A DNA stretch of 64,000 nt from NCBI RefSeq assembly GCF_004135345.1, contig NZ_CP035495.1, forward strand, positions 930,001 through 994,000, read 5' to 3'. A program made the position numbers and the translations under genes. Numbering within the stretch: position 1 is the stretch's first letter; each line of letters begins with the position of its first letter. Shown here in pieces: positions 1-64,000 of this stretch. This DNA is from Xylanimonas allomyrinae. GTDB taxonomy: Bacteria; Actinomycetota; Actinomycetes; Actinomycetales; Cellulomonadaceae. A model generated the notes under the pieces. The model searched no databases. It saw only the letters and a list, made by a program, of their open reading frames with translations, and was not told where the DNA came from.

Positions 1-1
1 C

Positions 2-877
2 GGCGCGATCGCGGCGGGCGGCCTCGGAATGGCGGGTGGCACCGCCGTCGTGACTGCCGTCGGCGCTGCGGTGGGTGGTGCGCTTGGCGCGTCCGTGTCG
101 AACGCTTACGTCCGGGAGGACAAGTCGTTCCGCATCGAACTGCTGCGACCCGGCAGCGGTGGTGTCCCGGTCGTCGTGGCCAATGGTTTTCTCACCGAGG
201 GCGACGCGGAGAAGTGGGGTGGCTGGCGCGGTCTGGTCGACGCGCGGTACCCGGACTCGCCGGTGTATCGCGTCCGCTGGGGGGCCAAAGAGCTCAAGGA
301 CTTCGGCGTGCTGGGCGCGGGGATTGCCGGCAAGCAAAGCGGCATCCTCGTCCTCAAGGGCGGCGCAGCAAAGGCGACCAAGCTGGGAGCGAAGCTCCTC
401 GGAAAGGCGTTCGGACCGGCCCTGCTCGCGGCGGATCTCGCCAAGAATCCGTGGCACGTCGCGAAGAACCGTGCGGACAAGACGGGCGTCGTCGTCGGTG
501 ACCTCCTGGCCCGTACGGACGCGGAAAGCTACGTGCTCATCGGTCACAGTCTGGGGGCACGCGTGATGGCGGTGGCCGCGGAAGCCTTGAGCACGAAGCC
601 CGGCGGCCCGCGGGTGCAAGCCGTGCATCTGCTCGGTGCCGCGATGGGCGCCAAGGGGGACTGGACCGCCCTGACCGCGGCCGTTGACGACGCCGTGTAC
701 GGGTACTACTCCGCGAACGACAACATCCTCAGGATTGTCTACAAGGTGGCACAGGCTGGCCAGACCGCGGCGGGCCTGGTCGGGTTCACGCCCCCGACAG
801 CCAAACTGGTGAACGTCGACGTCTCCGAGGTCGTGAAAGACCACTTCCAGTACCAAGACCGCATCCAGCTTTCCTGA
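2..877 (+). CDS. DUF726/TMCO4-like alpha/beta hydrolase, 5' partial
   Basis: The reading frame is open to the left edge of the window, so the first ATG at 29 is probably internal and the true start lies outside. About 292 residues are visible. An Ala/Gly-rich hydrophobic stretch is followed by a cytosolic domain with a serine-hydrolase elbow (GHSLGARV, near residue 180 counted from the ATG at 29) and a preceding strand that reads VVVANGFLTEG, as in DUF726 proteins. The C-terminal DHFQYQDRI supplies a possible catalytic His. This suggests a membrane-linked lipase or esterase-like protein; the substrate is unknown. It ends 180 bp before the next gene. Confidence 0.7.
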   Translation, partial: GAIAAGGLGMAGGTAVVTAVGAAVGGALGASVSNAYVREDKSFRIELLRPGSGGVPVVVANGFLTEGDAEKWGGWRGLVDARYPDSPVYRVRWGAKELKDFGVLGAGIAGKQSGILVLKGGAAKATKLGAKLLGKAFGPALLAADLAKNPWHVAKNRADKTGVVVGDLLARTDAESYVLIGHSLGARVMAVAAEALSTKPGGPRVQAVHLLGAAMGAKGDWTALTAAVDDAVYGYYSANDNILRIVYKVAQAGQTAAGLVGFTPPTAKLVNVDVSEVVKDHFQYQDRIQLS

Positions 878-1044
878 GCGGTGTCCGGCGTCGGTACCTG
901 GGTCGGCACGTCGCCGCCGGGCCATGTCATACGCATGCAGTCACATCCACTCTGGTCACCAGCGTTCTCCATCGGCCGAGCCAGCAAGCCCCGGGGAGCT
1001 GTGTTGCGCCGCCGGACACTCCAGCCTGGGTAGTAGCGGGGGCC

Positions 1045-1050
1045 TACCAT
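1045..1050 (+). promoter_or_regulatory. -10-like element for a leaderless TPR gene
   Basis: TACCAT ends seven bases before the ATG at 1058, and no Shine-Dalgarno sequence lies between. This TAnnnT-to-start spacing is typical of leaderless actinobacterial transcripts. No convincing -35 box was seen. Confidence 0.4.
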
Positions 1051-1057
1051 CGCGCCC

Positions 1058-1576
1058 ATGACGCTCAGCATCACCCCCGAGCTCGAAACCGCGATCGCGC
1101 TCGGCTACGAGCGCCGCGATCGAGACAACATGGCACCGACGATCGACTACTTCGAGGATCTGCTCGCTCAGCACCCGGGCCATCCCGTCCTGACCTACGA
1201 GGTCGCAGGTGCCTATGACACTGCGGGTCACGAAGCCGAAGCGAGGGCTCGCTATGAGGAAGCCCTCGGCCTCGGGCTCACGGGCGAGAATCTCCGTCGC
1301 TGCTTGTGCCAGTACGGCAGCACGCTGCGCTGGCTCGGTGAGCACGACGCCTCGCTCGACGTGCTGGACCGCGCCCGCGGTGAGTTCCCGGAGTCCGACT
1401 CGGTCCGGGTCTTTCGTGCCCTCACGCTCAACGAGGTCGGACGTCATGACGAGGCCGTCGCCGAGTTGCTCGCCATCGTCACGCGGCACGCCGAGGTCAC
1501 CGACCTGGGCCGCTACGCGACCGGGTTGGAGGGGCTCGCTGCTTGGTACGACCGGGGCCGTCCGGCGCACGAGTAG
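1058..1576 (+). CDS. Tetratricopeptide repeat protein
   Basis: A 172-residue protein made of helical repeats with the TPR pattern, for example the block around AGAYDTAGHEAEARARYEEA and later LTLNEVGRHDEAVAELL. It resembles the stand-alone TPR proteins of actinobacteria that probably act as protein-interaction scaffolds; no enzyme motif, signal peptide or membrane segment is present. The ATG at 1058 is chosen because a -10-like TACCAT lies just upstream, suggesting a leaderless mRNA. It is a single gene with 180 bp upstream and 310 bp downstream free of genes. Confidence 0.8.
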   Translation: MTLSITPELETAIALGYERRDRDNMAPTIDYFEDLLAQHPGHPVLTYEVAGAYDTAGHEAEARARYEEALGLGLTGENLRRCLCQYGSTLRWLGEHDASLDVLDRARGEFPESDSVRVFRALTLNEVGRHDEAVAELLAIVTRHAEVTDLGRYATGLEGLAAWYDRGRPAHE

Positions 1577-1886
1577 CACTCGAACGCCGACCCTCGACGA
1601 GCCACGTCTGTGGTGTCGAGCGAAAGGTCGCGCCGCATCGACAGCCCGCGCGGCCACGCACTGATGACGACAGGCATTCCAGGGACGTCCTCGGCGTAGA
1701 TTTCGGCGCGGAGCCGCGCCGATGTCGCTAGGGGCTGGGGTACTGCGGCCTCCGCGATCCGGGTCGTCGTCGTTGCGCTCCGGAGCGCTGCCCCGCTGCG
1801 TCGCGCGCTCGACGACACGCGGCCGCGAGGGCTGCGACGCTGTCGCCGCTCGGCAAGGATGGGGGGCAGCAGCGAGGGGAGCATCG
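1577..1886 (+). other. Gene-free interval, nothing recognised
   Basis: 310 bp between the TPR gene and the RecB-like nuclease. Open frames here lack family signatures and disagree with local codon preference. The last bases hold the purine-rich ribosome-binding site GAGGGGAG of the downstream gene. No terminator-grade hairpin or known RNA was recognised. Confidence 0.5.
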
Positions 1887-3572
1887 ATGCCGTCCGCCGA
1901 GATCGTCCTGGGTGGGTACCCGGCGAAGAACTGCGCCCGCGCGGTGCACAACGACTTCTCGCCGGCGTCGCCGCCCAAGCCGCCGCTCGACGAGGCGACG
2001 CAGCTCCTCCTCGGCGAGGGCGTCGCGTTCGAGGAACACGTCAACGCCCGCCTCGCGCGCACGTCCGGCGCTGTCCTGCTGGGTGACGAGAACGGGTGGG
2101 ACGCCAACCGGGAGGCGACTCTCGCGGCGATGCGCGACGGCGTCGCCGTGATCGTCAACGGCCGCCTGCCCGACGTCGGACCGCGCACCGGAGCGCCCGA
2201 CGTGCTGGTGCGGATCGGGGACGGGTACGTGCCCGTGGACGTGAAGAACAATGGCACGCGCGCCGAGGCGAAGACCCGGTCGGCGATCGTCTCGACCGTG
2301 GACGCGCCAGCCGACCTGCACCCCGTGGCGGGACTGTCCGACTCGGGCACCCACCGTGAGGACGAGGGCGTCCAGCTCGCGCACTACACGCGCATGCTGC
2401 AAGACCTCGGGTTCCACGCCGGCGACGAGCACCTGATCGGCGGGATCATCGGCAACTCCGACTTCACGCCCGAGGGCGGCGACCCGTGGCTGATCCGGTG
2501 GTACGACCTGACCACGCCGTTCAAGGCCACCTACTCGGCGTCCGCGTCTGCCGGGCGGGCGAAGCGGTCGCTCCTGGACCGGTACGACCATGAGTTCGCG
2601 TTCCGGCTGAAGGTCGCGCACGCCGCCCGGTCAGGGAAGGAGCTGGTCCGCCCGTTCCACGTGTCCGAGTGCGGCGCCTGCGCGTGGTCCTCGTACTGCC
2701 ACCAGGTCGCAGGGCCCGACGACGCATCCTTCGCCATCGACACCGGACTGCCGACCGCGCAGCAGTGGCGACACCTGCGCGACGCCCACCAGATCACCAC
2801 GTTGACCGACCTTTCCGCGCTGGACCCAGCAACCTGTACCGGGTGGGACGCCCGCGACACCCAACCGGGCACCCGCGCCCAGCGCAAGCTCGCCACCCTG
2901 GTGCGCCGCGCCGGCATGACCACTGCGGGCGTCGAGATCGAGCCCCTCGACGCCTGGCCTGAGATCCCGTCCGCGGATGTGGAGGTCGACTTCGACATCG
3001 AGTGGGACCTCGACGGGCGGATCTACCTGTGGGGCGTACGCATCCGCGAGGGGCAGGACGACGCCACCGCGGTCTTCGATCCCGTCGTCTCCTACGTCCC
3101 CCTCGACGACGACGGCGCCCGCGCCCTCGCCGTCGAGTTCGCGGCAAAGGTCGAGGCGCTGGCCGCGTCCGCGGCCGCGGAGGGCAAGGCGCTGCAGATC
3201 TACCACTGGACGAGCCCCGAAGTGAGTCGCACGTTCAAGTACGCCGAGGTGCGTGCGGCCCTGGAGGGCCGCACGTTCGACCTGGAGGCGTGGCTGCGCG
3301 CGTCCTTCCTCACCCGAAGGGGCACGTCCATCAAGGTGGTCGCGCCGCTGTTCGGGTTCTCCTGGTCCGTCGACGACGCCGGTGGCCTGCAGTCACAGAC
3401 GCACATCGAGACGGCGCGCGGCGACGACCCCGACGCGGCGGCAGCGTCGCGAGCCTGGCTGCACGCCTACAACCAGTCCGACGTCGCCGCCCAGGCGGCG
3501 ATTCGCGATGGCCTGCGCGCGGCCAAGAGCGGCGACGGAGCCTCAAGGTCCTGCCCAGCGGCGCAGAGATGA
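1887..3572 (+). CDS. TM0106-family RecB-like nuclease with predicted Fe-S cluster
   Basis: A 561-residue predicted nuclease. The ATG at 1887 is chosen over upstream in-frame codons because GAGGGGAG lies a few bases before it. A PD-(D/E)XK site is visible as GAPDVLVR followed by YVPVDVKNNG, near residues 98-118. A Cys in the N-terminal GGYPAKNCARA pairs with a later CGACAWSSYC cluster, the spacing used by Fe-S-containing RecB/AddB/Cas4-type nucleases. The C-terminal half carries an RNase-H-like segment (VDFDIEW) as in YprB-type exonucleases. TM0106 proteins are thought to act in DNA processing, but their role is not established. The gene is isolated, with no CRISPR array or helicase next to it. 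Confidence 0.75.
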   Translation: MPSAEIVLGGYPAKNCARAVHNDFSPASPPKPPLDEATQLLLGEGVAFEEHVNARLARTSGAVLLGDENGWDANREATLAAMRDGVAVIVNGRLPDVGPRTGAPDVLVRIGDGYVPVDVKNNGTRAEAKTRSAIVSTVDAPADLHPVAGLSDSGTHREDEGVQLAHYTRMLQDLGFHAGDEHLIGGIIGNSDFTPEGGDPWLIRWYDLTTPFKATYSASASAGRAKRSLLDRYDHEFAFRLKVAHAARSGKELVRPFHVSECGACAWSSYCHQVAGPDDASFAIDTGLPTAQQWRHLRDAHQITTLTDLSALDPATCTGWDARDTQPGTRAQRKLATLVRRAGMTTAGVEIEPLDAWPEIPSADVEVDFDIEWDLDGRIYLWGVRIREGQDDATAVFDPVVSYVPLDDDGARALAVEFAAKVEALAASAAAEGKALQIYHWTSPEVSRTFKYAEVRAALEGRTFDLEAWLRASFLTRRGTSIKVVAPLFGFSWSVDDAGGLQSQTHIETARGDDPDAAAASRAWLHAYNQSDVAAQAAIRDGLRAAKSGDGASRSCPAAQR

Positions 3573-3754
3573 CGGTCGGCGACGGGGGCGGCGCGACGAG
3601 CTGCGGGGGAGCCGTCGAAGCGCTTGACGTGCGTGCGCCCGCCGCCGGGCCGGGGTTCCAGCAGCCGACGTGATCTGTGCGATCGCCGCCGGTCGTCGTT
3701 GCGGAGCACGCGCCACCGACTACCGCGTCTCCGAACGGCACCCTCAAACCGTCT

Positions 3755-3784
3755 GGGGTCCAGGGGTCCGGGGTCCAGGGGTCG
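3755..3784 (+). repeat. Tandem 15-bp repeat, two copies
   Basis: GGGGTCCAGGGGTCC occurs twice back to back (3755-3769 and 3770-3784, last base changed). It lies in the otherwise featureless 3573-3804 gap downstream of the nuclease gene. No function is assigned. Confidence 0.6.
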
Positions 3785-3804
3785 GCGGTGAGCAGATCTG
3801 CGTG

Positions 3805-4275
3805 TCAGTCAGCGCCACCGGGCGTGGAACCTGCGGCCGGCGCGGGAGCGTCGCGAGCGCCCATGACGCCCAGAGCACGCCGGGCGGCCAGACCACCGAT
3901 GAGTGCGCTCCCAGCGAACACGACGCACGCGCCCTTGCCAGGAGCCCGCCTCGCAGGTGATGCCGGCGATGATCGCGGCGACTCCGGCGCCTGCGAGGCC
4001 GCAGGCCTCGTACAGGTCGTCGAGCCAGGACTGCAGACGTCGCGCGTCGGCCGCGTCCAGGTCGATCCCGGCCCGGACCTCCCAGGGGATCAGACGGTCG
4101 CGTGCCGTGCCGTGCCGTGCCGTGCCGTGCCGTGCCGTGCCGCGGTCGGTCCGCGAGTGCGTCGCGCCGACGGTGTGCGTGGGGCGAGGTCCCAGGTGTC
4201 GACGGCGTTCGGGGCCGCGAGCGCGGGGCCGTCTGCGACGATGTGGGGAACCGGCGGGGGAGCGGAGTCGACCAT
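3805..4275 (-). pseudogene. Broken or phase-variable small membrane protein gene
   Basis: Three coding-like pieces on the minus strand make one protein only if the frame changes twice. Piece one starts at ATG 4275 (MVDSAPPPVPHIVADGP) and stops at 4090 after running into an eight-copy pentanucleotide repeat. Piece two follows in another frame from about 4100 (RLIPWEVRAGIDLDAADARR, then a hydrophobic AGAGVAAIIAGI). Piece three returns to the first frame (GACVVFAGSALIGGLAARRA) and stops at 3805. Third-position G/C is strong in each piece. The combined product would be roughly 150 residues with two membrane helices, of no family I recognise. Loss of one repeat unit, gain of two, or one missing base would join pieces one and two. 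The second shift, near 3940, is separate and could be decay or sequencing error. Confidence 0.5.
4101..4140 (+). repeat. Pentanucleotide microsatellite (CGTGC)x8
   Basis: Eight perfect CGTGC units. Because the unit is five bases, any gain or loss changes the frame of the minus-strand gene that runs through it. On that strand the tract encodes an ARHGT-like repeat. Such a tract in a coding region is the classic layout of a slipped-strand phase switch. Confidence 0.85.
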
Positions 4276-4621
4276 GTGCCACCTCGGGTGTGGACCGTCT
4301 TGACGGCGTCGGGGTGCCGCCGGCCCGGGTCTTCTCCAGAAGGCACCGTGCCGGGACGCGGTTGCCGTCAGCCTATGTCCGGACGCGTGCGGGCCGGGCG
4401 CTTGACCGGGCCAGGTAGGAACAGAGCACGACCGGCGCTGTCAACGAGAAGCCCCGGGCGACTCGATCCGAGCGGACCATCCGAGCGGACCGTCCGACGT
4501 CGGCCGCCGGGCACGGGGGCCGGCATTCCGGGGTACCGTCGCTCGCGGCCACACCGTTCGCCGAGGCGCTCGTGACACCGGTCGCGGGTGCCCGCCGGCC
4601 TTCCCCCTGCGAGGCAACTTC
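4276..4621. other. Gene-free interval with a 13-bp tandem duplication
   Basis: 346 bp between the divergent broken gene and the first SDR. It contains ATCCGAGCGGACC twice in tandem (4466-4478, 4479-4491), a possible operator. No family-supported frame, RNA gene or terminator was seen. GCGAGGC before 4622 is a weak ribosome-binding site. Confidence 0.4.
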
Positions 4622-5416
4622 ATGCTCATCGACCTCAGCGGCAAGACCGCGCTGGTGACCGGCTCGACGCAGGGCATCGGTCGCGCGATCGCCGGCACAC
4701 TCGCCGACGCCGGTGCTCGCGTGGCGATCAACGGCCGCACCCCCGACACCGTCGAGGCGGCCGTCGACGCGCTGCGCGCCGACGGCGCCGGGCGGGACCT
4801 TGTGGCGGCGCCGGGGGATGTCACCGACGAGGCGGGCGCGGCCGCTGTGCTCGCGGCGAGCGGCGACGTCGACGTCCTGGTCAACAACCTCGGCATCTTC
4901 GGCGCCACACCCGCTCTGGACATCACCGACGAGGAGTGGCGCCGGTACTTCGACGTCAACGTGCTCGCCGCCGTCCGCCTCATCCGGGCGACCCTGCCCG
5001 GGATGACCGGGCGCGGCTGGGGGCGGGTGCTCAACATCGCCAGCGACTCCGCGATCGTCATCCCCGAGGAGATGATCCATTACGGCGTGTCCAAGACGGC
5101 GCTGCTCGCGGTCTCGCGCGGCTTCGCGAAGGAGGCCGCGGGTTCCGGCGTCACCGTGAACTCGGTGATCGCGGGCCCCACGCGCACCGGCGGCGTCGAG
5201 CGGTTCGTCTACGAGCTGGTCGACCCGACCCTTCCGTGGGAGGAGGCTCAGCGGGAGTTCATGCGGCTCCACCGCCCTCAGTCACTGCTGCGTCGGTTGA
5301 TCGAGCCGCAGGAGATCGCCAACCTCGTCGTCTACCTCGCCTCCCCGCTCGCCTCCGCGACGACCGGCGCCGCGGTGCGCGTCGACGGTGGCTACGTCGA
5401 CTCCATCGTTCCGTAG
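4622..5416 (+). CDS. SDR family oxidoreductase
   Basis: A 264-residue classical short-chain dehydrogenase/reductase. The Rossmann cofactor motif TGSTQGIG is near residue 15, NNLGIFG follows near residue 90, and the catalytic Tyr/Lys pair is in YGVSKTA near residue 155. It should be a soluble NAD(P)-dependent alcohol or ketone oxidoreductase; the substrate cannot be read from the sequence. The gene stands alone, convergent with the LysR gene and separated from it by a strong hairpin. It probably belongs to the catabolic island that follows, although it is not in the main operon. Confidence 0.85.
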   Translation: MLIDLSGKTALVTGSTQGIGRAIAGTLADAGARVAINGRTPDTVEAAVDALRADGAGRDLVAAPGDVTDEAGAAAVLAASGDVDVLVNNLGIFGATPALDITDEEWRRYFDVNVLAAVRLIRATLPGMTGRGWGRVLNIASDSAIVIPEEMIHYGVSKTALLAVSRGFAKEAAGSGVTVNSVIAGPTRTGGVERFVYELVDPTLPWEEAQREFMRLHRPQSLLRRLIEPQEIANLVVYLASPLASATTGAAVRVDGGYVDSIVP

Positions 5417-5545
5417 CAGGGCGCCGCAGCCGGCCTCGGGTCTGACGAGCGCGGGTGCGTCGCCGGACCTGACCTGGCCTGTGTTGCGAGGAGACGGTCG
5501 CCCAGCCGGGGCCGGGCGGGCCGTCCGGGCGGGTGGCCGGCCGCC

Positions 5546-5577
5546 GCCGCCGGCCGTGGGAGGGAACGGCCGGCGGC
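5546..5577. terminator. Bidirectional terminator-like hairpin
   Basis: Arms GCCGCCGGCCGT (5546-5557) and ACGGCCGGCGGC (5566-5577) form a perfect 12-bp stem with an 8-base loop. It lies between the convergent SDR and LysR genes, as expected for a shared terminator. There is no U tract, as is common in high-GC genomes. Confidence 0.65.
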
Positions 5578-5585
5578 GAGGGGTG

Positions 5586-6506
5586 TCACGGGCCGAGGTG
5601 CCGTTCGCGTGCGTGCGCGGCGAGGATGTCGTTGGCGAGCCGGATCTTGGCGCTCGGCCTGGCATGACGGGTGAGGGTGCCGAGGCGCAGCGGGGTGACG
5701 TCGTCGGCAAGCTCGACGGTGACGACGCGATTGCCGTCGGCTGCGATCCCTGAAGCCCAGCGCTGGTTGAGGATGGCGAACCCCAGACCCGCTGCGACCA
5801 GTGCCCGCGTGGTCTCGATGGTGGAGGCCAGGACCTGCGGCGGAGGTTCCAGGCCGCTGGAGGTGAACAGCTGCCGGGATCGGCGGACGGCGAACGGTGT
5901 GTTGAACGTGACCATGGTGCCGGACGCCAGGTCGGCGAGACGGACAGACTCCCGCTGGGCGAGGTCGCAGGTCGCAGCGACGATGACGTGGGGGCGAACC
6001 GTCGTCATCGCGTGGAAGGCGACGCCGGCCGGGACCTCCTGGACGTAGGTCAGGGCGAGATCGAGCTCGCCGTCGGCAAGGAGCTGGTGCAGCACGTCGG
6101 TGGTCGCCTCGTGCACCTCGACGGTCACCTGCGGAGCCTGCTGGCGCATCTGCGCGAGGAAGTCGGGCACGTAGAAGGCCGTGAGCGAGACGAAGCAGCC
6201 CAGCCGGACCTTTCCCACAAGCTCGCCGCGCTCCGCGCTGCACCACTCCTCGAGCTCGCGGCCGGACGCGAGGATGTGCCGGACCTGTGCGAGCGCCTCG
6301 CGCCCGGCGGGTGTGAGCGTCACGCCCCGGGCCCGATGGCGCACCAGCAGCTCGACGCCCAGAGCGCGCTCCAGCTTTGACACGGCGACCGAGACGTTCG
6401 ACGGCGTGGTGTGCAGGCGCTGCGCGGCTTCGGCCATGGAACCGAACTCGGCGGCGGCCTCGAAGGACTCCAGCTGGGCAATGGTGATGGAGCGGCGAGA
6501 GGACAC
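5586..6506 (-). CDS. LysR family transcriptional regulator
   Basis: A 306-residue LTTR. The N-terminal winged helix-turn-helix reads ITIAQLESFEAAAEFGSMAE and continues through RLHTTPSNVSVAVSKLE. The remainder is the usual effector-binding domain (from about residue 90). It is transcribed divergently from the flavin-reductase/oxygenase operon, the classic arrangement for an LTTR that controls its neighbour. A 22-bp inverted repeat in the 120-bp intergenic region is the likely operator. The inducer is presumably the substrate or an intermediate of the adjacent pathway; this is inferred from context. Confidence 0.9.
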   Translation of the reverse strand: MSSRRSITIAQLESFEAAAEFGSMAEAAQRLHTTPSNVSVAVSKLERALGVELLVRHRARGVTLTPAGREALAQVRHILASGRELEEWCSAERGELVGKVRLGCFVSLTAFYVPDFLAQMRQQAPQVTVEVHEATTDVLHQLLADGELDLALTYVQEVPAGVAFHAMTTVRPHVIVAATCDLAQRESVRLADLASGTMVTFNTPFAVRRSRQLFTSSGLEPPPQVLASTIETTRALVAAGLGFAILNQRWASGIAADGNRVVTVELADDVTPLRLGTLTRHARPSAKIRLANDILAAHARERHLGP

Positions 6507-6530
6507 GCGCCCGAGTACATCGCTTGTGAC

Positions 6531-6552
6531 GATGAATCACAACATATTCATC
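6531..6552. promoter_or_regulatory. Probable LysR operator
   Basis: GATGAAT (6531-6537) and ATTCATC (6546-6552) are a perfect 7-bp inverted repeat with an 8-base spacer. It lies 24 bp before the LysR start and about 75 bp before the flavin-reductase start, in a locally AT-rich patch. Position and symmetry fit an LTTR recognition site. Confidence 0.6.
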
Positions 6553-6626
6553 CGTTTGCTGCGAGAACCGGGGTCGGCCGAGACTTGGGCGATGGCCGAC
6601 TGTGGCCCACGACACAAAGGAGTGTG

Positions 6627-7169
6627 ATGGTGGCCGCCTTGTCTCGGACGCAGCCGCGTGAAACGCCCGAATCGCGGGCCACTGACGTGCGAAGCCGATT
6701 TCTGGAAGGGTTTCGGCGCACTGCCGGATCGGTCACCGTGGTGACCACCGACGGAATCGCCGGCCGGTTCGGGCAAACTGCCACGGCGGCGATGTCCGTG
6801 AGCGCGGATCCGCCGACTCTCATCGTCGGGCTCTTTCGGGGCGTGCCCGTGGCGGAGGCCGTCACGACGAACGGCGTCTTCGCACTGAATGTCCTGGCGG
6901 CCGACGACGTGCAGATTGCGCACGATTTCTCAGGCCAGTCGACGCAGGCGTCGCGGTACAAGTTCGGGGAATCGTGGGGTGCGCTGAGAACCGGCTCGCC
7001 CGTTCGCCTGACCGCCTCCGCGACATTCGACTGTCATGTCGAGCGGTTCCTCAGCGCCGGCAGCCACATGCTGATTCTCGGCCGGGTCGTCGAGGTGCAC
7101 ACCAACGACGTCCAGAGCCTCACCTACTCCAACCGGAACTACGGGATCCACGTCCCGTTCGTGCGTTGA
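6627..7169 (+). CDS. Flavin reductase-like FMN-binding protein
   Basis: A 180-residue split-barrel flavin reductase of the HpaC/DszD type. The ATG at 6627 follows AAAGGAG with good spacing; the frame continues upstream but without a ribosome-binding site. Signatures include FRRTAGSVTVVTT, the FMN-contacting TATAAMSVSADPPTL and the C-terminal YGIHVPF. Such proteins supply reduced flavin to a partner oxygenase. The next gene, 55 bp downstream, encodes an acyl-CoA-dehydrogenase-like protein that could be that partner, giving a two-component monooxygenase. It is the first gene of the operon divergent from the LysR gene. Confidence 0.85.
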   Translation: MVAALSRTQPRETPESRATDVRSRFLEGFRRTAGSVTVVTTDGIAGRFGQTATAAMSVSADPPTLIVGLFRGVPVAEAVTTNGVFALNVLAADDVQIAHDFSGQSTQASRYKFGESWGALRTGSPVRLTASATFDCHVERFLSAGSHMLILGRVVEVHTNDVQSLTYSNRNYGIHVPFVR

Positions 7170-7224
7170 GCGTCACCCCGTCTCGCCGAGCGCCTCGAAT
7201 CCGATCCGCCCCAAGGAGGGAACG

Positions 7225-8442
7225 ATGAAGCAACTCCTCACGAACCGCCAGCAGGAACTCGTCGCGCTCGTCGAGCCGCTGGTTCCGCTCTTCCGGGAAC
7301 GTGCCGCGCAGCACGACCGGGAGAACTCCTTCCCGCACGACAACTACGACGACCTGCGCAGAGCGGGACTGCTCAACCTGTCGATCCCGGAGGAGCTCGG
7401 CGGCCTGGGCGCGACACAGGCGGAGATCATCCCCGTGATCGAGCGTCTGGCCGCCGCCGACGGTGCGACCGCGCTGGCGGTCAACATGCACATCGTCCCG
7501 CTCGGGCAGTGGGCTGCGGTGTGGCGCAAGGACCACGACCCCAGGCTGGAGCGTCTGCTGAAGCAGGCCGCGTCCGGCGAGCTCATCTGGGCGGCAGTGA
7601 CCAGCGAGTTCGGCTCGCCCAACCTGATGTACGACGCGCGCACGCGGGCCATGCGCGTCGACGGCGGCTTCGTGGTGACCGGCCGGAAGAACTTCGGCAC
7701 GAACACGTCGGTCGCCACACACGCGTCGACGACCGCGCGGTGGGACGACCCGGAGCGTGGCCCGCAGCTGCTCCAGCTCAAGATCTCGCTCAAGGACCCG
7801 AGGGTGACCGTGCACTCGACCTGGGACATGATGGGAATGCGGGCCACGCAGAGCAACGACCTGGAGTTCACCGACCTGTTCGTCCCCGATGAGGACGTCA
7901 TCCACTCCTTCCCCGTGGGCCACCTCGATGCGCGCGTGACCGAGACGGTCTTCGGCTGGTCGCAGCCCGCCTTCGCGGCCGTCTACACGGGGATCGCCGT
8001 AGGGGCCGTGGACTGGGCGAGGCAGCAGATCAAGAGGCGCGGGCTGAGCGACAACGCCCGGGCGCAGGACGCGCTGGCGGATGCGGAGATTCTGGTCGAG
8101 ACCTCCCGGGCGCTGCTGTACCGGCACACGGCCCAGTTCGGGACTCCCCAGTACTTCGCCGAGTTCGACCTTCAGGAGATCGTCGCGCACAGCGCCCTGG
8201 TCAAGCATGTGGCGACGAAGAACGCGGTCGAGGTGTTCACGCGCCTGATCGACGTGGTCGGCGGCGCGGCCTATGTGCGGTCGCTTCCCTTCGAGCGAGC
8301 CTGGCGCGACGTCCAGGCCGGGCTCTTCATGCCCGTCTCCACGTTCGCGGCCCACGAGTTCATCGCCGCGACGTCGCTCGGGCTCGAGATGGCTCCGACG
8401 CACGGGACGCTCCGCACGACGCCCGACCAGGCGATGGTCTAG
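7225..8442 (+). CDS. Acyl-CoA dehydrogenase-like flavin-dependent monooxygenase
   Basis: A 405-residue acyl-CoA dehydrogenase-fold protein behind a strong AAGGAGGG ribosome-binding site. The N-terminal helical domain contains SIPEELGGLGATQAEI, the middle beta domain TSEFGSPN and GRKNFGTNTS, and the C-terminal helical domain DVVGGAAYVRSLPFERAWRD. The absence of an obvious catalytic Glu context and the adjacent flavin reductase favour group D monooxygenases (DszC, IacA) over a true dehydrogenase. It would hydroxylate or oxidise the starting substrate of the cluster. A genuine acyl-CoA dehydrogenase remains possible, since a CoA ligase lies downstream. Confidence 0.75.
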   Translation: MKQLLTNRQQELVALVEPLVPLFRERAAQHDRENSFPHDNYDDLRRAGLLNLSIPEELGGLGATQAEIIPVIERLAAADGATALAVNMHIVPLGQWAAVWRKDHDPRLERLLKQAASGELIWAAVTSEFGSPNLMYDARTRAMRVDGGFVVTGRKNFGTNTSVATHASTTARWDDPERGPQLLQLKISLKDPRVTVHSTWDMMGMRATQSNDLEFTDLFVPDEDVIHSFPVGHLDARVTETVFGWSQPAFAAVYTGIAVGAVDWARQQIKRRGLSDNARAQDALADAEILVETSRALLYRHTAQFGTPQYFAEFDLQEIVAHSALVKHVATKNAVEVFTRLIDVVGGAAYVRSLPFERAWRDVQAGLFMPVSTFAAHEFIAATSLGLEMAPTHGTLRTTPDQAMV

Positions 8443-8496
8443 GGCACACCTCACCGAGCGACTTCCATGAGCCCGCACAGCAAAGGACGAACACAG

Positions 8497-8859
8497 ATGA
8501 GCTCCACGGCACAACCCATGCGCGCGCTCGTCGCTATCGGCGTCACCGAGCGGTTCTTCGCGGCCCCAGAGAGTGAGCGGAAGGCCGTGTTCCTCGCGAC
8601 CAAGACCGCCTTCGCGGGCCTGGCCGGACGGTTCGGCGTGCGCGTCCTGGGGACCTTCGACGACGACACGCTCCAGATCGGTCCGTCCACGACCTTCCCG
8701 TGGACCTGCTACCTGCTGCTCGAGGTGCCCGGCTACGACGAGGTGCGCGCGATCACCAACGTCTTCCGCGAGACGCCCGTCGGAGACCACCAGCTGTGGC
8801 GGTACTACAAGGTGGAGGCGCGCCTGGGCCGACCGCTGTTCTTCGGGGAGGACACGTGA
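8497..8859 (+). CDS. Darcynin-like small protein
   Basis: A 120-residue protein; the ATG at 8497 follows AAAGGAC and is preferred over the ATG at 8467. The pattern of an N-terminal strand, a helix with PESERKAVFL, then RVLGTFDDD, a mid CYLLLEVPGYDEVRAI and a late LWRYYKVEARLG matches darcynin-type proteins, a small family of unknown function. A comparable small protein (IacB) accompanies the oxygenase in indole-acetate degradation clusters, so a supporting role in the oxygenation step is plausible but inferred. Its stop overlaps the GTG of the next gene, indicating translational coupling. Confidence 0.5.
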   Translation: MSSTAQPMRALVAIGVTERFFAAPESERKAVFLATKTAFAGLAGRFGVRVLGTFDDDTLQIGPSTTFPWTCYLLLEVPGYDEVRAITNVFRETPVGDHQLWRYYKVEARLGRPLFFGEDT

Positions 8860-9599
8860 GCGCGGCGCGACCGGAACGGGCGGCGTTGGTGACCGGAGCC
8901 GCCCAGGGTCTGGGGGAGGCGATCGCCCGGCGGCTGCACGCGGACGGGTTCCGCGTCGCCGTCGCCGACATCAACGTCGAGGCCGCACGGACGGTGGCGG
9001 CATCGCTCGACGCGTCGGGACGGACGGCGTTCGCGCTGCCGGTCGACGTCGCGGACCCCGTGTCCATCCACGACGCGGTGGACACCTTCGTGCGCCGGTG
9101 GTCGGTGCCCGACGTCTTGGTCAACAACGCGGGACGGACGGTTCGAACGGCCCTGTGGGACATCACCGCCGACGAGTGGGACGCGGTGCTCGAGACCAAT
9201 CTGCGCGGATGCTTCCTGCTGACCCAGCGCGTGGCGAGCCTGCTGCGCGGTCGCGGCTGGGGCCGGATCGTGAACGTGGCGTCGCTGGCCGGGCAGCAGG
9301 GTGGCCTCGTCGCGGGCGCGCACTATGCGGCGTCGAAGGCGGGGATGCTCGTTCTGACGAAGGTGTTCGCGCGTGCCGTGGCGGGCGACGGGATCACCGT
9401 CAACGCGGTCGCGCCGGCCGCCGTGCGCAGCCCGGCCATGCGTTCCGGCGAGGAGGGCGCGCTGGCGGAGACGATCCCGGTGGGGCGGGTCGGCAGTGCC
9501 GAGGAGGTCGCCGCCGCCGTGGCGTACCTGGTCGGTCCGGACAGTGGCTATGTCACCGGCGCCACGATCGACGTCAACGGGGGTGTGTTCACCCGATGA
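8856..9599 (+). CDS. SDR family oxidoreductase (operon member)
   Basis: A 247-residue FabG-like SDR. The GTG at 8856 overlaps the preceding stop (GTGA). Motifs are TGAAQGLG for cofactor binding, NNAGRTV, and catalytic YAASKAG, with the usual C-terminal VTGATIDVNGG. It most likely oxidises a hydroxyl group produced by the oxygenase to a ketone or aldehyde; this is inferred from order in the operon. It overlaps the CoA ligase gene by four bases (ATGA). Confidence 0.85.
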   Translation: MSAARPERAALVTGAAQGLGEAIARRLHADGFRVAVADINVEAARTVAASLDASGRTAFALPVDVADPVSIHDAVDTFVRRWSVPDVLVNNAGRTVRTALWDITADEWDAVLETNLRGCFLLTQRVASLLRGRGWGRIVNVASLAGQQGGLVAGAHYAASKAGMLVLTKVFARAVAGDGITVNAVAPAAVRSPAMRSGEEGALAETIPVGRVGSAEEVAAAVAYLVGPDSGYVTGATIDVNGGVFTR

Positions 9600-11221
9600 C
9601 GCACCTGCGTGTGCGCGAGCATCCGTGGCGCGACTGGGCGCCCGGGCGCCGGACGGTCTCGCAGATGCTGACGCATGCCGCCGAGACCGAACCGCGACGG
9701 CTGGTCCTGACCGTCGGCGAGCGCCGGTACACCGCGCAGGACCTGGTCGGCACGGCGGCGGGCGTGGCCGCGGCGCTGCGAGCGCTCGGCGCAGGCCGTG
9801 GGTCACGGGTCGCGATGCTGAGCCCCAACCGTGCCGAGTCGCTCGAGGTGCTGTTCGGTGCTGCGTGGAACGGCAGCGTGCTCGTCCCGCTGAACCCTGC
9901 GCTGCGCGGCGACTCGCTGCGTCATCAGCTGCTCCGGACCCGGCCCTCCGTCGTGGTGTTCGACCGGTCGACGGCCGCGCAGCTGCGGGCGGTGTCCGAC
10001 GTGCTCGACGAGATCGGAGACCCGCCGCGTGTGATTGTCGGGTCGGACGCGCTCGACGCCGTCGACCACGACCTGGCGCCCGAGGTCGAGGAGTGGCTGG
10101 CTTCGTCGGTTCCCTACGCGCCCGCTCCCGCGGGTGCGGGCCCGGTCGAGGTGAGCCCGTCGGACCCCGCGGCGGTGCTGTTCACGTCGGGGACCACGGG
10201 CCCGCCCAAGGGCGTCGTGATCCCGCACGGACAGCTGTGGTGGTGGGCCGTGATCAGCGGCGAAGAGCTCGAGCTGGGCAGCGACGACGTGCTGTACACG
10301 TGTCTGCCGTTGTTCCACACCAACGCGCTGACCACCCCCTTGCAGGCGCTGGCCTCGGGGGCGCGGGCCGTCATCGGGCCCAAGTTCTCCGTCTCGCGGT
10401 TCTGGGGCCGGGTCGCGCAGGCCGGTGCGACCGTCACCTATGTGCTCGGGGCGATGAGCACGATGCTCTGGAACCGGCGGCCGGCGCAGTTCGAGCCCGC
10501 GCAGCGAGGTCGCCTGCGCCGCATCCTCGGACCCGGCATCGATCCTGCGCTCAAGCCCCGCTTCGAGGCGTTCTTCGGCGTGGCCGTCGTGGAGGGGTTC
10601 GGGATGACCGAGATCGGCGTGCCGTTGTATACGCCGGTGGGCTTGCCGATGTGCGGCGCGGTCGGTGTGCCGCACCCCGACTACGAGGTCGCCCTGCTCG
10701 ACGCGGACGGGACGGTCCTCGAGGGCGTGGCCACCGGGGAGCTTGCCGTGCGGCCCATGCAGCCCTCGATGATCTCGACCGGGTACCTCGACGATCCCGC
10801 GGCCACGTCGGCGTCGCGGACCGACCTGTGGTTCCACACCGGAGACCTGGTCGCCCGCGATGCCGACGGCGTGTACCGGTGGCGCGACCGGATCAAGGAC
10901 TCGATCCGACGACGAGGCGAGAACATCTCGAGCCACGACGTCGAGCAGGCCGTGCGCAGGCACCCGGCGGTCGCCGACGCCGCTGCGGTCGCGGTGCCGA
11001 GCGAACTGGGCGAGGACGAGGTGCTCGTCGTCGTGCAGCTCGCGGACGGTCACGCGTTCGAGCCCGAGGAGCTCATCGCCACGGCGGCCGAGAACCTCCC
11101 GGCCTTCGCGCTGCCGCGATTCCTGCGCGTCGTGGACGAGCTCCCGCTGACGGCGAACGGGAAGGTGTCCAAGGCGATGCTGCGCGCGGCGGGTGTCACG
11201 GCCGAGGTGTGGTCGCGATGA
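9596..11221 (+). CDS. AMP-dependent acyl-CoA synthetase
   Basis: A 541-residue ANL-superfamily ligase that activates a carboxylic acid to its CoA thioester using ATP. The P-loop-like A3 motif is LFTSGTTGPPKGVV (near residue 198), the A5 motif GFGMTEIG, the A8 hinge RIKDSIRRRGENIS and the C-terminal catalytic Lys in NGKVSKAML. Sequence style is closest to medium-chain or carnitine/crotonobetaine-type ligases. The start at 9596 overlaps the SDR stop, and the stop overlaps the thiolase-like ATG, so the five genes from 8497 onward are tightly coupled. The acid it activates is unknown. Confidence 0.9.
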   Translation: MTHLRVREHPWRDWAPGRRTVSQMLTHAAETEPRRLVLTVGERRYTAQDLVGTAAGVAAALRALGAGRGSRVAMLSPNRAESLEVLFGAAWNGSVLVPLNPALRGDSLRHQLLRTRPSVVVFDRSTAAQLRAVSDVLDEIGDPPRVIVGSDALDAVDHDLAPEVEEWLASSVPYAPAPAGAGPVEVSPSDPAAVLFTSGTTGPPKGVVIPHGQLWWWAVISGEELELGSDDVLYTCLPLFHTNALTTPLQALASGARAVIGPKFSVSRFWGRVAQAGATVTYVLGAMSTMLWNRRPAQFEPAQRGRLRRILGPGIDPALKPRFEAFFGVAVVEGFGMTEIGVPLYTPVGLPMCGAVGVPHPDYEVALLDADGTVLEGVATGELAVRPMQPSMISTGYLDDPAATSASRTDLWFHTGDLVARDADGVYRWRDRIKDSIRRRGENISSHDVEQAVRRHPAVADAAAVAVPSELGEDEVLVVVQLADGHAFEPEELIATAAENLPAFALPRFLRVVDELPLTANGKVSKAMLRAAGVTAEVWSR

Positions 11222-12399
11222 CGATCAGCGCGGTGCGCGACGTCGACGGGGCAGTGATCGCGGGGTGGTGCGAGCTGCCCGTCAGCAGGCGCCCTCACCG
11301 CCCAGCCCGGGAGCTGCTCGCCCAGGCGGTTGCCGGTGCGATCGCGCACGCGGGGATCGTCCCGAGCGAGGTCGACGGTTTCGCCGTCGGCGGGTTCACG
11401 CTGGGGCCCGACCACGCGGTGGACCTCGCCCTCCGTCTCGGACTGCGCGTGCAGTGGCTGAGCCCCCAGGACCCGGGCGGTTCCGGCGCGCTGAACGGAG
11501 TCCTCGGGGCCGCGCGCGCGGTTCTGGCCGGTGACGCGGAGGTGGTCGTCTGCGCGGCTGCGGACACCACCGACCCGGCGTCGCTGGCACGCCTCAACGC
11601 GACCTTCTCCACGTCGTTCGCCGAGGCGCTGGCGCCGATCGGGGCGGCGTCGGCACCGGTCGTGTTCGCGTTCGTGCAGAACGAGCACGCGCGGCGGACG
11701 GGGACGTCGCGCGAGGACCTGGGGCGTGTCGCCGCCGCCCAGCGCCGCTGCGCGTCACGCAACCCCGTGGCGATGTTCCGAGCGCCGCTCTCGGTGCCGC
11801 AGTACCTCGACGCGCCGGCGGTCGCGGAGCCGATCGGCCTCTACGACTGCGTCTATCCGGGCTCGGGTGCGGCGGCCGTGGTGGTCATGTCGGAGGACCG
11901 GGCGAGGAGGATCCGCCGTCCGGTCGCCCACCTTCGCGCCGGGTTCTCGGTTCACGGCCACGGAAGCCGGGCGGCCATGACGTTCGGGTGGCGGGAGCAC
12001 GCGGCCGCCCTGTATGACGCGTGCGGGTTGGGCCCCCGAGACCTCTCCGTGCTGGAGCTGTACGACGACTTTCCCGTGATGGTGGCGATCCAGCTCGACG
12101 AGCTCGGGCTGCTCGGCGGGGGAGGGCTGCGCGCGTTCCTGGACCGGGAGTCGCACGGTGTGGCGGGAGCCGTGCCGTTCAACACCGGTGGCGGGATGCT
12201 CAACATCGGTCAGGCCGGTGGCGCGGGCGGGTTCGTGCCGCTCGTCCAGGCGGCCCGGCAGGTCACCCACCAAGCCGGGGACACCCAGGTCGCGGGCGCG
12301 AGCGCGGCGCTGGCGACCGGCCTGGGCATGATCGACCAGGACGGCCCGCAGTCGGTGGGGGCGCTCGTGATGTCGCGGCCGGGCGTGGGGCGGGCCTGA
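11218..12399 (+). CDS. Thiolase-like protein lacking the usual thiolase catalytic residues
   Basis: A 393-residue thiolase-fold protein of the sterol-carrier/lipid-transfer class. The normal HDCF segment is replaced by LYDDFPVM, and the usual GHPxGA segment reads NIGQAGGAGG, so the active-site Cys and His of degradative thiolases are absent. Thiolase-fold aldolases such as Ltp2 work with a DUF35 partner and a catalytic Tyr to cleave beta-hydroxyacyl-CoA by retro-aldol reaction. The immediately following DUF35 gene and the Tyr in ELYDDF make that role attractive here. It overlaps the genes on both sides. Confidence 0.75.
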   Translation: MTISAVRDVDGAVIAGWCELPVSRRPHRPARELLAQAVAGAIAHAGIVPSEVDGFAVGGFTLGPDHAVDLALRLGLRVQWLSPQDPGGSGALNGVLGAARAVLAGDAEVVVCAAADTTDPASLARLNATFSTSFAEALAPIGAASAPVVFAFVQNEHARRTGTSREDLGRVAAAQRRCASRNPVAMFRAPLSVPQYLDAPAVAEPIGLYDCVYPGSGAAAVVVMSEDRARRIRRPVAHLRAGFSVHGHGSRAAMTFGWREHAAALYDACGLGPRDLSVLELYDDFPVMVAIQLDELGLLGGGGLRAFLDRESHGVAGAVPFNTGGGMLNIGQAGGAGGFVPLVQAARQVTHQAGDTQVAGASAALATGLGMIDQDGPQSVGALVMSRPGVGRA

Positions 12400-12767
12400 T
12401 GCCGGGCGGGAACGGGTACCCGCGCCGCGTGGGCGATGACATCGCCTTTCCCCGGTGCGGGCGCTGCGGCTCGTGGCGGTGGCCCAGCGGAGAGACGTGT
12501 CGCCGGTGCGGGAGCGGTGAGGTGCGGCCCGCGGTCTGGACCGGGTCGGCCGTCGTCGTCGACGAGGTGACGGTTCACCGTGGCGTGCCGGAGCAGTTTC
12601 TCGCGGAGGGCCCGTTCGTCCTGGTCCGGCTCGACCTGGGCGGGCTCGAGCTCATCACCCGATGGCAGGACCGGCCCGACGACGCGGGGCCGGGCACCGT
12701 CTGCTCGCTTCGGTGGAGTCAGCAGGGGTGGCCCCTTGCCGCCCCGGTGAACGACGCCGGTCATTGA
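12399..12767 (+). CDS. DUF35 Zn-ribbon/OB-fold acyl-CoA-associated protein
   Basis: A 122-residue protein with an N-terminal zinc ribbon (two CxxC pairs in CGRCGSWRWPSG and CRRCGSG) followed by an OB-fold region, the DUF35 architecture. Family members bind CoA thioesters and form obligate complexes with thiolase-fold partners. The start overlaps the stop of the thiolase-like gene (TGATG), strongly supporting a complex with that product. It is the last gene of the dense operon; a 253-bp gap follows. Confidence 0.8.
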   Translation: MPGGNGYPRRVGDDIAFPRCGRCGSWRWPSGETCRRCGSGEVRPAVWTGSAVVVDEVTVHRGVPEQFLAEGPFVLVRLDLGGLELITRWQDRPDDAGPGTVCSLRWSQQGWPLAAPVNDAGH

Positions 12768-12928
12768 TTCTCAGAATGGCGGGAAAGGTCTAGGAACTCA
12801 CAGCCGACATAGTGCCGGCCGGTCGCAGTCGGGCGAGGTGTGTACCACCTCGCTCCGGGGCGTGCGCGCGTTTTCACCATTCAGTTGCCAGCGCGTCGTA
12901 ATGGTCCGGGAAGGCGCATGACAAACCG

Positions 12929-12958
12929 TTGACGAACGTGCGTGGAATGCTGCAAACT
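12929..12958 (+). promoter_or_regulatory. Possible promoter for the MHS transporter
   Basis: TTGACG (12929-12934) lies 18 bases before CAAACT (12953-12958), a half-match to a -10 box preceded by TG. It sits about 62 bp before the transporter start in the 253-bp gap after the DUF35 gene. The match is weak. Confidence 0.3.
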
Positions 12959-13020
12959 CGGCGGGTCGGTGCGCACCGAAACGCTCATGACCAGTTCGTC
13001 TCAACGGAAAGGATCGTCAG

Positions 13021-14391
13021 ATGACTTCCGTCCTGGACCCGGTGAGGACAGCCGTCGACCGACGGCGGGTGTTTGCTGCGACGATTATCGGCACCACCAT
13101 CGAATGGTACGACTTCTTCATCTACGCGACGGCCTCAGGAGTCGTGCTCGCTCCGCTGTTCTTCGCGCCCGCAGGGCGGCAGGTCGCCGTTCTCGTGGCA
13201 TTCGCCTCGAGTGGAATCGGCTTTCTGTTCCGCCCGCTCGGGGCGTTTATCGCCGGCCATCTCGGAGATCGAGTGGGGCGGCGTCCCGTCCTGGTCGGGA
13301 CGCTGATCCTGATGGGTGTCGCGACGACGGCCGTCGGGCTGCTTCCCACCTACCACCAGATTGGCCTGGCCGCACCGGTGCTGTTGCTGGTCCTGCGCGT
13401 CCTGCAGGGCCTCTCGGCAGGTGGCGAGTGGGGAGGAGCGGTCCTCCTGGCGGTCGAGCACGCGCCGGTGCGACGTCGCGGGTTCTTCGGGACGGCGCCG
13501 CAGATCGGCGTCCCGCTGGGGCTGCTCCTGGCCTCCGGCGCGCTCGGGCTCATGAGCGTCCTGGCTCCCGGAGACGCGTTCCTCGCCTGGGGCTGGCGCG
13601 TGCCGTTCCTCGCGAGCGTCGTCCTGATCGCGGTCGGCCACTACGTGCGGCGCAGGGTCGGCGAGTCGCCGGTGTTCACGGAGCTGGCGGCGCGCAAGAA
13701 GGTCACCAGCCGGCCCATCGCGGCCCTGTTCCGCACGCATGCGCCGCTCGTGCTCGTCGTCGCGCTCGTCATGGCCGGGACCAACGGCCCCAGCTACATG
13801 ATCCCCGGCGGGTTCCTGCAGCAGTACGTCACGGATCCCGACACGGGGATCGGGCTCGAGCTGAGTCCCGTCCTGGCAGCGGTGACGTTCTCCAGCCTCG
13901 TGTGGCTCGCCACGACCTGGATTGCGGGCACCCTCTCGGACCGCGTCGGGCGGCGGCGGATGTTCATGATCGGGTGGGCAGTGCAGGCCGTGGCCGTCCT
14001 GGCGCTGTTCCCCCTGGTGAACACCGGTGAGATCGCGCTGTTCCTGCTGGCGATCTGTCTGCTCAACGGGGCGACCGGGATCACGATGGGCCCGATGTCC
14101 AGCTTCTTCGCGGAGCTGTTCCCGAGCTCCATCCGGGCTTCCGGGATCTCCATCTCCTATGCCGTCGGTGCCGTGCTCGGCGGGGCGTTCGCTCCGCTCA
14201 TCGCGCAGTGGCTGCTGCGGACGACGGGCACCTCGGGCGCCATCACCGTCTACCTCGTGCTGCTCACCGCCGTCGGTCTCGCCGCGACAGCGGTGCTCCG
14301 CGACCGCACGGGCATCGCTCTCGGCGCCGATGCGGGCGCCGAGGAGGCGCTGCCGTTCGTGGGAAGACGCGGCACGCCGGCGCAGAGCTGA
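13021..14391 (+). CDS. MFS transporter, metabolite:H+ symporter (MHS) family
   Basis: A 456-residue permease with 12 predicted membrane helices. The MHS/ShiA signature is clear in TTIEWYDFFIYATAS, the loop motif GHLGDRVGRRP, and LRVLQGLSAGGEWGGAV. A second copy of the MFS loop motif is DRVGRRRMF. It probably imports the organic acid degraded by the preceding operon, by proton symport across the cytoplasmic membrane; the substrate is inferred only from position. The start follows GGAAAGGATCG and is the only ATG before the first helix. Confidence 0.9.
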   Translation: MTSVLDPVRTAVDRRRVFAATIIGTTIEWYDFFIYATASGVVLAPLFFAPAGRQVAVLVAFASSGIGFLFRPLGAFIAGHLGDRVGRRPVLVGTLILMGVATTAVGLLPTYHQIGLAAPVLLLVLRVLQGLSAGGEWGGAVLLAVEHAPVRRRGFFGTAPQIGVPLGLLLASGALGLMSVLAPGDAFLAWGWRVPFLASVVLIAVGHYVRRRVGESPVFTELAARKKVTSRPIAALFRTHAPLVLVVALVMAGTNGPSYMIPGGFLQQYVTDPDTGIGLELSPVLAAVTFSSLVWLATTWIAGTLSDRVGRRRMFMIGWAVQAVAVLALFPLVNTGEIALFLLAICLLNGATGITMGPMSSFFAELFPSSIRASGISISYAVGAVLGGAFAPLIAQWLLRTTGTSGAITVYLVLLTAVGLAATAVLRDRTGIALGADAGAEEALPFVGRRGTPAQS

Positions 14392-14699
14392 CGCGGTCCA
14401 GGCTCGCGCATGACGGGACCCGGTGGCGGGGACACGCACACTGCTCGCAGGGCAACGTGCGGGTCTCCGCTCCCGGCCGCCCCCGGCCGCACCCGGGGCG
14501 GGACGGCCCGGCCGCGCCGCGCGGCGTCGGCGAGAGGCCCCCTCACCCCGCCGGCCGCGCGTGGACGCGGTGGTCCTGGTGACGGTTCCCCGGGCCGGCC
14601 GGACCCGGGGCGCTTCTGGTCGCCCTGCCTGCGGGCACCTGCCCACGGATCGTCGCGGCTGCCCGCGCCCGCCCGACGGGGACACGGGGAGAGCCCCCG
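14392..14699. other. Gene-free interval, nothing recognised
   Basis: 308 bp of very GC-rich sequence after the transporter gene. There are several short GC-rich inverted repeats but no single convincing terminator, RNA gene or family-supported frame. Confidence 0.4.
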
Positions 14700-14737
14700 A
14701 AAATCGTTGAACGAGGCGCGGCAAGCGCTGCTAGCAT
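14700..14737 (+). promoter_or_regulatory. Candidate promoter with AT-rich box (WhiB7-like layout)
   Basis: AAAAT (14700-14704) precedes TTGAAC (14707-14712) by two bases, and TAGCAT (14732-14737) follows at a 19-base spacing. An AT-rich patch immediately upstream of the -35 is the arrangement bound by WhiB7-type AT-hook activators of actinobacterial antibiotic-resistance genes. The spacing is long and no consensus match is claimed. It lies 38 bp upstream of the leader ORF start. Confidence 0.35.
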
Positions 14738-14774
14738 CCGCAAGGCCGTGCACGTGAACGAGGAGGTGGTACCC

Positions 14775-14825
14775 GTGAGCAAGACGATCTGGGTGCTCCC
14801 TCGCGGAGGCATGGTCGGGCGGTAG
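14775..14825 (+). CDS. 16-codon leader peptide upstream of alpha/beta hydrolase
   Basis: A short ORF, GTG to TAG, encoding MSKTIWVLPRGGMVGR. It has an excellent Shine-Dalgarno sequence, AGGAGGTGG, ending a few bases upstream, better than that of most full-size genes here. Its stop codon overlaps the first base of an inverted-repeat structure that surrounds the ribosome-binding site of the hydrolase. This is the layout of translational attenuators, in which ribosome stalling on the leader opens the downstream site. No known leader-peptide family was recognised. Confidence 0.6.
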   Translation: MSKTIWVLPRGGMVGR

Positions 14826-14867
14826 GTCGTCCGGGAGCGCCGTTCAGCACTCCCGAGAGGCACGACC
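14825..14867 (+). promoter_or_regulatory. RBS-masking hairpin (candidate translational attenuator)
   Basis: Outer arms GGTCGT (14825-14830) and ACGACC (14862-14867) and inner arms CGGGAG (14832-14837) and CTCCCG (14850-14855) nest into one stem-loop. The hydrolase ribosome-binding site AGAGG (14856-14860) is held between the right arms and the ATG at 14868 follows immediately. The left outer arm begins at the last base of the leader stop codon, so a ribosome at the leader end would disrupt the structure. Confidence 0.55.
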
Positions 14868-15590
14868 ATGCACTTCACGTCAGAACGGCTCATCGACGGC
14901 GACGTCGTCGAACGCCGGTTCACGCTCGGCGACATCCCCGGCATCCTGTGGACGCCGGCGTCCCGGCCCGCACCCCTGATCCTGCTCGGACACCCCGGTG
15001 GACTGGACACGATGTACCCCCGGCTGGCCGGGCGGGCGCGGCGGTCCGCCGCCGACGGCTTCGCCTCGGCGACCATCGAGCTGCCGGGGTCGGGCGACCG
15101 CCCGCCGTCCCCCGACGCCCAGGCGGCCCGCGCGGACCTGCGCAGCGCCCTGGCGCACGGGGAACCGGTGGGTGAGATCGTGGACCGGCTGGTCCTCCCG
15201 CTGGTCGAGCAGGCGGCCCCGGAGTGGCAGAGCGCCATCGACGCGCTCCTCGCGCTGCTCGAGATCAGCGGCCCTGTCGGCTACTCGGGCGGGCTCGTCG
15301 GCGTCGGGATCCGGCTGGCACGCGTCGAGCCGCGCATCGTGGCCGCAGGCCTCTTCGCAGGCAGCTTCGTGCCACGGTCGATGGTCGAGGAGGCCCGCGA
15401 GGTCACGATCCCGCTGCACGTCCTGCTGCAGTGGGACGACAAGGGCAACGACCGGCAGCTCGCGCTGGACCTGTTCGACGCGTTCGGCTCGGCCGAGAAG
15501 ACGCTGCAGGCGAACCTCGGCGGGCACACCGGCGTCCCCCCGCACGCGGGGGAGGACGCGGCACGGTTCTTCTGCCGGCACCTGAGGTGA
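14868..15590 (+). CDS. Alpha/beta hydrolase under leader-peptide control
   Basis: A 240-residue alpha/beta-hydrolase. It has an oxyanion-type LGHPGGLD near residue 46, a nucleophile elbow GYSGGLVG (GxSxG) near residue 138, an Asp in LLQWDDKGND and a C-terminal His in GGHTGVPPHAG. It is soluble and has no signal peptide. The promoter layout, leader ORF and sequestered start suggest induction by a translation-affecting compound, so hydrolysis of an antibiotic ester or lactone is a reasonable but unproven guess. It ends inside a triplicated 14-bp repeat and is followed by a strong terminator. Confidence 0.8.
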   Translation: MHFTSERLIDGDVVERRFTLGDIPGILWTPASRPAPLILLGHPGGLDTMYPRLAGRARRSAADGFASATIELPGSGDRPPSPDAQAARADLRSALAHGEPVGEIVDRLVLPLVEQAAPEWQSAIDALLALLEISGPVGYSGGLVGVGIRLARVEPRIVAAGLFAGSFVPRSMVEEAREVTIPLHVLLQWDDKGNDRQLALDLFDAFGSAEKTLQANLGGHTGVPPHAGEDAARFFCRHLR

Positions 15591-15618
15591 GGCACCCGAG
15601 GTGAGGCACCCGAGGTGA
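15577..15618 (+). repeat. 14-bp tandem repeat, three copies, spanning the stop codon
   Basis: GGCACCTGAGGTGA followed by two GGCACCCGAGGTGA units. The hydrolase stop codon is the last triplet of the first unit. Confidence 0.8.
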
Positions 15619-15621
15619 GGT

Positions 15622-15654
15622 CCCGTGCCGGGCGGCCCGGCCGCCCGGCACGGG
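15622..15654. terminator. Strong bidirectional terminator hairpin
   Basis: CCCGTGCCGGGCGG (15622-15635) and CCGCCCGGCACGGG (15641-15654) form a perfect 14-bp stem with a 5-base loop, placed between the convergent hydrolase and arginine deiminase genes. Confidence 0.85.
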
Positions 15655-15658
15655 AGCG

Positions 15659-16918
15659 TCAGCCGTCCACCGCGTCCCGCGCGAGCGGGCACGTCATGCA
15701 GTGCCCGCCGCCGCGCCCGCGCCCCAGCTCGGCGCCGACGATCTCGACCACCTCGACCCCCGCCTGCCGCAGCAGCGCGTTGGTGTGCGTGTTGCGGTCG
15801 TAGGCGAACACCACGCCGGGCTCGACGGCGACGACGTTGTTGCCGCTGTCCCACTGCTGCCGTTCGCCCGCGTACCAGCCGCCGCCCGGCTCGACCGTGC
15901 GCAGCCGCGCGATCCCGAGGGCGTCGGCGACGACGTCGACGAACGGCGTCGGCTCGGCGGTGATCTCGACGCCGCCGTCGTCGGCGGGGCGCAGCGAGAA
16001 CGGGCGGATGCCGTCGACGATGTCGGGGTAGTAGGTGACCAGGTCGCGGTCGGCGAACGTGAACACGGTGTCGAGGTGCATCGCCGACCGCAGCCGGGGC
16101 AGGCCGGCCACGACGACGCGCGTCGCCGCACCGGCGTCGAACAGCCTCGCCGCGACCTGGGTGATGGCCTGACGCGAGGTGCGCTCGCTCATCCCGATCA
16201 GCACCGCGCCGTTGCCGATGGGCATGACGTCGCCGCCCTCGAGCGTGGCCCGGCCCCAGGAACGCTCCGGGTCGCCCCACCACACCCGGCTGCCGGCGAA
16301 GCGGGGATGGAACAGGTAGATCGCCTTCATCAGGAGCGTCTCGCCGTGCCGGGCCGGCCAGTACAGCGGGTTGAGGGTCACGCCGCCGTAGATCCAGCAC
16401 GTGGTGTCGCGCGTGTAGATGGTGTTCGGCAGGGGAGGCATCAGGTACTCGTTGCCGCCGGTGGACTCGTGCGCGAGGGCCAGCTCGCTCGCGTGCAGCG
16501 AGGCGGGCAGGTCGCGCGTCGACAGGCCGCCGACGAGGTGCTCGGCCAGGGCGACGTCGTCGAGCGTCTCGAGGTAGGCGCGGGTATCGGTCAGCAGGCC
16601 GAGGCCCACCTCGTCGGGGACGATCTTGCGGTCGAGCAGCCAGTCCCGGGCGCCCGGCACGGCCAGGGTCTGCGCCAGCAGGTCGTGCAGCTCGACGACG
16701 TCGACACCGCGCTCGCGCAGCCGGCGCACGAAGTCCTCGTGGTCGCGCACCGCGTTCTGCACCCACAGGACGTCGTCGAACAGCAGGTCGTGGTTGTTGC
16801 GGGGCGTGAGGCGTTCGTGCGCGAGCCCCGGGCGGCACACGAGCACGGTGCGCAGCCTGCCCACCTCGGAGTGGACGCCGAACCGCGCGCCCTGCGTCTC
16901 GGCGTCCTGCGGTTCCAT
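15659..16918 (-). CDS. arcA: Arginine deiminase
   Basis: A 419-residue arginine deiminase, converting arginine to citrulline and ammonia. The ATG at 16918 follows GGAGGGC, and upstream in-frame codons lack a site. Family blocks visible are [19 protein letters not shown] at the N-terminus, [12 protein letters not shown], the substrate-binding [21 protein letters not shown] and the catalytic Cys in [12 protein letters not shown] near the C-terminus. The length is normal for ArcA. No ornithine carbamoyltransferase, carbamate kinase or arginine/ornithine antiporter gene is adjacent, so it is an orphan here and may serve nitrogen supply or acid resistance. Confidence 0.92.
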
Positions 16919-17103
16919 GTGCCCTCCAGGCGCGACGTCATCGCTCCAGGGGACGTTACCCAACGTGCGGGGCCGCCGCCGGTCAGGGAAGCGCCGCCGG
17001 CGACCGGCCACGCCTCTGCGGCCCGTCGCGAGGCGTCGATGCCTGAGGCGACGGTGCTCGAACCGTCCGCCGCGTCTGCCGAGGCCCGGCCCGGCCCGGT
17101 CGG

Positions 17104-18282
17104 CTACGCCGCCGCGAGCACCGTCGCATAGTTCGCGACGGCGAGCCCGCCCATGTTGTGCACGAGGCCCGCCGACGGAGCCGCGAGCTGGAGGTCGCCC
17201 GCGCGGCCTGCGAGCTGCAGGGCCGCGAGCACGTGCTGGGAGACGCCGGTCGCCCCCACCGGGTGGCCCTTGGCCTTGAGGCCGCCCGAGACGTTGACGG
17301 GCAGACGCCCGTCACGCTGGACCCAGCCCTCGTCGATCGCGCGGCGCCCCTGGCCCGGCTCGGTGAGCCCGAGCATCTCGTAGATGACGAGCTCGGCGAT
17401 CGTGAAGCAGTCGTGCACCTCGGCGAACGACAGGTCGTCGAGCGTCAGACCGGCCATCGCGAGGGCACGCTGCACGGCGAGACGCCCCGCGGCGAAGTCG
17501 GTGATGTCGCGGCGCGCGGCCCGCAGGTGGTCGTTGGCGTGCCCGAACCCGGTGATGCTCGCGAGCCGCGTCGCGGGTGACCGGCGCAGCAGGAGCGCGG
17601 CGGCGCCGTCGCTCACCGGTGAGCAGTCGGTGCGCCGCAACCGCCCGGCCACCACGGGGTTGAGGTCGGAGACGGTCGAGCAGAACTCGACGCCGAGGTC
17701 CTTGCGCAGCTGCGCCCACGGGTTCGCGCACCCGTTGGCGTGGTTCTTGGCCGCGATCCGCCCGAGCACGTCGCCGAGCCAGGGGTCGGCGTCCCAGCGG
17801 GCGGCGTAGGCGTCCGCGACGGCGGCGAACACGCCCGCGAACCCGGCCGGCGCGTCGGACCCCGCGCGGTCGAGGTCGGCGCCCAGCAGCGCGCGTGCGA
17901 CGTCGGCGCCGCTCGCGTGCGTCATCTTCTCGACGCCGACGACCAGGACGGTGTCCGCGAGCCCGGAGGCGATCGCTCGCAGTCCCTGGTGGACGGCGGC
18001 CGACCCCGAGGCGCACGCGTTCTCGACGCGCGTCATCGGCGTGCCCCACAGCCCGGCATCGGCGCCGATGGGCAGGGACGACGGGAAGGCGAACGGTGTG
18101 AGCCCGCTGTTGAACTGCGAGACGAACACCTCGTCGACGTCGAGCGCGTCGACGTCGGCGTCGTCGAGCACCTCAGCGGTGACGCGCTCGACGAGCGAGA
18201 CGACCGTCTCGTCGGGCAGCTTGCCGAACGGTGTGTGCGCGACACCGATGATGCCGACGTCGAGCAGCGGGGGAGCGGTCAT
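17104..18282 (-). CDS. Thiolase / acetyl-CoA acetyltransferase family
   Basis: A 392-residue thiolase with complete active-site motifs: nucleophile Cys in [11 protein letters not shown] (near residue 92), HDCFT, and GHPVGATG near the C-terminus. The ATG at 18282 follows AAAGGAGG. It cleaves a 3-oxoacyl-CoA with CoA, and beside a ketone carboxylase and CoA-transferase the likely substrate is acetoacetyl-CoA or an aryl equivalent such as benzoylacetyl-CoA. The mobile element is inserted 37 bp upstream of the start and separates it from the same-strand regulator gene, so its native promoter may have been replaced. Confidence 0.88.
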
Positions 18283-18318
18283 GGGGTGCCTCCTTTGGCG
18301 CCGGTCCTCCACCCGGAG

Positions 18319-18338
18319 CCTAAAGCCTGTCGAACAAC
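18319..18338 (+). repeat. Left terminal inverted repeat
   Basis: CCTAAAGCCTGTCGAACAAC, the exact reverse complement of 20713-20732. It marks the left end of the element. Confidence 0.95.
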
Positions 18339-18376
18339 CTCGGTGAGGTGTACGGCAGCGTCCTTCTCGGACGTCC

Positions 18377-19840
18377 TTATGCCGCGGTGGCGGTGAGGGT
18401 TCCCACGTCATCCCGGCTGGTTTCGTCTGCGCGTGCGCGCGGGCCAGAGCCGTCTGGTCGGTGGGCGTTGGTGACCTGGCCTCGTGCTTCGGGGTCCAGG
18501 ACCTGGGTGGTGTGGTGCTGTTCGCCCCAGGTGGCGAGGTTGATCGCGGCGTTGCGGTCGCGATCGATCGTCAGCCCGCAGTCCTCGTTCTCACAGGTGA
18601 AGACGCGGTCGCCGAGGGTGAGCGTGGTCTTCACATCACCGCAGGCCGAGCAGGTCTTCGACGAGGGGAACCACCGGTCCGCTGTGACGACTTGCCCGCC
18701 GCGCCAGGCCATCTTGTAGCGCAGTTGGCGGGCGAGCTCACCCCAGGCCGCATCGGAGATCGCTGCGGCGAGCCGGTGGTTGGCGAGCATGCCGGTGATG
18801 TTGAGGTCTTCGATGACGAGCCGGTCGTGGGTCTGGACCAACGAGTTCGAGACCTGGTGCAGGAAGTGGTGACGGCGGGCACGGACCCGCTCGTGGTGAC
18901 GGGCGAGGCGGCGCACGGCGGCACGCCGGCTGGCGGAGCCCTTGACCTTGCGAGACACCGACTTCTGGAGTCGCCGGGTGACCGGTTGCGCGGTAAGCAA
19001 CGCTTTGGGTGCCGTGGCCACACGCAGCACCTCGCTGCCATCGCGGGTAGCGGCGACGACGGGTGCGTGCAGCCCGCGGTCCACACCGGCCCACCCAGCG
19101 TGATCGGCGTCGTCACGGGCGGGGTGCTGGGCGGCGGGGTGCAGGTCGGCGGCTTCGACGTTCAAGCTGATGCGCCACCGGCCGCCACGCCGCGAGACGG
19201 TTGCGAACAAGATCCGTGCCCGGCCCTTGGCGAGCATGCGCCGCAGGCGGCGGGTGTCGTCGTGGACCTTGATGGCGCCGATCCCGGGCAGCGTGACCGA
19301 GCGGGGACCGGCCTCGCCGAGACGGATCGTGGTCCGCTGGCCGGTCCTCGTCTTGGAGGTCTTGTTGCGCAGGCGGAATGAGCCGCGCTCGTAGTTCTTC
19401 TTCTTGAACCGTGGGTGCCCGACCGGCCGGCCGGCGCGCTTGCCGCGCCGGGAGCTGGTCCACGCCCCCAGTGCTTTGCCGAGGTCGACGACGGCTTCCT
19501 CGAAGACCTGCGCGGATACCTCCGAGCGCCACGCAAGACCTGTGACCTCCAGATCAGCAGTCCCGTCGGCGGCGACGACGAAGCGGCGGCCGGCGTCCTC
19601 GGTCTTCTTCCACGCGTTGAACGCGTTGATGAGGTCGAACCCCGTCCACGGGACCAACACCGCGTCGGGGTCGTCGCCGGTGAGCACCTCGGTGGCGTTC
19701 TTGGATGCCTGGCGGGCGTTCAGGTGCAGTCGCAGGCCCTGGTTGAACGCGAACCGTGCGGCGCCCTCGTGCCGGGCCAGGGCACGCGCCTGCTTCGCGG
19801 TGGGGTCAGCCACCAGTTGGAACGTCGTATGCCGGGCCAC
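18377..19840 (-). CDS. tnpB: TnpB/OrfB family RNA-guided endonuclease
   Basis: About 487 residues from the GTG at 19840; GTGs at 19864 and 19870 are alternatives and no clear ribosome-binding site decides. The RuvC-type triad is intact: Asp in GVDRGLHAP (about 254), Glu in VIEDLNITG (about 344) and Asp in TIDRDRNAAINL (about 426). A zinc finger lies between the last two (CSAC then CENEDC). The N-terminal half has the basic OrfB_IS605 helix-turn-helix pattern. TnpB proteins cut DNA guided by an omega RNA usually made from the gene's 3' end, which here would be the 58 bp between the stop and the left repeat plus the gene end. The C-terminal tail after residue 440 is Arg/Asp-rich and probably disordered. 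Confidence 0.85.
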   Translation of the reverse strand: MARHTTFQLVADPTAKQARALARHEGAARFAFNQGLRLHLNARQASKNATEVLTGDDPDAVLVPWTGFDLINAFNAWKKTEDAGRRFVVAADGTADLEVTGLAWRSEVSAQVFEEAVVDLGKALGAWTSSRRGKRAGRPVGHPRFKKKNYERGSFRLRNKTSKTRTGQRTTIRLGEAGPRSVTLPGIGAIKVHDDTRRLRRMLAKGRARILFATVSRRGGRWRISLNVEAADLHPAAQHPARDDADHAGWAGVDRGLHAPVVAATRDGSEVLRVATAPKALLTAQPVTRRLQKSVSRKVKGSASRRAAVRRLARHHERVRARRHHFLHQVSNSLVQTHDRLVIEDLNITGMLANHRLAAAISDAAWGELARQLRYKMAWRGGQVVTADRWFPSSKTCSACGDVKTTLTLGDRVFTCENEDCGLTIDRDRNAAINLATWGEQHHTTQVLDPEARGQVTNAHRPDGSGPRARADETSRDDVGTLTATAA

Positions 19841-19910
19841 GACCAGGACGCTACCGGCGGGCACCGACACGACCAGGGATGTCAGGCCTGACGGCGACGA
19901 TGCCGTGGGT

Positions 19911-20713
19911 GTGACCGCTCCCGCCCGCGCCGCCAGTACCCGTCCGACCTGACCGGCACCGCATGGTCGCGGATCAGCGCGCTCGTGATCCCAGCCCACA
20001 CCCGTGGCGGGCGGCCGTGCCGTGAGCACCGGTGGCGTGAGTACGTCGACGCGCTGCTGTTCGTCGTGACCACGGGCATCCCGTGGCGGGCGCTCCCGCA
20101 CGACTTCACCATCACCTGGTCCGCGACGCACAAGCACTTCACCAGATGGACGAACAGACGGCTGTGGGAGCAGGTCCTCGCTGTCCTGCGCGCCGAGGAC
20201 CGCGTCCAAGACGGCCGCGACCAGCGGCCGACGGCGGCCGTTGTCGACTCCTCGTCCGTCAAGTCCACCCCGGTGCCCGGCGAGCGCGGCTTCGACAGCG
20301 CGAAGAAGGTCGACGGGATCAAACGCCACATCCTCGTCGACACCGCCGGACGGCTCCTGGCCGCCCACCTGACCGCGGCGAACATCCAGGACCGGGTCGC
20401 GTTCGCCGACCTCCTCGCAAAGAACCCCTGCCCCTCCGTAGCGCACGTGTGGGCCGACAAGGGCTACACCGGCCAGGCGCCCGCTGACGCTGCGGCAAAG
20501 GCTGGGATCCAGTTCCAGATCGTCTCCGGCCCCAAGCCTGCCAGCGGTTTCATCGTTCAACCACACCGGCGGGTGGTCGAGCGGACGAACGGGCGGATCA
20601 ACCGGCATCGCCGCCTCGCGCGGCAGTACGAAGCCACCCCCACCGCCCACGAAGCATTCGTCATCCTGTCCCAGATCCAGCTACTCCTGCGCCGGCTCGA
20701 CCGCTGCGGGTAG
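19911..20713 (+). CDS. IS5 family DDE transposase (one-base shift near start)
   Basis: The domain is complete from RRQYPSDLTGTAWSRI onward: GIPWRALPHDF, first Asp in AAVVDSSSVK, second in VWADKGYTG and Glu in RVVERTNGR. In this frame no start codon precedes the domain. GTG at 19911 is in the other frame and joins if one C is added around 19920-19926, giving 267 residues; otherwise the first GTG is at 19985, inside the domain. The missing base matches the undercalling seen elsewhere in the window. It would catalyse movement of the whole element, and its stop lies at the inner edge of the right inverted repeat. Confidence 0.8.
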
Positions 20714-20732
20714 TTGTTCGACAGGCTTTAGG
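20713..20732 (-). repeat. Right terminal inverted repeat
   Basis: GTTGTTCGACAGGCTTTAGG, the exact reverse complement of the left end at 18319-18338. Confidence 0.95.
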
Positions 20733-20779
20733 AGCAGGCCGGGCGGGCGCGGTGTCCCAGATGCGGACACGTGCCGCCG

Positions 20780-22612
20780 TCAGACGTTGATGCCGAAGGC
20801 CTCGAGCTTGCGGTACAGGCTCGAGCGGGACATGCCCAGATGCTGGGACGCGGCGACCCGGTTGCCGTCGTGGGCACGCAGCGCCTCGACGATCGTGTCG
20901 CGTTCGGCTGTCTCCAGCGGGGTGAGGGTGCGCCGCGCCGTCGTCTGGCAGTAGGCGGGCAGGTCGTGCGCCTGGAGCTCGCCGACCGGACGCAGGCGCA
21001 GCGCGTGGGCGAGCGCGTCACGCAGCTGGGCGACGTTGCGCGGCCAGGTGTAGCGGGCGACGACGCGCTGGGCGTCGGGGCTGATCCGCACGCCACGGTC
21101 AGGGGCGATCTCGCGCAGGACTGATGCCACGATGTGCGGCAGGTCGGCGGTGCGGGTGCGCAGCGGCGGCACGGTGACTGCCGCGTCGAAGTGGCGCAGC
21201 AGCGCGTGGAAGGGCAGGTCGGAGTCGAGCGCGGAGTCCGACAGCGTCGCGACGAACCACACGTGGTCGGCTCTCTCCCTGACGGCCGTGAACGCCTGGC
21301 CGATGTTCTCGACGGCCGCCGTCCCGGCCTGGTCGATGTTGCGCGCGATGAGCAGCGTCAGCTCCTCGTCCCCGCCGAGCAGCGAGTCGAGGCTCGCCTG
21401 GCCGCCGAGCTCGTCGGCGTCGACGCTCACGGCGCGACCCGTGGGGTGGACGTCCTGGAACATCTCGACGACCAGCGAGAACTTGCCGGAGCCCGACTCG
21501 CCCAGCACGAGCGTGGGGACGCGGTCGGTGAGCTGCTCGCGCAGCTCGGCGCACGCGCGCTGCCAGGCGGGGCACTGTCCCGTCGCGATCGTGCCGTGCG
21601 GCCGGGACAGCCCGCCCGCGAGCTCGGAGGTCTGCGGGGTCGCGACCGCGACCTGCGGCAGCACCCGTTCGGCGAAGTCCGTCGCGTGCGGGCTGCGACG
21701 GGTCGCGACCTCGGCGACGACGACGAGCCCGGCGACCTCGGTGTCCGCGACGATCCGGGTGCCGCGCAGGTGGACCCGGCGCCCGTCGGGCAGGGCGACG
21801 TCGTCGCTCGCCCGCGAACGGTGTGCCACCAGGAACGCGCTGTGGTCGCGCAGGATCCGCTGCTCGTCGGCGTCGAAGAGCTCCTGGGCGCGCGGGTTCG
21901 CCATGAACACGTTGCCCCCGAACGCGAAGACGGCCTGCTGCGCGGACCTCGCGGCGGTCCGCACGAACGTCTCGAAGATCGCCTGCTGGGCCTGGCTGCG
22001 GTCCATGAGCAGGTTGCGGCCGATGTCGGCGGCCGCGCTCTTGACCAGCGCATGCATGATCGGCGTCCACGTCTGGGCGAGGCACGTGATGTCGAGGACG
22101 CCCTCGACGCGACCGGTGACGGGGTCGATGATCGGTGCGCCCGCGCAGGCGAACGGCTGAAGGTTGTCGGTGAAGTGCTCGGGGCCGACGACGGCCAGGG
22201 CACGCCCGGCCTCGAAGACGGTGCCGACGCCGTTGGTCCCCATGGACGACTCGGCGTAGTTGTAGCCGGGAGCGAAGTCGACGCGGTCCAGCAGGCGGCC
22301 GACGGCCGCGGAGGAGTCGATGCGCTGCACGATCCGGGCGCGCTGGTCGGTCAGGGCGATGACGAGAGGCACGTCGGCCGCGTCGACCTCGATGCGGTGC
22401 AGCACGGGCAGCGCGCACCGCACGAGCAGCGAGGCGGGGTCGACGTCGTCGTAGTCCGTCGAGGGCTGGGTGACGTCGACACCCGCGGACTGGCTGCGTT
22501 CCCAGGACGCCGCGACCAGGTCGGGTACCCCTGCGGCGCCCTCGCGCCCGCCGGCGAGGAAGTCGGCGCGCGCCGCGGCGACCCGCAGCAGACGGCTCTC
22601 GGGGTTCGGCAT
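20780..22612 (-). CDS. AcoR-like transcriptional activator lacking the sigma-54 contact loop
   Basis: A 610-residue AcoR-type regulator. A GAF-like sensor region (about 60-210) contains SSMGTNGVG and FACAGAPIID. An AAA+ domain carries Walker A GESGSGKFS near residue 371, and a Fis-type helix-turn-helix ends the protein (NRVAASQHLGMSRSSLYRKL). The GAFTGA loop that contacts sigma-54 is not found, so it probably acts on a sigma-70-type promoter, as in other actinobacterial AcoR-like proteins. The ATG at 22612 is supported by GAGGAGG upstream. It is divergent from the carboxylase operon, which it presumably activates when the ketone is present. Confidence 0.85.
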   Translation of the reverse strand: MPNPESRLLRVAAARADFLAGGREGAAGVPDLVAASWERSQSAGVDVTQPSTDYDDVDPASLLVRCALPVLHRIEVDAADVPLVIALTDQRARIVQRIDSSAAVGRLLDRVDFAPGYNYAESSMGTNGVGTVFEAGRALAVVGPEHFTDNLQPFACAGAPIIDPVTGRVEGVLDITCLAQTWTPIMHALVKSAAADIGRNLLMDRSQAQQAIFETFVRTAARSAQQAVFAFGGNVFMANPRAQELFDADEQRILRDHSAFLVAHRSRASDDVALPDGRRVHLRGTRIVADTEVAGLVVVAEVATRRSPHATDFAERVLPQVAVATPQTSELAGGLSRPHGTIATGQCPAWQRACAELREQLTDRVPTLVLGESGSGKFSLVVEMFQDVHPTGRAVSVDADELGGQASLDSLLGGDEELTLLIARNIDQAGTAAVENIGQAFTAVRERADHVWFVATLSDSALDSDLPFHALLRHFDAAVTVPPLRTRTADLPHIVASVLREIAPDRGVRISPDAQRVVARYTWPRNVAQLRDALAHALRLRPVGELQAHDLPAYCQTTARRTLTPLETAERDTIVEALRAHDGNRVAASQHLGMSRSSLYRKLEAFGINV

Positions 22613-22695
22613 CCTTCTCGCCTCCTCTCGGGCGTCGTTGCCCGTCGGGCATCCATCCTCACATCGCCTCCGCGACGCCCGAAAGTCCCGCCGGT

Positions 22696-22728
22696 GTCCC
22701 AACTTGGGACGCCGGGGGGTCTGGGACA
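22696..22728. promoter_or_regulatory. Paired palindromic sites, likely activator binding
   Basis: GTCCCAACTTGGGAC (22696-22710) is a 7-bp-arm palindrome around one base. The half-site TGGGACA recurs at 22722-22728 and is the complement of TGTCCCA at 22695-22701. The pair lies about 85-115 bp before the carboxylase start, in the divergent promoter region, where an AcoR-type activator would bind. Confidence 0.5.
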
Positions 22729-22769
22729 GCGGTCAGAGTGGTCCAGGTCACAGTCTGCCGCACTCTGCG

Positions 22770-22783
22770 CCGCTGTACAGCGG
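22770..22783. promoter_or_regulatory. Perfect 14-bp palindrome before the carboxylase operon
   Basis: CCGCTGTACAGCGG is fully self-complementary and ends 27 bp before the first ATG, suggesting an operator or an mRNA leader hairpin. Confidence 0.45.
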
Positions 22784-22810
22784 TGCGACCACCTAGGACG
22801 GAGGGACCGG

Positions 22811-24724
22811 ATGGACACGCTGATCAACATCGACAACGGGGGCACGCTCACCGACATCTGCGTGTGGGACGGCGAGCAGTTCACGTTCACCAAGACGCTC
22901 ACCACGCCGCACGACCTGTCGGAGTGCCTGTTCGTCGGGATCGAGAAGGCGTCGGCCGCCCGCTACGGCGCGGCCGACCTGGAGAAGCTGCTGCACGAGG
23001 CCCGGCACATCAGGTACTCCACGACGCAGGGCACCAACGCGCTCGTGCAGCGGCGTGGGCCCATGATCGGGATCCTCACCTCGATCCCCGGGCTGCGCGA
23101 CGCGATGCGCGCCACGGACGCCGAGGCCGACCTGTTCGACGGACTGGTCGCGGACCGCGTCGAGACGATCGACGACGCCGCGGACGCGGCGAGCGTCGAG
23201 TACGAGGTGGTCCAGCTCGTCAACCGGCTCACGACACAGGGTGCGGCGCGCGTCGTGGTCGCGTGCGAGACGCCCGAACGCGAGCACCGGCTGCGCGAGG
23301 TGCTGCTGCGCAAGTTCCCGCGCCACCTGCTCGGCTCGATCCCGCTCATCTACTCCTGGGACCTGGCGGGCGACCGCACGACGCCGCGGCGCGTGTGGTC
23401 GTGCGTCGTCAACGCGTTCCTCCACCCCACGATGGAGCGCTTCCTGTACGGGGCCGAACGGCGGCTCAAGGAGTACCGGGTCGCCAACCCGCTGCTCGTG
23501 TACCGCAACGACGGCGCGTCGTCACGTGTCGCGAAGTCGATCGCGCTCAAGACGTACTCGTCGGGGCCGCGCGGCGGACTGGAGGGGACGGCCGCGCTGA
23601 CGCGCGTCTACGGCCTGACGCACACGCTCATGATGGACATCGGCGGCACGACGACGGACGTCGGCGTCGTCGAGGGCGACCGTGTGGCCGTCGAGCCGCG
23701 CGGCACGATCCGTGGCGTGCCCATCTCGTACCCGATGAGCGGCGTTCACTCCAAGGGAGTCGGCGGCTCCTCGGTCATCTCGGTCGTCGACGGCAAGATC
23801 GCCGTCGGGCCGCGCTCGGTCGGCGCGGCGCCGGGTCCCGCGTGCTTCGGGTTCGGTGGCAGGGACGCGACGATCACCGACGCCAACCTGCTGCTGGGCG
23901 TGCTCGACGCGAACACCTACCTCGACGGCACGTTCGTGCTCGACCCGGAGCGGTCGCGGGCCGTGGTCACCGAGACGGTCGCCGACCCGCTGGGCATCAG
24001 CCTCGACGAGGCGCTCGTGCGGATGGAGGCCGCCTACACCGCCGCCGTCGCCGACTCGTTCGCGCACCTGGTGCGCGAGGACTCGACGGTCGCAGCGTTC
24101 GGTGGTGCCGGCCCCATGAGCGCCACGGGCGCCGCCCGCCTCGCGGGGGTGCGCCGCGTGCTCATCCCGCGCACGGCGGCCGTGTTCTCGGCCCTCGGCA
24201 TCTCGTTCTCCGACGTCGGCAAGACGTACGAGGTGCACGTGCCCGAGCCGACGACGGAGGCGACCGCCGCGACGTACGCGTCGCTCGTGGCGCGCGCCGA
24301 GCGCGACATGTACCAGGAGGGGTACGAGCTCGCCGAGTGCCGCGCCCGCTGGGAGCTGGTCGTGGAGTCCGAGGACGGCGAGCCGGTGCGGCAGCGCGAG
24401 TATGCCGTCGGCGACGCCGTCGACGAACCCGGGTTCGCGCTGTCGCTGCGGCTGACGGTCTCCGCCCCGCTCGGGCAGCCGACCCTCCCGCCCGACTCCG
24501 TGCTCGAGGCGACGCCGGCGGCCGTGGCCGGCAAGCGCATGGTGCGCACGTCCGGCGACGTCGTCGACGAGGTCCCCGTGCATGTGCTCGACGACCTGAC
24601 ACCGGGGGCGACCGGCCAGGGCCCGGCACTGATCGAGGGCCCGTTCTTCACCGCCCGCGTGCTGCCGGGCTGGACGTTCCGTGTCACCGCGTCGGGCGAC
24701 CTGCTGCTCGACGACACCCTCTGA
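22811..24724 (+). CDS. Hydantoinase A/acetone-carboxylase-type ketone carboxylase subunit (first paralogue)
   Basis: A 637-residue HyuA-family protein of the ASKHA ATPase fold, as in acetone carboxylase AcxA and acetophenone carboxylase subunits. The N-terminal phosphate loop is changed to NIDNGGTLTD where the family usually has DIGGTFTD, and the second loop DIGGTTTDVGV is intact. AAPGPACFGFGG and FGGAGPMSATG are also family blocks. The ATG at 22811 follows GGAGGGAC. It would phosphorylate carbonate or the enol form of the ketone using ATP. The next three genes encode the other core subunits, so it is one of two HyuA-type chains in the complex. Confidence 0.85.
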   Translation: MDTLINIDNGGTLTDICVWDGEQFTFTKTLTTPHDLSECLFVGIEKASAARYGAADLEKLLHEARHIRYSTTQGTNALVQRRGPMIGILTSIPGLRDAMRATDAEADLFDGLVADRVETIDDAADAASVEYEVVQLVNRLTTQGAARVVVACETPEREHRLREVLLRKFPRHLLGSIPLIYSWDLAGDRTTPRRVWSCVVNAFLHPTMERFLYGAERRLKEYRVANPLLVYRNDGASSRVAKSIALKTYSSGPRGGLEGTAALTRVYGLTHTLMMDIGGTTTDVGVVEGDRVAVEPRGTIRGVPISYPMSGVHSKGVGGSSVISVVDGKIAVGPRSVGAAPGPACFGFGGRDATITDANLLLGVLDANTYLDGTFVLDPERSRAVVTETVADPLGISLDEALVRMEAAYTAAVADSFAHLVREDSTVAAFGGAGPMSATGAARLAGVRRVLIPRTAAVFSALGISFSDVGKTYEVHVPEPTTEATAATYASLVARAERDMYQEGYELAECRARWELVVESEDGEPVRQREYAVGDAVDEPGFALSLRLTVSAPLGQPTLPPDSVLEATPAAVAGKRMVRTSGDVVDEVPVHVLDDLTPGATGQGPALIEGPFFTARVLPGWTFRVTASGDLLLDDTL

Positions 24725-24760
24725 CCCGCTCGCCCCTCACCGCCCCGAAGGAGTGCTCCC

Positions 24761-25189
24761 ATGCGAGTCCCGATGACCGAGTACCTCGTGATCGACCTCG
24801 ACACCGAGCGTTGGGTGTGCCGCGTGTGCGCCCACGACATGGGTTCGGCGCACGACACCTACAAGCGCGGCACGCTCGCCTACGACCGCGACCCGCGCGA
24901 GATCCACCAGCCGATCATCGACCCGGAACGGTACGAGTACACGTTCAGCCCCGACCCCGCCTACTGCCGGATCGTCGAGTACTACTGCCCGGGCTGCGGC
25001 ACGCAGATCGAGGCCGAGTACCTGCCGCCGGGCCACCCGCCGACGATCGACATGCTCATCGACGTCGCCGCGCTGCGCGAGCAGTGGGCCGAGCGCGGCG
25101 TCGACGCCGAGGAGGTCCACAACTACGGCCCGGGCGACGACGCGCAGGCGTACACCGCGGCCCTCAAGGCTGCCGGCCAGGTCCGCTGA
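24761..25189 (+). CDS. Acetone carboxylase gamma-like zinc-binding subunit
   Basis: A 142-residue protein matching the small gamma subunit of acetone/acetophenone carboxylases. Two Cys pairs suggest a metal site: WVCRVCAHDMG near residue 25 and YYCPGCGTQIEAEYLPPG near residue 77. Between them lies a conserved-looking DPREIHQPIIDPERYEYTF. The ATG at 24761 follows GAAGGAG; an ATG at 24773 is a weaker alternative. It sits between two HyuA-type genes with short spacers, the order of the apc operon of acetophenone degraders. The role is structural or metal binding in the multi-subunit carboxylase. Confidence 0.8.
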   Translation: MRVPMTEYLVIDLDTERWVCRVCAHDMGSAHDTYKRGTLAYDRDPREIHQPIIDPERYEYTFSPDPAYCRIVEYYCPGCGTQIEAEYLPPGHPPTIDMLIDVAALREQWAERGVDAEEVHNYGPGDDAQAYTAALKAAGQVR

Positions 25190-25215
25190 AACCGCACCCG
25201 TAGGAGGGACACGAC

Positions 25216-27345
25216 ATGAAACGCATCTCCGTCGACATCGGCGGCACGTTCACCGACTGCTTCTTCGTCTGGGACGACACGTATGTCGAGGCCAAGGCGC
25301 TGACCACCCACCACAACCTGGCGCTCGGGTTCAACGAGGCGCTCGACCTGGCGTGCACCCGCGCGGGGCTCGAGCGGCAGGCCGTGCTGTCCGCCGTCGA
25401 CTCGGTGCGGTACGCGACGACGCTCGGCACCAACGCGCTCATCGAGCGCAAGGGCCCCAAGGTCGCCGCGATCGTCACGCACGGCTTCGAGGACACGATC
25501 CCGCTCTCGCGCGGACGCGGCTACGGCGAGGGCCTCGACCACACCATGCAGCAGAACCTTCCGGCCGCCGAGCGCCCCGAGCCGATCGTGCCGCGCTCGA
25601 TGATCCGGTCGGTGCGTGAGCGCGTGAACTCGGCCGGCAGGATCGTCGCACCGCTCGACCGCGACGACGTGCGGCACGTGGTGCGCGAGCTGGTCGACGC
25701 CGGGGCCGAGGCCATCGTCGTCTCCCTCGTCAACGCGACCGAGAACCCGGCCCACGAGCTGGCGATCCAGGAGATCGTCCTCGACGAGTTCCCCCCGCAC
25801 GAGCTCGGCGCGATCCCCGTGCTGCTGGGCCACCAGGTCTCGGGGCGCAAGGGCGAGTACGTGCGGGCGACGTCGACGATCATCGACGGGTTCCTGCACG
25901 AGATCATGTTCCACGCGCTGTCGCAGCTGTCGACCAACCTGCGCGACTCCGGCTACACCAAGCCGATGCTCGTGATCCACAACTCGGGCGGCATGGCGCA
26001 GATGAACTCGACGGACGCGCTCCAGACGATCCATTCGGGCCCGATCGCGGGGGTCGGGGCGGCCGAGCACCTGTCGACGGAGACCGGCCTCGGCCACGTC
26101 ATCTCGACCGACATGGGCGGCACGTCGTTCGACATCGGGCTCGTGCCCGAGGGCGGGGTCAAGCACTACGACTTCCTGCCCACCATCGACCGCTGGCTCG
26201 TGTCCGTGCCCATGGTCCACCTGGACACGCTCGGCGCGGGTGGCGGCTCGATCGCCACCTACGACCGCATCCACGACTCGATCAAGATCGGGCCCGAGTC
26301 GGCCGGCTCCAACCCGGGCCCGGCGTGCTACGACCGCGGCGGGCTGCGTCCGACGGTCACCGACGCGGACCTGCTGCTCGGCTACCTCGACCCGGGGAAC
26401 TACGCCAACGGGTTCATCACGCTCAACCCTCGCCGCGCGCGGTTCGCGATCGAGGAGACGCTGTGCGACCCGCTCGACATGGACGTCGTGGACGTGGCGC
26501 GCGTCATCAAGGACGGCGTCGACGAGCAGATGGCCATCGGCATCGGCAAGGAGCTGCGCGTGCGCGGCTACCTGCCGGAGGACTTCACCATGCTCGCCTA
26601 CGGCGGCAACGGGCCGCTGCACGCGTGCGGCATCGCCCGGCACGCCGGGATCAAGCGCGTGCTCGCGCCGCCGTTCTCGTCGGTGTTCTCGGCCTGCGGT
26701 GCGGGCAACATGAAGCAGCTGCACTTCCACGAGCGCGGCGTGCACATGACGATGTACAACGCGACCAGCAGGGAGCTGTTCGACGACTACGAGGCCTTCA
26801 ACGCCGTCGTCGAGGAGCTCGAGGCCCGCGGCCGGGAGGACCTGCTGCGCCAGGGCGTGCGTGCCCAGGACGTGCGGCACCGGCTCGAGCTGGACATGCG
26901 CTACGGCAACCAGCTGCTGACGCAGGCCGTCGCGCTCGACGGCATCGACCGCGTCCACGGCGTCGGCGACGTCCTGTCGATCATCCGCACCTTCGGCACC
27001 GTCTACAGCCACCGGTTCGGCGCGGAGTCGGCCGCCCCGGAGGCGGGGATCCGCTGCAACACGGTGCGCGTGGCGTCCTACGTCGACGGCGACGTGGTCA
27101 AGTTCGCCTCGCTCGAGACGGGCGGCACCCGCACGACGCCGCAGCCCGTCGGCAGCCGTCCGGTGTACTTCATCGGGCACGCGAAGGCTCTCGACACCCC
27201 GGTGTACGACCAGACGGCGCTCACCGCGGCCCACGTGATCGCCGGGCCGGCGATCGTCACGACAGAGAACACGACCTTCCTCGTCGAGCCGGGCTGGCGG
27301 CTCGAGCCCACCCGTCAGGGCGCGGTGTGGTTCCTGCAGGACTGA
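25216..27345 (+). CDS. Hydantoinase A/acetone-carboxylase-type ketone carboxylase subunit (second paralogue)
   Basis: A 709-residue HyuA-family chain with the canonical N-terminal loop VDIGGTFTDCFFVWDD, in contrast to its altered paralogue upstream. Further blocks are TTLGTNALIERKG, STDMGGTSFDIGLV, SNPGPACYDRGG and YGGNGPLHACGIARHAG. It resembles AcxA/ApcD-type ATP-using subunits that activate the ketone and bicarbonate. AGGAGGGA lies just before the start. The presence of two unequal HyuA chains points to an acetophenone-carboxylase-like alpha-alpha' arrangement rather than the simple acetone carboxylase set. This is inference from gene order and size. Confidence 0.87.
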   Translation: MKRISVDIGGTFTDCFFVWDDTYVEAKALTTHHNLALGFNEALDLACTRAGLERQAVLSAVDSVRYATTLGTNALIERKGPKVAAIVTHGFEDTIPLSRGRGYGEGLDHTMQQNLPAAERPEPIVPRSMIRSVRERVNSAGRIVAPLDRDDVRHVVRELVDAGAEAIVVSLVNATENPAHELAIQEIVLDEFPPHELGAIPVLLGHQVSGRKGEYVRATSTIIDGFLHEIMFHALSQLSTNLRDSGYTKPMLVIHNSGGMAQMNSTDALQTIHSGPIAGVGAAEHLSTETGLGHVISTDMGGTSFDIGLVPEGGVKHYDFLPTIDRWLVSVPMVHLDTLGAGGGSIATYDRIHDSIKIGPESAGSNPGPACYDRGGLRPTVTDADLLLGYLDPGNYANGFITLNPRRARFAIEETLCDPLDMDVVDVARVIKDGVDEQMAIGIGKELRVRGYLPEDFTMLAYGGNGPLHACGIARHAGIKRVLAPPFSSVFSACGAGNMKQLHFHERGVHMTMYNATSRELFDDYEAFNAVVEELEARGREDLLRQGVRAQDVRHRLELDMRYGNQLLTQAVALDGIDRVHGVGDVLSIIRTFGTVYSHRFGAESAAPEAGIRCNTVRVASYVDGDVVKFASLETGGTRTTPQPVGSRPVYFIGHAKALDTPVYDQTALTAAHVIAGPAIVTTENTTFLVEPGWRLEPTRQGAVWFLQD

Positions 27346-27371
27346 CCGTCGACAGCAAAGGAGCAACCGAC

Positions 27372-29672
27372 ATGACCATCAGCCAGGAACGCCCGGCGCC
27401 GCTGCTCAGCGAGCAGGAGCAGGAGTGGGTCGACCAGTTCATGGACGAGACCACGCTGTTCCTCGGGCCGGACCCGCAGATCATGCGCGACCACTCGATC
27501 GCGTCCCGTTCGGTGCGTGAGGACGAGGCGATCGCCCAGGGCGTCGACCGCCTCCAGGTCGAGCGCATCCGCAAGCGCATCGCGGGCGCTCTCGACGAGG
27601 GCTACGAGATGTGCGAGGCGCAGGGTGCCGCCCCGGGCGCCAAGTGGGGCGACCTGACGACGGCGATCTACACGGCCGCCGGCGACGTGTCGTACCTGTC
27701 GTGCCACGGGGTGATCGCGTTCAGCGCGATCCTGCACCACCCGATCCGCTACATCATGAAGTACTGGAAGGACGAGCCGACGGTCGGGGTGTACCCGGGC
27801 GACGGGTTCATCCACAACGATGCCCGCTACGGAAACGTCCACAACACCGACCAGTCGATGATCATGCCGATCATGCGCGACGGCGAGATCATCGCGTGGG
27901 TCGCCGCGACCATCCACGAGGGCGAGAACGGCGCATGCGAGCCGGGCGGCATGCCGTCCGGCTCGGAGACGCCGTTCGACGACGGGCTGCGCATGAGCCC
28001 GTTCAAGATCGTCGAGCGCGGGCACCTGCGGCGCGACCTGCTGACCTTCCTCCAGCACTCGGTGCGCGACCCCAAGCTCCAGCTCGCGGACCTCAAGGTC
28101 AAGATCACGGCCGTGCGCAAGATCATGGACCGCATCGACGCCGTCATCGACGAGGTGGGCGTCGACACGTTCATCGCCGCGCTGCGCGTCACGGTCGAGG
28201 ACGTCGACGCCGAGGTGCGCCGGCGCATCGCCGAGCTGCCCGACGGCACCTACCGCTTCGACCAGTTCATGGACTCGACGCTCAAGGAGAACATCCTCAT
28301 CAAGTTCGCCTGCAAGATGACGGTCAAGGGCGACACGATGACCGTCGACCTGCGCGGCACCGGCCCCGAGATCCTCAACCGGGCCATCAACTCGCCGCTG
28401 TGCTCGGTCAAGTCGATGTTCATGCAGGCCGTGCTCGCGTTCTGGTGGCCCGACCTGCCGCGCTGCACCTCCGCGATGAGCTGCATCGAGATCATCTCCG
28501 ACGAGGGCACGTGGGCCGACGCGTCGTACGACGCGCCCATGGGCCAGTCGTTGCAGGCCTCGTTCCGCGGGTTCAGCGCGTTCCAGGCGCTCTACAGCCG
28601 CGTGTCCTTCTCGACGCCGAACAAGTACAGCAACACCGTCGCGAACTGGTTCAACCAGATCAACACGTTCCTGTGGGGCGGGGTGACCCAGCACGGCGAC
28701 GCCGTGGGCAACCTGTGCGCCGACCTCAACGGGATGCCCGGCGGGGCCAAGCCGTTCCGCGACGGCGAGGACTCCGTCTCCCCGCTGTTCTGCGCGATGG
28801 CCGACACCGCCGAGCAGGAGGTCATGGAGGAGGAGGTGCCCTTCATGCAGCTCGTGTCCAAGCGCCTGGTGCGCGACAACATGGGCTTCGGCAAGTTCAC
28901 CGGCGGCATGGGCTACGAGATGATCGTCGCCGCCGAGGGCACGCCCGAGTGGGGCTTCATGACGGTGACCTCGGGCTCGAAGTTCTCCTCCGTCTACGGC
29001 ATGTACGGCGGCTACGGCTGCGGCGCCTACCCGCTGGCCATGGTCAAGGGCGCCAACGTCTACGAGCACATCCGCCGGGACCCGAAGACGTTCGACCTGT
29101 CCATCGAGAAGGTCATGAACGAGCGCCCGTTCGAGGACGGCCAGTACACGACGTCCCACATGGGCCTGCAGTACGACCGCGCCAACGACGGCGAGCTGTA
29201 CATGATCAGCCAGGGCGCCGGCGGAGGGTACGGCGACCCGCTGGAGCGAGCGCCCGAGTCGGTGGTGCGGGACGCCGAGCTGGGCCGCATCAGCCGCAAG
29301 GTCGCCGAGGACGTCTTCGCGGTCCGCTACGACCCCGAGACGTACCGCCTGGACGCGGCGGCGACCACCGCGGCCCGTGCCGCCGCCCGGCAGGCGCGCC
29401 TGGAGCGCGGCAAGCCGTTCGACCAGTTCGTCGCCGAGTTCGTCACTCCCGAGCCACCCGCGGATCTCCTCTACTACGGGTCGTGGGGCGAGACGGACGA
29501 GCTGACCGCGACCGTCTTCGCGATCGACGGACCCGAGCGTGTCACCGCCCCGATCGAGGACCTGCCGATCGTCGTCGTGCCGGACCGGCGCGAGCTGAAG
29601 ATCGCCAGGCTCGAGGCGCGCGTGCGCGAGCTCGAGGACAGGCACGGCGAGCAGGTCACCCGGCTCACCTGA
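27372..29672 (+). CDS. Hydantoinase B/acetone-carboxylase alpha-type subunit
   Basis: A 766-residue HyuB-family protein, the chain that carries the carboxylation site in acetone and acetophenone carboxylases. Visible blocks are GVIAFSAILHHPIRYI, PGDGFIHNDARYGNVHNTDQ, WVAATIHEGENGACEPGG and a late ISQGAGGGYGDPLERAPE, the typical HyuB C-terminal glycine motif. A short predicted coiled coil ends it (ARLEARVRELEDRHG). The ATG at 27372 follows AAAGGAG. It is followed by a 13-bp hairpin before the next operon gene. Confidence 0.88.
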   Translation: MTISQERPAPLLSEQEQEWVDQFMDETTLFLGPDPQIMRDHSIASRSVREDEAIAQGVDRLQVERIRKRIAGALDEGYEMCEAQGAAPGAKWGDLTTAIYTAAGDVSYLSCHGVIAFSAILHHPIRYIMKYWKDEPTVGVYPGDGFIHNDARYGNVHNTDQSMIMPIMRDGEIIAWVAATIHEGENGACEPGGMPSGSETPFDDGLRMSPFKIVERGHLRRDLLTFLQHSVRDPKLQLADLKVKITAVRKIMDRIDAVIDEVGVDTFIAALRVTVEDVDAEVRRRIAELPDGTYRFDQFMDSTLKENILIKFACKMTVKGDTMTVDLRGTGPEILNRAINSPLCSVKSMFMQAVLAFWWPDLPRCTSAMSCIEIISDEGTWADASYDAPMGQSLQASFRGFSAFQALYSRVSFSTPNKYSNTVANWFNQINTFLWGGVTQHGDAVGNLCADLNGMPGGAKPFRDGEDSVSPLFCAMADTAEQEVMEEEVPFMQLVSKRLVRDNMGFGKFTGGMGYEMIVAAEGTPEWGFMTVTSGSKFSSVYGMYGGYGCGAYPLAMVKGANVYEHIRRDPKTFDLSIEKVMNERPFEDGQYTTSHMGLQYDRANDGELYMISQGAGGGYGDPLERAPESVVRDAELGRISRKVAEDVFAVRYDPETYRLDAAATTAARAAARQARLERGKPFDQFVAEFVTPEPPADLLYYGSWGETDELTATVFAIDGPERVTAPIEDLPIVVVPDRRELKIARLEARVRELEDRHGEQVTRLT

Positions 29673-29680
29673 GGCACCAC

Positions 29681-29711
29681 GGGAGGCCGGGCCGCACGGG
29701 CCCGGCCTCCC
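29681..29711 (+). terminator. Intra-operon hairpin after the HyuB gene
   Basis: GGGAGGCCGGGCC (29681-29693) and GGCCCGGCCTCCC (29699-29711) form a perfect 13-bp stem with a 5-base loop, between the HyuB gene and the 266-residue gene. It may be a partial terminator or an RNA-stabilising end that lowers expression of the downstream genes. Confidence 0.6.
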
Positions 29712-29729
29712 CGAACGGAAGGGACGACC

Positions 29730-30530
29730 ATGGCAAACCTCTTCGACATCCTGGTGCAGGCACCGCCCAGCGGCCGGCGCCGCGCGCTGCTCATCGACTC
29801 GGACGCCTACGCGCGCGCGGTCATCCGCCAGGGTGCGCCGATCCCGTGGGGCGACCTCGCGGCGTTCACGGGCTTCGCCGGCCAGGTGCAGGCGCTGCTG
29901 GGCCCCGACGCCGGCTGGGTCGACGTCGCGTCCCTGCACGCCGCGCACCTGGCCCGCCACCCGCAGCTCGTCGCCGCGATGGGCGAGCGCTCACGGCCCG
30001 GCTACGCGCTGCGCACCCTCCTCGCGTCGGCCGAGGCGACAGAAGAGGTGCTCTCGCACCTGTCGACGATCGCGCTCCAGACGCAGCGCCCGATCGTGCT
30101 CGCGTGCCCGTCGCCGGGCCGCTGGGCCGCGATCGCCGCCGCCGCCGCGGGCACGCCGCTCGACGTGGTCGACGAGGACGCCGCCGACACCGCCTCGGTG
30201 TACGTCGCCGAATGGCTCGGCAAGCTCGCCGGTGCGCGCGTGGCACTCGTGCTCTCCGAAGGCGCGGGCGACACCGGCGGCGCCGTCGTCGCACCCGAGT
30301 CGCTCGCCTCCTACACGTCGATCGCCAACGTGGCCGCGCACCTGGGCTGGGCGGTCGCGCTGCGCTCCGCCGGCGAGGTCGAGACGCTGGGACCGGCGTC
30401 GATCGGCCAGATCCCCTCCGAGTACTGGGCGGGCGGCGACCCGGACATCGACGGCGACGTCCTGCTGGCCACGCTGCCGGCCGACGCCGTGCCCGAGCGC
30501 GTGCTCGAACAGCTCGCCCGGCTGAACTGA
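29730..30530 (+). CDS. Carboxylase-associated protein of unknown function, Apc5-like by position
   Basis: A 266-residue soluble protein with no motif that I recognise. It begins MANLFDILVQAPPSGRRRAL and has an alternating strand/helix composition, with a segment RPIVLACPSPGRWAAIAAAA that could be a Rossmann-like crossover. It follows the HyuB gene in the same direction. Acetophenone carboxylase has a fifth subunit (Apc5, roughly 34 kDa) encoded after the four core genes, and this gene occupies the same slot, so a similar accessory role is likely but rests on context. GAAGGGA precedes the ATG. Confidence 0.6.
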   Translation: MANLFDILVQAPPSGRRRALLIDSDAYARAVIRQGAPIPWGDLAAFTGFAGQVQALLGPDAGWVDVASLHAAHLARHPQLVAAMGERSRPGYALRTLLASAEATEEVLSHLSTIALQTQRPIVLACPSPGRWAAIAAAAAGTPLDVVDEDAADTASVYVAEWLGKLAGARVALVLSEGAGDTGGAVVAPESLASYTSIANVAAHLGWAVALRSAGEVETLGPASIGQIPSEYWAGGDPDIDGDVLLATLPADAVPERVLEQLARLN

Positions 30531-30543
30531 GGAGACGACGAAC

Positions 30544-31329
30544 ATGGACAAGCTGGTCACCGACCCCGCCACGGCGGTCGCGGTCGTCCGCGACGGGATG
30601 ACCGTCGCCACGGGCGGCTTCGGCGTCTGCGGGATCCCCGCGGTGCTGCTCCAGGCGCTCGCCGATCGTGGCACCGCAGACCTGACGATCGTGTCGAACA
30701 ACTGCGGCCTGGCGGGGATCGGCAACTCGCTGCTGCTCGAGAACGGCCAGATCCGGCGGCTGATCGCCTCCTACGTGGGTGAGAACCGCGAGCTGGAACG
30801 CCAGTACCTCGCCGGGCAGGTCGAGATCGAGCTCAACCCCCAGGGCACCCTCGCCGAGCGGCTGCGCGCCGGCGGCTCGGGCCTGGCGGCGTTCTACACG
30901 CGCACCGGCGTCGGCACCGTCGTCGCCGACGGCGGGCTGCCGATCAGGTACGCGCCCGACGGCTCCGTGGCGCTCGCCTCGCAGCCCAAGCCGACCGAGA
31001 CGTTCGACTGGGACGGCACGCCCACGGTCTTCGTCCGCGAGGAGGCGCTGCGTGCCGACGTCGCTCTCGTACGCGCCTGGAAGGGCGACACCCACGGCAA
31101 CCTCGTGTTCCGCAAGGCGGCACGCAACTTCAACCCGCTGTGTGCCATGGCCGCACACGTCACGATCGCCGAGGTCGAGGAGGTCGTGCCCGCGGGCACG
31201 CTCGACCCCGACGCCGTCCACCTGCCGGGCGCGTACGTGCAGGCGGTGCTACGACTGACGCCCGCCCAGGCGTCCCTCAAGGGGATCGAGAGGCGCACCG
31301 TGCGCCCCGCGCCGGACAAGGAGGCCTGA
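30544..31329 (+). CDS. 3-oxoacid CoA-transferase subunit A
   Basis: A 261-residue class I CoA-transferase alpha chain. The glycine-rich N-terminal block [16 protein letters not shown], followed by [16 protein letters not shown], and the later [11 protein letters not shown] and [20 protein letters not shown] are characteristic of SCOT/ScoA. With subunit B it transfers CoA from succinyl-CoA to a 3-oxoacid such as acetoacetate or benzoylacetate. It starts 13 bp after the preceding gene (GAGGAGACG upstream) and is one base from subunit B. It supplies the CoA activation step that follows ketone carboxylation. Confidence 0.92.
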
Positions 31330-31330
31330 G

Positions 31331-31966
31331 ATGGTGTGGACACGCGAGCAGATGGCGGCCCGCGCAGCCCAGGAGCTGCGCGACGGCGACTACGTGAACC
31401 TGGGCATCGGCATCCCGACGCTCGTGCCGGGGCAGATCCCGCCAGGCGTGCAGATCGTGCTCCAGTCGGAGAACGGCATCCTCGGCCTGGGGGAGTACCC
31501 GTGGGAGGGCGAGGAGGACGCGGACCTCATCAACGCCGGCAAGGAGACCGTGACGACGACGCGCGGCGCGTGCTTCTTCGACTCGGCGACGAGCTTCGGC
31601 ATGATCCGGTCGGGCAAGATCGACGCCGCGATCCTCGGCGGCATGCAGGTCAGCGCACGCGGCGACCTGAGCAACTGGGTCGTGCCGGGCAAGCTGGTCA
31701 AGGGCATGGGCGGCGCGATGGACCTGGTGCACGGCGCCCGGCGCGTCGTCGTCCTCATGGAGCACACCGCCAAGGACGGAACCCCCAAGATCCTCGCCGA
31801 GAACACGCTCCCGCTGACCGGCGCGGGCGTCGTCGACCGCATCATCACCGACCTCGCGGTGCTCGACGTGACCGCCGACGGCCTGGAGCTGGTCGAGCTC
31901 GCACCCGGGGTCGGCGCGGACGACGTGGCCGCCCGGACGGGCGCCCCGGTACGCGGCGCCGCCTGA
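31331..31966 (+). CDS. 3-oxoacid CoA-transferase subunit B
   Basis: A 211-residue class I CoA-transferase beta chain. The catalytic Glu lies in [11 protein letters not shown] (near residue 47). [15 protein letters not shown] and the C-terminal [15 protein letters not shown] are further family blocks. It ends the carboxylase operon; 92 bp separate it from the PH-domain genes. Together with the thiolase at 17104 it completes a route from a ketone via a 3-oxoacid and 3-oxoacyl-CoA to acetyl-CoA plus an acyl-CoA. Confidence 0.92.
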
Positions 31967-32058
31967 CCGCGACGTCCGCACCACCTGCCGGGCGACGGCG
32001 GATCGAGTCCCGTCGCCTCGTTGACCAACGGCAGCCCGCACCGGCACGCTGAATCACC

Positions 32059-32532
32059 GTGAGCGCATGCCCTGGTCTCGACGACGTCGCATGGAAGCCC
32101 GTCTCGCCCCGCCTGGTCCGCGGGCGCGTCCTGGCCACGCTGGCCTGGTGCGCGGTCCCGGCCGCCGCCGGGGTGGCGCTCGCGGTGGTGGTCTCGCCGT
32201 GGTGGTGGTTCCTGGCGGGTCCGTTCCTCGCCGTCCTCGGGTCGGCGGCGGCCTCGCCCGCGCAGGTCGCCGCCATCGGGTGGGCGGAGCGTGACAGCGA
32301 CCTGGTGGTCCGCAAGGGCTGGGTCTGGCGTGAGACGAAGGCGCTGCCCTACCACCGGCTCCAGTCCGTCGAGCTGGTCGAGGGCCCGATCGACCGTCGC
32401 CTGGGTCTGGCCAGCGTCTCGTTCCGGGCGGCGGCGAGCTCGACGTCGATCCCCGGGCTGCCCACGGCGGAGGCCGAGGCGCTGCGGGACCGGCTGGTGG
32501 CTCGCGGCGTGCGGCTGCGGAAGGCGACGTGA
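32059..32532 (+). CDS. YdbS-type bacterial PH domain membrane protein
   Basis: A 157-residue protein with two adjacent membrane helices (about residues 26-65, including VSPWWWFLAGPFLAVLG) followed by a bPH2 domain. The domain has the recognisable ERDSDLVVRKGWVWRETKAL, YHRLQSVELVEGPIDRRLGL and ending VARGVRLRKA. The GTG at 32059 has no strong ribosome-binding site. It overlaps the next gene by four bases. YdbS/YdbT pairs are found in many actinobacteria and Firmicutes; in Bacillus they affect resistance to certain bacteriocins, but the function here is not shown. Confidence 0.8.
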   Translation: MSACPGLDDVAWKPVSPRLVRGRVLATLAWCAVPAAAGVALAVVVSPWWWFLAGPFLAVLGSAAASPAQVAAIGWAERDSDLVVRKGWVWRETKALPYHRLQSVELVEGPIDRRLGLASVSFRAAASSTSIPGLPTAEAEALRDRLVARGVRLRKAT

Positions 32533-34015
32533 GCGTGCCGCCAGGCCCGAAGCACACGTCCGCCGTCACGCCGCCCGAGGAGTCCGTCACGCCCGACGCG
32601 CCCGGTGCGGCGCCGTCCGGCATCGCGGCGCCGGCGGAGCCTGCGGTTCCGCCTGCCGACGACCCGAGGTGGCGCCGCACTCACCCGGCGTCCGCCCTGG
32701 TGGACAACGCGGGCCGGGTCGGCATCGCGGCCTTCTTCCTGCTGCGGGAGGCGCGTGCGGCGCTGTCCGACGGGGTGAGCCTGGCCGGGCTCCTGTCGGG
32801 CGGGTTCTGGCGCTGGGGCGTCGTGGCGGGGGTCGCCGGGGCGGCGATGATGATCGGCGCGGACCTGGTCGCGTGGCGCCATCGGTGGTTCCTGGTGGGC
32901 GACGACGCGGTCCATCTCCGCTCGGGCCGGGCGAGGCGCACCGTGCGATCGGTGCGGCTCGACCGCATCCAGTCGGCCGACCTCGTGCGTCCCGTGGCGG
33001 CGCGCCTGTTCGGGTTGTGGGGCCTGAGGGCCGAGGTCGCGGACGACGGCGAGCGGGCCGTCGCGCTCACGTACCTGCGGCGCGAGGACGTGTTCGCGGT
33101 AAGGGCACGCCTGCTCGGCCAGGCGCAGCGCGACGGGGAGCAGTGCGGTCAGGAGCCGGAGCCGGTCGTCGCCGTCCCGGCGAGCCGCGCGTGGCGCGCG
33201 GTGCGCCGGTCGCCCGCCGTGTGGGGTGCGGCCGTCGGCGCGCTGTGGACGCTCGGCGCGGGCGTCGGCGCGTGGGCGGGCGGCGGGTCGGCGGGGGTGG
33301 TCGGCACCGTGCTGCTGGCGGGCACCGCGGGGGTCGCGGGGGTGGCGCGTGCCGGCTGGGCCGTCGTGGAACGGTCCGTGCGCTTCCGCGTCGGGTACGA
33401 CGGGCAGTCGCTGTCCCTGCGGCACGGTGTCGCCGAGACGCACCGCCGCACGCTCGCCCCCGGCGCGTCCAGGCGCTCACGCTGACCCAGCCCCCGTGGT
33501 GGCGAGGTCAGGGCTGGTGGTCGGTCAAGGTCAACGTGCCGGGCGTCGACGACGAGGAGGACGACGACGCGCCCTCGCCGTCGGACCTGTGCCCGCTCGC
33601 CACGGTGCCCGAGGCGCTGCTGCTGGCCGGGCTCACCCTGCCCGGTGCGGGGCACGACGGGACCGACGCGATCGCGGCCGCGCTGAGCGGCCGCGACCTG
33701 GCGGAGTGCGGGTTCCTCGTCGCGCCGCGCCGCGCCCGCGCGCTGGCCCCGGTCGGGTGGCGGCACGCGGGCGTGCGAGTGACGCCCGCGATCGTCGTCG
33801 TCCGCTCGGGGCGGTGGCGGCGCCGCGTCACCGTGCTGGGGCACGAGCACCCGCAGGCGGTCACGATCAGGCAGGGCTGGCGGGCGCGACGACGGCGGCT
33901 CGCCACGGTGACGTTCGCGCTGCCCGACGGCCCCGGCGGGACGACGCGCGTGAGGCACGTGGACGACGTCGCGGCGTGGGCGCTGTTCAATGCGCAGGCG
34001 CGGCGCGCGTGCTGA
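32529..34015 (+). CDS. YdbT-type PH domain membrane protein (one-base shift)
   Basis: As sequenced, the first frame stops at 33485, while the family sequence continues in another frame to 34015 (VQALTLTQPPWWRGQGWWSV onward). Adding one C to the run at 33457-33461 joins them into 495 residues. The product has a Pro-rich cytosolic N-terminus, paired membrane helices and several bPH2 units (for example DDAVHLRSGRARRTVRSVRL and then VRFRVGYDGQSLSLRHGV). It overlaps the YdbS gene by four bases, so the two probably form one complex. Its 3' end overlaps the convergent kinase gene by 29 bp. Confidence 0.78.
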
Positions 34016-34787
34016 GCAGGTCGAGCAGCCGCCGCGTCTGGCCGACGTACCCGCCGCCGAACAGCACCGCGTGGGCCGCGACCGGGAACAGGTGGTGGAG
34101 CGGCACGCGCTCACGCCAGCCCGGCGCGAGCGTGTGCGCGCCGTCGTAGGCGGCCAGGGTCTCGGCGAGGTGGGGCGCCCCGAACAGCGCGAGCATCGCC
34201 AGGTCGCACTCGCGGTGCCCGCCGTGCGCGGCCGGGTCGATGAGCACCGCCTGCGTGCCGCCGCCGGGACGCGGCGCCCACAGCACGTTGCCCGACCACA
34301 GGTCGCCGTGCAGGCGGGCGGGGGCGTCGTCGGCGGCCGGGCCGGCGAGCCGGCCGAGGCGTGCTGCGACGGCGTCGAAGGCGGCCTCGTCGGCGCGGTC
34401 GAACACGCCGCGCCGGCGGCCCAGCGCGCACACGGGCTCCAGGCGCGCCTCGCAGTAGAACTCCGCCCAGGTGTCCCACGCGCCGCCCGGGACGGGGAGC
34501 GGGTCGTCGAGCGGGCCGAAGAACCCCGCGTCCGCGCCCGGGGGCAGCGCCCCCCACGCGGGCGCGCCGGCGTCGTGCATCACCGCCAGGCGGCGCCCGA
34601 GGTCTGCCGCGGCCGCGGGCGTGGCCGGGACCTGCGGCACGCGGGCGAGGGTCAGGGACGCCTGCCCGGCGTCGAGCACCTCGACGACGCGCGGCCCTCC
34701 GGGCACCGCCAGCCAGCGCAGACCGGCCGCCTCGCTCCGGAAGTACCCGGGCGGGGCGCCGGGGCGGGCCTTGACGAACGTCTCCAT
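33987..34787 (-). CDS. Fructosamine kinase family protein
   Basis: A 266-residue kinase of the fructosamine-3-kinase/aminoglycoside-phosphotransferase-like fold. The catalytic loop reads LHGDLWSGNVLWA (near residue 160), followed by the metal-binding IDPAAHGGHRECDLAM. FYCEARLEPVCALGRR is a typical linker. It phosphorylates ketosamines on glycated proteins or metabolites, leading to deglycation; in bacteria ribulosamines are the better substrates. It is convergent with the YdbT-like gene, and no operon partner is present. Confidence 0.88.
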   Translation of the reverse strand: METFVKARPGAPPGYFRSEAAGLRWLAVPGGPRVVEVLDAGQASLTLARVPQVPATPAAAADLGRRLAVMHDAGAPAWGALPPGADAGFFGPLDDPLPVPGGAWDTWAEFYCEARLEPVCALGRRRGVFDRADEAAFDAVAARLGRLAGPAADDAPARLHGDLWSGNVLWAPRPGGGTQAVLIDPAAHGGHRECDLAMLALFGAPHLAETLAAYDGAHTLAPGWRERVPLHHLFPVAAHAVLFGGGYVGQTRRLLDLLSTRAAPAH

Positions 34788-34872
34788 GGCGGCCTCACGG
34801 TAGCCGCCGCCCGGCGGGGGTGCCTGGCGGGAGTGCCCAGCGGGGGCTTGATCGGCCGCCGGGGTTGGGCCC

Positions 34873-34878
34873 TACGAT
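34873..34878 (+). promoter_or_regulatory. -10-like element, leaderless start
   Basis: TACGAT ends seven bases before the ATG at 34886 and no Shine-Dalgarno sequence intervenes, the same arrangement as at 1045-1058. Confidence 0.4.
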
Positions 34879-34885
34879 CGGCGCC

Positions 34886-35377
34886 ATGTCCCTCGACCTG
34901 GCCCGCACCCATCTCGCCCGCTTCGGGCTGGACGACCGGATCATCGTCACCGACGCGTCGTCCGCCACGGTCGACCTGGCGGCGGCGGCGCTCGGCGTCG
35001 AGCCCGCCCGCATCGCCAAGACGCTGAGCTTCCGCGGCCCCGAGCCGGGCACCGCCATCCTCGTGGTCCTCGCCGGTGACGCCCGCACGCACAACGCCGC
35101 GTTCAAGGCGGCGTTCGGGGTCAAGGCCCGCATGCTCGGCGGCGACGAGGTCGAGCAGCTCACGGGCCACGCACCCGGCGGCGTGTGCCCGTTCGGCAAC
35201 CCGCCCGCCGCGACCGTGTACCTCGACGAGTCGCTGCGCCGGTTCGAGACGGTGTTCCCGGCGTGCGGCACTGCCACCTCCGCCGTCGAGCTCACGCCCG
35301 AGGAGCTCGCCGAGGTCACCGGGCACCACGGCTGGGTCGCCGTCGGCCAGGTGCCGCAGCCCGCGCCCGAGGCGTGA
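34886..35377 (+). CDS. YbaK/EbsC-type aminoacyl-tRNA deacylase
   Basis: A 163-residue YbaK-domain protein that hydrolyses mischarged aminoacyl-tRNA. The segments AAAALGVEPARIAKTLSFRG, GDARTHNAAFKAAFGVKARM and GHAPGGVCPFG (with the conserved GGVCPFG loop) identify it. The ATG at 34886 fits the family N-terminus; the longer frame from 34820 would add an unlikely Gly/Pro leader. It stands alone between the divergent kinase gene and the downstream exporter genes. Confidence 0.88.
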   Translation: MSLDLARTHLARFGLDDRIIVTDASSATVDLAAAALGVEPARIAKTLSFRGPEPGTAILVVLAGDARTHNAAFKAAFGVKARMLGGDEVEQLTGHAPGGVCPFGNPPAATVYLDESLRRFETVFPACGTATSAVELTPEELAEVTGHHGWVAVGQVPQPAPEA

Positions 35378-35525
35378 GGGGGGCCCGCTCAGGGGCCGTT
35401 CAGGGTCTGTCTCCAGGGCCTCCCCGATAGCGCCGCCGCCCGGCGCGGGAGAGTCTCGTGGCTGGTGGGCGCGCGCCCGCCCCGCGGCGCGCGGCGGTGC
35501 GCCGCCGGAACGTGAAGGAGCCCGC

Positions 35526-36302
35526 ATGACGAACGACGACGGCCTGATCGCGACCGCGCGAGGTCTGGTGAAGACGTACGGGACGGGGGAGACGGCCGTG
35601 CGCGCGCTCGACGGGGTGGACGTGGACTTCCGCCGTGGCGAGCTCACCGCGATCATGGGCCCCTCCGGCTCGGGCAAGTCGACCCTCATGCACTGCATGG
35701 CCGGCCTGGACCGCCCGAGCGCGGGCGACGTCGTCGTCGACGGCGAGCGCGTCAGCTCCATGAACGAGCGCGGGCTGACGAAGCTGCGCCGCACCCGGCT
35801 CGGGTTCGTGTTCCAGGCGTTCAACCTGGTGCCGACCCTCACCGCCCTGGAGAACATCACGCTGCCCCTCGACATCGCGCGCCGCCGGGTGGACCACGCG
35901 CACCTCGACGCCGTCATCGAGGCCGTGGGCCTGGCCGACCGGCTCGGCCACAAGCCGTCGCAGCTCTCGGGCGGCCAGCAGCAGCGGGTGGCGTGCGCCC
36001 GCGCCCTCGTGGCGCGCCCCGCCGTCGTGTTCGCCGACGAGCCCACGGGCAACCTCGACTCGACCTCGTCGGCCGAGGTGCTCGGGTTCCTGCGCCGCAG
36101 CGTCGACGGCCTGGGCCAGTCGGTCGTCATGGTCACGCACGACCCGACGGCGGCGTCCTACGCCCACCGCGTGCTGTTCCTGGCCGACGGGCGGCTCGTG
36201 GGCGAGACCGTCGACCCGACCCCGCAGTCCGTGCTCGACGCCCTGGGTGCGCTGCGCGCGACGGGTGCGGCGTCCGTCGCCGTGAGCGGGGCGAGCGCCT
36301 GA
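35526..36302 (+). CDS. MacB/LolD-type ABC transporter ATPase
   Basis: A 258-residue ATPase with Walker [11 protein letters not shown]-loop FVFQAFNLVPTLTALEN, signature LSGGQQQRV, Walker B VVFADEPTGNLDS and the switch His in MVTHD. FNLVPTLTALENI is characteristic of the MacB/FtsE-like subgroup that powers FtsX-type permeases. The ATG at 35526 follows GAAGGAG. Its last base is the first base of the permease ATG, so the two are translationally coupled. It probably exports a lipid, peptide or antibiotic from the membrane. Confidence 0.93.
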   Translation: MTNDDGLIATARGLVKTYGTGETAVRALDGVDVDFRRGELTAIMGPSGSGKSTLMHCMAGLDRPSAGDVVVDGERVSSMNERGLTKLRRTRLGFVFQAFNLVPTLTALENITLPLDIARRRVDHAHLDAVIEAVGLADRLGHKPSQLSGGQQQRVACARALVARPAVVFADEPTGNLDSTSSAEVLGFLRRSVDGLGQSVVMVTHDPTAASYAHRVLFLADGRLVGETVDPTPQSVLDALGALRATGAASVAVSGASA

Positions 36303-38868
36303 TGCTGCGCATCGCGCTGCGCGGCATCAGCGCGCACCTGGTCCGCTTCCTGATGTCCCTGCTTGCGGTCGCGCTGGGCGTCGCCTTCATGGCCGGAACC
36401 CTGTCCCTGCGCACGATGCTGTCGACGACGTTCGACGGCATCGTCGAGGCTGGCGCCAACGCGGACGCGTTCGTGCGCGGCTCGCAGGAGGCCGCCTCGG
36501 CCAACCCGATGGACTTCGCCGGGTCGAGCCGCAACACCGTCGACACCTCCCTGGTGAGCCGGATCGACGCCGTCGACGGCGTCCGGGTGGCGATCCCCGA
36601 GCTGTCGGCCCCGGTCGTGCTGGTCGGCAAGGACGGCACCGCCGTGCAGTCCACGCAGGCGCCCAGCTTCGCGACCGGCATCGGCCCCGACGACCCGACG
36701 GCCACCCTGCTGGCCGGGCACGCGCCGCGCGGACCGGACGAGATCGCGCTCGAGGAGGCGACCCTGGAGGCGTCGGGGCTCGCCGTCGGCGACACCACCC
36801 GGCTCGTCGTGGACGGCGAGGTCCGCACCGTCACCGTCGTGGGCGAGATGTCTCTCGGCGGGCCCATGGCCGGGGCGACCATCGTGCTCATCGACCGTGC
36901 CGTGGCCGCCGCCCAGTTCGCCCCCGACGGGCGCGTGCCGACCATCGCGGTCTACGCCGACCCGGGCGTCAGCGAGCAGGAGCTGGTCGAGCGCGTCGCC
37001 CCCGTGCTCGAGGGCGCGCCCACGCCCAGCGAGGTCGTGCGCGGGCAGCAGTTGCGCGACGAGACCCGTGCCGACATCGACGAGATGCTCGGGTTCATGA
37101 CGACGTTCCTCGTCGTCTTCGCCGCCATCGCCCTGTTCGTGGGCGGGTTCATCATCGCCAACACCTTCTCGATGGCGGTGCGCCAGCGCGTGCGCGAGTT
37201 CGCGCTCCTGCGCGCCGTGGGCGCCTCGCCGCGGCAGGTGTTCGCCTCGATCGTGCTGCAGGCCGCCGTGGTGGGCCTGCTCGGCTCGGCGATCGGCGTG
37301 CTGGCCGGGTTCGGGCTGGTCGAGCTCGCGCGCGCCGGCCTGGAGGCCGTCGGCATGGACCTCGCGGGCGAGGTCCCCGTGACCGTCACGACCGTCGTGG
37401 TGTGCGTCGTCATCGGCGTCGTCGTCTCGGTCGTCGCGGCGGCGCTGCCCGCGCGCCGCGCCGCCGTCGTGCCGCCCGTGGAGGCCATGCGTGACGAGGT
37501 CTCCACGAGCGACCGCACCTCACGGTGGCGCGTCGTGGTCGGCCTGGTGCTCGCGGTGGGCGGCGCGGCCCTCGTCGTCGGGGCGGGCGTGCGTCCCGAC
37601 GCCGACGGCGCGGGCCCCGCGCTGGGCGTGGGCGCCGCCGGGGTGCTGTTCGGGGCGCTCGCCCTCGGGCCCTGGCTGGCCCGCGTCGTCGTGGGCGCGC
37701 TGGGCGCCCCGGTGGCCGCGCTCGCCCGCCCGGTGGGTGGCCTGGCGCGCGGCAACGCCACCCGCAACCCCAAGCGCACGGCCGCCACCGCGGGCGCGCT
37801 CATGATCGGCATGGCCCTGGTGGGCGCCGCGTCGGTGCTGGCCGCGAGCGCCAACGCCTCCGTCGCGTCGGCCGTCGAGGCGGAGGCGCACGCGGACCTG
37901 GTGCTGCGTGGCCCGAACATGGGCACCATCCCGGCGGGGGCGCTGGCGGACGTGGCGGCGCTCGACGCCGTCGGGCGCGTGGACCCGGACTGGTGGTCGG
38001 GGGTGCTGGTCACGTCGGGCGAGCAGACGCCGTCGGCGGCGGACATGGCCCTGGTCATGGGGCTGGAGCCGGGGGTGCTCGGGGGACGTTGCGGCCCGAG
38101 GTGATCGAGGGTCAGGCGTCGGCGGTGGATCGCGGGCAGGCCCTGGTGGCCAAGTCGGCGGCTCGTGACGGCGGCTGGGCCGTGGGCGACACGCTGACGC
38201 TGACGGCCGACGGCGTGGCGCGCCCGGTGGTCGTGGGCGGGGTCTTCGACTCGTCGGCGATCGGCGCGTCGGTGATCGTGGGGCGCGACCTGCTCGACGC
38301 GCTGGTGCCGCCCGAGCGTCAGGTCGCGGACGCGGCGTTCGTGGTGGCCGCGCCGGGGGTGGACGCGGAGGCGCTGCGTGCCGAGGTGACCGCGGCGGTG
38401 CGCCCGTACGTGGTGGTCTCGGTCATGGACTCGGACGAGTTCGTCTCCAGCCTGGCGGCGCAGATCGACCAGATGCTGGCCGTGTTGTACGCGCTGCTGG
38501 GGCTGTCGATCGTCATCGCGGTGCTGGGCATCGTGAACACGCTGGCGATGTCGGTCATCGAGCGCACGCGCGAGATCGGGCTGCTGCGGGCGGTGGGCCT
38601 GGGGCGTCTGCAGCTCGCGGGGACGGTGACCATCGAGTCGGTGCTGACGGCGGTGTTCGGGACGGTGCTGGGGCTGGGCATCGGGGTGGGCATCGCGTCG
38701 GTGTTCCCGCGCGTCCTGGCCGACCAGGGCTTGAGCACGCTCGTGGTGCCGTGGGGGAGCCTGGGCGCGATGGTGGCGCTGGCGGTCGTCGTCGGCGCGG
38801 TGGCCGCGGTGTGGCCGGCGGCGCGGGCGGCGCGGCTGCGGGTGCTGGACGCGATCAGCTACGAGTGA
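36302..38868 (+). CDS. FtsX-like ABC transporter permease (one-base shift)
   Basis: As sequenced, the frame stops at 38104. The homologous continuation (LRPEVIEGQASAVDRGQALV) is in another frame to 38868. Adding one G to the run at 38081-38085 gives an 855-residue permease. It has an N-terminal helix, a large extracytoplasmic MacB-type domain, a first FtsX block (TTFLVVFAAIALFVGGFIIA with LRAVGASPRQVFASI), a second extracytoplasmic domain and a second FtsX block (SIVIAVLGIVNTLAMSVIER with LLRAVGLGRLQL). This duplicated layout is normal for actinobacterial permeases of this class. Confidence 0.87.
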
Positions 38869-38976
38869 GGGGCGGTGTGAGCAACGGCTCAGGGCGGTGA
38901 CCGCCGTGGGCGGGGCGGGTGTGCCGGGACGCTCGTACGGTCGCGGTATCTGCCGTCCGAGCCTGGAGGTTGAACG

Positions 38977-39723
38977 ATGAGATTCCACGGGAAGTGCGCG
39001 CTGGTCACGGGCGCCGGGTCCGGCATCGGCCGGGCGGTGGCGTTGCGGCTCGCGGCGGAGGGCGCGGCGGTCGCGGTGAGCGACCTGGACCTGGCTGCGG
39101 CGCAGGCGACGCTGGCGCTGGTCGAGCAGGCCGGGGGGCGCGGCATCGCGCTGCGGCAGGACGTGGCCGACGCGGACGACGACCGCCGGGCCGTCGAGAC
39201 GGTGGTCGCGGAGCTCGGCGGCCTGCACCTGGCGGTGAACAACGCGGGCATCCCGGGCCCGAACCTGCCGATCGCCGACCTGCCGGTCGAGGACTGGGAC
39301 CGGGTCATCGCGGTCGACCTGAGCGGGATCGCGTACTGCCTGCACTACGAGCTGCCGGCCATCATGGCCTCGGGGGGCGGCGCCGTGGTGAACATGTCCT
39401 CGATCGCCGGGTCGATCGCGGTGCCGAGCAACCCGGCGTACACGGCGGCCAAGCACGGCATCGTCGGGCTGACGAAGGCGGTCGGGTCGGACTACGGCCG
39501 TTCGGGCGTGCGGGTCAACGCCGTGGGCCCCGGGTACATCGCGACGCCGCTGCTGACGGCGCTGCCCGAGGAGATCACGGCCGACGTCGCGGCGAAGCAC
39601 GCGATGGGCCGGCTCGGTGAGCCGGACGAGGTCGCGGGGGTGGTCGCGTTCCTGCTGAGCGACGACGCGGCGTTCGTCACCGGCAGCTACCACCTGGTCG
39701 ACGGCGGGTACACCGCGGTCTGA
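38977..39723 (+). CDS. SDR family oxidoreductase (FabG-like)
   Basis: A 248-residue classical SDR with TGAGSGIG, NNAGIPGPN, the Ser in NMSSIAGS, YTAAKHG and the C-terminal FVTGSYHLVDGGYTAV. It depends on NAD(P)H; the substrate is unknown. TGGAGGTTG precedes the ATG. A small palindrome GGCGGTGACCGCC (38893-38905) in the upstream 108 bp may be an operator. A strong terminator follows, so it is a single-gene unit. Confidence 0.88.
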   Translation: MRFHGKCALVTGAGSGIGRAVALRLAAEGAAVAVSDLDLAAAQATLALVEQAGGRGIALRQDVADADDDRRAVETVVAELGGLHLAVNNAGIPGPNLPIADLPVEDWDRVIAVDLSGIAYCLHYELPAIMASGGGAVVNMSSIAGSIAVPSNPAYTAAKHGIVGLTKAVGSDYGRSGVRVNAVGPGYIATPLLTALPEEITADVAAKHAMGRLGEPDEVAGVVAFLLSDDAAFVTGSYHLVDGGYTAV

Positions 39724-39731
39724 CGAGGCGA

Positions 39732-39763
39732 TCGGGGGCGGTGGCGCGTGCCACCGCCCCCGA
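39732..39763 (+). terminator. Strong terminator hairpin after the SDR gene
   Basis: TCGGGGGCGGTGGC (39732-39745) and GCCACCGCCCCCGA (39750-39763) pair perfectly over 14 bp with the loop GCGT. Confidence 0.85.
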
Positions 39764-39801
39764 CCCATGTCTGAATCGATCCGAAACCGCGCTCATTGCG
39801 C

Positions 39802-39857
39802 CAAAACAATAGACAGCGGACAGAACCGGGCGTACAACAGACTCAAACAAAAGGACA
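39802..39857 (+). promoter_or_regulatory. Direct-repeat operator candidate for the fru operon
   Basis: CAAAACAATAGACA (39802-39815) and CAAACAAAAGGACA (39844-39857) are near-identical direct repeats 42 bp apart, about four helical turns, in an AT-rich island just upstream of the DeoR-type regulator. Such A-rich direct repeats fit DeoR-family binding sites, suggesting autoregulation of the fructose operon. Confidence 0.5.
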
Positions 39858-39892
39858 CCGCTCACAGCGAGCGGTCGGACGACGGAGTCGAT

Positions 39893-40654
39893 GTGTACGC
39901 ACAAGAACGGCTGCGGGCGATCGTGGATCGGGCCCGCGCGGACGGACGGGTCGAGGTGGCCACGCTCGCCGCGGAGCTCGACGTGACACCCGAGACGGTG
40001 CGCCGAGACCTGACGCAGCTCGAACGGCGCGGGCTGCTGCGCCGCGTGCACGGCGGGGCGATCCCGCTCGAGCACCTCGGGTTCGAGCGCGGGGTCGACA
40101 CGCGACAGGGCGTGCACTCGGCCGAGAAGCAGGCCATCGCCCAGGCGGCGCTCGCCGAGCTGCCCGACGGCGGGTCGCTCATCCTCGACGCCGGCACCAC
40201 GACCTACCGCCTCGCCGAGCTCCTGCCGGCCGACCGGGAGCTCAGCGTCGTCACCCACTCGCTGCCCATCGCGACGCTCCTCGCAGGCCGGCCCCACATC
40301 ACCCTCCACCTGGTGGGCGGCACGATCCGCGGCCGCACGCTCGCCGCCGTCGGCGCCTGGGCCCAGCGCTCGCTGGCCGACGTGCGCGCCGAGGTCGTCT
40401 TCCTGGGCGCCAACGGCCTGACGGTCGAGGACGGCGTGACCACGCCCGACCTGGCCGAGGCCGAGGTCAAGCGCGCCCTGGTGCGCGCCGGCAAGCGCGT
40501 CGTCGTCCTCGCCGACCACACCAAGGTCGGGCGTACCGACCTGGGCCTGGTGGCGCCCGTGGGCGCCGTCGACACGCTGGTCACCGACGCCGGCCTCGAA
40601 CCCGTGCTCGGGGACGAGCTGCAGGCCGCAGGCGTCCGGGTGGTGCGCGCATGA
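39893..40654 (+). CDS. fruR: DeoR/FruR family transcriptional regulator of the fructose PTS operon
   Basis: A 253-residue DeoR-family repressor. The GTG at 39893 gives the usual family N-terminus (MYAQERLRAIVDRARADG) and length; the longer frame from 39767 is unlikely. The HTH region is EVATLAAELDVTPETVRRDL with ERRGLLRRVHGGA. The sugar-phosphate-binding domain contains LDAGTTTYRLAELL and VFLGANGLTVEDGVTT. It overlaps the 1-phosphofructokinase gene by four bases, and the effector is presumably fructose-1-phosphate. Two A-rich direct repeats upstream are the probable operator. Confidence 0.9.
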   Translation: MYAQERLRAIVDRARADGRVEVATLAAELDVTPETVRRDLTQLERRGLLRRVHGGAIPLEHLGFERGVDTRQGVHSAEKQAIAQAALAELPDGGSLILDAGTTTYRLAELLPADRELSVVTHSLPIATLLAGRPHITLHLVGGTIRGRTLAAVGAWAQRSLADVRAEVVFLGANGLTVEDGVTTPDLAEAEVKRALVRAGKRVVVLADHTKVGRTDLGLVAPVGAVDTLVTDAGLEPVLGDELQAAGVRVVRA

Positions 40655-41606
40655 TCGTCACCGTCACGCCGAACCCGAGCCTGGACCGCACCTTCCAGGT
40701 GCGGGACCTGACCGTCGGCACCGTCGTGCGGGCGGCCGCCGCGCGCAAGGACCCGGGCGGCAAGGGCGTCAACGTCGCACGCGCCCTGACCGCGCACGAC
40801 GTCGCCGCCACCGCCGTCTTCCCCGCCGGCGGCGAGGACGGCGACCAGTTCGTGCGCCTGCTCGCCGAGGCGCACATCGCGACGGTGCCCGTCGCGGCCA
40901 GGGGAGAGACCCGCTCCAACGTGACGGTCGTCGACGACGCCGGGCGCACCACCAAGCTCAACGCCCCCGGCGTCGTGCTGTCGAGCGACGAGGTGCGCGC
41001 GGTGCTGGACGCCGTGCGGTCCACCCTCGTGCAGGCCGGCCCGGGTGCCGTCGTCGTGGGCGCCGGGAGCCTGCCGGGAGGCGTGGCCGACGACTTCTAC
41101 GTGCGGCTCGGACGGGTCTGCGCGGACGCCGGGGCCCGCTTCGTGCTCGACACGTCGGGGCGCCGCTGGCGTACGCCGTCAAGGCCGGAGTCGCGAGCCT
41201 GGTCAAACCCAACGAGGACGAGCTCGCCGAGCTGGTCGGGCGCCGCCTGCACACGCTCGGGGAGGTCGTGCGCGCCGCGCGCGAGGTCACCACCGCCGGC
41301 GCCGACGAGGTGCTCGTGTCGCTGGGCGCGCACGGCGCCGCGCTCGTCACCGCGGACGCCACCTGGTGGGCGGGCGGGCCCCGGCTCGTGCCGCTGTCCA
41401 CCGTCGGCGCGGGCGACGTGACCCTGGCCGGCTACCTCTCCGCGAGCGACCGCGGACCCGAGGAGGCGCTGCGCACCGCCGTCGCCTGGGGCCGTGCCGC
41501 CGTGCGGCTGCCCGGCAGCAAGGTGCCGGCTCCCGCCCAGATCCACCCCGACGACGTCGACGTCGTCACCAACCCCAACCTCGCCGTCGCAGTTGAGGAG
41601 CTGTAG
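40651..41606 (+). CDS. fruK: 1-phosphofructokinase (one-base shift)
   Basis: A PfkB-family kinase converting fructose-1-phosphate to fructose-1,6-bisphosphate. The first part has TVTPNPSLDRTFQVRDL and KDPGGKGVNVARAL. As sequenced, the frame is lost after FVLDTSG; adding one G to the run at 41157-41160 restores GAPLAYAVKAG, KPNEDEL and the catalytic STVGAGDVTLAGYL, giving 318 residues. It overlaps the regulator stop (ATGA) and lies four bases before the EIIA gene. This is the canonical fruRKAB-type order. Confidence 0.88.
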
Positions 41607-41609
41607 GAC

Positions 41610-42062
41610 ATGACCGCACTGACCACCCCCGAGCTCGTCGCGATCGACGTGACGAGCACCGACCGCCAGGCCGTGATCCGGCAGCTCGCCTCGCTGCTGG
41701 CCGCGGCGGGACGCGTGAGCGACCTGGACGGCTTCGTCGCCGACGTCCTCGCCCGTGAGGTCACGACCGCGACCGGCATGCCCGGCGCCGTCGGCCTGCC
41801 GCACGCCAAGTCGGCGCACGTGACCGTGCCGTCGCTCGCCGTCGGGCGGGTGCCCGGCGGCGTCGACTTCGGCGGCCCCGACGGCGACGCCACCCTCGTG
41901 TTCCTCATCGCCGCGCCCGCCGGGGGCGCCGAGGAGCACCTGAAGATCCTCGCGGCGCTCGCGCGGCGCCTCATGCACACGAGCTTCCGTGACGCGATCC
42001 GCACCGCGCCCGACGCCGACGCCGTGGCCGCGATCATCGCCCAGGAGGTCGTTCCCGCATGA
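41610..42062 (+). CDS. PTS fructose transporter subunit IIA
   Basis: A 150-residue EIIA of the fructose/mannitol type. The phosphorylated His lies in VGLPHAKSAHV (near residue 63), and FGGPDGDATLVFLIAAPAGGAEEHL is the second family block. It accepts phosphate from HPr and passes it to the IIB domain. It overlaps the IIBC gene by four bases. No HPr or enzyme I gene is in the window. Confidence 0.93.
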   Translation: MTALTTPELVAIDVTSTDRQAVIRQLASLLAAAGRVSDLDGFVADVLAREVTTATGMPGAVGLPHAKSAHVTVPSLAVGRVPGGVDFGGPDGDATLVFLIAAPAGGAEEHLKILAALARRLMHTSFRDAIRTAPDADAVAAIIAQEVVPA

Positions 42063-43570
42063 GACTCGTCGCCGTGACGTCGTGCCCGACGGGCATCGCG
42101 CACACCTACATGGCCGCCGAGGCCCTCGAGCAGGCGGGCAAGGCCGCCGGTCACGACGTCGTCGTCGAGACCCAGGGCGCGGCGGGCTCCACCCCGCTCG
42201 ACCCGGCCACCGTCGCCGCCGCGGACGGCGTCATCTTCGCCGCCGACCTCGAGGTCAAGGACAAGGGCCGGTTCGCCGGCAAGCCGACGGTCGACGTCGG
42301 CGTGAAGAAGGCCGTCCACGACGCCGCCGGCGTCATCGCCCAGGCCGTCGCCGCCGTCGAGGCCGACCCCGCACCGGCGTCCCCGGCCCCGGCCGCAGCA
42401 CCCGCCACCAAGGTCGAGGCCGGAGCGTCCACCGCGACGCGCGTGCGCCAGTGGCTCATGACGGGCATCTCCTACATGATCCCGTTCGTCGCCGCGGGCG
42501 GCATCCTCATCGCGCTGTCCTTCATGCTCGCCCAGGCCGCGTGGGGGCGCAACGGTGCCGTCGAGGTCACCCAGGTCGGCGCCGACACGCTCATCCACGA
42601 CTTCTCGGTCGCCTCGGGCCAGCACTGGGCGGCGCTGCTGTTCGTCGTCGGCGGTGCCGCGTTCGGGTTCCTCGTGCCCGTGCTCGCCGGGTTCATCGCC
42701 TACGCGATCGCCGACCGGCCCGGCATCGTGCCCGGGTTCGTCGGAGGAGCGGTCGCCGTGACCGTCGGCGCCGGGTTCCTCGGCGGGCTCGCCGCGGGCT
42801 TCCTCGGCGGGTTCCTCGCCCTGTGGATCTCGCGGTGGCCCGTGCCGCGCGGCGTGCGCGGCATCATGCCCGTCGTCGTCATCCCGCTGCTGTCGACGCT
42901 CGTCACCGGCGGCCTCATGCTCGTCGTCATCGGCCGCCCCATCGCCGCGCTCATGGACGCGCTGACCAGCTGGCTGGGCGGGCTCTCGGGCCAGAGCGCG
43001 ATCCTGCTGGGCGTCATCCTCGGGGCCATGATGGGCTTCGACCTCGGCGGCCCCGTCAACAAGGTCGCCTACGTCTTCGCCACCACCGGCCTGGCGACGC
43101 CGGGCCTGGCCCCCGACGCCGCCCAGTACAAGATCATGGCCGCCGTCATGGCGGCCGGCATGGTCGCCCCGCTCGGCATGGCGCTGGCCACCCAGGTCCG
43201 CAAGGCGCTGTTCTCCCAGGCCGAGCGCGAGAACGGCAAGGCGGCGTGGCTGCTGGGCGCATCGTTCATCTCCGAGGGTGCCATCCCGTTCGCGGCCCTC
43301 GACCCGTGGCGCGTGCTCGCGTCCTCCATCGTCGGCTCTGCCGTCACCGGCGGGCTGGTCATGGCGTTCGGCTCGACGCTGCGCGCCCCCCACGGCGGCG
43401 TGTGGGTGCTGCCGCTCATCGGCAACCCGCTGGCGTTCGCCGTCGCCGTCGTCGTCGGGTCGGCCGTCTGCGCCGGGGTGGTCATCGCCCTGAAGTCGCT
43501 GCGCCGCGAGGCCACCGAGGCCAGCGAGACCACCGACGTCGCCGCGGAGGCCGGGGCCGCTCGCGCCTGA
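42059..43570 (+). CDS. fruA: PTS fructose transporter subunit IIBC
   Basis: A 503-residue fusion. Residues 1-100 are the IIB domain with the phosphorylated Cys9 in TSCPTGIAHTYMAAEALE. An Ala/Pro linker (about 103-125) leads to the IIC membrane domain of about nine helices, with GISYMIPFVAAGGILIALSF and MMGFDLGGPVNKVAYVF. It imports and phosphorylates fructose to fructose-1-phosphate. Its stop codon lies in the first unit of a 15-bp minisatellite, followed by a 15-bp-stem terminator. Confidence 0.94.
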   Translation: MRLVAVTSCPTGIAHTYMAAEALEQAGKAAGHDVVVETQGAAGSTPLDPATVAAADGVIFAADLEVKDKGRFAGKPTVDVGVKKAVHDAAGVIAQAVAAVEADPAPASPAPAAAPATKVEAGASTATRVRQWLMTGISYMIPFVAAGGILIALSFMLAQAAWGRNGAVEVTQVGADTLIHDFSVASGQHWAALLFVVGGAAFGFLVPVLAGFIAYAIADRPGIVPGFVGGAVAVTVGAGFLGGLAAGFLGGFLALWISRWPVPRGVRGIMPVVVIPLLSTLVTGGLMLVVIGRPIAALMDALTSWLGGLSGQSAILLGVILGAMMGFDLGGPVNKVAYVFATTGLATPGLAPDAAQYKIMAAVMAAGMVAPLGMALATQVRKALFSQAERENGKAAWLLGASFISEGAIPFAALDPWRVLASSIVGSAVTGGLVMAFGSTLRAPHGGVWVLPLIGNPLAFAVAVVVGSAVCAGVVIALKSLRREATEASETTDVAAEAGAARA

Positions 43571-43655
43571 CCCGCCACCGCCTGACCCGCCACCGCCTGA
43601 CCCGCCACCGCCTGACCCGTCACCACCTGACCCGCCACCGCCTGACCCGCCACCG
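43566..43655 (+). repeat. 15-bp minisatellite, six copies
   Basis: CCTGACCCGCCACCG repeated six times with one slightly changed unit (43611-43625). The first copy contains the EIIBC stop codon, and every unit carries an in-frame TGA, so expansion cannot extend the protein. Confidence 0.9.
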
Positions 43656-43662
43656 CGCACCC

Positions 43663-43697
43663 GGCGCGCCCACGACCCGCACGGTCGTGGGCGCGCC
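43663..43697 (+). terminator. Terminator of the fructose operon
   Basis: GGCGCGCCCACGACC (43663-43677) and GGTCGTGGGCGCGCC (43683-43697) form a perfect 15-bp stem with a 5-base loop. Confidence 0.85.
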
Positions 43698-43851
43698 GCC
43701 GTGTCCGCGGCGCACCCACCGCGAGCACGGCGCCCCCGGGCGCGGCACGAAGCGCCGCCGCACGCGCACCGCGTCTGCGTCGGCGAGACTGACAGGGTCC
43801 CGTCCGGGACGGCGGGGCGTGCCCCGCACGCACCCCCGTACGGAGGACCCC

Positions 43852-45002
43852 GTGAGCGACCGCCCCGCCGAGCGCACACCTTCGAGCCTCGACGCGCTGG
43901 TCGACGCGACACCCGCGAGCCGCGAACGCGTCGTCGACCTGCTGCGCGTGCTCGCCATCGGCGTCGTCGTGCTGTGGCACTGGTCCCTCTCGCTGACGCA
44001 CTGGCGTCCCGACGGCGTGCTGACCATGCCCAACCCGATCCCCGACGTGCCCGGCGGATGGGCGATGACCTGGGTGTTCCAGGTCATGCCCGTCTTCTTC
44101 CTCGTCGGCGGCTACGCCAACCTCGCCGGCTGGCAGGCCGTGACCCGCGACGGCGGGGCGCCGCCCGCTTCCTGAAAGCGCGCCTGCGCCGGCTGGCCCT
44201 TCCCCTCGTGCCCTGGGTCGCCTGCTGGGCCGTGTTCGACCTCGCGATGCTCGCCGCCGGACGGCCCAGCGTGCTGCACTGGGGAGCCGCCGTGCTCGCC
44301 CCCCTGTGGTTCCTGGGCGTCTACGGCGCCGCCGTGGCCGCCGTGCCGCTCACCGCCCGCGCGCACCTCGCCTGGGGGTGGCGGGTGCCCGCCGTGCTCG
44401 CCGTCGCCGTGCTCGCCGCCGACACCCTCCGGCTCGGCCTCGGGTGGGGGCAGCCCGTGGTCGGGCTCGCCGGGTCGCTCGCCGTGTGGCTGTTCGCCCA
44501 CCAGCTCGGGTACTTCTGGCGCGACGGCACGCTGCTGGCCGGCGGGTGGCGGCGCCCCGCGGCCGTGGCCACCGCCGGCCTCCTGGGCCTCGTCCTGCTC
44601 ACCACGCTGGGCCCCTACCCGCGCTCCATGGTCTCGGTCGCCGGTGAGCGGATGAGCAACATGTTCCCGACGACGGCGCCCGTCATGGCGCTCGCGGTCT
44701 TCCAGCTCGGGCTCGCGCTGCTGGCGCGGCCCGCGCTGGCCGCGTGGCTGCGGCGACGCGGACCGTGGCGTGCCGTGGTCGTGGCCAACTCCCTGACGAT
44801 GCCCGTGTTCGTGTGGCACATGACGGCGCTGGTGGCGTTCCTGTGGCTGTACGAGCGGGCGGGGTTCGTGCTCGCGACCGAGACGTCGACCACGTGGTGG
44901 CTGACCCGCTGGGTGTGGGTCGTGGGGCCCGGCGTGCTGCTCGCGGCGATCCTCGCCGTGCTGGCGCGGGTGCGCCGCGTGCGACGCGCGGGTGCCCGGT
45001 GA
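43852..45002 (+). CDS. Acyltransferase-3-like membrane protein (one-base shift)
   Basis: A multi-pass membrane protein of the acyltransferase 3 type. The N-terminal RVVDLLRVLAIGVVVLWHW carries the conserved membrane His. MTWVFQVMPVFFLVGGYANL follows, then the frame stops at 44175. Adding one G at 44155-44158 continues as ARFLKARLRRLALPLVPWVA and gives 383 residues with about ten helices. The GTG at 43852 follows CGGAGGAC. It is probably involved in O-acylation of a surface polysaccharide or lipid. A paralogue lies at 52912-54362. Confidence 0.8.
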
Positions 45003-45306
45003 GCCGAGGCGCGCTCCCTCGGGCGGGGCGGCGAGCCGTCTCAGGTTCACGTCGAACGTGAGGGTTGGGGGCGGAGTCCCGCGGCGGGCGATCCTCGGGT
45101 GGGGGCGGGATGTGGCCGGATCGTTGGGCTGACGCCACCGTGACTGTCAGGTGGAACGTGAGGGTTAGGCGTGCTCCACGGGCAGGTGCCGGTGATCAGG
45201 TGACCCGTGGTCGTGCTGGTTCCCTGCCGAGTCCGGGTTCCCCCGGCAGAACCGTGCTGGGTCTCGTGGGGCGTGGGGTCCCTGGAAAAGAGGATGGCGC
45301 CATGCC
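45003..45306. other. Gene-free interval with a 13-bp direct repeat
   Basis: About 300 bp between convergent genes. GAACGTGAGGGTT occurs twice exactly 100 bp apart (45054-45066 and 45154-45166) with similar flanks. No coding frame is supported. The repeats could be binding sites or remnants of a small intergenic element. Confidence 0.5.
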
Positions 45307-45350
45307 GAGCGCGCGCCGCTGGTCCACCGCCGGGACGGCGGCGCGCGCTC
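45307..45350. terminator. Terminator-like hairpin between convergent genes
   Basis: GAGCGCGCGCCG (45307-45318) and CGGCGCGCGCTC (45339-45350) form a 12-bp stem with a 20-base loop, just past the mgtE stop on the minus strand. Confidence 0.6.
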
Positions 45351-45362
45351 GCCTCGGGGCGG

Positions 45363-46463
45363 TCACATCAGGTGGGCCAGGAACAGGCTCACGAACCCGA
45401 AGTAGATGAGCAGCCCGGCGATGTCCTTGATGGACGTGATGATCGGCGCGGACCCGGCGGCCTGGTCGATGCCGAGCCGGATGAGCACGTACGGCACGAG
45501 GAACCCGAGCAGGGAGGCGAGCGTCATCGCCGCGACGAGCGCCAGCCCCACCGCCAGGCCCAGCAGGGGCATGCCCTGCCACAGCGCGGCGATGACGCCC
45601 GAGACCGTCCCGACGAGGACGCCGAGGCTCAGCCCGACGCCGACCTCCTTGAGGAAGTGGTCGCGGAACCGCGACATGTGGATGTGGCCGAGCACGACGC
45701 CGCGGGCGAACACCGTCGAGGACTGCGTGCCGACGTTGCCGCCCATGTCCATGATGAGCGGGATGAAGACGGCGACCGCCGCGATCGACTCGAGCGCCTC
45801 CTCGAAGCCTTCGATGACCAGGCCGGCGAGCACCCCTGCGACCAGCGTGATGAGGAGGAACGGCAGGCGCACCTTCCAGATGTGCGCGATGCTGCCGTGG
45901 ACCAGGAGGGCGCTGCGGTCTGCCTCGTTGCGGGCGTCGGCGAGGCCGGCGTGGCCGGAGACGTCGTCGGCGGTCACGATGCCGACCAGACGGGCCTCCT
46001 CGTCGACGACGGGCACGGCGAGCAGGCCGAGCTCATGGAGCAGGCGAGCGACCTGCTCCTGTGCGGTGCCGGTGGCGACCGCGACGTCGGTGCGCGACAT
46101 GAGGTCGTCGACGACCGAGCCCGGGTCGGCGGCCAGCAGGTCGCGCAGCGTCAGCACGCCTTCGAGCCGGCGGCCGGCGCCGGTCACGTAGAGGGTGTCG
46201 ATGGTCTCGGTCTCGTTCGCGAGCCGGCGCACCTGCTCCAGGGCGGCAGCCGCGGTCTCGTCGCGGCGCACGCTGACGAGCCTGGTGGTCATGATGCGCC
46301 CGGCCGTGTGCGGCTGATGGCCCGTGCGGAGGTTCGTGGCGGCCTGCCCGGCGGCGGGGGAGTGCCCGGTGCGCGGCCTCTCCAGGACGCTCGTGCCGCT
46401 GCGGCGGGCCCGGGGGGTCTCGACTGCGAGCGCGTCAAGGCGCGCGGTGTTCTCCAGGAGCAT
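45363..46463 (-). CDS. MgtE-like magnesium transporter with reduced N-terminal domain
   Basis: A 366-residue MgtE-family channel. Only about 57 residues precede the first CBS domain (TAGRIMTTRLVSVRRDETAA), whereas MgtE normally has an N-domain of about 130 residues there. A CBS pair (about 60-175, second copy VPVVDEEARLVGIVTADDV) is followed by five membrane helices, with the signature MDMGGNVGTQSSTVFARG. The ATG at 46463 has GGAG upstream. The missing superhelical N-domain contributes to Mg-dependent gating in known MgtE, so regulation may differ. A hairpin-rich leader precedes the gene. Confidence 0.85.
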   Translation of the reverse strand: MLLENTARLDALAVETPRARRSGTSVLERPRTGHSPAAGQAATNLRTGHQPHTAGRIMTTRLVSVRRDETAAAALEQVRRLANETETIDTLYVTGAGRRLEGVLTLRDLLAADPGSVVDDLMSRTDVAVATGTAQEQVARLLHELGLLAVPVVDEEARLVGIVTADDVSGHAGLADARNEADRSALLVHGSIAHIWKVRLPFLLITLVAGVLAGLVIEGFEEALESIAAVAVFIPLIMDMGGNVGTQSSTVFARGVVLGHIHMSRFRDHFLKEVGVGLSLGVLVGTVSGVIAALWQGMPLLGLAVGLALVAAMTLASLLGFLVPYVLIRLGIDQAAGSAPIITSIKDIAGLLIYFGFVSLFLAHLM

Positions 46464-46539
46464 GGGTGTTCTCCGGTTCGGTGTGGGGGGTCGGTGAGGG
46501 CGGGACGGTCGTGCGACTACTCGCAGGTTCCACGTGGAT

Positions 46540-46637
46540 CACCTCCCGGGTCCGAGGGCCGAGGTGCGCGTGCGAGGCACGCGTGCACCAGGAGAACGCC
46601 GAGAGCGCCGGGGTTGCTGACGCCGGGCAGCTCTCGG
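46540..46637 (-). promoter_or_regulatory. Hairpin-rich leader upstream of mgtE
   Basis: If mgtE is transcribed from beyond 46637, its leader holds three consecutive hairpins: GCTCTCGG/CCGAGAGC arms at 46599-46606 and 46630-46637 with an inner CCGG pair; a 7-bp CGCGTGC/GCACGCG stem at 46567-46583; and CACCTC/GAGGTG at 46540-46566. It does not match the M-box consensus that I know. It may be a different Mg-responsive leader or simply GC-rich structure. Confidence 0.35.
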
Positions 46638-46719
46638 AGGCGCGCCGACCGTATCCGGCGGTGCGCGGGCCGGGCGGGTGAGGGGCGCGCGATGCGGGGG
46701 AGCGTGGCACGGGCGCGAT

Positions 46720-46791
46720 TGTCAGGGCCAGACAGTCAAGCACTTGACAAACGGGATTCGAGGGCGCATCCTTTCTGTCAGGTACCTGACA
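46720..46791 (+). promoter_or_regulatory. Promoter and three palindromic operators of the MarR gene
   Basis: TTGACA (46744-46749) and CATCCT (46767-46772), spaced by 17, form the likely promoter. Three TGTCA/TGACA-type inverted repeats surround it: TGTCAGGGCCAGACA (46720-46734), GTCAAGCACTTGAC (46735-46748, overlapping the -35) and the perfect 16-bp palindrome TGTCAGGTACCTGACA (46776-46791). This is the layout expected for MarR autorepression. Confidence 0.65.
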
Positions 46792-46824
46792 ACACCCGAG
46801 TCTTCCTCCCCAGGAGTACGCACC

Positions 46825-47575
46825 ATGAACGAGAACGACAACACCCCCGACGTCACGCCCACCGAGCGCCGTGACGACCAGACGCCCCCGAGGGCCAGGC
46901 AACCGACCCGCGCCAGGAGACCGCCCAGCGGCTCGCCACGGTCGGCATGCTCCAGATGCGGCTGCTGCGCCGCGCGGCTCGCCCCGGACGGGGCGCACCC
47001 TGGCTCGACCCGAGCCAGGGCCAGGGCCGAGTGCTGGCCCTGCTCAAGCTCAAGCCCGAGACCACGCAGCGCGAGCTGACGTTCCTGCTCGGCATGTCAC
47101 GCCAGGCGCTCGCCGAGCTGCTGGCCAAGCTCGAACGGCAGGGCCTCGTCGAGCGCGAGCCGTCCGCCGAGGACAAGCGCGTGGTCGTCGTGCGGCTGAC
47201 CGAGGCCGGGCAGGCCGCCGAGCAGGCGGCCGAGCTGCCCGTCACGGGCGACGACCTGCTCGACGCCCTCGACGACGACGAGGTGACCCGGCTCTCGGGC
47301 TACCTCGCCCGCATCCTCGACCGCGTCGACCAGGAGCTCGGCGACGACGGGTGGCGGCGTCGCGGGTTCGGCCCGCACGGGTTCGGCCCCGGCCCCGAGG
47401 GTTCGGCCGGCCGGCCGCACCGTGGGGCGAGGCGCGCGGCCCGTGGGCCACGCAGGACGGCCCGCGCGGCCACCGTGGCCCGGGCGAAGCCCGCGGCCCG
47501 CGGCGTGGTGGGTCGCGGCGCGGCGAGCCGTGGGGCGACGACCCGCGCGGGACGGCCGGTCCGGACCGTCCGTGA
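46825..47575 (+). CDS. MarR family regulator with Gly-rich tail (two one-base shifts)
   Basis: Start ATG 46825 (MNENDNTPDVTPTERRDD). As sequenced, the frame is lost; adding one C at 46885-46889 joins it to a winged-helix domain with LKPETTQRELTFLLGMSRQA, LAELLAKLERQGLVERE and EDKRVVVVRLTEAGQ. Adding one G at 47399-47401 replaces an Arg-rich ending by a Gly/Pro/Arg tail (GFGRPAAPWGEARGPW onward) ending at 47575. The repaired product is about 250 residues. Without the second repair the frame ends at 47618. It probably represses itself through the palindromes upstream; the ligand is unknown. Confidence 0.7.
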
Positions 47576-47890
47576 CCACGGCGTCCCGCCAGACCCGATC
47601 GGTCCCCCCGATGGGTAAGCCTCGGGGTCGTGTCACGTGACGTGATCTCCGACGCGGCTCGGGCCTTGCCCGGGCCGCTGGTCCCCGCCGGGCGGGCCGG
47701 GTCTGGGGCGTGCTTCCGGTGTGCCAGATGCGCGTTCGCGTGCCGCCAGACGGCGTTCGCGCCCACCGTGGGCTGCCAGGGTCTCCCACACCAAGCCGGA
47801 GACCGACGACCCGTCGGCCCCGCGGTCCCCAGCCGCGACCGCGACCTCGACGACGGGCCTGGCCAGACCAAGGCCCCGGAGACGACACCC
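47576..47890 (+). other. Gene-free interval, nothing recognised
   Basis: 315 bp between the MarR-type and PepSY genes. There is no supported frame or clear terminator. The last bases provide GGAG before the PepSY start. Confidence 0.4.
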
Positions 47891-48288
47891 ATGAGCACGC
47901 GCACCAGCAACACCCGCCACACCCTCCCCGCCCTCCCCGCCCTGTCCGCCGCCATCCTCGGTGGCGCCCTCCTTCTCGCGGGGTGCGGCACGTCCGACGC
48001 CGCAGGATCCGGGGAGGCCACCGCCACCGGCATCAGCCTCGATGCCGCCAAAATCGTCGCCCCGGCCCCTGCCCCGTCCGCTCCCGCCGCTCCGACCACC
48101 GGCAACGGTGAGATCACCCTCGCCGAGGCCAAGCAGATCGCCTGAGCCACGTCGGCGATGGTCGCGTCACCTCCTGGGGCCATGAGGACGACCACGGTGC
48201 CCGCTGGGAGATCGAGATCACCCGGCCCGGCGGGCGGGAGGTCGACGTCTACGTAGCCGCCGACGGCCGCGTCGTCGCCACCCGCTGA
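47891..48288 (+). CDS. PepSY domain lipoprotein (one-base shift)
   Basis: The N-terminal signal peptide ends in a lipobox, LLLAGCGTSDAAG, near residue 30, so the product should be anchored to the outer face of the membrane. As sequenced, the frame ends at 48145 right after TLAEAKQIA. One added C at 48141-48142 restores a PepSY domain (ALSHVGDGRVTSW, then RWEIEITRPGGREVDVYVAA) ending at 48288, 132 residues. PepSY domains inhibit or assist proteases or bind peptides at the cell surface. The MarR-type gene upstream is the closest candidate regulator. Confidence 0.75.
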
Positions 48289-48307
48289 ACGCACCACGCC
48301 CCACCAT

Positions 48308-48339
48308 GACGCCGGCCCGAAGACTCCGGGGCCGGCGTC
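48308..48339. terminator. Bidirectional terminator hairpin
   Basis: GACGCCGGCCC (48308-48318) and GGGCCGGCGTC (48329-48339) form an 11-bp stem with a 10-base loop, between convergent coding regions. Confidence 0.7.
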
Positions 48340-48366
48340 GTCGTGCCGCCGTGGCCGGCGGGTCGG

Positions 48367-48499
48367 TCACGCATCGGCGACGACCTCGACCCTGAACCCG
48401 GCCGAGTTTCCCAGCCAGCCCGCGTAGTGACCGGGACCGCCGCGAGGGCCGCTCCTGGTCCAGCTCGAACCCGAGCCTGACCAGCAGCTTCGACAGCAC
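48367..48499 (-). pseudogene. Fragment resembling a glyoxalase/VOC-type protein
   Basis: A short minus-strand frame starts at GTG 48499, four bases after the GntR stop (LSKLLVRLGFELDQE). It continues in another frame as GGPGHYAGWLGNSAGF and VEVVADA to the stop at 48367. The composition suggests a truncated vicinal-oxygen-chelate-like remnant of about 45 residues. The frame change needs one deleted or two added bases, unlike the other shifts in the window, so true decay is likely. The family call is tentative. Confidence 0.3.
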
Positions 48500-48502
48500 G
48501 GC

Positions 48503-49254
48503 CTAACCGGTCTGCGGGTCCAGGGCGAGGGCCGCGTCGAGCGACGGATGCGCTCCGTGGTGCGGCAGCGACGCGACCTCCGGCCGGCCGTGGAACGCCG
48601 AGGCGGCCCTGCGGAACGAGCTGCGGATGTGCTCGGCCATCGCGTTCTCGGCGCCGTCGGGGTCGCCCGCCCGGATGGCCTCGCAGATGGCACGGTGCTC
48701 CGTGACGGTGAACGCCCGTCGGCGTCCGCCGGAGCGAGCCGGAAGACGTGCAGGTGGCAGTGCGTCTGGGCGTAGGCGTGCCGCACGACCTCGTTGCCCG
48801 TCGCCGCCAGGATCAGGTCGTGGAACCTGGTGTCGTGCGTGAGCATCTCCTGGCGCTCGCTGCCGCCGGCCTCGATCGCGGACACGAAGGCGCTGATCTC
48901 GGTCTCGAGCGGCGACGCGGGGTTCACCAGGCGGTCACCGGCCACCGCACGGGCCGCCCAGGGCTCGACGAGGAGGCGGAACTCGAAGATCGCCCGCAGC
49001 TCGGCCAGGTCGATCGTGGGGGTGGTGCGATAGCCGCGCCCCGGCGTGTAGACGAGCAGGCCGTCGGCCTCGAGCCGTTGCAGCGACTCGCGCACGGGCG
49101 TCTGGGAGACGCCGAGGTCGCGCGCGAGCGCGTCGATGTTGATCCGCGTCCCGGGCGCGATGCGGCCGTCGACGATCGGCATGCGCAGCGCCGTGTACGC
49201 CAGGGTGACGGCAGCACCCGCCTCTGCGCCCGAGCTGGTCGGCCTCGTTGCCAC
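48503..49254 (-). CDS. GntR family (FCD-type) transcriptional regulator (one-base shift)
   Basis: Start GTG 49254 follows AAAGGAAG. The winged-helix region contains GTRINIDALARDLGVSQTPV and ESLQRLEADGLLVYTPGRGY, followed by an FCD effector domain with metal-binding His residues (THDTRFHDLILAATGNEVV). As sequenced, the frame is lost after FRLAPADADG. One added base in the CCC run at 48715-48717 restores FTVTEHRAICEAIRAGDPDG and an ending at the TAG at 48503, 250 residues. It lies 138 bp downstream of the amino-acid ABC genes on the same strand and probably controls them. Confidence 0.82.
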
Positions 49255-49392
49255 GGGCAGCTTCCTTTCGTCGTCGACGTCCTGGGATCGCGGTCCGATT
49301 CTCACATCTTCGCCGTGCGTCGGGCCTGGTCCGCGCGCCGGGCACGGCCGCTGGCACGGTCGTTGGCACGGTCACGGGCACGGTCGCGGTGA

Positions 49393-50114
49393 TCACAGCA
49401 CCTTGCTCAGGAAGTCGCGTGTGCGCCGGTGCTCCGGGTCGGTGAACACCTGGACCGGGAGCCCGTCCTCGACGACGACGCCCGCGTCCATGAACAGGAC
49501 CCGGTCGGCGACCTCGCGCGCGAACCCCATCTCGTGGGTGACCACGACCATGGTCATCCCATCCCGGGCGAGGTCCTTCATGACGGCGAGCACCTCGCCG
49601 ACGATCTCGGGGTCGAGCGCCGACGTCGGCTCGTCGAAGAGCATCACGGCCGGGCTCATCGCCAGCGCCCGGGCGATGGCCACCCGCTGCTGCTGCCCGC
49701 CGGACAGGCTGCCGGGGAACTGGTCGGTCTTGTCGCTGAGCCCCACCTTGGCGAGCAGGGCCAGGGCCCGGTCGCGCGCCTCGTCCTTGGAGGTCTTGAG
49801 CACCTTCAGGGGGCGAGCATCACGTTGTCGACGACCTTGAGGTGGGGGAACAGGTTGAAGTGCTGGAAGACCATCCCGACCTCGCGGCGCACCGCGGTGA
49901 TGTCCGTCCTGGCGTGGGTGAGCTCGTGGCCGTTGATCGACACCGAGCCGGACGTGATGCGCTCCAGGCCGTTGAGGCAGCGCAGCAGCGTGCTCTTGCC
50001 CGAGCCGGACGGCCCGATGAGGCACACCACCTCGCTCTCGCCGACGTGGCAGTCGATGCCCCGGAGCACCTCGTGGCGGCCGAAGCTCTTGTGAAGACCG
50101 GTGACGGTGATCAT
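49393..50114 (-). CDS. Polar amino acid ABC transporter ATPase (one-base shift)
   Basis: A GlnQ/HisP-type ATPase with Walker [27 protein letters not shown], signature LSGGQQQRV, Walker [13 protein letters not shown] and [17 protein letters not shown]. As sequenced, it stops after VDNVMLAP. One added base at 49809-49813 (C run on the coding strand) restores [15 protein letters not shown] and gives 240 residues, the normal size. The start overlaps the permease stop (ATGA). It powers uptake of an amino acid captured by the lipoprotein encoded at 51541-52374. Confidence 0.9.
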
Positions 50115-50817
50115 GTGACCCCTTCGAGCGGGACGGCGTGGGCGCCGTCGTCTGCGGCCGTGCGGTCGCCGGCCGCGCTGCGGGCCTCGTACCAGCGGCC
50201 GAGCCGTGAGACGCCGAAGCAGATGACGAAGTAGCAGGCCGCGACCGCGGTGTAGGCCGTGATCGGGTCGGCGGTGAGGTTGCTGACGATGGTGCCCGCG
50301 TGGGTGAGCTCGACGAACCCGATCACGGTCACCAGCGACGAGTCCTTGACGAGCGCGATGAGGAATCCGATGCCCGGGGGACGGCGATGCGCAGGGCCTG
50401 GGGCAGGATCACGAACCGGTGCTGGCCCGCGTACCCCAGCCCGAGCGCGGAGGCCGCCTCGTACTGGCCGGCCGGGACCGCGTTGAGGCTTCCGCGGAAG
50501 ACCTCGGCCAGGTAGGCGGCGGCGAACACCGTCAGCGCGACGACGGCGGTGGCGAACGCGGACAGCTCCAGGCCGGGCAGGAACAGCGGGATGCCGAAGT
50601 AGGCGAAGAACACCAGGATCAGCAGCGGGATGCCACGCACCAGCGTGACGTAGCCGTGGGCGAGCCAGCGCAGCGCACGCACGGGCGAGGTCGCCGCGAG
50701 CGCGATCGCCAGCCCCAGGACGGTTCCGAGCAGCCCGGCGGTGACGCACAGCGTGATCGTCCAGACGGCGCCGCGCGCCAGCGCCTGCAGGTCGGACCAG
50801 GCGAAGGACCTAAGCAT
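50111..50817 (-). CDS. Polar amino acid ABC transporter permease 2 (one-base shift)
   Basis: A HisM/GlnP-type permease. The first part has [20 protein letters not shown] and [20 protein letters not shown] followed by the EAA-type loop [20 protein letters not shown]. As sequenced, the frame is lost after ALRIAVP. One added base at 50376-50380 restores [20 protein letters not shown] and gives 235 residues with about five helices. It overlaps permease 1 by eight bases and the ATPase gene by four. Confidence 0.9.
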
Positions 50818-51481
50818 GCTTCCTCGCTCCCCACCGGAAGAAGTAGGCCTCGCTCGCCCGGGACGCGAGCACCAGAAGCCCTGAGGTCAGGAAGTACAGG
50901 AGCCCGCCGACGGCCAGGACCTCGAAGGTCAGGTACGTCCGGTTGTTGATGTTCAGGATCTGGTTCATCAGCTCGGGCAGGCCGATGATCGACGCGATCG
51001 ACGAGGCGAGGAAGAGCAGGATGAACTGGTTGGTCAGGGCGGGGAAGACGTTGCGGGTCGCCGGGACCAGCAGGATGTGCCGGAACACGTGCGTGCGCGT
51101 CATGCCCAGCGCGTGGCCAGCCTCGCGCAGGCCCTCGGGCACCGACTCGAAGCCCGCCCGGTAGATCTCGGCGGTGTAGGCGGCGTTGTTGAGCGTGAGC
51201 GCGACGATGCCGGCCCACAGCGGGTTGAGGTTGATCCCGGCCTCCGGGAGGCCGAAGTAGATCAGGTACAGCTGGACGAGCAGCGGGGTGTTGCGGAACA
51301 CCTCGATGTAGGCCCGGCACAGGTGCGACACGACCGGGACCCGCGCGGCCTTGCCCAGGTACAGGGCCACGCCGAGCGTGCTGCCCGCGGCCATCGCGAC
51401 CAGGGTGATGGAGGCGCTTGTCCACAGCGCGGCCGCCAGCACGGGCGCGTAGTCGAGCAGGTCCCCGAAGTAGAACGTCAT
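50810..51481 (-). CDS. Polar amino acid ABC transporter permease 1
   Basis: A 223-residue HisQ/GlnP-type inner-membrane permease starting at ATG 51481. It has about five helices and conserved blocks YIEVFRNTPLLVQLYLIYFG, YTAEIYRAGFESVPEGLREA and the ATPase-contact loop GHALGMTRTHVFRHILLVPA. The longer upstream frame is out of phase with the binding-protein gene and is not coding. Only 59 bp separate it from the binding-protein gene. Confidence 0.92.
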   Translation of the reverse strand: MTFYFGDLLDYAPVLAAALWTSASITLVAMAAGSTLGVALYLGKAARVPVVSHLCRAYIEVFRNTPLLVQLYLIYFGLPEAGINLNPLWAGIVALTLNNAAYTAEIYRAGFESVPEGLREAGHALGMTRTHVFRHILLVPATRNVFPALTNQFILLFLASSIASIIGLPELMNQILNINNRTYLTFEVLAVGGLLYFLTSGLLVLASRASEAYFFRWGARKHA

Positions 51482-51540
51482 CGCGGTTCCTCTCGGTGCG
51501 GTGCGGCAGGGCGTGCTCCGCCCTGCCGCACGCGGGGCTG

Positions 51541-52374
51541 CTACTTGAGGAACTCGGGCAACGGCTGGCTCAGCCACTTCTGGCTGGCCGTGTCGTTGCG
51601 GCCCGAGATGTTGTAGTTGCGGATGAAGGTGTCCAGGTAGTTGAGCCACACCTGGTCGCCCTGCTGGACGCCCATCGAGATCAGCGACGGTTCCAGCACG
51701 GGGCCTTCGAGGATGCGGAACCGCGGGTCCTGCGCGACGAGCTGGGGCACCACCACGTTGTTCTCGATGAGCGCGTCGACCTTGCCGCTCTTGAGCGCCT
51801 GGACGGAGTCGGCGAACGTGTTGAAGGGCGCGACCTGCGCGTCCGGGAGGTGGGCCATGAGCGCGGCCTCGCCCTGGCTTCCTCGGCTCGCCGACACGGA
51901 CTTGCCGGCGAGGTCGTCGTAGCTCGCGACGGGCGAGTCCGCGGGGACCGCGATCAGGGTTCCGCCGGCGGCGTAGGGCACGGTGAAGGCGACCTGCTGC
52001 GCACGCTCGTCGGTCGCGGTGAACGAGGCGATGATGACGTCCGCCTTGTCCGACTGGAGCAACGGGATGCGCGACTCGTTGGTGACGGGGATGAAGACGA
52101 CCTCGGACTCGAGGGACTCGCCGAGCGCGTTGGCGATGTCGATGTCGAAGCCCTCGTAGCTCCCGTCGGACTGCTGCACGCCCCACGGCGCCGCCTCCGA
52201 CTGCACGCCGACGCGCAGCTTGTGCGAGGAGAGCACCGAGGTCAGGTGGCTGCCCGCCGCCCCGCCTTCCGTGCCCTTGCCACCGGTCGTGGCACCCGAG
52301 GTGCATGCGGCCGTCAGCGTGACGGCCGCGGCGACGGCGCCTGCGGCGAGGATGCGTTTGCGGATCCGGAACAT
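51541..52374 (-). CDS. Amino acid ABC transporter substrate-binding lipoprotein
   Basis: A 277-residue SBP family 3 protein. The ATG at 52374 follows AAAGGAG. The N-terminal signal ends in the lipobox VTLTAACTSG (Cys about 24). Typical type-II binding-protein segments are LRVGVQSEAAPWGVQQSDGS, YEGFDIDIANALGESL, FTATDERAQQVAFTVPY and DALIENNVVVPQL. It captures a polar amino acid or related solute outside the membrane and delivers it to the two permeases. It is the first gene of the operon, with its promoter in the upstream 537-bp gap. Confidence 0.92.
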   Translation of the reverse strand: MFRIRKRILAAGAVAAAVTLTAACTSGATTGGKGTEGGAAGSHLTSVLSSHKLRVGVQSEAAPWGVQQSDGSYEGFDIDIANALGESLESEVVFIPVTNESRIPLLQSDKADVIIASFTATDERAQQVAFTVPYAAGGTLIAVPADSPVASYDDLAGKSVSASRGSQGEAALMAHLPDAQVAPFNTFADSVQALKSGKVDALIENNVVVPQLVAQDPRFRILEGPVLEPSLISMGVQQGDQVWLNYLDTFIRNYNISGRNDTASQKWLSQPLPEFLK

Positions 52375-52603
52375 GTCACTCCTTTGTGATGGTGCGGACG
52401 GGTTCGCCTTCGTCGCGTGCGTCGCCGTCTGCGGTGCGGCGCACGACCACCTGCCCTGACGACCGCGGTGCCGAGGTGCGTCGCGCCGACGCCGTTCACG
52501 GTCGGGGAGCATCGTTGCCGGCCCGATCTCGTGCGCGCCGGGAGGGCGCAGGTCGTAGGCGAGAACACACGTGACGACGTGGACGAGGACCCTCTCCGTC
52601 GAG

Positions 52604-52654
52604 GAATCCTATAGGGAGATTCAGGAACATATAGGGACGATTGACGGGCGTCAA
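52604..52654 (-). promoter_or_regulatory. Promoter and operator region of the amino acid ABC operon
   Basis: Read on the minus strand, TTGACG (52654-52649) and TATGTT (52631-52626) are spaced by 17 and point to the binding-protein gene. Two TATAGGGA direct repeats (52610-52617, 52630-52637) and a GAATC/GATTC inverted repeat (52604-52608, 52618-52622) overlap and follow it, a plausible GntR-type operator. The remainder of the 52375-52911 gap holds nothing that I recognise. Confidence 0.5.
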
Positions 52655-52911
52655 CCCCCCTCGAGACGGGGCCGACGATCACCCGCACCGTGCCGCCGGG
52701 CGCCGCCGGGCGCCGTCGGCGTGCCGCAGACCATGACGCACCGGGCCACCCCTCCTGGCCGACGCCGGTCGGCCGACGCCGGGAACCACGCACGGTGCAG
52801 CGTGGTTTCCCGCACCCGCCCGCCGCTCCGCCGGCGCCGCACCCGAGACTGGGGGCGAGCGTGAACCGCACCGACCCGGTCACGCCGCCGACGCGACCCA
52901 GGGGACCGCCC

Positions 52912-54362
52912 ATGCCGACGATCACCACGCTCGCCGCCCGCACGCCGGCCACACGCCGCCGCCACGTCGACCTGCTGCGGGCGCTCGCCATCAGCGCCGT
53001 CGTCGTCGGACACTGGCTCGTCATGACGGTCCAGCGCGGCGGCGACGGCCTCCTGACGGGCTTCACCGCGCTGCCGCACCTGACGGTGCTGCACCCCCTG
53101 ACCTGGGTGTTCCAGGTCATGCCGCTGTTCTTCCTCGTCGGGGGAGTGTCGAACGCGATCTCCTGGACCCGGCACCGCGACCGCGGCGGGGACGCCCGCA
53201 CCTGGCTGCTGGACCGCAGCGCCCGCCTGTTCCCGCCCGTGACCGCGCTGCTGGTCACCACCGCGGTCGGCGCCGTCGTCGCGGGCTGGGCCGGGACCCC
53301 CGTCGCGTTCGTGGCCCGCGTCGTCGAGCTGGTCGTGCTGCCGCTGTGGTTCCTGGTCGTCTACCTGTCGGTGATCACGCTGACCCCGGTGATGCACCGG
53401 CTGCACCGCCGGTGGGGGCTCGCCCTGCCGGCCGTGCTCCTCGTGGGCGTCGTGCTGGGCGACGTGGTCCGCCTGACGACGGGCGTCGAGCTGGGCGCGG
53501 CCGGGAACTTCGCCTTCGCGTGGATCGCCATCCACCAGATCGGGTTCGCCTGGCAGGACGGCACGCTGCGGCTGACGCGCCGCCGCGCGGCGCTGCTGCT
53601 CGCGGGCGCGCTCGCCGCGCTCCTGCTGCTGACCGGCCCCGGACCGTACCCCGTGAGCATGGTGTCCGTGCCGGGCGCCGCGATCCAGAACCCCTCCCCG
53701 CCGTCGCTCGCGCTCATGGCCCTGGCCGCCGCGCAGGTCGCCCTCGCCGTCCTGGTCGCCGGCCCCGCCGACCGGTGGCTGGCCCGCCCCGCCCGTGGGC
53801 CGCCGTGCTCGGCGTCAACACCGCCGTGCTCACCGTGTACCTGTGGCACATGGTCGCCTCGTTCGTCGGCGCGATCGCGCTCGACGCCGTCGGCCTGCTC
53901 CCGTCCGCGGACGTGCACTCGTCCGCGTGGTGGTGGGGGCGCATCCCGTGGATCGCGACGCTGACCGTCGTCCTGGCCGCGTTCGTCGCCCTGTTCGGCC
54001 GCATCGAGACGCGCGCGCTCGCCCGCAAGCTGACCGCAGGCCCGGCCGCCACCCCGCGCGGACCGCTCGCGTCACTGCCCGTCGTCGTCGGCGCCTACCT
54101 GGCCGCGACGCTCGGCATGTACTGGCTCGCGTCCTCCGGGCGCGGCCCGTACGGGCCGTTCATCGTGCCGACGGGCGCGCTCGTGCTCGTGCTCGGCGCC
54201 GCGGCCGTGCTGCGCGCCGGACGCCGCAGCGGGGGCAGGGCTCTCGCACCCGCGGACGCCGCCCACGCCGGCGAGGCAGCGCTCGCCGACGGCGCAGCGA
54301 GCGCCGACGACGCCGGGGACGCCGTGCGCTCCCTGGCGGGCGCCGGAGCGACCACGGCCTGA
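52912..54362 (+). CDS. Acyltransferase-3-like membrane protein (one-base shift)
   Basis: A paralogue of the protein at 43852. The ATG at 52912 follows AGGGGA; the GTG at 52861 is a weaker alternative. HVDLLRALAISAVVVGHWLV and LTWVFQVMPLFFLVGGVSNA match the paralogue. As sequenced, the frame is lost near LARPARGPPC. One added C at 53787-53790 restores PWAAVLGVNTAVLTVYLWHM and the ending at 54362, giving 483 residues with about eleven helices and a long C-terminal tail. The likely role is transfer of an acyl group to an envelope glycan or lipid. Confidence 0.8.
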
Positions 54363-54415
54363 ACGGCCCCGGCTCCGCGTGCGCGAGCGGCGCACGCCGC
54401 CGCACACTGGCAGCC

Positions 54416-55068
54416 ATGAGCGAACAGGCAGCGCTACGGCCGGGCCTGGGCACCTTCAGGCGGCTGGAGTTCTTCACCGACGGCGTCTTCGCCATCGTCA
54501 TGACCATCATCGTGCTCGAGGTCGGCATCCCCGAGGGGCCCGCCGCCCAGCTGTGGGCGCAGCTCGGCGAACGCCTGCCCGAGCTCGGCACGTACGCGCT
54601 CACCTTCGTGACCCTCGGCGCCCTCTGGTTCGGCAACCGCACCCAGGGCGAGTTCCTCGAACGCGCCGACCACCCCCTGGTGTGGCTCGTGCTCGCACTC
54701 CTGCTCACCGTCGCCCTCGTGCCGTTCTCCGCCGGCCTGCTGGGCGAGTTCCCGACGGCGCGCCCCGCCGTCGTGTTCTTCGGCGCGCACCTGACCGTCG
54801 TGTACATGCTGCATGCCCTCGTGTGGACCTACGCGTCCGGGCACCCCGGGCTGCTGCGCGACGGCGTGCCCGCCGGGTACCGGCGGCGCTCGCGGCTGTA
54901 CTCCTGGATGCCCGCGGGCGGGTACGCGCTGGCGACCCTGCTGGGGCTGGCGGTGCCCGTGGTCGGGCTCGCCGGGTTCCTGCTGGTGCCGGTGCCGCTC
55001 GTCAGCGGGCTCTTCTACCGGGGCTGGGGCGGCTGCACGACAGGGAGCAGGCGGCGGAGCCGGCGTGA
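54416..55068 (+). CDS. TMEM175/DUF1211 family potassium channel-like protein (one-base shift)
   Basis: The family hallmark RLEFFTDGVFAIVMTIIVLE is at residues 15-34. A six-helix layout follows, with LGALWFGNRTQGEFLERADH and GYRRRSRLYSWMPAGGYALA. As sequenced, the frame runs on past the natural end into the opposite-strand symporter gene. One added G at 55026-55029 gives the ending WGRLHDREQAAEPA with a stop at 55068, 217 residues. Bacterial TMEM175 proteins form tetrameric K+ leak channels. It is convergent with the symporter gene, 21 bp away. Confidence 0.8.
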
Positions 55069-55089
55069 GCGCGCGGCGGGGCCGCACGC

Positions 55090-56313
55090 TCAGGCCGCGA
55101 GGGCCGCGGGGGCGGCCTCGCGCGCCGGTGCCGCCGACGGCGTCCGCGCCCCGATGCCGCGCCGCTGCGCGTACCGCGACAGGATCATCAGCAGGGGCCC
55201 GTCGCTGGTGATGTTGGCGGCCGTCCCGAACGAGTCCTGCAGGGCGAAGATCGCGAGCATGAGGCCGGTGCCCGCCTCGTCGAACCCGAGCACGGTGGTG
55301 ACCAGGCCGAGCGAGGCCATGAGCGTGCCGCCGGGAACGCCGGGCGCGGCGACGGCGAACACACCCAGCAGCACCACGAACAGCAGCATGGTGCCCGCGG
55401 CGGGCAGCTCGCCGTACAGCACCTGGGAGACGGTCATGGCCAGGAACGTGATGCTGATGACCGAGCCGGGCATGTGGACGTGCGCGAGCAGCGGCACCCC
55501 GAAGTCGACCATGCGCTTGTCGAGAGAGCGCGACGCCGACGCACCCTTGAGCGCGACCGGCAGGGTCGCGGCCGAGGACATGGTGCCGACGGCCGTCAGG
55601 TACGCCGCGCCGTAGTGGCGCACGACGTCGAACGGGTTGCGCCGCGAGTACGCCGCCGCGGCCACGTACAGCACGGCGATCCACGCGACGTGCACGGCCA
55701 CGACCACGCCCAGCGCCTGGAGGAACACGGGGACCTGCCGGGTGATGCCGCCCTGGTAGGCCAGCAGCGCGAACACCGACGCGATGAACACCGGGAGCAC
55801 GGGGACCACGACCCGGGTCACGATCGCCAGCACGATGCGGTGCAGCTCGTCGAGCGCGGCCGCGAACCGGCGCGCCCGCGTCCAGGAGACGGCCAGGCCC
55901 AGCAGCAGCGCCAGGACGAGCGCGCTCATCGTCGGCATGATCGGCGCGATGGTCAGCTCGAACAGCATCTCGGGCAGCGCGCGGCCGCCGTCGACGGCCC
56001 CGGGGACCGACAGCCCCGGCACGAGGGCGAACCCGGTGAGCGCCGCGAGCAGCGCGGCCGCGACCGCCGAGCCGTACCCGAGCCCGAGCGAGACGCCCAG
56101 CAGGCGGGACGCGTCGGCGCCCGACCGGGCGATCGACGGGGCGACGAACCCCAGGATGATCAGCGGCACCGCGAAGAACACGACCTGACCGGTCAGGTGG
56201 CGGACGGACTGGACGACGGTGATGGCGGTCTCGCCGACCGTCAGGCCCACGGCGACGCCCAGGGCGATGGCCACCAGGAGCCGGAACGGGAGAGAGGACA
56301 GGAAGCGGTTCAC
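55090..56313 (-). CDS. Dicarboxylate/amino acid:cation symporter (DctA/GltP family)
   Basis: A 407-residue SDF-family secondary transporter from GTG 56313 (MNRFLSSLPFRLLVAIALG). The helical hairpin motif with the serine-containing stretch is GTMSSAATLPVALKGASA, and DSFGTAANITSDGPLL is the transport-site helix with the conserved Asn. AAPGVPGGTLMASLGL is the second re-entrant loop. It couples uptake of C4-dicarboxylates or amino acids to Na+ or H+. Upstream in-frame codons to 56400 lack a ribosome-binding site. Confidence 0.9.
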   Translation of the reverse strand: MNRFLSSLPFRLLVAIALGVAVGLTVGETAITVVQSVRHLTGQVVFFAVPLIILGFVAPSIARSGADASRLLGVSLGLGYGSAVAAALLAALTGFALVPGLSVPGAVDGGRALPEMLFELTIAPIMPTMSALVLALLLGLAVSWTRARRFAAALDELHRIVLAIVTRVVVPVLPVFIASVFALLAYQGGITRQVPVFLQALGVVVAVHVAWIAVLYVAAAAYSRRNPFDVVRHYGAAYLTAVGTMSSAATLPVALKGASASRSLDKRMVDFGVPLLAHVHMPGSVISITFLAMTVSQVLYGELPAAGTMLLFVVLLGVFAVAAPGVPGGTLMASLGLVTTVLGFDEAGTGLMLAIFALQDSFGTAANITSDGPLLMILSRYAQRRGIGARTPSAAPAREAAPAALAA

Positions 56314-56807
56314 GTGCGCGATCCCTACAGGTCGAGGACGCCGGCGCGCCGGCATGGCAGGCAGCGGCGCGGCGGGCACACGAGAAGGCCGGCCGCGCAC
56401 GAGGGCGACGACCGGCCACAGACCACACGTCCCGTCGCGACGGGACCGTGCAGGGCGCGCGGACGCCGCCCTAGGGACACGTCCCGGGGGCGACGGCGAA
56501 GGTCGGCGTGCGCGGCATGCGGGCAGCCTCCCCGCTGCGGCCGCCCCGGATCAAGCCGGGTGTCCGGAACGCCGGGAACCCCCCGTTGGTCCGGCGCACC
56601 ATGCACGCCGGCCTGGCGCAGCCCCCGGTGCGGGCGGGCGTACCGTGACGCAGCGCAACGCAGCGCCGGACCATCCCGAGAGACGCACGCCACGCACGAC
56701 TAGGCTCGTCCGGCAGACCGGGGACGGCGGTGGGCCTCCCCGAACCATGCCCTCAACGCCACGCCCGCGACGGCAGCGCTGAGCACCGCCCGGGACGAAG
56801 GAGGACC
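56314..56807. other. Gene-free divergent promoter region
   Basis: 494 bp between the symporter and Mrp genes. Frames here have no family support. TAGGCT at 56701-56706 could be a -10 box for the Mrp operon, without a clear -35. No known riboswitch was recognised. Confidence 0.35.
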
Positions 56808-58475
56808 ATGGTCGCCCTGGTACTCGTGCCCGTCCTGCTCGGCGTCGCGCTCTACAAGGTGCCCGCCCGGCCCGCCAAGGCGATCGCCCTCGCCGGCCAG
56901 GGCTGGCTCGCCTGGCGAGCCCTCACCCTGTTCGCGCGCGCCACCCGCGACGGCACCTTCACCCAGGTCCTCGGCGGCGACGACACGCTCCTGTACGTGT
57001 CGCTGCGCGCGGAACGCACCGCCCTCGCGCTCGTGCTGCTGACCGTCCTGCTGATCACCGCCGCCCTCGTCTACGCCCTCGGCGAGCCCTACTTCGACAC
57101 CAAGCTCCTGCTCCTGCTGCTGGTGCTGCAAGGACTCGTCGCCGGGCTCTTCCTCACCGACGACGTGTTCAACCTCTTCGTCCTGTTCGAGGTCACCACC
57201 CTCACCGTCATCCTCCTGGTGATGTTCAAGAAGGACCGCCGCAACACCTACGACGGCCTGTACTACCTCATGGTGCAGATCGTCGCCATGACGTTCTTCC
57301 TCTTCGGGCTCGCCTACCTGTACCGCACCTTCGGCGTCCTGTCCGTCACCGAGATCGGCCTGCTCGTGCAGCACGGCGTCGACCCCCGCACCCTCGTGCT
57401 GCCCTTCGCGTTCATGCTCACCGGCATCGCGCTCAAGGCAGGGCTGTTCCCGCTGTTCTCCTACGTGCCACGCTCCTACGGCAACCCCGGCGCCCCGACC
57501 GTCGTGCTCATGCTCATGTCCGGGCTGCTGGTCAAGGCCGCACTGTTCTGGATCGCCCGCCTCGTCACCCTGTTCGCCCCCGCCCTCGACACCAGCCGCC
57601 TCCTGCTGGCCATCGGCCTGGCGACCGGCGTCGCGGGCGCCGCCTGGGCCCTCGCCCAGACCGACGTGCGCCTCCTGCTCGCCTACTCGACCGTCTCCCA
57701 GGCCGGGCTCATCCTCCTCGGCCTGGCCGCCGGCACCCCGGCCGCGACCGGCGGCGCGACCGCCCACCTCATCACCCACGCCCTGGCCAAGTCCGTGCTG
57801 TTCCTCACCGCCGCCATGATCGCCCGCCGCTACGGCAGCACACGCCTGGCCGACCTGCGCGGCGTCGCCCGCCGCATGCCGCTGCTGACCGTCGTGTCGG
57901 CCGTCGCCGTGCTCGGCATCGTCGGCGCCCCCTTCACCGCGGGCGCCGCCTCCAAGGACCTCATCCTCGCCGGGTCCACGGGACCCTGGGCGCAGGCCGC
58001 CGTGTGGACCGTCAACCTCGCCACCATGCTCGTCTTCGTGAGGTACGCGGCCATGTTCGTCGGCACCCCCCAGCGCGAACCTGCGCCGCGCGCCGCCGCC
58101 GGGGCGGCGCACCCGGGCACCGGCACCGGCACCGGCACCGGCACCGGCACCGGCACCGCCGCCAAGACCGGCGTCGTCGCGGCGCTCGCGGCCGTGCTGC
58201 TCGCGGCGGGGGTGCTCGCGCCGCAGGCGGGGCGCCTGCTGCTGGGTGACGGCGTCGCCGTCCCGGCGGGCACGACGGCGGCCAAGGTGGGCGCGTTCGC
58301 GCTGACGCTCGCCGTCGCCCTGGCCGCCCACCGGTTCGCCGCCCCGGCCGTGCGCCGGTGGCGTGCCCCGCTGGGACGGTCGCTGTCGCTGCCGCACGCG
58401 TGCCTGGCCGTGACGGTGTTCTTCGCCGCGACGGCCCTGTACGCCACCCTGGTGACGCGGGCGGTGCCGGGATGA
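56808..58475 (+). CDS. mnhD: Mrp-type Na+/H+ antiporter subunit D
   Basis: A 555-residue NuoM/N-like proton-channel subunit with about 14 helices. The ATG at 56808 follows AAGGAGG. Key features are LTDDVFNLFVLFEVTTLTVI with the conserved membrane Glu, GIALKAGLFPLFSYVPRSYG with the Lys, LAYSTVSQAGLILLGL and LITHALAKSVLFL with the broken-helix Lys. A (Gly-Thr)x7 linker encoded by a hexanucleotide repeat lies near residue 440. It is the only large antiporter-like subunit in this operon, since no MrpA homologue is present. Confidence 0.88.
   Translation: MVALVLVPVLLGVALYKVPARPAKAIALAGQGWLAWRALTLFARATRDGTFTQVLGGDDTLLYVSLRAERTALALVLLTVLLITAALVYALGEPYFDTKLLLLLLVLQGLVAGLFLTDDVFNLFVLFEVTTLTVILLVMFKKDRRNTYDGLYYLMVQIVAMTFFLFGLAYLYRTFGVLSVTEIGLLVQHGVDPRTLVLPFAFMLTGIALKAGLFPLFSYVPRSYGNPGAPTVVLMLMSGLLVKAALFWIARLVTLFAPALDTSRLLLAIGLATGVAGAAWALAQTDVRLLLAYSTVSQAGLILLGLAAGTPAATGGATAHLITHALAKSVLFLTAAMIARRYGSTRLADLRGVARRMPLLTVVSAVAVLGIVGAPFTAGAASKDLILAGSTGPWAQAAVWTVNLATMLVFVRYAAMFVGTPQREPAPRAAAGAAHPGTGTGTGTGTGTGTAAKTGVVAALAAVLLAAGVLAPQAGRLLLGDGVAVPAGTTAAKVGAFALTLAVALAAHRFAAPAVRRWRAPLGRSLSLPHACLAVTVFFAATALYATLVTRAVPG
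58116..58157 (+). repeat. Hexanucleotide repeat (GGCACC)x7 inside mnhD
   Basis: Seven perfect GGCACC units encode Gly-Thr repeats between two membrane regions. Changes in copy number would keep the frame and vary the linker length. Confidence 0.9.
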
Positions 58476-58951
58476 TCCGGCGGTACGGGCCCGTCGTGGT
58501 GGTCTTCACCGTGATCTGGGTCGTGATGAACGAGGTCCTGAGCGTGGTCTCGGTGGTCTCGGGCGTCGTGGTCGCGGTCGCGGCGCTGTGGATGACGCGC
58601 CGCGTGCTGCACGTCGACTACGCGACGGTGTTCCTGCGCCCGCTGGCCACCGCACGGTACGTCCTGCTGCTGCTGCGCGAGATGACGGTCGCGGCCTACG
58701 GCATGGCCGTGGTCATCGTGCGCGGGCACGCGCAGGTGACGCAGTTCGTCCACGAGAGCGCGCTGGACGACGACCTGCTGCTGTTCCTGCTGGCCAACAG
58801 CCTCATCCTCACGCCCGGCTCGGTCGCCGTGGACCGTGAGGGCGGCCGCCTGACCGTGATCACGGTCGACGACGACGCGCGCGCCCGTGCCACGTGCGTG
58901 CGTCTCGAGCGCGCGATCGCGCGGTTGGTGAAGGAGGACGCGTGTTCCTGA
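58472..58951 (+). CDS. mnhE: Mrp-type antiporter subunit E
   Basis: A 159-residue MnhE-like protein: two or three N-terminal helices (VVVFTVIWVVMNEVLSVVSV), then a cytosolic domain with the family block LFLLANSLILTPGSVAVDRE and ITVDDDARA. It overlaps the mnhD stop by four bases and the next gene by ten. MrpE is needed for assembly and activity of the hetero-oligomeric antiporter. Confidence 0.9.
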   Translation: MIRRYGPVVVVFTVIWVVMNEVLSVVSVVSGVVVAVAALWMTRRVLHVDYATVFLRPLATARYVLLLLREMTVAAYGMAVVIVRGHAQVTQFVHESALDDDLLLFLLANSLILTPGSVAVDREGGRLTVITVDDDARARATCVRLERAIARLVKEDACS

Positions 58952-59205
58952 GCGTCGTGTCCTACACGCTGCTGCTCGCGTCGGTGCTGACCGGCGTCGT
59001 CGTGCTGCGCGGCTCCGACCCGTGGAGCCGGCTGCTGGGCTACTGCCTGGTGGCCGGCAAGGTCAACATGCTCGTCGTCATCCTCGCGCTGGTCACGGGG
59101 CACAGCTTCTACCTCGACATCGCGCTCGTCTACACGCTGCTCAGCTATGTGGGCGTGCTGGTGCTGTCGGACTACATGGCCGGGAGGGGGAGCGACCTTG
59201 GCTGA
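58942..59205 (+). CDS. mnhF: Mrp-type antiporter subunit F
   Basis: An 87-residue, three-helix MnhF protein. The GTG at 58942 follows AAGGAGG. LRGSDPWSRLLGYCLVAGKV and LDIALVYTLLSYVGVLVLSD match the family core. It lies inside the continuously overlapping Mrp operon. Confidence 0.88.
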   Translation: MFLSVVSYTLLLASVLTGVVVLRGSDPWSRLLGYCLVAGKVNMLVVILALVTGHSFYLDIALVYTLLSYVGVLVLSDYMAGRGSDLG

Positions 59206-59479
59206 GATCGTGGGGAACGTCGTCATCGGGATCGGCGTGGCCGTCGTCGTCCTGGGGCTCGTGGGCCTGCTGCGCTTCAAGGAGTTCGACCTCAAGCTGC
59301 TGGCCGGGGCGAAGATCGACACCGTCGGGTTCATCGTCATCGTGCTCGGCGCGGTCATCCGCAGCGGGTTCACCTGGTTCAGCGCGAAGGCGCTGCTGAT
59401 CCTCGCGATCGTGCTGCTGGTCAACCCGGTGGTCACCAGCACGCTCGCGGCGGGCTCGCGCCGCAGCCGGGAGCGGTGA
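59198..59479 (+). CDS. mnhG: Mrp-type antiporter subunit G
   Basis: A 93-residue, three-helix MnhG-like protein. TTG at 59198 is chosen because GGAGGGGG lies just upstream and the previous gene overlaps by eight bases. GLVGLLRFKEFDLKLLAGAK is the family block (usually GLLRFPDxYTRLHAATK), and GFIVIVLGAVIRSGF follows. It is shorter than typical MrpG. Confidence 0.82.
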   Translation: MAEIVGNVVIGIGVAVVVLGLVGLLRFKEFDLKLLAGAKIDTVGFIVIVLGAVIRSGFTWFSAKALLILAIVLLVNPVVTSTLAAGSRRSRER

Positions 59480-60392
59480 TGGGCCTGGACCAGATCGTCT
59501 TCGTCTTCCTCATCGTGTTCGCGGTGCGGGCCGTGTTCGCCTCGTGCCTCAAGCACGCGATCATCACCTCGGGCGTGTTCGGCCTGTGGGCGTCCCTGGC
59601 GTACCTGCTGTACCACGCGCCCGACGTCGCCGTCTCCGAGGCCGTGGTCGCCTCGTCGCTCGGCACGGTGCTGCTCATCCTCACGATCCGCAACTACGGC
59701 GACATCACCGTGCCCGGCATCCCGCTCATGGTCTGGCGGCGCAAGGGCGCCGACCTGGTCATGCTGGGCGTGTGCGCGCTGGTGCTGTACCTGACGGCGA
59801 CCGCGCCGCCGGTCGAGGTCGGGCCGCTGCGCGAGGCCGTCATGACCGCCTACCTGGACTCCCCGCGCCTGGTCAACCCGGTCACGAGCATCCTGCTGCA
59901 CTACCGCGTCTTCGACACGGTGCTCGAAGCCCTGATGCTGCTGGTGGCCGTGCTGGGCGTCATGCACCTGCGCGACACCGGCGGCGGGCCGTCGCCCGCC
60001 GGGTACGGGTCCCTCGGCGCGCGGCACCCCACGCTCGTCACCGCGCTGCGCATCCTGACGCCCGTGCTCGTCGTCGTCGGCGTCGCCCTCGTCGTCGGCG
60101 ACCCGCACACCCCCGGCGGCGGGTTCCAGGGGCGGGGCTGCTGGCCGCCGTCATCGTCAGCCGCTACCTGGTCGGGATGCGCGGCCCGGCCAGCACCGCG
60201 GGGCTGGAGACGCTGGAGAAGGTCATCTTCGTGGTGTTCGTGGTGAGCGTCGCCCTGTACATCTTCCTCGGGCTGCAGCACGCGACGCCCGAGGCGTACG
60301 CGCCGTTCATGATCGCGATGAACGGGCTTCTGGGCCTCAAGGTCTTCTGCGGGCTGTCCATCATGTTCCTGTACTTCGCGAAGGAGGCGTGA
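59479..60392 (+). CDS. mnhB: MbhD(DUF4040)-MnhB fusion antiporter subunit (one-base shift)
   Basis: The N-terminal half is a DUF4040/MbhD-like unit (FGLWASLAYLLYHAPDVAVS, EAVVASSLGTVLLILTIRN), equivalent to the C-terminal part of MrpA. The second half is MnhB (PTLVTALRILTPVLVVVGVA, PHTPGGGFQGAGLLAAVIVS, LEKVIFVVFVVSVALYIFLG). As sequenced, the frame is lost at GGGFQG. One added G at 60129-60132 restores 304 residues. The ATG at 59479 overlaps the MnhG stop. The arrangement resembles the MbhD-F module of membrane-bound hydrogenases. Confidence 0.85.
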
Positions 60393-60775
60393 GCGTGCCC
60401 GACCTGTCGTGGCTCGACGGCGCGAACGTCGCCGTGATCCTGTTCTGCATCGGCCTGGCCGGGCTGGTGCTGCGCAAGAACATGATGATCTCCGTCATCT
60501 CGCTGTCGGTGATGAGCACCGCCGTCATCCTCGCGTTCGTCACGCTCGGCTCCAGCCCGGCGCACGAGGCGCCCATGACCGCCCAGACGGTCGCCGGGGC
60601 CGCCGACCCCGTGCCGCAGGCGCTCATGATCACCACGGTCGTCATCGGCGTCGCCGTGCAGACCGTGTGCCTGGTGCTGATCCTCAACCACTACCGCGAG
60701 CACAAGACCCTCGACTGGGACGAGGCCAAGGCCATCCGCGAGGGCGGGGCGCAGACGGGCCCGAGCCAGGGCTGA
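60389..60775 (+). CDS. mnhC: Mrp-type antiporter subunit C (NuoK-like)
   Basis: A 128-residue, three-helix MnhC/NuoK-like protein. VILFCIGLAGLVLRKNMMIS and DPVPQALMITTVVIGVAVQT are diagnostic, including the Asp-Pro-Pro/Leu-Pro-like DPVPQAL turn before the last helix. The GTG at 60389 overlaps the preceding stop. It is the last gene of the operon; a 7-bp-stem hairpin (60785-60802) follows. Confidence 0.9.
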   Translation: MSVPDLSWLDGANVAVILFCIGLAGLVLRKNMMISVISLSVMSTAVILAFVTLGSSPAHEAPMTAQTVAGAADPVPQALMITTVVIGVAVQTVCLVLILNHYREHKTLDWDEAKAIREGGAQTGPSQG

Positions 60776-60838
60776 ACGCCCCCGGCCGCCGGGAGCGGCG
60801 GCGGCCTGTCCGGCTGGCGGGACACCCGCCCCGTGCCC

Positions 60839-60868
60839 TTGACCGGGCAGCGCGGACCGTCATAGCGT
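60839..60868 (+). promoter_or_regulatory. Candidate metE promoter
   Basis: TTGACC (60839-60844) and TAGCGT (60863-60868) with an 18-base spacer, 200 bp upstream of metE and 86 bp upstream of a Met-rich small ORF. Confidence 0.45.
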
Positions 60869-60953
60869 TCCCGCGCGTTTCCCCGCAGGGCGGTTGGCCC
60901 CGGCAGCGCCGCACACGCAGCGGCGCGAGCCGTCGCGGGGAGCTACACGGCAC

Positions 60954-61025
60954 ATGCACATGCTCATGAGAAGGCCCGCTCGGGGGCGACCACCCCGGCG
61001 GCTGCGGCAGCGCAACCTGGCCTGA
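60954..61025 (+). CDS. Met-rich upstream ORF before metE (possible leader peptide)
   Basis: A 23-codon ORF whose product begins MHMLMRRPARG, placing three Met codons in the first five positions. CGGGGAG lies about a dozen bases upstream. Its stop is 42 bp before metE. Between them AGTCC (61042-61046) can pair with GGACT (61058-61062), which overlaps the metE ribosome-binding site GAGAGGA. A leader that stalls when Met-tRNA is limiting could thus expose the site. This is a hypothesis; the rest of the peptide is Arg/Pro-rich and could be non-functional. Confidence 0.35.
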   Translation: MHMLMRRPARGRPPRRLRQRNLA

Positions 61026-61067
61026 CGGCCGAGGGCCCGAGCAGTCCACCCTCCGAGAGGACTCCTC

Positions 61068-63413
61068 ATGCCCATCGTCAACCCGTTCCCCGGCGGCACC
61101 ATCCTCGGCTACCCGCGCATCGGCCGCCGCCGCGAGCTCAAGCGCGCGCTGGAGGCCCGCTGGGCCGGGCGCACCACCGACGCCGACCTCGAGGCCACCT
61201 GCCGTGCGCTGCGCCTGGCCACCGTGCGCCACCTGGCCGGCCTCGGCCTCGACCCCGCCGACGGGTCGATCCCGTCGTCGTTCTCGCCCTACGACCACGT
61301 GCTCGACGCGGCCGTCACCCTCGGCGTCGTGCCCGCCGCCGACTACCACGTCGCCGCGCGCGGCGACGGCACCCGCCCGCCGCTCGAGCTCACCAAGTGG
61401 TTCGACACCAACTACCACTACCTCGTGCCGCAGATCGGCCCCCACACCCCGCTCGCCTTCGCCGACGACGCCCCCGTGCGCTGGTTCGCCGAGGCCGCCC
61501 ACCCCGACGACGGCGGCCTGCCCGTGGTCACCCGCCCCGTCGTCGTCGGCCCCGTCACGTTCCTGCTGCTCGCCAAGGCCGCCGCGGACGCACCCGCCGC
61601 CTTCCACCCCCTGGACCGGCTCGACGACGCCGTCGCCGCCTACGCCGGCCTGCTCGCCGCGCTCGGCGCCACCGGCGCCCCCTGGGTGCAGCTCGACGAG
61701 CCCGCGCTCGTCGCCGACACCGTCACCGGGCACCTGCCCGCCGGAGCCCTCGCCGACGCCGTCGCCCGCGCCTACGGCGCCCTGACCGCCGTCCCCGGTC
61801 GCCCTGCCATCCTCGTGACCGCCCCCTACGGCGACCTGCGCGGCACCACGGGCGACCACCTCGCCCCGCTCGCCGCCACCGACGTCGAGGCGATCGCCCT
61901 CGACCTCGTGCGCGGAACCGCCCCCGCCGGCCCCGTCCCCGGGCTCGCCGGCAAGACCCTCGTGGCCGGGCTCGTCGACGGGCACAACGTGTGGCGCACC
62001 GACCTGGCGCGACGGCTCACCCAGGCCACCGCGCTCGGCGCCGCCACCGGGGCCGGAGCCGTCGCCGTCGCCACCTCCACCTCCCTGCTGCACGTGCCCC
62101 ACGACGCCGACGACGAGACGTGGGACGCCACCCACGGCCGCGACCCACGCCTGCGCGACTGGGTCGCCTTCGCCGACCAGAAGGTCACCGAGGTCACCAC
62201 CCTCGCCCGCGGCCTCGCCCACGGCCCCGACGCCGTCGCCGACCAGGTCGCCGCCGCCACCGCCGCGCTCGCCGACCGCGCCCGCGCCGCCGGCGTCGTC
62301 GTGCCCGCCGTGCGCGCCCGCGTCGCCGCCCTGCGCCCCGCCGACCAGACCCGCGCGCCCTACCCCGAGCGGGCCGCCGCCCAGGCCCGGCGCCTGCGCC
62401 TGCCGCTGCTGCCCACCACCACCATCGGCTCCTTCCCCCAGACCCGCGAGATCCGCGCCGCCCGCGCCGCCTGGACCCGCGGCGACATCGACGACGCCGC
62501 CTACCAGTCCGCCATGCGCGAGGAGATCGCCCGCGTCGTCACCCTCCAGGAAGACCTCGGCCTCGACGTCCTGGTGCACGGCGAACCCGAGCGCAACGAC
62601 ATGGTGCAGTACTTCGCCGAACAGCTCGACGGGTTCGCCGTCACCGCCCACGGCTGGGTGCAGTCCTACGGCTCACGCTGCGTGCGCCCACCCCTGCTGT
62701 GGGGCGACGTCACCCGCCCCGCACCCCTGACCGTCGCATGGACCAGCTACGCCCAGTCCCTCACCAGCAAACCCGTCAAGGGCATGCTCACCGGCCCCGT
62801 CACCATCCTGGCCTGGTCGTTCGTCCGCGACGACCAGCCCCTGACCGACACCGCCGCCCAGGTCGCCCTCGCCCTGCGCGACGAGGTCACCGACCTGCAG
62901 GCAGCCGGCACCGCCGTCGTCCAGGTCGACGAACCCGCCCTGCGCGAGCTGCTGCCCCTGCGCCGCGAGCACCAGCACGCCTACCTCGACTGGGCCGTGC
63001 GCGCCTTCCGCCTCGCCACCGCGGGCGCGGACACCGCCACCCAGATCCACACCCACCTGTGCTACTCGGAGTTCGGGGACGTCATCGACGCCATCGACCG
63101 CCTCGACGCCGACGTCACCTCCGTCGAGGCCGCCCGCTCCCGCATGGAGATCGTGCCCCAGCTCGACCGCGCCGGGTACGGGCGAGGCATCGGACCGGGC
63201 GTGTACGACATCCACTCACCCCGCGTCCCGTCCGCCGGCGAGCTCACCGAGCTGCTGACGCTCGCGGCGACGTCGATCGACCCGGCGCTGGTGTGGGTCA
63301 ACCCGGACTGCGGTCTCAAGACGCGCGGCTACGCCGAGACGACGCAGTCGCTGCGCCACCTGGTGGCGGCGGCCCGAGCGGTCCGCTCCACGCTCGCCGG
63401 GTCGGGCAGGTGA
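61068..63413 (+). CDS. metE: Cobalamin-independent methionine synthase
   Basis: A 781-residue MetE that transfers a methyl group from methyltetrahydropteroyl-triglutamate to homocysteine. The N-terminal duplicate domain starts [18 protein letters not shown], and the C-terminal barrel starts [20 protein letters not shown]. Zinc ligands are visible as [12 protein letters not shown] (His and Cys) and [12 protein letters not shown] (Cys), and [20 protein letters not shown] binds substrate. GAGAGGA precedes the ATG. No cobalamin riboswitch motif was found in the 290-bp leader. Confidence 0.95.
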
Positions 63414-63417
63414 GCGT

Positions 63418-63453
63418 GCGGCCGGTCACGCCCGCGCGGGCGTGACCGGCCGC
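63418..63453. terminator. Bidirectional terminator between metE and the antiporter gene
   Basis: GCGGCCGGTCACGCCC (63418-63433) and GGGCGTGACCGGCCGC (63438-63453) form a perfect 16-bp stem with the loop GCGC. Its end touches the stop codon of the convergent gene. Confidence 0.88.
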
Positions 63454-64000
63454 TACGCCCGGTCGGCGGTCGCCCGGCGGCGCACCGCCAGGGCCGCCGT
63501 CGGGAAGGTCAGCATCGACACCATGCCCGCCCCGACCATGGCCGAGCCGAGGACGCTGCTCAGGACGCCCGAGGACACGGCGATGTCGACGACGGCGACG
63601 ATGACGGCCAGGCCCACCGACGTCCAGAACATCGCGGCGACCCGGTCCCGGGCGGGGGCCCGCCACGGCAGGACGAACGAGCCGGGCAGGCCGCGCGCCA
63701 CGAACATCACCACGAGGAAGACGGGCACGAGCGCGAGCGCGAGGGGCTGGGCGAGCAGGCCGCGCAGGTCGAAGGCCACTCCCGTGGAGACGAAGAACAG
63801 CGGGGTGAGGAACCCGAACGCCAGGCCCTGGAACTTGCGTTCGGTCAGCTCGCGGTCGACGGGGTCGACGTTGCTCACGAGCTGACGCACGAGCACGCCC
63901 GCCGCGAACGCGCCGACGAGCATGTCGAGGTCGAAGACGTCGACGCTCACGGCCGTCAGGAGCGCGACCGCGAACACCACCAGGCGCACCGCGAAGTGCC
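63453..64000 (-). CDS. CPA2-type cation:proton antiporter, partial
   Basis: The frame is open to the right edge of the window, so only the C-terminal part (about 182 residues) is visible. It contains LDMLVGAFAAGVLVRQL and the hallmark LTPLFFVSTGVAFDLRGL of KefB/NapA-like exchangers, followed by four further helices and a short basic end. It would exchange Na+ or K+ for protons in the membrane. The GTG at 63989 is internal rather than a start. Confidence 0.85.
   Translation of the reverse strand, partial: HFAVRLVVFAVALLTAVSVDVFDLDMLVGAFAAGVLVRQLVSNVDPVDRELTERKFQGLAFGFLTPLFFVSTGVAFDLRGLLAQPLALALVPVFLVVMFVARGLPGSFVLPWRAPARDRVAAMFWTSVGLAVIVAVVDIAVSSGVLSSVLGSAMVGAGMVSMLTFPTAALAVRRRATADRA

Follow-up and report, generated by a model that had tools for sequence, protein, structure and literature searches.

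We describe an IS5-type insertion sequence of Xylanimonas allomyrinae that holds a DDE transposase and a TnpB nuclease between a single pair of terminal inverted repeats, an arrangement that recurs in a total of 16 elements from 11 genomes bearing seven genus labels. It lies in the 64-kb stretch of DNA that was analysed as a whole (the window), from whose first letter positions are counted. We consider it somewhat probable (roughly 0.6) that an IS5 insertion sequence captured a solo (IS1341-like) tnpB once, and that TnpB would now cut empty sites, whereupon the element would be copied back.

Anatomy and target site of the element

The features of the window copy are listed below with their strands.

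18320–20731 (no strand): whole element, 2412 bp, target letters included (C-TA on the left, TA-G on the right)
18323–20728: span between the duplicated TAs, 2406 bp
18321–18322 (no strand): left copy of the TA target duplication, deduced from the empty sites of two other insertions; letters verified
20729–20730 (no strand): right copy of the TA target duplication, deduced from the same two sets of empty sites
18323–18338 (plus): left terminal inverted repeat, AAGCCTGTCGAACAAC; its minus strand would supply the 3′ terminus of the candidate omega RNA
20713–20728 (minus): right terminal inverted repeat
18377–19840 (minus): tnpB, 487 aa when counted from the presumed start codon, the GTG that precedes ARHTTFQ
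19928–20713 (plus): IS5-type DDE transposase frame (tnpA), 261 aa plus stop
19911–19952 (plus): short GTG…TGA frame, 13 codons, off the tnpA frame
18320–18520 (minus): candidate omega RNA, comprising the last ~47 tnpB codons, the 3′ untranslated stretch and the left terminal repeat; 5′ limit approximate
18300–18319 (minus): predicted guide, the chromosomal flank adjoining the omega RNA end, as expected from the anatomy and from ISDra2 and IS607 TnpBs

An earlier, sequence-only reading of this DNA had proposed that a DDE transposase and a TnpB lie divergently inside one pair of perfect 20-bp inverted repeats. This was borne out, with the repeats found at 18319–18338 and 20713–20732, tnpB on the minus strand and the IS5 transposase on the plus strand; once the TA duplication is set apart, the terminal inverted repeats measure 16 bp and are perfect. 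The transposase scored 180.3 bits against NCBIfam NF033580 (IS5_3; cut-off 110), exceeded the cut-offs of Pfam DDE_Tnp_1 and DUF4096, and contains the motifs VVDSSS, WADKGY and VVERTNG, which we take to carry the DDE triad, and its proposed IS5-family identity is thus upheld. The terminal inverted repeats and short target duplication also fit the IS5 family, within which we presume the element (18320–20731) to belong to the IS427 subgroup. It is not an IS200/IS605 element, having a DDE enzyme and perfect inverted repeats, nor an IS607 element, as the genes between its ends are those of TnpB and an IS5 transposase.

The tnpB frame, with a possible GTG start, extends to 19864 (18377–19864, 495 aa). 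Its product matched Pfam OrfB_IS605 and Cas12f1-like_TNB, NCBIfam guided_TnpB (NF040570; 220.8 bits, cut-off 100) and the solved TnpB structure 8h1j (E 1.5e-50), whilst the best-scoring NCBIfam model was NF038280 (IS607_TnpB), at 310.8 bits under its cut-off of 350. Residues D262, E352, D434, C405, C408, C424 and C429 of the protein (P0001) are invariant in 17 of 17 aligned TnpBs; we take the first three to be the RuvC triad and the cysteines to be those of the zinc finger. With profiles above cut-off and the D-E-D residues kept throughout, the description of a full-length TnpB with intact RuvC residues stands. The AlphaFold model was of low confidence (pLDDT 68.7, pTM 0.46), and our conclusions do not rest on it.

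Repeat and whole-element searches of the X. allomyrinae genome found three such copies, two of them complete (copy 1, in the window, and copy 2, at 1303623–1306034), and additionally a 66-bp remnant of the right end. Copy 3 is split by an insert of ~1.5 kb, the encoded protein of which resembles transposases of what we take to be the IS110 type. Compared with copy 1, 14 of 2412 letters differ in copy 2, and 11 of 2115 in the longer stretch of copy 3; so few differences point to recent spread or exchange, and their clumped placement suggests exchange between the copies.

The GAGC present at both outer junctions in the window had been put forward as the target duplication. We reject this, as GAGC flanks copy 1 only; the flanks of copies 2 and 3 differ, and the sole letters common to all three are CTA on one side and TAG on the other. 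The alignment of empty sites, which had been proposed as a check, was carried out at other insertions and showed a 2-bp TA to be duplicated, and not GAGC. For the L054 insertion, 16 homologous loci of the genus were compared: besides the filled site these comprise 15 others, all 15 of which read CTAG, three of them having a left flank with 60 identical letters. At the insertion of copy 2, four relatives within the genus read CTAG (two) or CTAC (two), whilst an empty site for copy 1 was not found among 11 genomes of the genus, the one match being its own genome. On the strength of empty sites at two independent insertions, the element inserts into CTAG and duplicates TA. This tetranucleotide is rare in the window, with seven occurrences against 157 expected by base composition.

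Distribution, origin and unequal decay

Of 221 genomes of the family, 200 were searched at the DNA level and the loci then inspected, which located tnpB between both ends in 15 elements from 10 genomes of this one family. Five of these genomes are Isoptericola cucumis, Oerskovia flava, Luteimicrobium album, L. xylanilyticum and Xylanimicrobium (now Xylanimonas) pachnodae, the last assigned to Promicromonosporaceae by NCBI. That the same ends enclose tnpB in 15 elements indicates more than a chance pairing. The 16th element (G508) comes from another family of the order and has a TnpB at 79 % and a tnpA remnant; in a scan of the order, two of 396 genomes, our own included, passed 1e-150.

In order to establish how regularly tnpB accompanies the element, both tnpA and the ends were used as queries. 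Across the 200 family genomes, tnpA (E up to 1e-25) had 21 matches in eight genomes, 18 of which belong to tnpB-bearing elements. The remaining matches were two distant (39–40 %) IS5 copies in G010 and one 53 % fragment (G011:C1), which has one recognisable end and no tnpB match on the same contig; the elements of G080 and G196 have both ends and no tnpA match in this search. Within 23 chosen genomes there were 14 pairs of ends, of which 13 enclose a tnpB element; other matches were single ends. The remaining pair delimits a 70-bp mini-element in G023, which begins TTAA, so that its first target letter is T. The sequence-only reading had suggested this search for the ends, and had named copies lacking tnpB as the norm, with tnpB flanked by IS1341-type ends of its own, as signs of a chance nested insertion; in these 23 genomes copies without tnpB are not the norm, and no inner tnpB end was seen.

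Further afield, two peptide patterns from close relatives retrieved 94 tnpA relatives from a collection of 84,980 species, 80 of which were kept. In six of the 80, those of 51–81 % identity, tnpB adjoins tnpA, and in two another tnpB lies ~1.5–2.2 kb from it; in one of these two (L206) the repeats of the IS5 copy itself exclude tnpB. No tnpB was present in the loci of the other 72, 54 of which hold at least 1.8 kb on the tnpB side, the other 18 being too short to judge. A scan of the class gave tnpA matches in nine of 394 genomes, including our own; at nine places in the eight others (42–54 %) there was no tnpB of this kind in the DNA examined, although the 54 % match (G757) lies too close to a contig end for a judgement. 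Plasmids yielded one distant TnpB match (43 %) and TnpA matches all below 60 %, the best among the matches listed being 43.8 %, and viral contigs yielded 20 TnpB relatives of 26–38 % identity.

In a tree of 24 TnpBs, 12 fall into one clade (support 100/98), comprising 11 from elements with both ends and that of L143, for which one end was found; this single clade makes a single capture of tnpB likely. Its sister is the TnpB of L234, from X. pachnodae, which is without these ends and beside which no transposase was apparent among the neighbouring frames of at least 150 aa, read by eye. We found no boundaries of tnpB's own inside the IS5 repeats of the kind a nested IS1341-type solo element would have, the boundary of the sister not being independently fixed. 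Furthermore, nucleotide distances of TnpA and TnpB agree across 10 of the 15 elements (Mantel r 0.67, a value reached in 18 of 5000 permutations; L010, L011 and L058–L060 omitted).

The two genes have not fared equally. In 14 of 15 elements the TnpB frame runs without a break, the exception being the shifted frame of L052, and purifying selection acts on the protein, with a median dN/dS of 0.21 (77 pairs among 13 elements, excluding the final 75 codons) and a median synonymous divergence between elements of 0.55. Three of the 15 (L009, L010 and L051) retain a tnpA that is uninterrupted and has its three acidic residues; in L050 the E is replaced by K, in L055 the first D is lost through a deletion, in L058 the gene is partial, and in L059 and L060 none was detected. 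Decay is thus lopsided. The corresponding dN/dS for TnpA is 0.31 (77 pairs, quartiles 0.23–0.70), a value raised by L058–L060 with their partial or undetected tnpA. The TnpB of L009, compared with those of L058, L059 and L060, gives ratios of 0.22, 0.20 and 0.25, respectively.

The start of tnpA is itself unusual. The region beginning YPSDL could be located in 11 of the 15 elements, and in six of these (our own three copies, L049, L053 and L057) there is no in-frame ATG, GTG or TTG between the last stop and YPSDL. In the other five no stop closes the frame for a long way upstream, through tnpB, and the closest start candidates stand 35–52 codons ahead. All 11 copies possess a short GTG-started frame of 12–21 codons, at a constant frame offset, that stops 13 bases into the YPSDL motif, and it is possible that this serves as a frameshift leader of tnpA, the frame of which is open in our copies 1 and 2. 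With tnpA intact in three of 15 elements and an ordinary in-frame start missing from our own copies, present mobility of the element is doubtful.

The candidate omega RNA and its proposed role

Fourfold-site diversity along tnpB (12 elements; windows of 25 codons with 2–14 sites each) has a median of 0.43 (range 0.12–0.63) over codons 1–425, and then falls to 0.126 at codons 426–450, 0.037 at 451–475 (nine sites) and 0.0 at 476–495 (four sites). Diversity is 0.10 in the 38 letters after the stop and 0.025 in the terminal repeat. In a consensus fold of 14 sequences 96.9 % of cells stay paired, compared with 95.0 % in shuffles, and changes on both sides of a pair occur in 16 cells against 5.8 ± 1.7 when shuffled (none of 500 shuffles as high), whilst further pair types show no excess (19 against 18.0, 130 of 500 as high). 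The consensus structure was drawn from the same alignment on which it was tested, so that the slid controls flatter it. The collapse of diversity over the last 45 tnpB codons, together with the paired changes, argues for a constraint of RNA kind that reaches the terminal repeat and marks a candidate omega RNA. This conserved, RNA-like sequence lies where an omega RNA would be expected, across the tnpB 3′ end and the element end.

The energy of the single-strand fold is unexceptional (z −1.64), and Rfam returned no omega RNA match, its sole match being a miRNA model far under the gathering score. A loop-to-tail pseudoknot between AAGC in the loop of CCCCGAAGCACG and GCTT at the omega end is conserved, shows no covariation and has one mismatch in G080; we regard it as a suggestion only. 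The omega RNA of L234 aligns collinearly with that of our element, its GCTCGGCACGCTGGAG lying opposite GTTCGACAGGCTTTAG; from this the terminal repeat seems to sit where the ancestor had the end of the scaffold at the guide, with the proviso that the L234 element boundary is not independently fixed. As such, the surmise that guide RNA end and transposon end may coincide has gained ground: the conserved 3′ region enters the repeat, and the omega end of the sister aligns there.

At occupied sites the guide match is preceded by TTTAG in 14 of 15 elements and by TGTAG in one, never by CTAG; the omega-side end of G508 reads TTGAA. Four of the 15 elements have CTAG at the other end, against none of 15 at the omega end (p = 0.10, weak alone). 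The omega-side end had four changes in 300 letters and the other end 17 in 300 (p = 0.006), but L059 and L060 contribute nine of the 17, and p becomes 0.22 without these and 0.34 when our own duplicates are also removed; an unequal constraint between the two ends is therefore not robust. The flanks, and hence the predicted guides, differ among the 15 elements.

We propose that an IS5 element once took up a solo (IS1341-like) tnpB and has borne it ever since, its transposase placing the element into CTAG with duplication of TA. By the logic of ISDra2, IS607 and Fanzor1, TA(G) would form the last scaffold letters of an omega RNA expressed from the tnpB 3′ end, the guide would begin just outside the element, and the TAM would probably be CTA(G). 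TnpB would then recognise CTA(G) plus a guide match, a combination present only at the empty site, whereas at the occupied site TTTAG precedes the match and the element would be spared. Should the element be excised, or be absent from a sister chromosome, the empty site would be cut by TnpB and the element restored through recombination. A more far-reaching form of this proposal, to which we give somewhat less than even odds, is that one capture in Micrococcales put a solo tnpB into a DDE transposon, whose repeat became both transposase binding site and guide RNA 3′ end and whose CTAG became both insertion site and TAM. The nuclease would have become the component on which selection acts, and elements with decayed tnpA would persist by cutting empty sites and recombination, as a homing element largely outliving its transposase.

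The persistence of tnpB could also be read without any functional tie to the transposase, tnpB having been trapped between IS5 ends as passive cargo and its omega RNA kept because TnpB is an autonomous selfish nuclease. TnpB is indeed open where tnpA is broken, partial or undetected (L053, L054 and L056–L060), solo TnpB relatives of the same family (52–62 % identity) lack an adjoining transposase in six loci read by eye with a composition filter (L063–L068), and the extra constraint on the omega end disappears without L059 and L060. The conserved 3′ region nevertheless ends in the terminal repeat, with which the sister omega end is collinear, and the distances of TnpA and TnpB agree, so that we judge this reading unlikely. 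We give a little less weight still to the element being dead, with transposase and nuclease both non-working today. The missing ordinary start in our own tnpA copies and the fact that 12 of 15 elements have no tnpA that is both uninterrupted and equipped with its triad speak for it; the near identity of our own copies, which implies recent spread or exchange, and the open TnpB frames in 14 of 15 speak against it.

That TnpB has been domesticated as a host regulator or defence factor, with the IS5 parts as relics, is very improbable. Its purifying selection in the absence of intact tnpA (dN/dS 0.20–0.25 for L009 versus L058–L060) would be in keeping with such a role, but the RuvC residues are intact in all 17 aligned TnpBs, unlike in nuclease-dead regulators such as TldR. 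Moreover, the predicted guides vary among the 15 elements, and three near-identical copies occupy different places in our own genome. Chance nesting of an IS1341-type tnpB element in a plain IS5 copy is the least credible reading of all: other tnpB relatives in the family seem to stand alone, and plain IS5 relatives measure ~0.9–1.1 kb, 72 of 80 tnpA relatives having no such tnpB in the locus, yet the arrangement recurs across the genus labels with a median tnpB synonymous divergence of 0.55 and in one clade, and the counterpart of the solo omega RNA end falls on the IS5 end, not inside it. As a one-off event chance nesting is ruled out by this recurrence, and the idea applies only to the ancestral capture. 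The proposed capture followed by cutting of empty sites is the reading we prefer.

Comparison with known systems

PMC10711439 reports bacterial TnpBs with Y1 transposases or serine recombinases and eukaryotic Fanzors in many DDE transposons. Among the papers listed by full-text searches of a literature with few subscription titles, we recognised none that reports an IS5 or other DDE element with a bacterial TnpB inside it. A bacterial TnpB kept within a cut-and-paste DDE element would mean that such captures occur in bacteria too. It also offers a tractable bacterial system for how a guide RNA takes in a foreign transposon end, and a sharp, testable prediction, namely that the TAM equals the IS5 target CTA(G).

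The closest parallel is provided by Fanzor1 and Fanzor2*, which reside in eukaryotic and viral DDE transposons, among them those of mariner, Sola2 and IS4 type (PMC3627910; PMC10711439). As in our element, a TnpB-family nuclease resides in a DDE transposon with terminal inverted repeats, and for Fanzor1 the terminal repeat and target duplication are predicted in PMC10711439 to belong to the guide RNA scaffold. Those systems have eukaryotic or viral hosts and Fanzor proteins, whereas ours is a bacterial TnpB in an IS5-family element. For IS607 TnpB elements such as ISXfa1, the same source describes a scaffold that includes an invariant flanking nucleotide (PMC10711439). IS607_TnpB is the best NCBIfam profile for our TnpB, but the score stays under the cut-off, and in place of a serine recombinase there are a DDE enzyme and long terminal repeats.

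For ISDra2, PMC10097598 has the omega RNA arise from the right end of the element together with the 3′ end of tnpB, and states that a TAM is required; for IS200/605 elements, PMC11870625 describes cutting of the excision junction followed by re-copying through recombination. Our element resembles IS200/IS605 and ISDra2 in the overlap of the tnpB 3′ end with a (here candidate) omega RNA and in a (here predicted) TAM beside the target, and differs in having no Y1 transposase, and terminal inverted repeats with a TA duplication instead.

IS1341-type solo tnpB loci of the same family (L225–L241) share a homologous TnpB (~52–73 % identity where aligned) and the omega RNA core; in them no IS5 repeats were found, and the last omega RNA nucleotides differ. 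Plain IS5 elements, such as those of Gluconobacter (L152) and Rhodococcus (L305) and the loci L318 and L319, share instead a homologous transposase. In L152 the end letters are similar (AGAGCCTGAC), and in L152 and L318 TA adjoins both ends. These elements have ~0.9–1.1 kb between the inverted repeats found and carry no tnpB, which in our element lies together with the transposase inside the one pair of repeats.

CTAG in the window

The tetranucleotide CTAG, the target into which the element inserts, is strongly avoided in the window: base composition would predict 157 occurrences, and 7 were observed.

Solo tnpB loci and a mini-element

Among the solo IS1341-type tnpB loci of the same bacterial family, those designated L225–L232 lie in three genomes (G127, G123 and G097), two of which hold 3 or 4 diverged tnpB copies or pieces each. 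No transposase was noticed adjoining those of these copies that were read, and the copies have in common a candidate omega RNA core that mostly ends in CACGC(C/T)GTA. Separately, a 70-bp mini-element was seen in genome G023:

L242 2032–2104 (G023:C20), a piece of the putative omega RNA tail flanked by both terminal repeats

The three X. allomyrinae copies

When compared with copy 1, 12 of the 14 differences in copy 2 fall within the last 363 letters, whilst 8 of the 11 in copy 3 lie between 1214 and 1637; clumped in this way, they look as if produced by gene conversion. The X. allomyrinae tnpA is without an ordinary in-frame start codon, and a short GTG-started frame (19911–19952 in the window) precedes it; such a frame lies ahead of tnpA at a fixed offset in all 11 copies, those of other genomes included, that have the start region. 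In copy 3, tnpA is interrupted:

1338418–1342350 (X. allomyrinae genome), copy 3 (L011), tnpA split by an insert between 1340532 and 1342050

The inserted ∼1.5 kb is protein-coding, and its product resembles IS110-type transposases.
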